From NCBI GenBank assembly GCA_018335895.1, contig JAGXQU010000094.1:1-35287 (forward strand): a stretch of DNA of 35,287 nucleotides, read 5' to 3'. Each line of letters begins with the position of its first letter. Position 1 is the first letter of the stretch. The position numbers and the translations under genes were made by a program. Shown here piece after piece: positions 1 through 35,287 of this stretch. Source of the stretch: Hyphomicrobiales bacterium. Its GTDB lineage: Bacteria; Pseudomonadota; Alphaproteobacteria; Rhizobiales; Xanthobacteraceae. The notes under the pieces were generated by a model, which searched no databases, had not been told where the DNA came from, and worked only from the letters and a program-made list of their open reading frames with translations.

Positions 1-7
1 ACCATCC

Positions 8-119
8 GCGCGCGGGATGCCGGTATCGCCGGTTCGCTCGCGGTCGACTTGCCTCTGCACTTCTCTTCTTCGTGCAGAGGGCCGTGACGCGCTTCTGGCG
101 CTCGCGGCATCCCGCGCGC
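8..119. repeat. Long intergenic stem-loop element
   Basis: Positions 8-21 (GCGCGCGGGATGCC) are perfectly complementary to 106-119. Inside this outer 14-bp stem lies a second perfect 9-bp stem (CCTCTGCAC at 52-60 with GTGCAGAGG at 72-80) closed by a pyrimidine-rich loop (61-71). A 9-base direct repeat CGCTCGCGG occurs at 35-43 and 99-107. No convincing reading frame covers it. It sits just past the 3' end of usg. It resembles dispersed intergenic elements I recall from Bradyrhizobium-type genomes, but that recollection is unverified. It could be a repeat, a structured RNA, or a large transcript-end structure. Confidence 0.55.
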
Positions 120-189
120 CCTCGGATTTTCGCGGGGGCGATCTCGCCGAACCCCGGGGCTCCGGCCCGCGGGAAGGATGGAGGCTGCG

Positions 190-465
190 CTAGTTCAGAA
201 GATATTCCCCATTCACCGCCCTGAACTCGGACGGCTTGATGAGCCGGGCATGTGCGACCGTCACCGAGTAAAGCGGCCCCGTCAGCTCCCGCGTCCAGAA
301 ATCGAGGAAGCGCGAAAGCGTCGGAAACTTCGGAAACAGATCATATTCCTGCCAGACAAAGGTCTGCAGCAGGTGCGGGTGGTCCGGCAGCCGGTACAGG
401 ATCTGGGCGGTGGTGAGCCCATATCCGTCGAGCTGGCGCCGGAAGTCTTGCGAGACACGATTCAT
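190..465 (-). CDS. usg: Usg family protein
   Basis: This encodes a 91-residue protein that matches the small Usg family of alphaproteobacteria, named for a gene near tryptophan biosynthesis genes; its biochemical role is not established. The recognisable parts are the N-terminal block MNRVSQDFRRQLDGYGLTTA, the central block with YRLPDHPHLLQ and FVWQEYDLFPKFP, and the C-terminal block LYSVTVAHARLIKPSE followed by FRAVNGEYLLN. Length is usual for the family, with no signal peptide or membrane segment. It is transcribed away from groESL, and the 296-base gap to groES carries the CIRCE element. Family assignment is by recalled similarity. Confidence 0.8.
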   Translation of the reverse strand: MNRVSQDFRRQLDGYGLTTAQILYRLPDHPHLLQTFVWQEYDLFPKFPTLSRFLDFWTRELTGPLYSVTVAHARLIKPSEFRAVNGEYLLN

Positions 466-612
466 CGAACATCCTTAATTCTGAAGGACGCCAAATGTTT
501 CCGCCTGCCCGCTCTTATTTCAAGCCCGAAGAATGAATTTTCCGTTCAGAATCAATGCATTAGCAGCCACCCGGCCCGGCGGCTAACAGCCCCCGGACAA
601 CCATGCCGAGTC

Positions 613-639
613 TTGGCACTCGTACTCGCCCAGTGCCAA
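613..639 (+). promoter_or_regulatory. CIRCE element (HrcA operator) upstream of groESL
   Basis: TTGGCACTC (613-621), nine spacer bases, then CAGTGCCAA (631-639) gives the 9-N9-9 architecture of CIRCE, the operator bound by the HrcA repressor. The arms are complementary except for one base (the C at 631 where G would be perfect). The consensus arm is TTAGCACTC; the G at the third position is common in high-GC relatives. It lies 123 bases before groES. Confidence 0.88.
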
Positions 640-656
640 AAAATTTGACTTCCCCT

Positions 657-685
657 CTTGAAGGGCCGAAAACCCGCACCCATCT
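657..685 (+). promoter_or_regulatory. Probable RpoH (sigma-32) promoter for groESL
   Basis: CTTGAA at 657-662 and CCCATCT at 679-685 are separated by 16 bases and resemble the heat-shock sigma-32 consensus (CTTGAA and CCCCAT-T). The -10 box is about 77 bases before the groES start. It lies downstream of the CIRCE element. No transcription start can be proven from sequence alone. Confidence 0.5.
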
Positions 686-761
686 CGCTTTCGAACGCGG
701 CTGGAACCCCCGGCGCGTTCGTCCAATTCGCTAGCAAAATCAAGGTCTTGGAGGACTGCTT

Positions 762-2746
<1,985 letters not shown>

Positions 2747-2775
2747 TCCGTCCGTAGCTAGTCACTGAAATAATG

Positions 2776-2806
2776 AAGGGGCCCGGCTTGTTCCGGGCCC
2801 CTTTTG
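2776..2806 (+). terminator. Rho-independent terminator after groEL
   Basis: An 11-bp perfect stem, AAGGGGCCCGG (2776-2786) with CCGGGCCCCTT (2793-2803), has a 6-base loop and runs into a T tract. It lies 30 bases after the groEL stop and ends the groESL transcript. Confidence 0.9.
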
Positions 2807-2878
2807 TATTCCGTAGACGATGCTCGGGGACATTCAGCAAGAACTCTCTGACGATGTGACGGTCACGCTGGAAGACCG

Positions 2879-3808
2879 CTAACTCGCGGCTTTGTTCGGC
2901 TTCCCGTTCCGCAAGAGCTTCAGCGTTTTGTAAACATACTCGTTCGCAGGCGTCGGCACGCCAAGCTTTTTGCCAAGCTCGACGACCTTGCCTTGCAGCC
3001 AGTCGAGTTCGAGGCGATTGCCGCGCTCGAGGTCTTCTAGCATTGACGCCTTGATGTGCGCGCCCATGCCGCTTGCGACCTGGATAAGCTTTTCCGCCTC
3101 GCCCGCGATTTCCACGCCGGACTTCACCGCCACCGCCTCCGTCTCGCGCATGAGGCTCTCGAACAGCGCGCGTGTATCGGGGTCCGCAAGGATCGGACCC
3201 ATCGGGCTTCTCGTGCCCGCGGTCGCGCCGGATACGCCGACCAGAAACACGAACTTTTCCCACAAACTCTTGCGGATGTTGGTGGAGAATGTCGCCTCGA
3301 CTTTCGCCGAGCGCATTTCATCGACCAGCGATTTCAGCCGCGCGTCGTCCCGCCCGTCCAGAAATCCGCAGCGGAAATTCGCGAATGTCCCGTTATGCGC
3401 GATCACGCCCGGCGCAGAGATCACCGCTGAAATCCGCGTCGGTGCCGCGCAGACGACATCGCCGAGGATCGGCGTCAGACGATCCACCGAGTCGATGCCG
3501 TTCAGCATCGAGAGCACGCGCGTATTTTTGTCCAGGAACGGCCTGCAAAGCTCGCCGGATTTCTCCGTGTCCCACAGCTTCACCGCAAACAGCACGACAT
3601 CGACGACGCCGATTTTCTTCGGATTGTCCGTCACATGCGCGGGCTTGATGAGCATATCGCCGACCGGGCTTTCGACCTTGAGGCCGTTCCGCGCGATCGC
3701 TTCCCCATGCGCGCCGCGCGCGATGAAATGAACCTCATGCCCCGCCTCGGCGAGACGCCCTCCGAAATAGCCGCCGAGTGCCCCCGCCGCCATCACCGCA
3801 ACGCGCAT
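2879..3808 (-). CDS. Ketopantoate reductase family protein (2-dehydropantoate 2-reductase-like)
   Basis: This 309-residue protein belongs to the ApbA/PanE family, which reduces 2-dehydropantoate to pantoate with NADPH in the pantothenate/CoA pathway. The N-terminal Rossmann segment reads MRVAVMAAGALGGYFGGRLA, the central strand FAVKLW contains the lysine at the catalytic position, and the C-terminal helical block GNRLELDWLQGKVVELGKKL is typical. The usual first glycine of GxGxxG is replaced by alanine (AAGALG). The ATG at 3806-3808 is preferred over a start 31 codons upstream because GGAG lies at good spacing and the fold begins there. Many bacteria carry several paralogues, so the true substrate is uncertain. 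It converges with groEL. Confidence 0.85.
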   Translation of the reverse strand: MRVAVMAAGALGGYFGGRLAEAGHEVHFIARGAHGEAIARNGLKVESPVGDMLIKPAHVTDNPKKIGVVDVVLFAVKLWDTEKSGELCRPFLDKNTRVLSMLNGIDSVDRLTPILGDVVCAAPTRISAVISAPGVIAHNGTFANFRCGFLDGRDDARLKSLVDEMRSAKVEATFSTNIRKSLWEKFVFLVGVSGATAGTRSPMGPILADPDTRALFESLMRETEAVAVKSGVEIAGEAEKLIQVASGMGAHIKASMLEDLERGNRLELDWLQGKVVELGKKLGVPTPANEYVYKTLKLLRNGKPNKAAS

Positions 3809-3892
3809 TGTTTGCTCCGTAAAAATTCCACGTGCGCTTATGCCATGAATAAAGGCGCGGCCGAACTCGGTTTTATCCGAGTCCGGCTCTTT

Positions 3893-3923
3893 AAAAACCA
3901 AGGTCGGCTATAGCCGACCTTGG
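3893..3923 (-). terminator. Terminator of the superoxide dismutase gene
   Basis: The perfect 11-bp hairpin CCAAGGTCGGC (3898-3908) / GCCGACCTTGG (3913-3923) has a TATA loop. Read on the minus strand it is followed by TTTTTAAA, which makes it a good intrinsic terminator 34 bases after the stop of the minus-strand dismutase gene. Confidence 0.88.
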
Positions 3924-3957
3924 AAAATGCGCCTTTCAAACCCGCTATGCGGAAAGC

Positions 3958-4683
3958 TCAGACCGTGAACTTGCCCGCCTTCGCGTCGGCATAGCGCTGG
4001 TTGATGACGTCCCAGTTCACGACGTTCCACCATGACTTCATGTAGTCGGCGCGGCGGTTCTGGTACCTCAGATAATAGGCGTGTTCCCAGACGTCGTTGC
4101 CGAAGATCGGCATCTGGCCGTTCATGAGCGGGTTGTCCTGGTTCGCGGTGGTGACGAGCGAGAGCTTGCCGGCCTTGTCGGAGACCACGAAGGCCCAACC
4201 CGAGCCGAACACCGCGGTGCCACGCGCGTTGAAGGTCTCTTGCAGCTTGCCGAAATCGCCAAAGGCATCGTTGATAGCGGCTGCAATCGCACCGGTCGGT
4301 GCGCCGCCCGCGCCGCCCATCACCTGCCAGAACATGGTATGGTTCGCGTGGCCGCCGCCGGAGTTGCGGATCAGCGTGCGGAGATTTTCGGGAACGCTTG
4401 AAATGTTCGCGAGCAGGTCGTGGATCGGACGCTTGAACAGATCGGCGTTGTCCTTGGCGGCGTTATTGAGATTGTTGATGAACGCAACGTGATGACGCCC
4501 GTGATGGATTTCCATCGTCATCTTGTCGATGTGCGGTTCATTCTTGTCGGAAGCATAAGGCAGCGGCACCTGCTTGAACGGGCCTTCCGCGGCCTGAGCA
4601 AACACATAGTCGCTCCGCACGGTGGCATAGGCGGTGACGGCTGCGGCACCCATCATCAGGGTGCGGCGATTGAAGGCGGACAT
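3958..4683 (-). CDS. Exported Mn-type superoxide dismutase
   Basis: Iron/manganese-family superoxide dismutase, converting superoxide to peroxide and oxygen. The 241-residue precursor starts with a twin-arginine type signal (NRRTLM at residues 5-10, then a hydrophobic alanine-rich stretch to about residue 30), so the enzyme is probably exported by Tat to the periplasm. The metal ligands are visible: His60 (in MEIHHGRHH), His115 (GHANHTMFW), Asp197 and His201 (DVWEHAYY). The second-sphere glutamine is in the C-terminal domain (TTANQDNPLM, Q182), as in manganese enzymes, rather than in the N-terminal domain as in iron enzymes; cambialistic activity is possible. The start is backed by GGGAGG six bases upstream. 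It stands alone with its own terminator. Confidence 0.93.
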   Translation of the reverse strand: MSAFNRRTLMMGAAAVTAYATVRSDYVFAQAAEGPFKQVPLPYASDKNEPHIDKMTMEIHHGRHHVAFINNLNNAAKDNADLFKRPIHDLLANISSVPENLRTLIRNSGGGHANHTMFWQVMGGAGGAPTGAIAAAINDAFGDFGKLQETFNARGTAVFGSGWAFVVSDKAGKLSLVTTANQDNPLMNGQMPIFGNDVWEHAYYLRYQNRRADYMKSWWNVVNWDVINQRYADAKAGKFTV

Positions 4684-4835
4684 TGAAACCTCCCAGAGAA
4701 TAATGATGTGGCCGCGCGTTTATCGCGGCCGTTTCGCCGCCTGAACGCCCGGGCAGCACTGCGGGAACACGCCGGAAGGGCGGATGGTTTCACTGCCCGG
4801 ACCTTTTGTGAACAGATGTGCGATAACAGGTCGGC

Positions 4836-5291
4836 ATGACTTCCCTATTCACCATCGGCTACCAGGAAACGCCGCTTGCGGACGTGATCGGCGCCTTGAC
4901 CCGCGCCAAGGTAAAAATACTGATCGATACCCGCGCGGTCGCCGCCTCTCGCCGTGCCGGCTTTTCCAAAAAGGCATTGTCGGCCGCGCTCGACGAGGCC
5001 GGCATTGCTTATTTGCACTTCCAGAAGCTCGGCACCCCCGCGGAAGGCCGCGAAGCAGCCCGCGCCGGAAACTACGAAAAGCTCTGGAAGATCTACGGCA
5101 AACACATCAAGACGAAGCCCGCACAGGACGAACTGGCCGAGCTCAACAAACTTGTGGAATCAGGCAAGAAGGTTTGCCTTCTGTGCTACGAGCGCAAACC
5201 GGAGGAATGCCACCGCAGCAAAATTGCGGAGCTGGTGGCAAAAGAAACCGGCGCGAAAATCGTCGATCTGTTTCCGGGATACTTCATCTGA
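4836..5291 (+). CDS. DUF488 family protein
   Basis: This encodes a 151-residue protein of the DUF488 family, whose function is unknown. Family hallmarks are the N-terminal FTIGYQETPLADVIGAL, the segment LIDTRAVAASRRAGFSKKAL, the motif YLHFQKLGTP, and the cysteine-rich end with VCLLCYERKPEECHRSKIAE. The conserved C-H-R and the pairs of cysteines suggest a catalytic or metal-binding site, but this is inference. The stop codon overlaps the next start (TGATG, 5289-5293), so it is translationally coupled to the DUF72 gene, a pairing that suggests a shared role. Confidence 0.88.
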   Translation: MTSLFTIGYQETPLADVIGALTRAKVKILIDTRAVAASRRAGFSKKALSAALDEAGIAYLHFQKLGTPAEGREAARAGNYEKLWKIYGKHIKTKPAQDELAELNKLVESGKKVCLLCYERKPEECHRSKIAELVAKETGAKIVDLFPGYFI

Positions 5292-6091
5292 TGGCAAAGA
5301 CTGGCAAGATTTACACCGGCATCGGCGGCTGGACCTACGAACCGTGGCGCGGCGTATTCTATCCGAAAGGCTTGCCGCAGGCGAAAGAGCTTGAATACGC
5401 GAGCCGCGCGCTGACCTCGATCGAGGTCAATGGCACATTCTACCGCACGCAGAATGCGAAGACGTTCAAGAAGTGGGCTTCCGAAGTGCCGGACGGCTTT
5501 GTCTTTGCGCTGAAAGGCGTGCGTTATGCCGTGAACCGGCGTGTACTTGCCGAGGCCGGAGACTCCATCAAGCGTTTCATGGATAGTGGCGTCACCGAAC
5601 TTGGCGACAAATTGGGCCCCCTGCTCTGGCAGTTCGCGCCCACCAAGAAATTCGACGAAGCGGATTTCGGAAAGTTTCTGGAATTGCTGCCGCAGAAATT
5701 CGACGGAATGAAAATCCGCCATGTCGTCGAGCCGCGGAGCGAAACCTTCGCGACGCCCGCTTTCATCAAGCTTGCGCGCGAATTCGGGGTTTCGATCTGC
5801 TACACCGATCATATCGACTACGTGAACATCGCCGACATCACCGGCGACTTCGTCTATGCGCGGCTCCAGCGCGGCAAGGATAAAGTGAAGACCGGCTACC
5901 CGCCGAAGGAAATCGAAAGCTGGGCGAAGGTTGCAAAGAATTGGGCGTCAGGAAAAGACGTCGCCTCGCTGCCCCATGCCGACAAGACGAAGCCCGCCGC
6001 AAAGCCGCGCGATGTTTTCATTTATTTCATTCACGAAGGCAAAGTCCGCGCGCCCGCAGCGGCGATGGAATTGATGAAGAGAGTTCGCTAA
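5291..6091 (+). CDS. DUF72 family protein
   Basis: This 266-residue protein matches the DUF72 family (YecE-like), proteins with a TIM-barrel-like fold and no proven reaction. Hallmarks are the N-terminal YTGIGGWTYEPWRGVFYP, SIEVNGTFYRTQ, FVFALKGVRYAVNRR, LLWQFAPTKKFDEADF, RHVVEPRSETFATPAF, the segment VSICYTDH and DFVYARLQRG. The reading frame stays open upstream through the DUF488 gene, but the ATG at 5291, overlapping the DUF488 stop, gives the normal family N-terminus. Its own stop codon overlaps the start of the next, AT-rich gene (TAATG, 6089-6093), completing a three-gene coupled unit. Confidence 0.88.
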   Translation: MAKTGKIYTGIGGWTYEPWRGVFYPKGLPQAKELEYASRALTSIEVNGTFYRTQNAKTFKKWASEVPDGFVFALKGVRYAVNRRVLAEAGDSIKRFMDSGVTELGDKLGPLLWQFAPTKKFDEADFGKFLELLPQKFDGMKIRHVVEPRSETFATPAFIKLAREFGVSICYTDHIDYVNIADITGDFVYARLQRGKDKVKTGYPPKEIESWAKVAKNWASGKDVASLPHADKTKPAAKPRDVFIYFIHEGKVRAPAAAMELMKRVR

Positions 6092-6692
6092 TGACTAAAT
6101 TTACATGGCGGAGAGACGCCATTAATGACGAATTGAAGATTGCCGTTGGCTCGATAATTCTTGATTGGGCACTTATTGACGACGAAATCACAACAATGCT
6201 TTCACTTTTCTGGACTACGGCGCATCCGAACACTGAGATGCCGATTTCTCTTGATAGGAGGATCGATGAACTACTCACTTTTGGAAGAGAGTTTATGAGC
6301 CAGAACCAAGTGAGAGAGCACTTTTCTGCTGGTTTGTCCAAAGAGTAAAGACAGTAAATGGATTGCGAGACGCAATTGCTCACGGACAGCCTGGAGAAAT
6401 TTCCACGGGCAAAAAGACTTATGTTGGCCTGATGGTTCCGAAGCCATCTAGAAAAACAAAGTATGTTCCACTTCCTGTTGGACACATCAAGAAGTTAGCC
6501 AATCAAGTCGATTCTCTTCAAAATGAAGCGCGGTGGGTGAATTCTGCACTTGGTCAGACAAAAAGTGCGTACGACCCAAATGTCGTTCAACACAACATGA
6601 TTGATGGAGTGTGGACCCGACTAACTACGGCAAATAGGAGCCCGATGTTGCCAAGATGGGTTCCGCCCCCAAATAACTGGATTTGTCCTTAA
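6091..6692 (+). pseudogene. Frameshifted HEPN-like hypothetical gene (low GC)
   Basis: Two adjacent frames, 6091-6348 and a downstream frame ending at 6692, read as one gene if a single T is added to the T4 run at 6322-6325. The restored product is 200 residues, and the joint then reads QVREHFFCWFVQRVKTVNGL without a break. A motif RDAIAH (restored residues 93-98) fits the RX4-6H motif of HEPN-fold proteins, many of which are ribonucleases; a polar residue after the arginine is also typical. The gene is far richer in A+T than its neighbours (one line at 6121 has 23 G/C of 60), suggesting acquisition. Its ATG overlaps the DUF72 stop, and its 3' end overlaps the convergent permease gene by 3 bases. 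The break may be a real mutation or a sequencing error. Confidence 0.6.
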
Positions 6693-7831
6693 TCCAACGT
6701 CCTTCTGAACCGCGTCACCGCGATCGTCATCGCGACCAGCATGAGCACGAAAAGCACGAAGACGTCGTATTGCAGGTCGGAGAAGCTCGCGCCCTTCAGC
6801 ATGATCGAGCGCACGATGCGCAGATAGTGCGTGAGCGGCAGCGCCTCGCCGATCCACCGCGCCCAGGCCGGCATCCCTGCAAACGGGAACATGAAACCGG
6901 AAAGCAGAAGGTTCGGCAGGAAGAACATGAAGGTCATCTGGATCGCTTGCAGCTGGTTCTCCGCGACCGTCGAGAACGAATAGCCGATCGAAAGATTGGT
7001 CGCGATGAACAGCGTCGAGAGCAGCGCAAGCAGAAGCAGGCTTCCGAGGATTGGCACGCCGAACAGAAGCACGCCGAATCCGATGATCAGCGACGCCTGT
7101 ACGAAGCCAACGATGATGTAGGGGATGATCTTCCCGATCATGATTTCGAGCGGCGAGATCGGCATCGAAAGCAGGCTTTCGAGCGTCCCGCGTTCCACTT
7201 CGCGAGTCACTGAAAGCGCCGTGAAGATCAGCATGGTCATCGTCAGAATCGTGCCGACGAGTCCGGGCACGATGTTCAGGGAGCTTACGCCGGCAGGGTT
7301 GTAGCGCGCGTGCTGGCGGAACTCGAACAGAGGCTCGGATTGGTCGGGCAGCATCCGCTCGTTGATGAGTGCGAGTTGCGCAACCCTGTTCAGCGCGCCA
7401 AGCGCGGTGCCGGACGCCACCGGATCTGTCGCGTCGGCCGCGACGAGCAGCGCGGGCCTCTCCCCTCGCCGCAGCGCGCGTTCGAAACCTGCGGGAATCT
7501 CGATCGCAAAGAGAACCTGCCCGGAAGCCAGCACGCGGTCGAATTCCTCGGTCGAAGTCAGCCGGTGCGTGATCCTGAAGTACCCCGTGCGCTCGATGGC
7601 GGCCAAGATGGTACGGCCGACGTCGCTGGTCTCCTGCAACAACACCGCGGTCGGCAGATTGCGCGGCGTCGTATTGATCGCATAGCCGAACAGGACGAGT
7701 TGCATGACCGGAATCATCACGATCATTGCAAACGAAACCCGGTCGCGGCGCAGCTGGATGAACTCCTTCACCAGCATCGCCCGCACGCGGCGCCAGAAAC
7801 CGGGCGAGCGGATCTTGTCGAGCAAACTCAC
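6689..7831 (-). CDS. ABC-2 type transporter permease (YbhR/YhhJ-like)
   Basis: Membrane subunit of an ABC exporter, 380 residues. One N-terminal membrane helix (FAMIVMIPVMQLVLFGYAI) follows the amphipathic stretch VKEFIQLRRDR, then comes a periplasmic domain of about 150 residues, then five hydrophobic segments in the second half including IVPGLVGTILTMTMLIFTAL and the conserved cytoplasmic block VTREVERGTLESLLSMPISP. This layout is that of the ABC2_membrane_3 group seen in E. coli YbhS/YbhR and YhhJ. Its start overlaps the ATPase stop by 4 bases (7828-7831), so it is the last gene of the TetR-HlyD-ATPase-permease operon. Only one permease is present, so a homodimer is inferred. Confidence 0.92.
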   Translation of the reverse strand: MSLLDKIRSPGFWRRVRAMLVKEFIQLRRDRVSFAMIVMIPVMQLVLFGYAINTTPRNLPTAVLLQETSDVGRTILAAIERTGYFRITHRLTSTEEFDRVLASGQVLFAIEIPAGFERALRRGERPALLVAADATDPVASGTALGALNRVAQLALINERMLPDQSEPLFEFRQHARYNPAGVSSLNIVPGLVGTILTMTMLIFTALSVTREVERGTLESLLSMPISPLEIMIGKIIPYIIVGFVQASLIIGFGVLLFGVPILGSLLLLALLSTLFIATNLSIGYSFSTVAENQLQAIQMTFMFFLPNLLLSGFMFPFAGMPAWARWIGEALPLTHYLRIVRSIMLKGASFSDLQYDVFVLFVLMLVAMTIAVTRFRRTLD

Positions 7832-8760
7832 TGGAAGTTGTCCTTCGAACGATTCATCAGCTCGATGAATACGTCTTCGAGCGAAGGCTCCGAGCGCGTC
7901 CAGACGAAGCGCCTGTCGCCACGATAAGGCTTGATTGCGGCTTCGAGTTTCTTCTCGTCGCGGCCGGACACATGAAGGCTGGCGCCGAACGGCGCCACCA
8001 TATCGATACCGGACTTGCCGTCCAATTGCTGAAGGAGCGTGTGCAGATCCTCGCCGCTCACGTTGTAGGTGACGAGACGGGACTGATCGACCACCTGTTC
8101 CACGGTGCCGTGCGTGAGCAACTCGCCATAGGCGATGTATGCGATCTCATGGCAGCGCTCTGCTTCATCCATGTAGTGCGTGGAAACGAGCACGGTGAGC
8201 CCCTCGTTGGCGAGCGCATGAATCTCGTTCCAGAATTCGCGCCGAGCCTTGGGATCGACGCCTGCGGTCGGTTCGTCGAGCAGGAGCAGTTGCGGTGAAG
8301 GCAGCGTACAGGCGCCGAGCGCGAGGCGCTGCTTCCAGCCTCCGGAGAGCTGCGCCGCAAGTTGTTCCTCGCGGCCTTGCAGCCCAAGCCGCTCGATCAT
8401 CCCGCGCGCCGACCGGACAGGAGCATCGAGCCCATAAATTCGCGCGACGAATTCGAGATTCTCGCGTACCGAAAGGTCCTGATAGAGCGAGAAACGCTGC
8501 GTCATGTAGCCGACGTGATTTTTGATCTCGCCCGCCTGCGTGCGGATGTCGTAGCCGAGGCAGGTGCCCTCGCCGCTGTCGGGCGTGAGCAGTCCGCACA
8601 GCAACCGGATCGTCGTCGTCTTGCCGGAACCGTTCGGTCCCAGAAAACCGTAGATCGAGCCGCGCTTCACCTGCATCGAGAGATCGCGCACGACAACGCG
8701 GCCATCGAAGGACTTCGTGAGCCCCTTGACGTCGATTGCGAGATCAGACGCCTTCGCCAT
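7828..8760 (-). CDS. ABC transporter ATP-binding protein (efflux, YbhF-like)
   Basis: ATPase subunit of the exporter, 310 residues. Walker A is GPNGSGKTT (residues 41-49), the Q-loop is in YMTQRFSLYQDLSVRENL, the ABC signature is LSGGWKQR (138-145), Walker B is LLLLDEPTAGVDP (158-170) and the H-loop histidine is in VSTHYMDEAERC. The C-terminal 70 residues form the extra regulatory domain common in drug/lipid-type exporters. A start at 8760 (MAKASDLAIDVKGL) is chosen because it overlaps the stop of the HlyD gene (TAATG on the minus strand); upstream in-frame sequence is arginine-rich shadow of that gene. It energises the adjacent ABC-2 permease. Confidence 0.94.
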   Translation of the reverse strand: MAKASDLAIDVKGLTKSFDGRVVVRDLSMQVKRGSIYGFLGPNGSGKTTTIRLLCGLLTPDSGEGTCLGYDIRTQAGEIKNHVGYMTQRFSLYQDLSVRENLEFVARIYGLDAPVRSARGMIERLGLQGREEQLAAQLSGGWKQRLALGACTLPSPQLLLLDEPTAGVDPKARREFWNEIHALANEGLTVLVSTHYMDEAERCHEIAYIAYGELLTHGTVEQVVDQSRLVTYNVSGEDLHTLLQQLDGKSGIDMVAPFGASLHVSGRDEKKLEAAIKPYRGDRRFVWTRSEPSLEDVFIELMNRSKDNFQ

Positions 8761-9518
8761 TATTTCTGCTCGCGCAGGTTTACGCTCACGCTGACGGGCT
8801 GGCCGACGCGAAGATCGGCGGGCTTTTCTGGAAGAGCCTCGACCAGAAACACGAGCTTGCTCCTTTCCTTTTCGCTGTAGATCACGGGCGGCGTGTATTC
8901 GGCCTGCTTCGCGATAAAGCTGATCTTCGCGTTCTGCACGCCGCAGCCGTCGCAACGCACCGCGACCGTATCGCCGATGGTGATACGGGGAAGGATCGCC
9001 TGCGCGATATAGAAGCGAACCTTGATGTTGCCCGGCGGCAGGAGCGCCACGATCGGACGGCCGGCAACGACAAGCTCGCCCTCGCGAAAATAAACCTGCT
9101 GCACGACCCCGGATACGGGGCTTTTGATCGTGCGGCGCTCCAACCTTGTCTTCGCGGAGTTCAATCTTGCTTCCGCTTCGCGGAGCACCGCCTGGGTGTC
9201 ATCATAGGCTTTCTGCGTTCCGGCATTTGTCTTCACCAGTTGCTCGGCGCGCGAAAAGGCGGTTCTGGCATTTTCCAGCGCGGCTCTGGCTGCATTCTCG
9301 TCTGCCTTCTGCAAGTCAGCTTCCAGCGAGAACAGAAGCCCCCCTTTCGCAACCGTGTCGCCTTCGCGGACGTTGAGCACTTCGATCCGCCCGTTTTCGT
9401 CGGGGCCGACAAAGATCAGGTTCGCTTCGATCCAACCCTGAAAACTCGTGCCGCCGTTGTCCCCGCACGCGGAAAGCACGAACAGAAGCGGAAGTAATAG
9501 TAGACGGAACCGCCTCAT
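8760..9518 (-). CDS. HlyD-family periplasmic adaptor lipoprotein
   Basis: Membrane-fusion (adaptor) subunit of the exporter, 252 residues. The N-terminus MRRFRLLLLPLLFVLSACGD is a lipoprotein signal with lipobox LSAC (lipidated Cys18), so the mature protein is anchored by lipid. A short biotinyl-lipoyl-like half (EGDTVAKGGLLFSLE) precedes a helical hairpin of about 70 residues (KADENAARAALENARTAFSR onward) and the second lipoyl half (SPVSGVVQQVYFREGELV), then a beta-barrel region. The start is chosen for the signal peptide and the 4-base ATGA overlap with the regulator gene. It would bridge the inner-membrane ABC complex to an outer-membrane channel, which is not encoded here. Confidence 0.92.
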   Translation of the reverse strand: MRRFRLLLLPLLFVLSACGDNGGTSFQGWIEANLIFVGPDENGRIEVLNVREGDTVAKGGLLFSLEADLQKADENAARAALENARTAFSRAEQLVKTNAGTQKAYDDTQAVLREAEARLNSAKTRLERRTIKSPVSGVVQQVYFREGELVVAGRPIVALLPPGNIKVRFYIAQAILPRITIGDTVAVRCDGCGVQNAKISFIAKQAEYTPPVIYSEKERSKLVFLVEALPEKPADLRVGQPVSVSVNLREQK

Positions 9519-10180
9519 GGCCGCTCCTCCCTGTCGAACAGATTCTCGATATGCGCCTTCATCAGCGCTGCTGCGTCGAGCGGCTCGTACTTGTCGAACA
9601 TCGATTTCCACACGATCGCCGTAAGCGCGGGTGCAACGACAAGCTGCGGAAACCGAACCAGCGTATCGCTTTTCAGTTCGCCTTCCTTCAGCGCCCGCTG
9701 CGCGCGGGAACGAAACGCCCCCAGACCGCGCGCAATCACCTCGCGGTAGTAGAATTCGGCAAGCTTGGGAAAGCGGGAACCTTCGGTCAGGATCAGGCGC
9801 ACAATATCCTTGCGCCTTGTCGCGATCACCTGCTCGACGAATAGATCGGCAACGCGCAATGCGAGTTCGCGCAGCGGCGCAGGCTTCGCTTCCTTGCCAC
9901 CGGCAAGCAACGCTTCCAGCATGGCGATGACGGGACTGATCTCGGCGCGCAGAAGCTCCTGAAACAGCGCTTCCTTGTCCTTGAAATAGAGATAGATCGT
10001 TCCCTTCGCTACATCGGCTCGCCTCGCGACATCTTCAAGCCGCGCGGCCGCGAAGCCGCTCTGGGAAAATTCTTCGAACGCCGCCGAGAGAATGAGCTCG
10101 CGCTTGTCCTTGCCCGGCTCAGCGCCGCGCGGCGGCCGGGACGCCGTCTTCTTCTTTCTGACGGCCGATGACTTTCGCAT
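9515..10180 (-). CDS. TetR family transcriptional regulator
   Basis: A 221-residue repressor-type protein. After a basic N-terminal tail (RKKKTASRPPRGAEPGKDKR), the TetR helix-turn-helix is clear at about residues 28-72: LILSAAFEEFSQSGFAAARL, then DVARRADVAKGTIYLYFKDK. The rest is the helical ligand/dimer domain. It is the first gene of the efflux operon, overlaps the HlyD gene by 4 bases, and has a perfect palindrome 7 bases upstream of its ATG. By analogy with the E. coli cecR(ybiH)-ybhGFSR operon it probably represses its own operon and is released by a transported compound; the ligand cannot be read from the sequence. Confidence 0.92.
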   Translation of the reverse strand: MRKSSAVRKKKTASRPPRGAEPGKDKRELILSAAFEEFSQSGFAAARLEDVARRADVAKGTIYLYFKDKEALFQELLRAEISPVIAMLEALLAGGKEAKPAPLRELALRVADLFVEQVIATRRKDIVRLILTEGSRFPKLAEFYYREVIARGLGAFRSRAQRALKEGELKSDTLVRFPQLVVAPALTAIVWKSMFDKYEPLDAAALMKAHIENLFDREERP

Positions 10181-10187
10181 TCCGAAT

Positions 10188-10211
10188 TTATGACTGACTG
10201 GTCAGTCATAA
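10188..10211. promoter_or_regulatory. Palindromic operator, likely bound by the adjacent TetR regulator
   Basis: TTATGACTGAC (10188-10198) and GTCAGTCATAA (10201-10211) are perfect reverse complements around a 2-base centre. The site is 7 bases upstream of the TetR start codon and so overlaps the 5' leader or promoter of the four-gene efflux operon. Its size and symmetry fit TetR-family operators, which points to autoregulation. Confidence 0.8.
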
Positions 10212-10267
10212 GTCAAGGCAAACGGACGCTTAATTTTGCGAGTATTTTCAGTTGGTTGCGATGATTT

Positions 10268-10765
10268 CTATTCGCCGCAGGCAAACGGCAGGTCGCGCGT
10301 AATCCGCGTTCCGTCCGCGATCAAGGCAACCTCCATGAGGTTGCAGTCGAGTCCGGTAAAGAACTGCGCGCGATAACCGATGCCTTTGTCGCTCACATAG
10401 ACGTCCGAGATGATCCAGGAGCGTAGCGTCTTCTTGGTCTTGCGGTCCCGCAGCACGAGCTGAGCCTGCCTGCCTTCGGCGAAGACATCCCCTCGTGCTC
10501 TGGATTGCATCTTCACGCGTACCAGAAAGCCGGAGAATTTGCCGCCGTTGTTTCCCTTCCAGTGAGCGCTAAAATTCCAGACGCCGAATTCCTCGAGCTT
10601 GAAGATATCCGGAGACAGTTCGCCGCTTTCCTCGAAGAATAAGTGCACGCTGAAATCGACGGCCTTGACGCTATCCTTGTACGCTTTCTTCGAGAGGTCC
10701 TGCGCACCGGCAACTCCGGCGAGGATCGCAAGCGCAACCATCGAGCCGGATATGCGCGCGAGCAT
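10268..10765 (-). CDS. Secreted hypothetical protein
   Basis: I do not recognise this 165-residue protein. It has a plain Sec signal peptide (about residues 1-21, MLARISGSMVALAILAGVAG, cleavage likely before QDLSKK), then a soluble domain rich in beta-forming segments such as VDFSVHLFFEESGELSPDIF, SGFLVRVKMQSRARGDVFAE and RQAQLVLRDRKTKK. Two cysteines near the C-terminus (GLDCNLMEVAL and DLPFACGE) could form a disulfide in the periplasm. It starts 6 bases after the stop of the MFS transporter gene on the same strand, so they form an operon; a helper or unrelated role cannot be distinguished. Confidence 0.75.
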   Translation of the reverse strand: MLARISGSMVALAILAGVAGAQDLSKKAYKDSVKAVDFSVHLFFEESGELSPDIFKLEEFGVWNFSAHWKGNNGGKFSGFLVRVKMQSRARGDVFAEGRQAQLVLRDRKTKKTLRSWIISDVYVSDKGIGYRAQFFTGLDCNLMEVALIADGTRITRDLPFACGE

Positions 10766-10771
10766 AGCGCG

Positions 10772-11968
10772 CTACTCCGCCGGCTGCGTCGACGGCAGAC
10801 GCGACTCTGCGCGGTTCGCAAGCAGCGAAATCATGCCCGTCGAGATCATGAAGGCGACTGCGAAGGCCGCCGTCACGAGCAGCACGAGCGCGAACCCGCC
10901 TTTGCCGTGCAACGCCGCAATTATGGAAACCGCGAGCCCGCTCGATATGAAGGCGAGGAAAAAGCGCACGGCGAAAACCCTCCCTCGCCAAGCGTCCGCC
11001 GTATAGCGCGCGATCACGACGTCGCCGACCGTCACCTGCGCATAGATCGCCGCGATCGATACGATGAGAGCGCCCATAAGGGCCGGGCCGGAAGCGAAGT
11101 ACGCCCAGACCACGCCGGCGACCTGCAAGACGCCGATCCCTGCAAGCAGGATATGCGGTGCGTAGCGCGACACCAGCCGGCCGACGGTCAGTTGCGCGAC
11201 GCCGCCGAACAGAAGCACACCGGTCGCGACCGAGCCGAGCAACACGAGCGGAATCTCCTGCGCCATGCGCTCGTCCACGATCTTTGGAATCGCGATGGTC
11301 AGCACGTTGAAGATGGTCCCGCCCGAGAAGGCCATCAGCGCGAAAAACGCGAACACGGAAACCATCATCGCGCCGGCGAGCGGCACTTCGGCAACCTTCA
11401 CGCGCTGTCCTGCCTTATCCTTCTCTTCTTTCGTAAAATAGAGATAGGCGATGCCCGCGATCATGCAAACCACCGCTGGCACGATAAAGGCCGCACGCCA
11501 GCCGGTCCACGCCATGAGCGCGGCGGTGATCCCGGGCGCAAACGCGACGCCGAAATTTCCCCATACGCCGTTCCGCGCAAAGTCGCGTCCGCGATCCTGC
11601 GCATTCGTAACCAGCATCGGAATGCCGACCGGGTGATAGATCGCGGCGAAAATTCCAAGCAGGAGAAGTGCGGCGGCGAGCCAATAAACATTTGGCGCGG
11701 CTGCAGCCAGCGACAGCGACAGCGCGCAGCCGAAGAAGAAGATCGCCATGATCTTGCGGCGGCTCCAGTGATCGGCGAGCCACCCCCACGGCAGCGAGAA
11801 CAGTCCGAACGCCACGAAGCACGCCGTCGATAGTGCAATCAATTCCGCGTAGCTGCGCCCGAGCGCGCTCTCAAGACCGATTACCACTGTAGGGAAGACA
11901 AGCAGCACGTAGTGGTCGAGGAAGTGAGCGATATTGATGAAGCGGAGATGGTTGCGCGTTTCTTCCAT
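10772..11968 (-). CDS. MFS transporter
   Basis: Major facilitator superfamily transporter of 398 residues with about 12 hydrophobic segments. The signature loop between helices 2 and 3 reads GWLADHWSRRKIMAIF, and helix 4-5 carries YHPVGIPMLV, which resembles the fosmidomycin-resistance (Fsr) type subgroup. The cytoplasmic centre is the charged stretch TKEEKDKAGQRVKVAE. The start at 11968 (MEETRNHLRFINIAHFLDHY) is chosen because the membrane protein begins there; the 57 codons of open frame upstream are arginine/alanine-rich and unlike a transporter N-terminus. Substrate unknown. It is divergent from the BcsS gene and followed closely by a secreted hypothetical protein. Confidence 0.88.
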   Translation of the reverse strand: MEETRNHLRFINIAHFLDHYVLLVFPTVVIGLESALGRSYAELIALSTACFVAFGLFSLPWGWLADHWSRRKIMAIFFFGCALSLSLAAAAPNVYWLAAALLLLGIFAAIYHPVGIPMLVTNAQDRGRDFARNGVWGNFGVAFAPGITAALMAWTGWRAAFIVPAVVCMIAGIAYLYFTKEEKDKAGQRVKVAEVPLAGAMMVSVFAFFALMAFSGGTIFNVLTIAIPKIVDERMAQEIPLVLLGSVATGVLLFGGVAQLTVGRLVSRYAPHILLAGIGVLQVAGVVWAYFASGPALMGALIVSIAAIYAQVTVGDVVIARYTADAWRGRVFAVRFFLAFISSGLAVSIIAALHGKGGFALVLLVTAAFAVAFMISTGMISLLANRAESRLPSTQPAE

Positions 11969-12124
11969 GACGTTTCTCTGTTTTGCGAACCGCTTATAGC
12001 CCGGTTCGCACTCTCCCGCTCTCTCGGCGGCGCGGAGGGTCCATGCTTGAGGACCATGCTTAAGTAACCCCGGCAGCGATTGCTGCCATGCAGGACGGCA
12101 ACGCATTACCACGATTCTACCGCT

Positions 12125-12141
12125 GATTGCAGGCTGCAATC
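12125..12141. promoter_or_regulatory. Perfect inverted repeat in divergent promoter region
   Basis: GATTGCAG (12125-12132) and CTGCAATC (12134-12141) are perfect reverse complements around a single base. The site lies in the 260-base gap between the divergent MFS and BcsS genes, a natural place for an operator. No regulator gene is adjacent, so the binding protein is unknown. Confidence 0.35.
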
Positions 12142-12228
12142 TGCATTGTGTGGCCCCAAACCGAACCTTCGCAAAGAGTTCCTTCTTTTAAAGTGCAGGC
12201 CCGATCGCCTGCGCCGGTTCATTTTTTC

Positions 12229-13053
12229 ATGTTGGAACGCGCAGGAATTCGCGCGCTTTGCGTTGGGGCCTTTGCCGCAGGCTTTTTCATTCCGGCTTCC
12301 GTGCCAACCGCTAAAGCGCAACAGGTCTCCATTCCGGTTCAGGCTTATGGGCTGCTGCACCGCCGTGCCGAATATCTATGGGGTCTCGCCAATCCCTATA
12401 TCCAAAACAAAGCCGACTTCTTCGGCGGCATCGACGCCGCGAAAGCGACGACCTTCGTCTGGATGGGCGCGACCTATGCGCCGTTCGGAACGCTCGGTGA
12501 CGACGGCTGGCGCGTGCGTGTGATCGGTGGCGCGGGCAAGTATTCCTACAACACATCCGTAGCGCCGGGCGGGATCAACGACGCTTTCGCATTCTCCGGC
12601 GAACTTCTCGGCGGCTACCGCAAAGCTTTCGCGGACGTTCTCGGTCACACCATTTATGCCGGCGTCTTCGCGGGCCTGCATTACGAAGATCAGATTCTCG
12701 TCTACGACGATCCGGGCAATCCCGCGCGCGGGAGCGACGCGGGCTTCAAAGCCTCACTCGAACTTTATTCCCGCGTCCGGCAACACTTCATCGTCACCGC
12801 CTTCGGTTCCGTCTCGACGGTGCATGAAAAATACTATGCGAAAACATCGCTGCTCTACGAATTGAACGAAACGTGGTCGCTGGGCGGTGAGATCGCCGCC
12901 ATGGGCGACGCCCGCCACAAGGAGCAGCGCGCGGGCCTTGCCGGTTCCCTCAGCTGGCAGAAGAAAATCTTCACACTTTCCGCAGGCATGCTCGATAACT
13001 CAGGACGAGGCGACGGCACCTATCTCACCTTGTCGGTCTATTCACCGTTCTAG
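12229..13053 (+). CDS. bcsS: Cellulose biosynthesis protein BcsS-like, secreted
   Basis: This 274-residue product resembles the BcsS family, proteins found with or without cellulose synthase genes in alphaproteobacteria; their function is not defined. A signal peptide spans about residues 1-31 (ending PTAKA before Q). The body has alternating beta strands typical of an outer-membrane or periplasmic barrel-like protein, with family blocks FFGGIDAAKATTFVWMGATY, VIGGAGKYSYNT, YAGVFAGLHYEDQ and DDPGNPARGSDAGFKASLEL, and it ends in phenylalanine (LTLSVYSPF), as many outer-membrane proteins do. The frame is open upstream to 12127, but the ATG at 12229 gives the signal peptide; no clear ribosome binding site is visible. 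No other bcs gene is in the window. Confidence 0.78.
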   Translation: MLERAGIRALCVGAFAAGFFIPASVPTAKAQQVSIPVQAYGLLHRRAEYLWGLANPYIQNKADFFGGIDAAKATTFVWMGATYAPFGTLGDDGWRVRVIGGAGKYSYNTSVAPGGINDAFAFSGELLGGYRKAFADVLGHTIYAGVFAGLHYEDQILVYDDPGNPARGSDAGFKASLELYSRVRQHFIVTAFGSVSTVHEKYYAKTSLLYELNETWSLGGEIAAMGDARHKEQRAGLAGSLSWQKKIFTLSAGMLDNSGRGDGTYLTLSVYSPF

Positions 13054-13148
13054 GCCAGACTTCGGCCGAAAATTCCGAAAAAGCTTCCAGCGAAAGCGGC
13101 GGGGGACTACATTCGCGCCCGACTCTTTCTCTTATTATTTCCCAGCGC

Positions 13149-14516
13149 ATGAGCATCATCACTTCCGGCGAACTTCTCGGCCCGCTTTTCGCAAGCGCGA
13201 AGATGCGCGCGACGCTGTCCGACACCGCCATGCTTCAGCACATGCTCGACATGGAAGCCGCGCTCGCGCGGGCGGAAGCGGTAAACGGCGTGATTCCGAA
13301 GTCCGCGGTGGCGCCGATCTCCGCCGCCTGTCAGGCAAAGCGCTTCGATATCGCCTCGCTCGGCGCTTCCGCCGCGCGCGCAGGCAATGTCGCAATCCCG
13401 CTCGTAAAGGCGCTGACGGCCGAAGTCGAAAAACGCGACAAGGAGGCCGCCCGCTTCGTGCATTGGGGCGCGACCAGTCAGGACATCATCGACACCGCGA
13501 CCGTGCTCGCGCTGCGGGACGCGTGCAACATTCTCGAGCGCGATCTTGCGCAAGCGATCAAAGGTTTCGTGTCGCTTGCCAAGAAGCATCGCAATACGGT
13601 GATGGCGGGACGCACCTGGCTGCAGCAGGCTTTGCCGGTCACGTTCGGGCTGAAGGCTGCCGGATACGCTGCCGCGCTCGCGCGGGCGCGGACGCGCATG
13701 ATGACGTCCGTCGAGGAAGCATCAACGCTGCAGTTCGGTGGCGCGGCGGGCACACTTGCAGCCTTGCAGAACAATGGGGCGGCGGTCGCGCGCGCGCTTG
13801 GAAAAGAACTCGATCTAGCCGTCCCTTCTGAGCCGTGGCACGGACATAGCGACCGCTTAGTGAGCGCTGCTTCTGCGATCGCAATTGCAATCGGCGAATG
13901 CGGAAAGATCGCGCGCGACGTTTCGCTCCTGATGCAGACCGAAATTGCCGAAGTCGCCGAACCCGCCGCCGAAGGGCGCGGCGGCTCATCGACCATGCCG
14001 CAGAAGCGCAACCCCGCACTTTCCGCGCAGATCCTTGCCGCGGCCAATCTTGCGCCGGGGCTGGTCTCCGCTCTGCTTGCCGGCCTCGTGCACGAACACG
14101 AACGCGGCACCGGCGGATGGCAGGCGAGCTGGCTTTCACTTCCGCAACTTCTGCTCATCGCATCGGGCGCATTCGAGCGCACCGCCGAAATCGCAAACGG
14201 CCTCGAAGTCGATAAAGCCCGCATGCGCGAAAATCTGGAAATCTCGAACGGGCTTATCATGGCGGAAGCCGTGCAGTTCGCGCTCGCGGAAAAGCTCGGC
14301 CGCCTGCAGGCACACGATCTCGTCGCCAAGGCATCGAAGCGCGCAGCGGGAGAGCGCAAACATCTGAAGGAAGTGCTGCGCGGCATACCGGAAGTCTCTC
14401 GCGCGCTGTCCGGCAAGAAGCTCGACGAGGTCTTCGAGCCGACGAATTACCTCGGCGACACCGGGAAATTCATTGACGCCGCAATTCAGAGCGCCGAACG
14501 CTCACTGAAGAAGTAA
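13149..14516 (+). CDS. pcaB: 3-carboxy-cis,cis-muconate cycloisomerase
   Basis: PcaB (455 residues) converts 3-carboxy-cis,cis-muconate to 4-carboxymuconolactone in the protocatechuate branch of the beta-ketoadipate pathway. It belongs to the fumarase/aspartase superfamily: the signature GGSSTMPQKRNP is at about residues 278-289, and the other conserved regions are VHWGATSQDIIDTA (104-117) and GRTWLQQALPVTFGLK (154-169). Those blocks are those of cycloisomerases rather than of adenylosuccinate lyase, a second superfamily member encoded at 28362. It heads a tight cluster with pcaD (11-base gap) and pcaC (5-base gap from the pcaD stop), which confirms the pathway. The genes for protocatechuate dioxygenase (pcaHG) are not in the window. 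Confidence 0.93.
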   Translation: MSIITSGELLGPLFASAKMRATLSDTAMLQHMLDMEAALARAEAVNGVIPKSAVAPISAACQAKRFDIASLGASAARAGNVAIPLVKALTAEVEKRDKEAARFVHWGATSQDIIDTATVLALRDACNILERDLAQAIKGFVSLAKKHRNTVMAGRTWLQQALPVTFGLKAAGYAAALARARTRMMTSVEEASTLQFGGAAGTLAALQNNGAAVARALGKELDLAVPSEPWHGHSDRLVSAASAIAIAIGECGKIARDVSLLMQTEIAEVAEPAAEGRGGSSTMPQKRNPALSAQILAAANLAPGLVSALLAGLVHEHERGTGGWQASWLSLPQLLLIASGAFERTAEIANGLEVDKARMRENLEISNGLIMAEAVQFALAEKLGRLQAHDLVAKASKRAAGERKHLKEVLRGIPEVSRALSGKKLDEVFEPTNYLGDTGKFIDAAIQSAERSLKK

Positions 14517-14527
14517 GAGAAGAAGAA

Positions 14528-15307
14528 ATGCCGATCCTCGAAGCCAACGGAATCAATATCAACTATCAGATCGACGGCGCAGACAACGCGCCCGTGCTGA
14601 TGCTTTCCAATTCGCTCGGCACCAATCTGCACATGTGGGACAAGCAGGTACCCGTGCTCGCGAAGCGTTTCCGGGTCGTCCGCTACGACACGCGCGGACA
14701 CGGCAAGACCAGCGCGCCCTCGTATCCCTATACGGTTTCGATGCTCGGGCAGGATGCCATCGCGTTGATGGACGCCTTGAAGCTTCCGAAAGTGCGTTTC
14801 TGCGGGCTCTCGATGGGCGGCATGATCGGCATGTGGCTCGCGCGCCAAGTGCCCTCGCGTATCGAACAGCTCGTGCTCTGCAACACCGCCGCGAAGTTCG
14901 GCATCCCCGAGGTCTGGAACCAGCGCGTTGCGACCGTGCGGGCTTCGGGCATGAAGGCGATCACAGACGCCGTGATCGAACGCTGGTTCACGAAGGAATT
15001 TCGCGAGAAATCGCCCAAGGAAATCGAGCCGATCGTGGAAATGCTGCATACGACGAAGGCGGAAGGCTATGCCGGAAACTGCGCCGCGATCCGCGATGTC
15101 GATCAGCGCTGGGCGATCGGCGACATCACTACGCCGACCCTTATGATCGGCGGCAAGCTGGACCCGGCGACACCTTATGAAGCCGCCGAACTGATTGCGA
15201 AGCGCATACCCGGCGCGAAGCTCGTCGGCCTCGACGCCGCGCACCTTTCCAACATCGAGCAGCCCGAGGCTTTCACCAAGGCGCTCGACGGATTTCTGAA
15301 AGGCTAG
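14528..15307 (+). CDS. pcaD: 3-oxoadipate enol-lactonase
   Basis: PcaD (259 residues) is an alpha/beta hydrolase that opens 3-oxoadipate enol-lactone to 3-oxoadipate. The nucleophile elbow is CGLSMGGM (Ser95), the acid is Asp212 in GGKLDPATP and the histidine is His239 in LDAAHLSNIEQP; the oxyanion region is SNSLGTNLHMWD. Length matches the family. A purine-rich leader (AGAGAAGAAG) just before the ATG serves as ribosome binding site. The gene sits between pcaB and pcaC, and its product acts after the decarboxylase PcaC. Confidence 0.94.
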   Translation: MPILEANGININYQIDGADNAPVLMLSNSLGTNLHMWDKQVPVLAKRFRVVRYDTRGHGKTSAPSYPYTVSMLGQDAIALMDALKLPKVRFCGLSMGGMIGMWLARQVPSRIEQLVLCNTAAKFGIPEVWNQRVATVRASGMKAITDAVIERWFTKEFREKSPKEIEPIVEMLHTTKAEGYAGNCAAIRDVDQRWAIGDITTPTLMIGGKLDPATPYEAAELIAKRIPGAKLVGLDAAHLSNIEQPEAFTKALDGFLKG

Positions 15308-15312
15308 AAGTG

Positions 15313-15702
15313 ATGGACGAACGCGAACGCCACGAAAAGGGAATGGGCCGACGCCGCAAGGTACTCGGCAACAAATGGGTCGATCGCGCGGTCGCGAACC
15401 AGAACGACTTCAACCGCGAATTCCAGGACCTGATTACGCGCTATGCCTGGGGCGAAATCTGGACCCGGCCGCATTTCGACGACCGCACGCGCCGCCTCGT
15501 CGTGCTTGGCTCGATGGTGGCGCTCGGCCGCTGGGAGGAATTCCGGCTGCATGTACGCGCCGCCATGACCGAAGGCGGCTTCACCAAGGACGACATCAAG
15601 GAACTTCTTCTGCAGCAGGCGATTTACTGCGGCGTGCCGGTGGCGAATACGGCCTTTCATGAAGCCGCGAGCGTCTTTGCCGAGATCGAAAAGACCGGCT
15701 GA
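15313..15702 (+). CDS. pcaC: 4-carboxymuconolactone decarboxylase
   Basis: PcaC decarboxylates 4-carboxymuconolactone to 3-oxoadipate enol-lactone. The 129-residue protein shows the family layout: MDERERHEKGMGRRRKVLGN at the start, the block ITRYAWGEIWTRPHFDDRTR, then LGSMVALGRWEEFRLHVRAA and KELLLQQAIYCGVPVANTAF. A GTG codon directly precedes the ATG, so the start could be one residue earlier. Together with pcaB and pcaD this covers the three steps from carboxymuconate to 3-oxoadipate. Confidence 0.94.
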   Translation: MDERERHEKGMGRRRKVLGNKWVDRAVANQNDFNREFQDLITRYAWGEIWTRPHFDDRTRRLVVLGSMVALGRWEEFRLHVRAAMTEGGFTKDDIKELLLQQAIYCGVPVANTAFHEAASVFAEIEKTG

Positions 15703-15804
15703 CCGGCGGCATCATCGCGAAACCGTGACCGCTTCGGCACTTCCCTGGCAGGCGCCAGATTGCGAGGCTCTGCACGCAATCCTGTAACAGGAACGGAGTA
15801 TGCG

Positions 15805-16881
15805 ATGCCCGTTGACGTTCGCAAGGGGATGCCTTCCACCCAACTCGACCGCGCCGAATTCGAGCGGCGGTTCCGAGAGCAGTTCTTCGATCCGGCTTTC
15901 GAGACGGTCGAAAGCGAGATCGCAAAGATCGCCGAAATCGCCTGGAAATCTTACGACGGCTACAACAAGAATCCACGCAAGCAACGCGCGGGCGAGGAGT
16001 TTTCGGACCCGGATTTCCAATTGCCGGTCGAATGGCTCGCCGCACGCGAAGCGATCCGGGTCGCCGCAAAACGGCATACCGATCCGAAGTCGCCTTCACG
16101 CATTCTTCTCGTGAACGGGTCGACGCGAAGCGACCAGACCTGTCCCGGCGAAATCTCGAAGACGTGGCGGCTCGTGCAGATGTGCCGCGAACAGATTGCA
16201 GCGGAAGCGGGCTTCGAGGTCGAAGTGCTCGATCTGAGCCTGCTCGCATCCGAAGGACAGAAGCGCATCTATCCCTGCAAGGCCTGCGTCTCTACCGCGC
16301 AGCCGCTCTGCCACTGGCCTTGCAGCTGTTATCCGAATTTCGCGCTCGGTCAGGTCAACGACTGGATGGCCGAGATCTACCCGAAGTGGGTTGCGGCGCA
16401 CGGCGTGATGATCGTGACACCGGTGAACTGGTATCAGGCGCCAAGCTCGCTGAAACTGATGATCGACCGGCTCGTGTGCGCCGACGGCGGCAACCCGGAC
16501 CCGACCACGACAAAGCTGAAGGACCCGTCGCTCGCAAAAGAGCTGGAATTGAACGGCTGGCCCTACCCGCGGCACCTTGCCGGTCGCGCGTTCTCCGTGG
16601 TCGTGCATGGCGATGCGTCGGGCACCGAGAATCTCCGCCGCATTCTCTGCGACTGGCTCGAAGATATCGGCATGATCGGGTGCGGCCACAAATCGCAACT
16701 CGACCGCTATGTCGGCTACTACGAGCCTTATGCGACCAGCCACGAAGATCTGGACAAGGCGACCGACTTTCAGGACGAGGTGAAGAACGCGGCCCGCGCG
16801 CTGGTCGAAGCCGTCAGGCTTTTGCGCAAAGGCGAACTCAGACAACCCGACGCGAAGCTGCGCGACGTGCGTCCGAAATAA
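15805..16881 (+). CDS. NAD(P)H-dependent FMN reductase-like flavoprotein with Cys cluster
   Basis: A 358-residue protein whose residues 98-290 look like a flavodoxin-fold NADPH-dependent FMN reductase or iron-sulfur flavoprotein: the phosphate-binding loop is LLVNGSTRSDQ (101-111) and a second flavin-site loop is TPVNWYQAPSSLKLMIDRL (205-223). Unusual features are a helical N-terminal extension of about 95 residues (EFERRFREQFFDPAFETVES) and five cysteines within 18 residues (C158, C161, C169, C173, C175), which could bind an iron-sulfur cluster. The start is set by GGAG six bases before the ATG. It is 102 bases after pcaC on the same strand and may be part of the aromatic catabolism unit. 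It converges on the AraC gene with an 8-base gap. Confidence 0.78.
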   Translation: MPVDVRKGMPSTQLDRAEFERRFREQFFDPAFETVESEIAKIAEIAWKSYDGYNKNPRKQRAGEEFSDPDFQLPVEWLAAREAIRVAAKRHTDPKSPSRILLVNGSTRSDQTCPGEISKTWRLVQMCREQIAAEAGFEVEVLDLSLLASEGQKRIYPCKACVSTAQPLCHWPCSCYPNFALGQVNDWMAEIYPKWVAAHGVMIVTPVNWYQAPSSLKLMIDRLVCADGGNPDPTTTKLKDPSLAKELELNGWPYPRHLAGRAFSVVVHGDASGTENLRRILCDWLEDIGMIGCGHKSQLDRYVGYYEPYATSHEDLDKATDFQDEVKNAARALVEAVRLLRKGELRQPDAKLRDVRPK

Positions 16882-16889
16882 ACGACGGC

Positions 16890-17798
16890 TTAGTGCGTGG
16901 TGCCGTTGCGCGAGCGCAGCGAGGCTTCACGGAAAGCTTGCGGGGTCGATCCGGTCTGCTTCTTGAAGAAGCGCGCGAAGTGCGACGGATCGGCGAACGC
17001 GAGATCGTAGGCGACCTCGCCGATCGTGAGATCCGTGAACACGAGCTGCCGCTTCGCCTCCGTAAGCAGGCGCTGGCGCAGAAGGTGCCCCGCCGTCACG
17101 CCGGTCGCGCGCTTGACGTGATCGTTCAGCCGATCGGCGGTCATCGCGAGCTTGCCGGCATAGAATCCGATCTGCCGCTCAGAGCGGAAATGTTCTTCGA
17201 TCAGCCGGCGCAGTTCCTCGACGGTGGCGTCGGCGGGTGCAAGCGTGATCGTGCCGGAGAGTTCGCGGCTCGCGCCCAGACGCGCAACCTCGACCCCGAT
17301 CAGCGCGAGCATCGCGCGCATCGCGACTTCGAATCCTTCGCGGCCGAGGAATTCTTCCTCGAGCAGATCGCGGCACAAGGTGGAGAGACGCGCGATCTCG
17401 GGACGCGAAACCGCCAACAGTGGTTGCGCCGCGATGTGCTTCAAACGCGCGAGCGCGACATTCGCCTGCTCGCCGAGCGATTCTGTCACGTCTTCGGTGA
17501 AATTGATGACGAAGCCCTCGGTCACCTTCGGCCGGAAACGGAAGCCATGCGCGACGGTCGGCGCGAGCAGCATCACGACAGGCGCTTCGAAGTTGATCGA
17601 CTCCGCTTCGAGTTCTAGCGTTCCGCCGCCCTGTTCAATCAGCATAATCTGGAACAGGTTCCGGTGCCGGTGCGGGGCAATAACCCAGTTCGCGCCCTGC
17701 GAACGATGCGTCAGGCGCTCGATGTGTACGAAATCGAATGCCTGATCGTCCGGCGGATCGCCGTACAAGTGGTACAGAGGGAGGGTTGCCCGCTTCAT
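16890..17798 (-). CDS. AraC family regulator (PobR-like)
   Basis: A 302-residue AraC-type regulator. The N-terminal half is a cupin-like ligand domain (APHRHRNLFQIMLIEQGGGT, then FEAPVVMLLAPTVAHGFRF), and the C-terminal 100 residues carry two helix-turn-helix units (KLAMTADRLNDHVKRATGVT and GEVAYDLAFADPSHFARFFK, ending KKQTGSTPQAFREASL). It resembles PobR, the activator of 4-hydroxybenzoate hydroxylase (pobA), which makes protocatechuate. The position next to pcaBDC supports a role in hydroxybenzoate or protocatechuate use, but pobA is not in the window. The start at 17798 (MKRATLPLYHLYGDPP) is preferred to one 17 codons upstream because it matches the family N-terminus. Confidence 0.82.
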   Translation of the reverse strand: MKRATLPLYHLYGDPPDDQAFDFVHIERLTHRSQGANWVIAPHRHRNLFQIMLIEQGGGTLELEAESINFEAPVVMLLAPTVAHGFRFRPKVTEGFVINFTEDVTESLGEQANVALARLKHIAAQPLLAVSRPEIARLSTLCRDLLEEEFLGREGFEVAMRAMLALIGVEVARLGASRELSGTITLAPADATVEELRRLIEEHFRSERQIGFYAGKLAMTADRLNDHVKRATGVTAGHLLRQRLLTEAKRQLVFTDLTIGEVAYDLAFADPSHFARFFKKQTGSTPQAFREASLRSRNGTTH

Positions 17799-17863
17799 GC
17801 CGGGCAAAATAGTGCAGCCCGGGACCAAAAGAAAAGCACTCTCTCGCAACAGGCTTTACGGGA

Positions 17864-17890
17864 AAAACCCCGCCGAACTGGCGGGGTTTT
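17864..17890 (-). terminator. Terminator of the Q/N-rich small gene
   Basis: AAAACCCCGCC (17864-17874) pairs perfectly with GGCGGGGTTTT (17880-17890) around a 5-base loop. On the minus strand the stem runs into five T residues, so it ends the transcript of the gene at 17909-18082, and it separates that gene from the AraC gene downstream. The symmetry would also allow termination on the plus strand. Confidence 0.88.
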
Positions 17891-17908
17891 CCGTTTCAGG
17901 TCAGGCAG

Positions 17909-18082
17909 TTAGCGGTTCTGCTGCTGACCGCCCTGGCGGGACGGCTGGCCGCCCTGCTGGTCACCCTGGTTCGGGTTCTGCTGGTTCTGCTGACCACCGC
18001 GCTGCGGGTTCTGGTTGTCGCCCTGCTGCTGGTTCTGCTGGTCACGCTGCTGCTGGTTTCGATCGTTCGGATTGTTCGCCAT
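17909..18082 (-). CDS. Small Gln/Asn/Gly-rich disordered protein
   Basis: I do not recognise this 57-residue protein. It begins MANNPNDRNQQQRDQQ and contains 22 Gln, 11 Asn and 8 Gly, with no aromatic, aliphatic (Val/Leu/Ile) or cysteine residue, so it should be fully disordered and very hydrophilic. It has no signal peptide. It is likely a real gene: AAGGAG lies 8 bases before the ATG and a clean terminator follows the stop by 18 bases. It is monocistronic and divergent from livH. A hydrophilin-like or stress-protection role is possible, but nothing in the sequence proves it. Confidence 0.72.
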   Translation of the reverse strand: MANNPNDRNQQQRDQQNQQQGDNQNPQRGGQQNQQNPNQGDQQGGQPSRQGGQQQNR

Positions 18083-18295
18083 GGTGATCGCTCCTTGAAG
18101 TTGCCATCCCTCGTGGTTCGAACCCCTGTTTTCCCGCTTCGTTCCCGGAACTTTCACGGGTTTTGCATGGCGCGCGGGATGTGTGCGCATTTGCGGGATG
18201 AAGAACAGGGGCCGGTGATTTGGCGGCTGGCCTCGCTTCAAGCTAGTTTCACGACAGGGCAAGGGACCGCGCCATCAGAAGCGCGGAATGGGTGA

Positions 18296-19213
18296 ATGGA
18301 GTATTTTCTCCAGCAGTCGATCAACGGCATTGCGCTGGGCTCGATCTACGGCCTCGTCGCGATCGGCTACACGATGGTCTACGGGATCATCGGCATGATC
18401 AATTTCGCCCATGGCGATATTTTCATGGTCGGCACCTTCATCGCGCTGATCGCCTTTCTGATCCTGGTCGCGATCGGCGTGACCGCAATTCCGCTCGCGC
18501 TCTTTCTGGTCCTGCTGATCGCGATGCTGCTGACTTCGCTCTACGGCTGGGCGGTGGAGCGCATCGCCTATAGGCCGTTGCGCGGCTCCTTCCGTCTCGC
18601 GCCGCTGATCTCGGCGATCGGCATGTCGATCGTGCTGCAGAATTATGTGCAACTGGCGCAGGGTGCGCGCGTGAAAACGCTGCAGCCGCTTGTCAGCGGC
18701 GTGCACACGCTTTTCGATCTCGGCAATCGTCTCGTCGTCCAAATCTCGAACATTCAGATTCTGATCATCCTGACCACCCTCGCCTTGATGAGCGGTTTTA
18801 CCTGGCTGATCTCGGCGACTTCGCTGGGTCGCGACATGCGCGCCTGCGAGCAGGACCTGAAGATGGCCACCCTGCTCGGCGTTGATACCGACCGCACCAT
18901 CTCGCTCACCTTTCTGATCGGCGCCGCGCTCGCCTCGGTCGCAGGCATGATGTACCTGCTCTACTATGGCGTGATCGACTTCCACATCGGCTTCGTGGCC
19001 GGCGTCAAGGCATTCACCGCGGCGGTGCTCGGCGGAATCGGCTCGCTGCCCGGCGCGATGCTCGGCGGATTGCTGATCGGCCTGATCGAAACCTACTGGT
19101 CCGCCTATTTCTCGGTTCAATATAAAGACGTCGCCGCCTTCTCGATCCTGATCGTCGTTCTCATCTTCATGCCGACAGGCATTCTCGGCAAACCGGAAGT
19201 CGAGAAAGTATGA
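18296..19213 (+). CDS. livH: Branched-chain amino acid ABC transporter permease LivH
   Basis: Inner-membrane permease of a high-affinity branched-chain amino acid importer, 305 residues, about 8 hydrophobic segments. Family hallmarks are LQQSINGIALGSIYGLVAIG at the N-terminus, YGIIGMINFAHGDIFMVGTF, RPLRGSFRLAPLISAIGMSI, the coupling region MRACEQDLKMATLLGVDTDR and the end IVVLIFMPTGILGKPEVEKV. It is the first gene of a five-gene unit livH-M-G-F-J and overlaps livM by 4 bases (ATGA). The 213 bases upstream hold the divergent promoters of this operon and the Q/N-rich gene. Closely related transporters can also carry amides or aromatic amino acids. Confidence 0.95.
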   Translation: MEYFLQQSINGIALGSIYGLVAIGYTMVYGIIGMINFAHGDIFMVGTFIALIAFLILVAIGVTAIPLALFLVLLIAMLLTSLYGWAVERIAYRPLRGSFRLAPLISAIGMSIVLQNYVQLAQGARVKTLQPLVSGVHTLFDLGNRLVVQISNIQILIILTTLALMSGFTWLISATSLGRDMRACEQDLKMATLLGVDTDRTISLTFLIGAALASVAGMMYLLYYGVIDFHIGFVAGVKAFTAAVLGGIGSLPGAMLGGLLIGLIETYWSAYFSVQYKDVAAFSILIVVLIFMPTGILGKPEVEKV

Positions 19214-20631
19214 GCGCGGCAAGACCTGCCTTCTCTTCCGCTCTCGCGCACGCGCTGAAAGATGCCCTGATCGCAGGCATCGTCGCGTTCGGGTTGTTCA
19301 TATTGTTGCTCGGATTTCTCACCGACGACCAGCGTGGACCGTTGCGCCTGCTTTCGCGCCCCGTTCTGCTTGCATCCGCCGTAGGCATCGTTTTCGCGGG
19401 GCGGTTTATCGTTTCGGTGATCTATCACTACGCGGCCGCCCTTCGTTACTGGTTGGCCTTGATCTGGTCGATGGTTTGCGGCGCAGCCATCAAGTTCAAA
19501 TGGCCGCTACTGGCAATAATGCTCATCTTTGCCGTCATACGGATTTACTACGCCCCGCAAACCTGGCCGCTGACCGCGGTTGCCGTCGCAACGGTTTTTA
19601 TTGCCGTGCGCTTCGGGCTCAGCGCGGCATTTCTCATGCTTGCAGTGCTCTTTCCGGTCGCGTTCTACGACAACCCTTACTTCCTCGGAATTGCGATCAT
19701 CGCGCTGACCTACATCATGCTCGGCTGGGGGCTGAACATCGTGGTCGGCCTCGCCGGTCTGCTCGATCTCGGCTACGTCGCGTTCTATGCGGTCGGCGCG
19801 TACTCCTATGCGATCATCGCGCAGACCTATGGCTGGTCGTTCTGGGTTTGCCTGCCGCTTGCCGGGCTGTTCGCCGCCTTCTTCGGCATCCTGCTTGGCT
19901 TTCCCGTGCTGCGGCTGCGCGGTGACTATCTCGCGATCGTGACGCTCGCGTTCGGCGAAATCGTACGCATCGTGCTTCTGAACTGGGTTACCTTCACCAA
20001 CGGGCCGAACGGCATCGGCTCCATCCCGCGCGCAAGTTTCTTCGGCATCCCCTTCACGGCAGGCGATGACGGCTTCGCCGCAAGGTTCGGTCTGGAGTTC
20101 GATCCCACGCACCGGACAGTATTTCTGTTCTATGTGATTCTTGCGCTCGCGCTGCTGACGAACTGGGTCACCATCCGGCTCCGAAAACTTCCCGTCGGCC
20201 GCGCATGGGAAGCGCTCCGTGAAGACGAGATCGCCGTGCGTTCACTCGGCATCAACCCGACCAACACGAAACTCACGGCCTTTGCCATCGGCGCGATGTT
20301 CGGCGGATTCGCGGGCGCCTTTTTCGCAACCCGCCAGGGCTTCATCAGCCCCGACTCCTTCACCTTCCCTGAATCCGCATTGATCCTCGCCATCGTCGTG
20401 CTCGGCGGCATGGGCTCGCAGCTCGGCGTGGCGATCGCCGCAATCGTGGTGACCGCAAGCTTCGAGCTGTTCCGCGAGTTCGAGCAATTCCGTCTCGTGA
20501 TTTTCGGCTTCGGCATGGTCGTGATCATGGTCTGGCGTCCGCGCGGTCTCGTTTCCACGCGCGATCCGACGGCCTATCTGAAAGAGCGGAAGACGATCTC
20601 GGTCGAGCATGTCGCGGAGGGCCGCGGCTGA
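19210..20631 (+). CDS. livM: Branched-chain amino acid ABC transporter permease LivM
   Basis: Second permease of the importer, 473 residues, longer than a minimal LivM because of an N-terminal region of about 150 residues with additional hydrophobic segments, which matches the extra domain (DUF3382) present in some LivM proteins. The core is clear from YIMLGWGLNIVVGLAGLLDL onward, with VLRLRGDYLAIVTLAFGEIV, the coupling loop GRAWEALREDEIAVRSLGIN and FFATRQGFISPDSFTFPESA. It overlaps livH by 4 bases and livG by 1 base (TGATG). It pairs with LivH to form the membrane channel. Confidence 0.95.
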   Translation: MSAARPAFSSALAHALKDALIAGIVAFGLFILLLGFLTDDQRGPLRLLSRPVLLASAVGIVFAGRFIVSVIYHYAAALRYWLALIWSMVCGAAIKFKWPLLAIMLIFAVIRIYYAPQTWPLTAVAVATVFIAVRFGLSAAFLMLAVLFPVAFYDNPYFLGIAIIALTYIMLGWGLNIVVGLAGLLDLGYVAFYAVGAYSYAIIAQTYGWSFWVCLPLAGLFAAFFGILLGFPVLRLRGDYLAIVTLAFGEIVRIVLLNWVTFTNGPNGIGSIPRASFFGIPFTAGDDGFAARFGLEFDPTHRTVFLFYVILALALLTNWVTIRLRKLPVGRAWEALREDEIAVRSLGINPTNTKLTAFAIGAMFGGFAGAFFATRQGFISPDSFTFPESALILAIVVLGGMGSQLGVAIAAIVVTASFELFREFEQFRLVIFGFGMVVIMVWRPRGLVSTRDPTAYLKERKTISVEHVAEGRG

Positions 20632-21467
20632 TGTCGGGCACACCCATCCTCTCGCTCAACGCGCTCACCATGCGTTTCGGCGGATTGCTCGCGATCGACG
20701 ATCTATCCTTCGAGGCAAAGCGGGGCGACATCACGGCGCTGATCGGCCCGAACGGAGCCGGCAAGACCACCGTCTTCAACTGCATCACGGGCTTCTATCG
20801 GCCGACTTCCGGCAGCATTCGCGTCACGCGCGACGACGGAAAAGTCTTTGCGCTGGAAAAGCTTCCGGACTTCAAGATCGCGCAGCGCGTGCACGTCGCA
20901 CGCACGTTCCAGAATATCCGTCTGTTCGCCGGGATGACCGCGCTCGAGAACCTGCTCGTTGCGCAACACAACACGCTGATGCGGAAGTCGGGCTACACGG
21001 TCTTCGGTCTGTTCGGGACCCCGGGCTATCGCAGCGCCGAGCGCGAAGCGATCGAGCTTGCGCGCCACTGGCTTGCGAAGACGCAGCTGATCGAGCGCGC
21101 CGACGATCCGGCGGGAAGCCTGCCCTATGGTGCGCAGCGGCGGCTCGAGATCGCGCGTGCAATGTGCACGAATCCGGTTCTCTTATGTCTCGACGAGCCG
21201 GCCGCGGGACTGAACCCGCGCGAGTCCGACGAGCTCAACACGCTGTTGCGGTCGATCAAGAATGAAACTCCGGCTTCGATCCTGCTCATCGAGCACGATA
21301 TGAATGTTGTCATGGAAATTTCCGACCGCGTCATCGTGCTCGACCACGGCAAGAAGATATCCGAAGGCACGCCGGCGTTCGTCCGAAACGACCAGAAAGT
21401 GATCGCCGCCTATCTCGGTGTCGAGGAAGATGCCGTGGACCAGGCCGAGGCGGAGGTGCGCGCATGA
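20631..21467 (+). CDS. livG: Branched-chain amino acid ABC transporter ATPase LivG
   Basis: ATP-binding subunit, 278 residues. Walker A is GPNGAGKTT (39-47), the Q-loop is RTFQNIRLFAGMTALENLLV (91-110), the signature region is LPYGAQRRLEIARAM (164-178, the variant typical of LivG) and Walker B is LLCLDEPAAGLNP (184-196), followed by the H-loop IEHDMNVVMEISDRVIVLDH. The C-terminus has a short acidic extension (YLGVEEDAVDQAEAEVRA). It overlaps livF by 4 bases. The LivG/LivF heterodimer powers uptake. Confidence 0.96.
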   Translation: MSGTPILSLNALTMRFGGLLAIDDLSFEAKRGDITALIGPNGAGKTTVFNCITGFYRPTSGSIRVTRDDGKVFALEKLPDFKIAQRVHVARTFQNIRLFAGMTALENLLVAQHNTLMRKSGYTVFGLFGTPGYRSAEREAIELARHWLAKTQLIERADDPAGSLPYGAQRRLEIARAMCTNPVLLCLDEPAAGLNPRESDELNTLLRSIKNETPASILLIEHDMNVVMEISDRVIVLDHGKKISEGTPAFVRNDQKVIAAYLGVEEDAVDQAEAEVRA

Positions 21468-22186
21468 GCGAGCCGCTGCTCTCGATCAAGGGCGTGTCCG
21501 CTTATTACGGCAGCATCGCTGCGTTAAAAGGCATCGACGTCGAGGTGATGCCGGGCGAGATCGTGACCATCATCGGCGCGAACGGCGCCGGAAAATCGAC
21601 GCTCATGATGACGATCTGCGGCAATCCGCAGGCGCGCAAAGGCAGCATCGTATTCGAAGGCCGGGATATCACGCACCTTCCCACCTACCAGATCATGCGA
21701 ATGAAGATCGCGCAGTCGCCGGAGGGCCGGCGCATCTTCCCCCGCATGACCGTGTTCGAGAACCTGCAGATGGGCGCCGCAACCGCCGAAGGCGGCGATT
21801 TCAAGAGCGATCTTGCGCGGGTCTATTCGCTGTTTCCGATCCTGGAACAGCGCTCCAGCCAGCGCGGCGGCACGCTTTCCGGCGGCGAGCAGCAAATGCT
21901 TTCGATCGGCCGCGCGCTGATGAGCCGGCCGCGCCTGCTCCTGCTGGACGAGCCGTCGCTCGGTCTCGCGCCGCTCATCGTGCGCCAGATCTTCACCGCC
22001 ATCCGCGAGCTTAATCAGCAGGAAAAGCTAACGATTTTTCTGGTCGAGCAGAACGCCTTCCACGCACTCAAGCTCGCGCATCGCGGCTACGTCATGGTGA
22101 ACGGCAAGATCGCAATGGCGGGCACCGGCAAGGAACTGCTCGAAAAACCCGAGGTCCGCAGCGCCTATCTGGAAGGCGGACGGTAG
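21464..22186 (+). CDS. livF: Branched-chain amino acid ABC transporter ATPase LivF
   Basis: Second ATP-binding subunit, 240 residues. Walker A is GANGAGKST (38-46), the Q-loop region is AQSPEGRRIFPRMTVFENLQ (83-102), the signature LSGGEQQ is at 138-144, and Walker B is LLLLDEPSLGLAP (158-170) with the H-loop QNAFHALKLAHRGYVMVNG, in which the usual His is replaced by Gln/Asn as is normal for LivF. It ends KPEVRSAYLEGGR, the usual LivF terminus. It is followed by a 108-base gap with a small hairpin before the binding-protein gene. Confidence 0.96.
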   Translation: MSEPLLSIKGVSAYYGSIAALKGIDVEVMPGEIVTIIGANGAGKSTLMMTICGNPQARKGSIVFEGRDITHLPTYQIMRMKIAQSPEGRRIFPRMTVFENLQMGAATAEGGDFKSDLARVYSLFPILEQRSSQRGGTLSGGEQQMLSIGRALMSRPRLLLLDEPSLGLAPLIVRQIFTAIRELNQQEKLTIFLVEQNAFHALKLAHRGYVMVNGKIAMAGTGKELLEKPEVRSAYLEGGR

Positions 22187-22200
22187 AAATACGGCGCGTA

Positions 22201-22220
22201 ACGGGTTTATAAAAACCCGT
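22201..22220 (+). other. Hairpin between livF and the binding-protein gene
   Basis: ACGGGTTT (22201-22208) pairs perfectly with AAACCCGT (22213-22220) around a 4-base loop, 14 bases after the livF stop. No T tract follows, so it is not a standard terminator. It could be a partial terminator or an mRNA-stabilising structure that lets the binding protein be made in excess. Confidence 0.4.
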
Positions 22221-22294
22221 GACAAGCGGCGATTTCCCGCCAAGAATAGATCCAACTTATTTCGCAACATCGCATTGTTTCAGAGGGAGAAACT

Positions 22295-23401
22295 ATGAAA
22301 AGCGTACGTCTCGTTGGCTTGCTTGCCGCCGCAAGTCTGCTCGCGGCAGCTACCGCCCAAGCGCAAACTACTGTCGGCGTCGCCGGTCCCATGACCGGGC
22401 AATACGCATCATTTGGCGAGCAGCTTCGCAACGGCGCGAGCCTCGCGCTCGAAGACATCAACGCTGCCGGCGGCGTGCTGAAGCAGCAGTTGAAGCTCGT
22501 GGTCGGCGACGATGCATGCGACCCCAAGCAGGCGCGGTCGACCGCGGATCGGCTTGTCGGCCAGAAGGTGCCGGTCGTATTCGGCCACTTCTGCTCGTCG
22601 TCCTCGATCCCGGCGTCGGAAGCCTACGCGGAAGGCAACGTGCTGCAGATCACGCCCGCTTCCACCAACCCGACCTTCACCGAGCGCAAGCTTTGGAACG
22701 TGTTCCGCACCTGCGGCCGTGACGACCAACAGGGCGCGCTCGCCGGCAAATATCTTGCCGACAACTTCAAGGGCAAGAAGATCGCGATCCTCGACGACAA
22801 GTCGACCTACGGCGCGGGCTTAGCTAACGAAACCAAGAAGGCCCTGAATGCGCTCGGCGTGAAGGAAGCGCTGCGTGAATCCTATACGCAGGGCGACAAG
22901 GACTTCACCGCGCTCGTCTCGCGCATGAAGGCGGCCGACATCGATATCGTCTTCGTCGGCGGCTATCACACCGAGTCGGGCCTGATCCTGCGTCAGATGC
23001 GCGACCAGGGCATGAAGACGTTGCTGATGGCGGGCGACGCGCTCGCGGATAAGCAGTTCGCGGCGATCACCGGCCAGCACGCCGGCGGCGTACTCATGAC
23101 CTTCGGCTCCGACCCGCGCAACCGTCCGGCCGCGGCCGAGGTCGTCAAGAAGTTCAAAGCGAAGGGCATCGATCCGGAAGGCTACACGCTCTATACCTAC
23201 GCCGCGATGCAGATCTGGGCGGCGGCCGTGGAAAAGACCGGCTCGACTGATCCGAAGAAGGTTGCGGCAACGATCCGCGCCGGCAAATGGAATACGGTGC
23301 TGGGCGAAATCTCGTACGACGCCAAAGGCGACATCACGGTCATGGACTACGTGATGTATGAGTGGAAAGCCGACGGCACCTATGCCGAATTAAAGAAGTA
23401 A
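22295..23401 (+). CDS. livJ: Branched-chain amino acid ABC transporter substrate-binding protein
   Basis: Periplasmic binding protein of the importer, 368 residues. A Sec signal peptide covers residues 1-23 (MKSVRLVGLLAAASLLAAAT then AQA, cleaved before Q). The mature part is a two-lobed Leu/Ile/Val-binding fold: VGVAGPMTGQYASFGEQLRN, DDACDPKQARSTADRLVGQK, VFGHFCSSSSIPASEAYAEG, LDDKSTYGAGLANETKKAL and GLILRQMRDQGMKTLLMAGD. Two cysteine pairs (DDACDPKQ, HFCSS and RTCGRDD) suggest the usual disulfide. GGGAG precedes the start. A strong terminator follows. Members bind Leu/Ile/Val or related amino acids; exact specificity is not readable. Confidence 0.93.
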   Translation: MKSVRLVGLLAAASLLAAATAQAQTTVGVAGPMTGQYASFGEQLRNGASLALEDINAAGGVLKQQLKLVVGDDACDPKQARSTADRLVGQKVPVVFGHFCSSSSIPASEAYAEGNVLQITPASTNPTFTERKLWNVFRTCGRDDQQGALAGKYLADNFKGKKIAILDDKSTYGAGLANETKKALNALGVKEALRESYTQGDKDFTALVSRMKAADIDIVFVGGYHTESGLILRQMRDQGMKTLLMAGDALADKQFAAITGQHAGGVLMTFGSDPRNRPAAAEVVKKFKAKGIDPEGYTLYTYAAMQIWAAAVEKTGSTDPKKVAATIRAGKWNTVLGEISYDAKGDITVMDYVMYEWKADGTYAELKK

Positions 23402-23420
23402 GCTTCTTCACGACGAAATG

Positions 23421-23450
23421 AAAAAGCCCGCCGGAAACGGCGGGCTTTTT
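23421..23450. terminator. Bidirectional terminator between livJ and the CcdA-like gene
   Basis: AAAAAGCCCGCCG (23421-23433) pairs perfectly over 13 bases with CGGCGGGCTTTTT (23438-23450) with a GAAA loop. The A and T tracts on both sides let it serve livJ (plus) and the convergent minus-strand gene ending at 23467. Confidence 0.93.
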
Positions 23451-23466
23451 GATTCAGCGTACTGCC

Positions 23467-24198
23467 TCAGCCGAATTTCGAAAGCGCCGGAAACATCTCC
23501 AGCAGCCAGAAACTGAACGTCGTGATCCACCCGGTGAGAAACGCGATTCCGGTAAGCACGAGAAAAGCGCCCATGATCTTTTCGATCATGCCGAGTTTCG
23601 ACCGCATCTTCGCGAACACGCCGAGAAAGGCATCGAGCGCAAACGCGGCCGCGATGAATGGAATCCCAAGCCCGAGCGAATAGACCGCGAGCAACCCTGC
23701 TCCCTTCGCAACCGTCTGCTCGGATGCGGCGACGGCGAGGATCGCTGCCAGCACAGGCCCGATACACGGCGTCCATCCGAATGCGAACGCGAGTCCCATG
23801 ACATAAGCGCCCCACAGGCCGACCGGCTCGTTCGGCTGCAGCCGCGTCGTGCGGTAGAGAAACGCGATGCGATAGACGTCAAGGAAATGCAGACCCATCG
23901 CGATGATCGCAATACCCGCAAAGATCGTGAGCCAGTACGACCACTCGCGCAGCAATCCGCCGACGGCTGATGCCGTCGCGCCGAGCGCGACAAAGACAGT
24001 CGAGAAGCCGAGCACGAACAGGATCGCCGCCGCGATCTCGCGCCGCGCCACCCGCGCAACATTGTCTCGCGCGGCAAGTTCGTCGAAGGTCGTGCCGGCG
24101 AGGTACGCCAGATAGGGCGGCACCAGCGGCAACACGCAGGGCGAAAGAAAGCTGAGCAGGCCCGCGATCAGCGCGGCGGTGAGCGAAACTTCGGTCAT
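23467..24198 (-). CDS. CcdA-like cytochrome c biogenesis / thiol-disulfide transmembrane protein
   Basis: A 243-residue membrane protein of the DsbD/CcdA family, which moves electrons from cytoplasmic thioredoxin across the membrane to periplasmic thiol proteins, for example for cytochrome c maturation. It has six hydrophobic segments and the two conserved redox cysteines: C21 in LLSFLSPCVLPLVPPYLAYL and C145 in FAFGWTPCIGPVLAAIL. The start at 24198 (MTEVSLTAALIAGL) puts the first helix at the N-terminus; another ATG four codons upstream is also possible. No thioredoxin-like partner is next to it. It is divergent from the P1 peptidase gene. Confidence 0.9.
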   Translation of the reverse strand: MTEVSLTAALIAGLLSFLSPCVLPLVPPYLAYLAGTTFDELAARDNVARVARREIAAAILFVLGFSTVFVALGATASAVGGLLREWSYWLTIFAGIAIIAMGLHFLDVYRIAFLYRTTRLQPNEPVGLWGAYVMGLAFAFGWTPCIGPVLAAILAVAASEQTVAKGAGLLAVYSLGLGIPFIAAAFALDAFLGVFAKMRSKLGMIEKIMGAFLVLTGIAFLTGWITTFSFWLLEMFPALSKFG

Positions 24199-24299
24199 GC
24201 GCGAAGTCATGCGCGGACGATTCCGCGGAAGCAAGCCTCCTCGCGCCAATGTGATGCACGAACTTGCCGCCTGAGCGCCAATCGGGTTCATTCGCAGGC

Positions 24300-25283
24300 A
24301 TGAAAAACCTGATCACCGATGTCGCAGGCGTTCTTGTCGGCCATGCCGACGACGCAAAGGCCGCTACCGGCACCACCGCCGTCATCTTCGAAGAGCCGGC
24401 CGTGGCTTCGGCGGATATTCGCGGCGGCGGGCCCGGCACCCGCGAACTCGATCTCCTGGATCCGGTTGCCACCGTCGATCGCATCGACGGGCTTGCCCTC
24501 TCCGGCGGTTCGGCTTTCGGCCTCGATGCAGGTGCGGGCGTGCAGGCATGGCTTGCCGAACAAGGCCGCGGCTTTCCAGTGGGTGCTGCGAATATTCCGA
24601 TCGTGCCCGGCGCAATCTTGTTCGACCTCCATTCCGGCGGAGACAAGAATTGGGGGCGCTTCCCGCCATATCGTGATCTCGGTTACGCGGCCGCGAAAGC
24701 TGCGGCCAGAGATTTCAGACTCGGCAGTGTCGGCGCGGGATATGGCGCCAAAACGCAAAATCTTAAGGGCGGCATCGGTTCTGCATCGGGCACGACGCCG
24801 GATGGCTTTACGGTCGGCGCGATTGCAGCAGTCAATGCCGCAGGCCGCGTGACGCTCGGCGAGGACGGACATTTCTTCGCGGCCGCCTTCGAACAGGGGA
24901 ACGAATTCGGCGGGCGCGGCTTTCCTGCCTCCGGGCAGAAAATCTCGACCGCGCTGAAAGGTGACATACGGCAGAACACAACGATCGCGCTGGTCGCGAC
25001 CGACGCGGTTCTGACGAAGGCGCAGGCGAAGCGTCTCGCAGTGATGGCGGGAGCCGGATTTGCGATGGCGATCCATCCGGTGTTTACGCCGCTCGACGGC
25101 GATGCGGTTTTCGCTGCCGCTACCTGCAAAAAGAAGCTCGACGATCCTGTTCACGCACTCGCGCGTATCGGCGCAATCGCGGCGCAGTGCCTTGCGCGCG
25201 CGATCGCGCGCGGAGTCTATGAAGCAAGCGCACTCACCTTCCCCGGCGCGATGCCGTCGTGGAAGGATAAATTTGGCCGTTAG
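24300..25283 (+). CDS. P1 family (DmpA-like) peptidase
   Basis: A 327-residue protein of the S58/DmpA family of N-terminal-nucleophile aminopeptidases, which mature by self-cleavage; known members act on short peptides, amides and D- or beta-amino acid substrates. The family blocks are LITDVAGVLVGHADDAKAAT, RGGGPGTRELDLLDP, LALSGGSAFGLDAGAGVQAW, KGGIGSASGTTPDGFTVGAI and the cleavage/nucleophile region DIRQNTTIALVATDAVLTKA (Thr227 the likely nucleophile). The start at 24300 (MKNLITDVAG) fits the family. It converges with a D-amino-acid dehydrogenase-like gene, overlapping by 4 bases, which hints at D-amino acid metabolism (inference). Confidence 0.88.
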   Translation: MKNLITDVAGVLVGHADDAKAATGTTAVIFEEPAVASADIRGGGPGTRELDLLDPVATVDRIDGLALSGGSAFGLDAGAGVQAWLAEQGRGFPVGAANIPIVPGAILFDLHSGGDKNWGRFPPYRDLGYAAAKAAARDFRLGSVGAGYGAKTQNLKGGIGSASGTTPDGFTVGAIAAVNAAGRVTLGEDGHFFAAAFEQGNEFGGRGFPASGQKISTALKGDIRQNTTIALVATDAVLTKAQAKRLAVMAGAGFAMAIHPVFTPLDGDAVFAAATCKKKLDDPVHALARIGAIAAQCLARAIARGVYEASALTFPGAMPSWKDKFGR

Positions 25284-26533
25284 TTTTTCGAGAAGCGCTC
25301 CGCCGCGAACGGCGCGGGATCGACGAACGTGGTCGCGCCGGTCATCATTTCCGCAAGAAGCCGGCCCGAAGCCGGACCCAGCGTCAGTCCGGAATGCCCG
25401 TGGCCGTAGTCGAGCCAGAGGCCTTTCTGCCCCGGCGCGCGGCCGATGACGGGACGCGAGTCCCAGAAGCACGGGCGCGCGCCCAGCCAAGGCTTCGGCT
25501 CCAACGGCTCGCCCAATGGAAACAGGTTCTTCGCATAAGGCATCAACCGGTCGATCTGTACCGGCGTCGGGGGCGCGTCACGGTGTGCGAATTCGGCGCC
25601 TGTGGTGAGGCGGATGCCCTGCTCCATCGGCCCGAGAATGAATCCGACTTCCGCATCGAGCACGGGCCTTGTCAGCGACGCGTTTCCTTTCGCGCTGAAG
25701 TGCCAGTGATAGCCGCGCTTTACGGCGAGCGGCAGATCGACCCCGAGCGGCTCCAACACATCCGGCGCCCATGGGCCGAGCGCAGCCACCACTTCTTCGG
25801 CATGCGCTTCCCCGTCTTCGGTGGTGACGGACCAGCCGCCGTTCGCACGCTTCAAGGTCTTCGCGTCACCCTTCGCATTCTCTCCGCCGATCGAAAGATA
25901 ATGCGCATTGAACGCGCGCGAGACGGCAAGCGGATTGGAATAGCTCGCGGCCTTCGGCCAGAGCACACCGTGTTTGAACACCGGAGCGAGCGAGGGCTCC
26001 AGCGCGACCGACTGCTCGACCGAAAGCTTCTCGTAGGGAATGCCGTACTCGTCCGCGAGCGCGAACTCGGCGGCCATTTTCTCCAGTGCATTCTCGGAAC
26101 GATAGACGCGAAGCCAGCCGGTATGACGCAGATAGCGTTGCGCGCCCGCGGCTTCGACGAGCGCCTCGTGTTCCGATAACGCATTCTCGAACAGCGGGCG
26201 CATCACGCGGGCAGTCTGCTCTAGTCCTTCGGGCGTGGTCTCCTTGCGCACGTTCCAGAGCCAGCGCGCGATCCGCGGCAAAAACCCCGCGTGATAATTC
26301 GCTTCCGTCGCGAGCTTGAGGACAACACGGGTGAGCGCGCGAATGTTGCGGGGAAACGGATAGGGAAAAAGCGTATTGCCCTCGATAATCCCGGCATTGC
26401 CGTACGATGTGCCCTCGCCGGGGCCCTGCCGGTCGACGAGCAGCGTCGAGACGCCCCGCTTCTGAAGATGAAGCGCCGCCGAGATGCCGACGATGCCGGC
26501 GCCAAGAACGATAACATTTTTCTTTCTAGTCAT
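25280..26533 (-). CDS. FAD-dependent oxidoreductase, D-amino-acid dehydrogenase-like
   Basis: A 417-residue DAO-family flavoenzyme, most like the small subunit of D-amino-acid dehydrogenase (DadA), which deaminates D-amino acids to keto acids and passes electrons to the respiratory chain. The FAD-binding N-terminus is VIVLGAGIVGISAALHLQKR with GxGxxG at 11-16, then DRQGPGEGTSYGNAGIIEGN. The C-terminal FAD block is KPWLGARPCFWDSRPVIGRA and LWLDYGHGHSGLTLGPASGR. A membrane anchor is not evident. Other DAO-family amine oxidases are possible. Its 3' end overlaps that of the P1 peptidase gene by 4 bases. Confidence 0.85.
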   Translation of the reverse strand: MTRKKNVIVLGAGIVGISAALHLQKRGVSTLLVDRQGPGEGTSYGNAGIIEGNTLFPYPFPRNIRALTRVVLKLATEANYHAGFLPRIARWLWNVRKETTPEGLEQTARVMRPLFENALSEHEALVEAAGAQRYLRHTGWLRVYRSENALEKMAAEFALADEYGIPYEKLSVEQSVALEPSLAPVFKHGVLWPKAASYSNPLAVSRAFNAHYLSIGGENAKGDAKTLKRANGGWSVTTEDGEAHAEEVVAALGPWAPDVLEPLGVDLPLAVKRGYHWHFSAKGNASLTRPVLDAEVGFILGPMEQGIRLTTGAEFAHRDAPPTPVQIDRLMPYAKNLFPLGEPLEPKPWLGARPCFWDSRPVIGRAPGQKGLWLDYGHGHSGLTLGPASGRLLAEMMTGATTFVDPAPFAAERFSKN

Positions 26534-26683
26534 AGTGTATTTCTATTATAGCTGCGCAGCCCTTTCCAGCCAAGGGCTTAGCTATGCACAAGCAAATCCT
26601 TGAGACGGAGGCTAAACTACCGCCGGAATGAGAGTTCTTTACGCCGGAAGCCGACAGTCCGGAAGGAAAGCGTCCGGAAGAAT

Positions 26684-27643
26684 ATGGGACTGAAAAGCAG
26701 TTTCGAAGCGCTCGGCCGGCAGGGTACCCGAATCGCAGCCGCTAGCGTGATTGTAGGGGTCGTGATCCCTCCGCTCGCGGCGGCATTCAAGCTCCTCTTC
26801 ACGGCTGCGATATTCCTGCTCCTCGTTTTCGCTTTCCTGCGTGTCGATCCGGCGGAGTTACAGGCCCGCTTCAGGTCGCCCCTGCTCGTTGCGATTGCCT
26901 GCATCGGCTTCATGGTCGTGATCCCGCTCGCCTTCGGCCTCGCGCTGCCTCACACCGGCATTGACAGGCTGGGTCCCGGCGTCGCGCTAGGGCTGATGAT
27001 GTACCTCGCAGCACCCCCGATCATGTCGTCGGCGGCATTCGCGGCAATGCTGCGCCTCGATACCGCGCTGACACTCGCGACCCTGATCGTCTGCACCGCC
27101 GTCACGCCGCTGCTCGCGCCGCTTATCGTTTCATATTTCGCCGGCGAGGCACTCAAACTCGACGTCGTTCAGCTCGTAATCAGACTTCTTGCCATCCTCG
27201 GCGGCGCCTTCGCCACGGCAAGTCTCCTGCGTTGGTGGCTCGGCAACGAGCGGATTGCAGCCGCCAAAGGCGCGATCGACGGCATCAACGCGTTGCTGCT
27301 GTTCCTGTTCGGCGTTGCCGCGATGGATGGCGTGACCGCGCGGGCCTTCAAGGAGCCGCTGCTGGTCGCCGGGCTGTCCCTGCTCGCTTTCGCGATCGCG
27401 ATCGGTCTCTATGTCGTGACGACGCTGATGTTCTGGCGGCAGGACCTGAAGCAATCGCTGGCGCTCGGGTTTTCCTCGGCCCACCGCAACATGGGCGTGA
27501 TGGTCGCTGCCGCAGGCAGCGGCCTTCCCGAACTGACCTGGATATACTTCGCAGTCGCGCAGTTTCCGATCTACCTCCTGCCCGCGCTCGCCGCGCCCGT
27601 TGTTCACCGCCTCGTGGAGCGGCGGTTGCCCCCCGGCAAATAG
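26684..27643 (+). CDS. Bile acid:sodium symporter family-like transporter
   Basis: A 319-residue membrane protein with about nine to ten hydrophobic segments, for example VIVGVVIPPLAAAFKLLFTA, LVAIACIGFMVVIPLAFGLA and LVAGLSLLAFAIAIGLYVVT. The segment LGFSSAHRNMGVMVAAAGSG resembles the conserved GxxxRN region of the BASS (bile acid:sodium symporter) superfamily, whose bacterial members carry organic anions or other small molecules; substrate unknown. The ATG at 26684 is chosen because CCGGAAGA precedes it and membrane sequence follows; the frame open upstream to 26600 is arginine-rich and unlikely. It is followed 33 bases later by rpe, so co-transcription is possible. Confidence 0.7.
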   Translation: MGLKSSFEALGRQGTRIAAASVIVGVVIPPLAAAFKLLFTAAIFLLLVFAFLRVDPAELQARFRSPLLVAIACIGFMVVIPLAFGLALPHTGIDRLGPGVALGLMMYLAAPPIMSSAAFAAMLRLDTALTLATLIVCTAVTPLLAPLIVSYFAGEALKLDVVQLVIRLLAILGGAFATASLLRWWLGNERIAAAKGAIDGINALLLFLFGVAAMDGVTARAFKEPLLVAGLSLLAFAIAIGLYVVTTLMFWRQDLKQSLALGFSSAHRNMGVMVAAAGSGLPELTWIYFAVAQFPIYLLPALAAPVVHRLVERRLPPGK

Positions 27644-27676
27644 CCGTGGTACGGCCTGCGCTTGGAGCAGTTCGAG

Positions 27677-28354
27677 ATGCCGACTCGCCCCCTTCTGATT
27701 GCACCTTCTATTCTCGCCGCCGACTTCGCGAAGCTCGGCGACGAAGTGCGCGCCGCCGATCTGGCCGGCGCCGACTGGATCCATGTCGATGTGATGGACG
27801 GGCACTTCGTGCCGAACATCTCGCTCGGTCCCGCCATCGTGAAGGCGATCCGCCCGCACACGAAGAAAATCCTCGACGTGCATCTGATGATCGCGCCCGC
27901 CGACCCCTATCTGGCGGCATTCGCGGAAGCCGGCGCCGACATCATCACAATTCACCCCGAAGCGGGGCCGCATCTCGAGCGTTCGCTCTCGGTGATCCGC
28001 GATCTCGGCAAGAAGGCGGGCGTAGCGCTCAATCCCTCGACCCCGGAAAGCGCCATCGAATACGTGCTCGACAAGGTCGATCTCATTCTTGCGATGAGCG
28101 TCAACCCCGGCTTCGGCGGCCAGAGCTACATTCCCGCCGCCACCGCGAAGATCGCGAAGCTCCGCAACATGATCGGCGACCGGCCGATCGATCTTGAAGT
28201 CGATGGCGGCATCACCGCCGAGACGGCGCCGTTCGCCGCCAATGCAGGCGCAAACGTGCTGGTTGCAGGCTCCGCCGTCTACAAAGGCGGGCCGCAGCAA
28301 TACAAGAAGAACATCGAAGCGATCCGGGCCGCACAACCGCGCGCCGCTGCATGA
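27677..28354 (+). CDS. rpe: Ribulose-phosphate 3-epimerase
   Basis: Rpe interconverts ribulose 5-phosphate and xylulose 5-phosphate in the pentose phosphate and Calvin cycles. The 225-residue TIM barrel shows all signatures: [36 protein letters not shown] (His36, Asp38, metal/catalytic), [14 protein letters not shown] (His69), [13 protein letters not shown] and [15 protein letters not shown] (Asp176). The ATG at 27677 is used; a TTG five codons upstream is the other in-frame option. It lies 7 bases before purB on the same strand. Confidence 0.96.
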
Positions 28355-28361
28355 GAGTACA

Positions 28362-29669
28362 ATGATCCCGCGCTACAGCCGCCCGGAGGCGGTGCAAATC
28401 TGGTCGCCTGAAACCCGCTTTAGGATCTGGTTCGAGATCGAAGCGCACGCCGCCGACAAGATGGCGGAGCTTGGCGTCATCCCGAAGGATGCCGCGAAGA
28501 CGATCTGGGCCAAGGGCAAGGACGCGAAGTTCGACATCGCGCGCATCGACGAGATCGAGCGCGAAGTGAAGCACGACGTGATTGCCTTCCTGACGCATCT
28601 CGCGGAGATCGTGGGTCCGGAGGCGCGCTTCGTGCATCTCGGCCTCACTTCATCGGACGTGCTCGACACCTGCTTCAACGTGCAGCTCGTGCGCTCGGCC
28701 GATCTCCTGCTCGCCGGTCTCGACAAGGTGCTTGCCGCGCTGAAGAAACGCGCCTTCGAACACAAAAACACCGTCTGCGTCGGCCGCTCGCACGGCATTC
28801 ACGCGGAGCCCACCACCTTCGGCCTCAAGATGGCCGAAGCCTATGCCGAGTTCTCACGCAACAAGGAGCGTCTGCTCCGTGCGAGGGAAGAAGTCTCAAC
28901 CGCAGCCCTTTCCGGCGCGGTCGGCACCTTCGCCAACATCGACCCGAAGGTCGAAGCCTATGTCGCCGAGAAGATGGGCCTGAAGGTCGAGCCGGTCTCG
29001 ACCCAGATCATTCCGCGCGACCGTCACGCGATGTTCTTTGCGACCCTCGGCGTGATCGCTTCTTCGATGGAGCGGATCGCCGTCGAAATCAGACATCTGC
29101 AGCGCACCGAAGTGAAGGAAGCGGAAGAATATTTCTCGCCGGGCCAGAAGGGCTCCTCGGCCATGCCGCACAAGCGCAACCCGGTGCTTTCCGAGAATCT
29201 CACCGGCCTTGCGCGCATGGTTCGCGCTTATGCGATCCCGGCGATGGAGAACGTGGCGCTCTGGCATGAGCGCGATATCTCGCACTCGTCGGTCGAGCGC
29301 ATGATCGGCCCGGACGCGACCATCACGCTCGACTTCGCGCTTAACCGTCTCGCCGGACTGATCGAGCAGCTTGTGGTCTATCCGGAAAACATGAAGCGCA
29401 ATCTCGAGATGTTCGGCGGTCTCGTACACTCCGAGCGGGTGCTGCTCGCGCTCGCGCGCAAAGGTATGGCCCGTGAAGACGCCTACCGCCTCGTGCAGCG
29501 CAACGCGATGAAGACCTGGGATGCCGGTGCCGACTTCCAGCAATCGCTTAAAGCCGATGCGGACGTCGCAAAGCTCCTGAGTGCGGCGGATATCGACGCC
29601 TGCTTCGATCTCGGCCATCACCTCGCAAACGTCGATGTGATCTTCGCGCGCGTCTTCGGCAAAGCCTGA
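28362..29669 (+). CDS. purB: Adenylosuccinate lyase
   Basis: PurB (435 residues) acts twice in purine synthesis, splitting fumarate from SAICAR and from adenylosuccinate. Superfamily signature GSSAMPHKRNP is at 264-274, and the catalytic region is VHLGLTSSDVLDTC (91-104) with GRSHGIHAEPTTFGLK (141-156). The N-terminus MIPRYSRPEAVQIWSPETRF is that of PurB. The longer open frame upstream is inside rpe and is rejected. It is separated from the purC-S-Q-L block by two minus-strand genes but belongs to the same pathway. Confidence 0.97.
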   Translation: MIPRYSRPEAVQIWSPETRFRIWFEIEAHAADKMAELGVIPKDAAKTIWAKGKDAKFDIARIDEIEREVKHDVIAFLTHLAEIVGPEARFVHLGLTSSDVLDTCFNVQLVRSADLLLAGLDKVLAALKKRAFEHKNTVCVGRSHGIHAEPTTFGLKMAEAYAEFSRNKERLLRAREEVSTAALSGAVGTFANIDPKVEAYVAEKMGLKVEPVSTQIIPRDRHAMFFATLGVIASSMERIAVEIRHLQRTEVKEAEEYFSPGQKGSSAMPHKRNPVLSENLTGLARMVRAYAIPAMENVALWHERDISHSSVERMIGPDATITLDFALNRLAGLIEQLVVYPENMKRNLEMFGGLVHSERVLLALARKGMAREDAYRLVQRNAMKTWDAGADFQQSLKADADVAKLLSAADIDACFDLGHHLANVDVIFARVFGKA

Positions 29670-29680
29670 CGCAAAATAAT

Positions 29681-29704
29681 AAGGGCGGCTCGAAAGCCGC
29701 CCTT
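29681..29704. terminator. Bidirectional terminator between purB and the Q-rich gene
   Basis: AAGGGCGGCT (29681-29690) pairs perfectly with AGCCGCCCTT (29695-29704) around a CGAA loop, 11 bases after the purB stop. T-rich sequence flanks it on the right for the plus strand and on the complementary side for the minus-strand gene ending at 29709. Confidence 0.8.
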
Positions 29705-29708
29705 GTTC

Positions 29709-30923
29709 TTAGTTGTCCTGTTTCTTCTTCTGCTCGGCAGGCGGCGCCTTCTTCTGCTGAGGCTGAACGCTTCGCTGCTGCTGCTGCTGAATTTGCGGCG
29801 GCGGAGCCTTCTGTTGCGGCTGCACGTTGCGCTGCTGCATCTGCGGCGGCGGGCCCTTCGGCTGCTGGTTCTGCTGCTGCATCTGCGGCTGCACATTGCG
29901 TTGCTGCATTTGCGGCGGCGGACCCTTGGGCTGCTGGTTCTGCTGCTGGAACTGCGGCGGCGCGCCCGTACCTTTCTGCTGCCAGTTCTTCTGCTGCTGG
30001 TTCTGTTGCTGGTTCTGCTGAATCTGCGGCTGAACCTTCTGCTGTTGCTGCAACTGCGGCGGCGTGCCGGTGCCTTTCTGCTGCCAGTTCTTCTGCTGCT
30101 GATTCTGCTGAATCTGCGGCTGTACGTTCTTCTGCTGCTCGACCGGCGGCGTACCCTTCTGCGGCAGCGACTTCTGCTGCAGGTTTTGCTGCTGCTGCAG
30201 ATTCTTCTGCTGTTGGATCTGCGGCGGCGTGCCCGTGCCCTTCTGCTGCCAGTTCTTCTGCTGCGGGTTCTGGATCTGCGGCTGAACCGTCTGCTGCCGT
30301 GTGATCTGATTCTGGTCGCGCAGCCGCTGGCGCAAGAGGTCGCGGTTGTTGTTGTTGCGAAGCGCGCGGGACTCCGCACGGTTGTGTGTGACCGCCTGCG
30401 AGATGGCGCGGTTGTGGCCGGCCGCCGCCGAGTTCTGCGGATTGTGGAAGCTGATGCCGGAGACCGCGCGGCTATGCCGGCGAGCCTGCGACTCCGCGCG
30501 CGAGTGCACGACCGCCCTAGAATTGTAACGGCCGTGGAAGCCGCCATAGTAGCGGAAGCCAAAGGTCGGCCCGTACATATAATTGAGCGTGTCGTCGTAA
30601 TAGTAGCCTTGGAAGACCCTGACGTAAGGCGGCGGCGGAGCGGGACCGAACACCTGCGGCGGGTAATACTGCCCTTCGCCGAGGCCGATCACCTCGCGAT
30701 TCATAAAGCCCTGAAACTCTTCCCAGGTGACTTCGCACCACAGATCGTCGCAGCGCTGCACATCGACGACCGTACCTTCCGGCACGACGACCTGCACCGG
30801 ATACTCGATACCCGGGCCCCAGCGCAGATTGACATTGGCAGGCAATACGATCGGTGCCGCGGATGCGGCTGTCGCGGTAAGGAAAAATGCAGCGGCTGCA
30901 AGAACCGTGCGTTTCGTAAACAT
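29709..30923 (-). CDS. Secreted SH3-domain protein with decapeptide and Gln-rich repeats
   Basis: A 404-residue exported protein of unknown role. Residues 1-22 are a signal peptide (MFTKRTVLAAAAFFLTATAA then SA). Residues 24-80 form a bacterial SH3-like domain (ANVNLRWGPGIEYPVQVVVP, then CDDLWCEVTWEEFQGFMNRE), usually linked to cell-wall or peptide binding. Residues 85-135 are rich in Tyr, Gly and Pro. Residues 140-189 are five 10-residue repeats that start with His. From about 200 to the end the chain is Gln/Pro/Lys-rich, with three copies of QQKNWQQKGTG and a 23-residue tandem repeat. GTT/CAG-type low-complexity DNA explains the antisense open frame. It ends at a shared terminator. Confidence 0.82.
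   Translation of the reverse strand: MFTKRTVLAAAAFFLTATAASAAPIVLPANVNLRWGPGIEYPVQVVVPEGTVVDVQRCDDLWCEVTWEEFQGFMNREVIGLGEGQYYPPQVFGPAPPPPYVRVFQGYYYDDTLNYMYGPTFGFRYYGGFHGRYNSRAVVHSRAESQARRHSRAVSGISFHNPQNSAAAGHNRAISQAVTHNRAESRALRNNNNRDLLRQRLRDQNQITRQQTVQPQIQNPQQKNWQQKGTGTPPQIQQQKNLQQQQNLQQKSLPQKGTPPVEQQKNVQPQIQQNQQQKNWQQKGTGTPPQLQQQQKVQPQIQQNQQQNQQQKNWQQKGTGAPPQFQQQNQQPKGPPPQMQQRNVQPQMQQQNQQPKGPPPQMQQRNVQPQQKAPPPQIQQQQQRSVQPQQKKAPPAEQKKKQDN
29811..29948. repeat. 69-bp tandem duplication inside the Q-rich gene
   Basis: Positions 29811-29879 and 29880-29948 are two adjacent 69-base units that match at about 60 positions. They encode residues 326-348 and 349-371 of the Q-rich protein, both containing QQPKGPPPQMQQRNVQPQ. 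The mismatches are mostly silent, so the protein copies are nearly identical. Confidence 0.85.
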
Positions 30924-30941
30924 CGGCGTTCCTCTCTCAGG

Positions 30942-31009
30942 CGCGAATTCACGCCATCATCGAACGTCGAATATAGTTCTTCTGTTCCGGTTTTACTCGT
31001 GAATTCGCG
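30942..31009. repeat. Separated 12-bp inverted repeat upstream of the Q-rich gene
   Basis: CGCGAATTCACG (30942-30953) and CGTGAATTCGCG (30998-31009) are perfect reverse complements 44 bases apart. The first is 18 bases upstream of the start of the minus-strand SH3/Q-rich gene. They may be two operator half-sites or pair in the mRNA leader. Confidence 0.45.
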
Positions 31010-31080
31010 GCAACCTAGGTGAACGGTTATTCAGCACGAACGCAGCCCGTTCGCGCGGATTCTGCCGAGCCGGCTGATGT

Positions 31081-31407
31081 TTACTTGCCCGCCTTGATTT
31101 CGGCGGCGGCCTCGACCAGCAGCGTGTCCATCTTCGCGCGGATGTCGGCGTCGGAAATGCCCTGCTTGCCCTTGGCGTCGAGATCGCCGCGCACCTTGCG
31201 GAAAACGTCGTCGTCGCCGGCTTCTTCGAAGTCCGCCACGACGACGGATTTTGCGTAGGCTTCGGCCTCCGCGCCGGTCAAACCGATTTGGTCCGCGACC
31301 CATGCGCCGAGCTTGCGGTTACGGCGCGCGGTCGCCTTGAACTTCTGCTCCTCGTCGAGCGCAAACTTCTTTTCGAAGGCTTCTTCACGCTTGTCGAAAG
31401 TGCTCAT
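31081..31407 (-). CDS. ATP synthase zeta subunit (DUF1476)
   Basis: A 108-residue protein matching the DUF1476 family, which includes the zeta subunit that inhibits ATP hydrolysis by the F1 part of alphaproteobacterial ATP synthase. It starts MSTFDKREEAFEKKFALDEE, followed by QKFKATARRNRKLGAWVADQ and IGLTGAEAEAYAKSVVVADF; the N-terminal segment is the inhibitory region in characterised members. It is acidic and helical. The ATG at 31407 gives the family N-terminus and has GGGAG upstream; a longer in-frame start 19 codons upstream is less likely. It is not linked to an atp operon but lies upstream of and divergent from purC, an arrangement I recall in related genomes. Confidence 0.9.
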   Translation of the reverse strand: MSTFDKREEAFEKKFALDEEQKFKATARRNRKLGAWVADQIGLTGAEAEAYAKSVVVADFEEAGDDDVFRKVRGDLDAKGKQGISDADIRAKMDTLLVEAAAEIKAGK

Positions 31408-31679
31408 CGGCCGCCGTTGCTCCCGAATTCCCTGAATGCCGCCGTTGAATATAGGCCGCCCCACCCTATTTCAACTGCGGCAATCGGCCATGCGAAAGCC
31501 TACGGATCGGAGGCTATTTGTGTTGGCGAAACCGATCAGATAGGGTCGAAACGAGCAGGAAAGACGGGCGGAGTCGTCCGCTTGAGGCTCCAGAAAACCC
31601 GGTTTTCCAGACGATTCTAGCCAGCGTACGCCCGGAGTTCCGGTTCGAAATGGATTTTTTGAAGCCACGGTACACACGC

Positions 31680-32447
31680 ATGAGCCGCCGCCGCCGCATC
31701 TATGAAGGCAAGGCCAAGGACCTTTTTGAAGGCCCCGAGCCCGGAACGCTGGTCCAGTATTTCAAGGACGACGCCACCGCATTCAACGCAAAGAAACACG
31801 AGATCGTCGACGGCAAAGGCGTACTCAACAACCGCATCTCGGAATTCGTATTCCAGAAGCTGAACGAGATCGGCGTGCCCACGCACTTCGTGCGCCGCCT
31901 CAACATGCGCGAGCAACTGATACGCGAGGTCGAGATCATCCCGCTCGAAGTCGTGGTGCGCAACGTTGCCGCCGGCTCGCTCGCAACCCGCCTCGGTCTC
32001 GAGGAAGGCATGCAGCTGCCGCGCTCGATCATCGAGTTTTACTACAAGAGCGACAAGCTCAACGACCCGATGGTTTCCGAAGAGCACATCACCGCCTTTG
32101 GCTGGGCCACGACGCAGGAAATCGACGACGTGATCGCACTCGCGATCCGTGTGAACGATTTCCTCTCGGGCCTCTTCCTCGGCGTCGGCATCCGGCTCGT
32201 AGACTTCAAGATGGAGTGCGGAAGGCTCTGGGATAACGACATGGTCCGCATCGTCGTCGCCGACGAGATCAGCCCGGATAGCTGCCGTCTTTGGGACATC
32301 AAGACCTCGGACAAGCTCGACAAGGACCGCTTCCGCCGCGATATGGGCGGGCTGATCGAGGCCTATACCGAAGTCGCACGTCGGCTTGGCATCATCTCGG
32401 AGAACGAGCCGCCGCAGGGCACCGGCCCCGTGCTGGTGAAAAGCTGA
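31680..32447 (+). CDS. purC: Phosphoribosylaminoimidazole-succinocarboxamide synthase
   Basis: PurC (255 residues) joins aspartate to CAIR with ATP to make SAICAR in purine synthesis. The sequence is family-typical from [20 protein letters not shown], through [40 protein letters not shown] and [14 protein letters not shown] to [16 protein letters not shown] and [19 protein letters not shown]. The ATG at 31680 matches PurC N-termini; in-frame starts upstream (31650 or 31518) would add unrelated sequence. It begins the purC-purS-purQ-purL unit; its product is the substrate of PurB encoded nearby. Confidence 0.97.
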
Positions 32448-32490
32448 GGCAGTTGTCTGCTCGTGCCGTATTTCTGATGTGGATGTTTGG

Positions 32491-32516
32491 CGGGGGCGAT
32501 TGCCCCCGTCTGCTTT
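32491..32516 (+). terminator. Possible attenuator hairpin between purC and purS
   Basis: CGGGGGC (32491-32497) pairs with GCCCCCG (32502-32508) around GATT, followed by TCTGCTTTT. It sits in the 101-base purC-purS gap, 33 bases before purS. The T tract is short and interrupted, so partial termination or an mRNA-processing structure is more likely than full termination. Confidence 0.42.
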
Positions 32517-32548
32517 TGCGCTAAACGGTTCTGAAGAGAGGACTTGCT

Positions 32549-32791
32549 ATGAAAGCCCGCGTCACCGTCACCCTGAAGAACGGCGTGCTCGACCCGCAGG
32601 GCAAGGCCATCGAAGGCGCGCTGAAGTCGCTGGGCATCGAAGGCGTCGAAAGCGTCCGCCAGGGGAAAGTGTTCGAAATCGAACTCAAGGACGGAGATAA
32701 AGCGAAGGCCGAGGCCGCGCTGAAAGCCGCCGCCGACAAATTGCTCGCGAACACCGTCGTCGAGAATTATCGCGTCGAGGTGTTGAGCTAA
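32549..32791 (+). CDS. purS: Phosphoribosylformylglycinamidine synthase subunit PurS
   Basis: PurS is the small structural subunit (80 residues) of the three-part FGAM synthase PurS-PurQ-PurL. The sequence MKARVTVTLKNGVLDPQGKA, then LGIEGVESVRQGKVFEIEL and the end ENYRVEVLS is typical. GAGAGGA stands before the ATG. It is 4 bases upstream of purQ and links PurQ and the small PurL as an ammonia-channel bridge. Confidence 0.96.
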   Translation: MKARVTVTLKNGVLDPQGKAIEGALKSLGIEGVESVRQGKVFEIELKDGDKAKAEAALKAAADKLLANTVVENYRVEVLS

Positions 32792-32795
32792 GCCG

Positions 32796-33490
32796 ATGAA
32801 CGCCGCCGTCGTTCTCTTCCCCGGCTCCAATCGCGAAGGCGACGTTGCAAGCGCGATCAAGCGCATCTCGGGCAAGGCCGCGAATATCGTCTGGCACGCG
32901 GACAGCGAGCTGCCCGCGAACACCGATCTCGTCGTGCTGCCCGGCGGCTTCTCCTATGGCGACTACTTGCGTTGCGGGGCCATTGCCGCCCGCGCGCCGA
33001 TCATGAACGCGGTGCGCGCGCATGCGGAGCGCGGCGGGCTGGTGCTCGGCATCTGCAACGGCTTTCAGATTCTTTGCGAGTCCCAGCTGCTTCCCGGCGT
33101 GCTCCAGCGCAATGCGCAGCTTCGCTTCATGTGCAAGGAAGTCTACTTGCGCGTCGAGCGCTCCGACACGCCTTTTACGCGCCGCTACAACGCGGGCGAC
33201 ATCCTGAAAATTCCGGTCGCGCATGGCGAAGGCAACTACACGGCGGACGAGGAAACCATCAAGCGTCTGGAAGGCGATGGCCGCGTGCTATTCCGCTATG
33301 TCTCGCCCGAGGGCAAAACCGATCCGGCATGGAATTACAACGGCGCGACGAATGCGATCGCCGGCATCCTCTCCGAGAAGCTGAATGTGCTCGGCCTGAT
33401 GCCGCATCCCGAAAATCACGTCGATCCCGCGATCGGCCCCACGGATGGCCGCGGTCTGTTCGAAAGCATCAAGACCGTCCTGGAGGCGGC

Positions 33491-33494
<4 letters not shown>
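32796..33494 (+). CDS. purQ: Phosphoribosylformylglycinamidine synthase subunit PurQ
   Basis: PurQ (232 residues) is the class I glutamine amidotransferase subunit that releases ammonia for FGAM synthesis. The nucleophile is Cys87 in [13 protein letters not shown], and the catalytic pair is His204/Glu206 in [10 protein letters not shown]. The N-terminus has [19 protein letters not shown] and [18 protein letters not shown]. The stop overlaps the purL GTG start (GTGA, 33491-33494), so the two are translationally coupled. Confidence 0.97.

Positions 33495-35287
<1,793 letters not shown>

Follow-up and report, generated by a model that had tools for sequence, protein, structure and literature searches.

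A conserved histidine-phased decapeptide array in an SH3_4 protein of two related Xanthobacteraceae genera

A minus-strand gene in the window, by which we mean the whole 35,287-nucleotide stretch of Hyphomicrobiales DNA that was analyzed, codes for a 404-amino-acid protein in which an SH3_4 domain is followed by six tandem ten-residue units, each starting with His, and then by a Gln-rich tail (Table 1). We are highly confident that this array is a real, selected, lineage-specific repeat, and its decapeptide phase is most likely held by purifying selection. For the fuller reading, in which two related genera export an SH3_4 protein carrying a phase-selected His/Arg decapeptide array, we consider the chances to be about even.

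Table 1. Positions of the SH3_4 gene, its parts, and its neighbors in the window
Feature	Coordinates	Strand	Basis or remarks
purB, downstream, convergent	28194..29669	(+)	TIGR00928; likely start ~28362
Terminator-like hairpin between convergent purB and SH3 gene	29681..29704	both strands	pattern scan only
SH3_4 / His-decapeptide / Q-rich-tail protein gene	29709..30923	(-)	404 aa, P0001
Q/P/N/K-rich tail, residues 190-404	29709..30356	(-)	84/215 Q, net +22
Repeat units 2-6, residues 140-189	30357..30506	(-)	
Repeat unit 1, HGRYNSRAVV, residues 130-139	30507..30536	(-)	
Tyr/Pro/Gly-rich linker, residues 86-129, C-terminal end YGPTFGFRYYGGF	30537..30668	(-)	
SH3_4 domain, residues 29-77	30693..30839	(-)	PF06347, 28.9 bits vs gathering score 24.1
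Candidate signal peptide, residues 1-23	30855..30923	(-)	by-eye reading of sequence
ATPase inhibitor subunit zeta family gene, upstream	31081..31464	(-)	PF07345, E 2e-40; likely start ~31407

Results

Six units in a fixed ten-residue phase

The units are, in order, HGRYNSRAVV, HSRAESQARR, HSRAVSGISF, HNPQNSAAAG, HNRAISQAVT, and HNRAESRALR (residues 130-189), with the consensus H-[S/N]-R-x-x-S-x-x-x-x; their first residues, His 130, 140, 150, 160, 170, and 180, are the only histidines in the protein. An earlier sequence-only reading had described five exact repeats, and these occupy residues 140-189 just as it had placed them, but it overlooked the first unit, HGRYNSRAVV. Its observation of a Ser five residues after each His extends to all six units, and the repeats are exact in their spacing, their His, and their Ser, but not over the whole unit, with a mean identity of 37% between different units within one protein among six genus members.

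That reading placed a regular block between the SH3 domain and the Q-rich tail, and both shuffling and homologues bear it out as a genuine phased repeat. Within residues 120-200, self-identity is 0.31 at a lag of 10 and 0.25 at a lag of 20, and does not exceed 0.15 at any of the remaining lags from 1 to 25; none of 50,000 composition-preserving shuffles matched the lag-10 identity, and a chain of six evenly spaced His, with any spacing between 5 and 20, appeared in none of 10,000. When 85-residue stretches of the window protein and nine homologues were examined, lag 10 ranked first in 9 of the 10 proteins, the exception being G069 (lag 9 first, lag 10 second), and in nine proteins no shuffle out of 5,000 attained the value at the best lag, whereas in G023 two of 5,000 did. 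Chance in low-complexity sequence is ruled out by these shuffles together with the codon turnover described below. Open reading frames overlap the gene on both strands, yet orthology and low pN/pS track the minus-strand frame, and we rejected an antisense or other-frame origin.

The window protein, whose putative N-terminal signal peptide was read from the sequence by eye, is probably an exported envelope protein. The array is rich in basic residues (10 R/K versus 2 D/E, plus the six His), and the SH3 segment has a net charge of -7.

Searches of known families bear out the remark that the block matches no known repeat. Pfam yielded SH3 models only (E up to 1 in one search and 0.1 in another), with no match of the window protein to pentapeptide-repeat or other catalogued repeat models; a single NCBIfam match (E 0.29) lies far under the cut-off, and a single PHROGs match (E 0.046) falls within the SH3 part and not in the array. 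PDB sequences gave no match to residues 1-205 (E up to 0.1) or to a profile of the repeat (E up to 1), and no paper among those listed by literature searches concerned the repeat. Although the window protein scores above the SH3_4 gathering threshold, the match is confined to the domain itself, with the decapeptide array and tail lying outside it; in the sister genus, G109 passes both SH3_4 and SH3_3 (PF08239), whereas G032 passes SH3_3 only. Pentapeptide and other short-repeat solenoids resemble the array in their short fixed period, and along the array a His or a Ser comes in turn at every fifth residue; unlike them, however, it has no Leu/Phe core position, no Pfam match, and no structural support.

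Conservation of the array within the genus

Eight genomes of the genus were sampled, of which six, including that of the window, have an intact gene, one (G085) has a relic, and one (G152) has no match; the counts out of 36 units given here omit the last two. Each intact member has six units without insertions or deletions, with His and Ser each present in 36 of 36, and a separate four-row alignment has all six His columns and all six Ser columns invariant. The sequence-only reading would have put the block down to chance if homologues had lost the ten-residue phase, and the phase is held in all six intact members. Counting was done with a script that demanded a His, a Ser or Thr five residues later, and a spacing of 9 to 11, and the resulting counts are backed independently, in the genus by the alignments and in all ten proteins by the lag test, which is free of such rules. 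Over the matching portion of residues 1-205, the five other intact members share 65-82% identity with the window protein, and the linker motif YGPxFGF(R/L)YYGGF is present in all six. By repeat position, all 90 of 90 pairwise comparisons agree at position 1 (His) and likewise at position 6 (Ser), against 85/90 at position 3, 80/90 at position 9, and 44/90 at position 7; in unit 4 the Arg position is Pro in 6/6 members.

Both CAT and CAC are used at every one of the six His columns, which shows a turnover of codons that left the residue unchanged, and Ser codons vary synonymously at five of the six Ser columns. Uncorrected pN/pS (the ratio of mean pN to mean pS for 15 ortholog pairs) is 0.14 in the SH3 segment, which backs the minus-strand frame, 0.12 in the linker, 0.27 in the block, and 0.53 in the 20 residues behind it, the last figure being for codons paired by position without realignment and inflated for G104. 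The block is thus less constrained than the SH3 segment, and the rise behind it indicates that constraint falls off after the array. G104 is the most divergent member in the block comparison, with values of 0.37 to 0.61 in the five pairs that include it and 0.08 to 0.23 in the ten pairs that do not. Units of the same index are 76% identical across species, versus the 37% among units of one protein, which argues that the array is older than the radiation of the genus and did not come from a recent duplication of DNA.

The G085 genome, although 99% complete, retains no more than some 20 codons around YYGGFHGRYNSR, a relic of the linker and first repeat unit (L063). The relic lies between purB and the zeta-inhibitor gene, and the gene can evidently be lost. 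G152 (86% complete) matches neither the array gene nor the zeta-inhibitor protein, and the locus may simply be absent from its assembly.

The sister genus and the taxonomic range of the array

In the sister genus (g32) the array occurs in four of the five sampled genomes, the fifth being 68% complete, and the homologues share 39-45% identity with the window protein in the matched part of its first 205 residues. Their arrays have 5, 5, 9, and 3 units, mostly ten residues long; the third unit has nine residues in three of the four arrays and one G032 unit has eleven, so that the phase has exceptions outside the genus and strict spacing is not universal.

We searched more widely with two profiles, A3 (the linker motif plus the array) and A5 (three units), scoring at most the best 13-21 first-look candidates per genome. 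In the family, A3 matched at least 11 of 391 genomes, the G085 relic among them, in 2 of 47 genera. In the order sample of 397 genomes, which is poor in family members, A3 and A5 (E 0.001) each matched the window's own genome alone among the best 13-21 candidates of each genome. In the class, A5 at E 0.01 matched at least 5 of 385 genomes among the same number of candidates, namely the window's own and four others, the latter with E values of 0.005-0.007 in open frames of 30-81 residues, which is about the chance expectation for 385 genomes. Within 12 genomes of both genera, A5 gave two weak matches elsewhere, with E values of 0.031 (G152) and 0.052 (G121). Among the best 13-21 candidates per genome in the family, order, and class samples there is no convincing array beyond the two genera, and we rejected the notion of a wide family. 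Arrays of at least three units are absent from L046 (a second SH3 match in G090), from the weak matches L047-L051, and from L013 and L015-L033. A mobile-element origin was likewise discarded: BLAST searches, in which the low-complexity filter may mask such arrays, gave no plasmid match to residues 1-205 and no phage match to a 49-residue sister-genus array.

The locus and the origin of the gene

The order purB, SH3 gene, zeta-inhibitor gene, and then purC recurs in all five other intact genus members and in three of four sister-genus members; around the G090 copy neither a purB nor a zeta-inhibitor neighbor was seen. A pattern scan of the region found eight terminator-like sites versus a shuffle mean of 2.5. 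In G109 the array gene and purB are separated by a second SH3 gene (L043, 3754-4467), a 238-residue frame that has no His array.

A search for the zeta-inhibitor protein covered 28 genomes of the family, made up of G152, G090, and a single genome for each of 26 further genera; 26 of the 28 have it. In four of these 26 loci (genera g2, g7, g19, and g23), an SH3 gene in the same orientation adjoins the zeta-inhibitor gene within flanks of up to 1.5 kb; within the same flanks, the other 22 loci are without an SH3 match at E 0.001. In one of these, that of G015 (g16), purB directly adjoins the zeta-inhibitor gene with no space for an intervening gene. Like the window gene, the four SH3 genes code for an SH3-type domain after a signal-peptide-like start, but purB was seen on the opposite side in g23 only, and their tails are different, being Pro/Tyr-rich in g2, g7, and g19 and made up of GWGPRP repeats in g23, with no His decapeptides in any. 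In G022 (L104, 593-1327), an SH3 gene with a tail of GWGPRPGWGPRP repeats lies between purB and the zeta-inhibitor gene, so that a gene of this kind bears another repeat there. We read this distribution as that of an older SH3 gene at the locus, missing in many genera, whose tail was replaced or remodeled in the two-genus lineage; alternatively, SH3 genes may have inserted independently beside the zeta-inhibitor gene. The array itself most likely originated within the lineage of the two genera.

Interpretation of the array

Of the interpretation given by the sequence-only reading, the phased repeat is borne out; the metal-binding or solenoid-like element that it envisaged is a candidate. As our preferred but tentative mechanism, we suggest that the array could be a multivalent binder of an anionic polymer or a metal, a role that we rate as somewhat less likely than not. 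The SH3 domain would dock on the envelope, and the array would display His and Arg side chains at even intervals, with a greater positive charge once the His are protonated, and these could bind an anionic envelope polymer or metal at several points simultaneously; the Q-rich tail may be a disordered extension. The consistent Pro for Arg in unit 4 weakens the idea that every unit is an equal binding site, and the unit has one fixed His, no further Cys, Asp, Glu, or His being fixed in it as a metal ligand.

The main rival to a His/Arg binding array is a structural spacer, a fixed-geometry rod or helical stalk that keeps the SH3 domain away from the tail and in which His and Ser serve for packing or capping, and we regard this as slightly less likely than binding. 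An AlphaFold model of residues 1-208, built from four sequences, has a mean pLDDT of 31.6, too low to use, for the SH3 beta-barrel fold as well. The 69-residue block alone was modeled as two helices (12-32 and 42-68) with a low-to-middling overall pLDDT of 63.6, which we weigh lightly; block-mean pLDDT for the second helix is 73-84, and the break falls at the HNP unit. Such helices agree with a stalk, as do the helix-like heptad stretches directly behind the block in several orthologs, but ten residues make a non-integer number of alpha-helical turns, so the His would not lie on a single face. Moreover, the low-confidence model draws on an alignment of only four similar sequences, and the moment at 100 degrees is not significant (p 0.27 to 0.54). 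It is less likely again that the array is of a beta type, a small solenoid or amyloid-like stack of strands with small (S/A) and large (H/R/E) faces and a His ladder beside the Q/N-rich tail. Mean residue volume alternates between large and small at 180 degrees (permutation p 0.032 in the genus and 0.036 in the sister genus), an even repeat length preserves the phase of this alternation, and the adjoining tail is indeed rich in Q/N; however, the alternation comes from a post hoc scan of five angles and two scales, hydropathy at 180 degrees is not significant (p 0.21 and 0.10), there are few hydrophobic core residues, the AlphaFold block model has no strands, and no Pfam solenoid or pentapeptide family matches.

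We also weighed whether the repeat could be neutral, a tandem duplication in the fast-evolving tail of the protein with a phase that reflects recent descent only. The tails of SH3 proteins in the family are highly variable and can bear other repeats, and the gene has been lost in G085. However, the His and Ser codons turn over synonymously with no replacements in 36 of 36 units, by which this account is largely refuted, and in the same period the sequence behind the block has changed greatly, which leaves a neutral origin scarcely credible. A bolder version of the binding array strikes us as quite improbable: an undescribed repeat fold whose stacked histidines act, in an exported protein, as a ladder gated by pH or metal, the whole being an innovation of one bacterial lineage at the tail end of an otherwise unremarkable SH3 gene.

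This looks like a clear example of how the tail of an SH3 gene already in place can gain a new short tandem repeat, the phase of which selection then fixes; array-less SH3 neighbors, sister-genus copy-number variants, and a gene-loss relic are available as a comparison set. Should the His array indeed bind a metal or anionic polymer in a pH-dependent manner, its compact natural design would merit study; should it not, the array would still be a useful test of how selection holds spacing amid changing sequence.

Variation in the tail

Alignments show that the tail behind the array is strongly diverged among orthologs, and the Q-rich composition of the window protein's tail is accompanied by low conservation. 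Tails are Q/K-rich in G023 and G063 and highly charged in G069 and G109. In G121 and G137 (L005 and L006) the array is followed by a heptad-like K/L/D/Q stretch, RELREQKQDLRDQK, which has no counterpart in the window protein and whose pattern suggests a coiled coil or charged helix. In G032 (L012 / L044) nine His decapeptides are directly followed by repeats of the DGDGIRNRQD type, which resemble the TSP3-type calcium repeats (PF02412 and PF18884) but score 21.8 and 23.1 against a cut-off of 25; the window protein has none of these. An SH3 protein of G012 (L013) has tandem repeats of the GTWQGxRT type in its tail.
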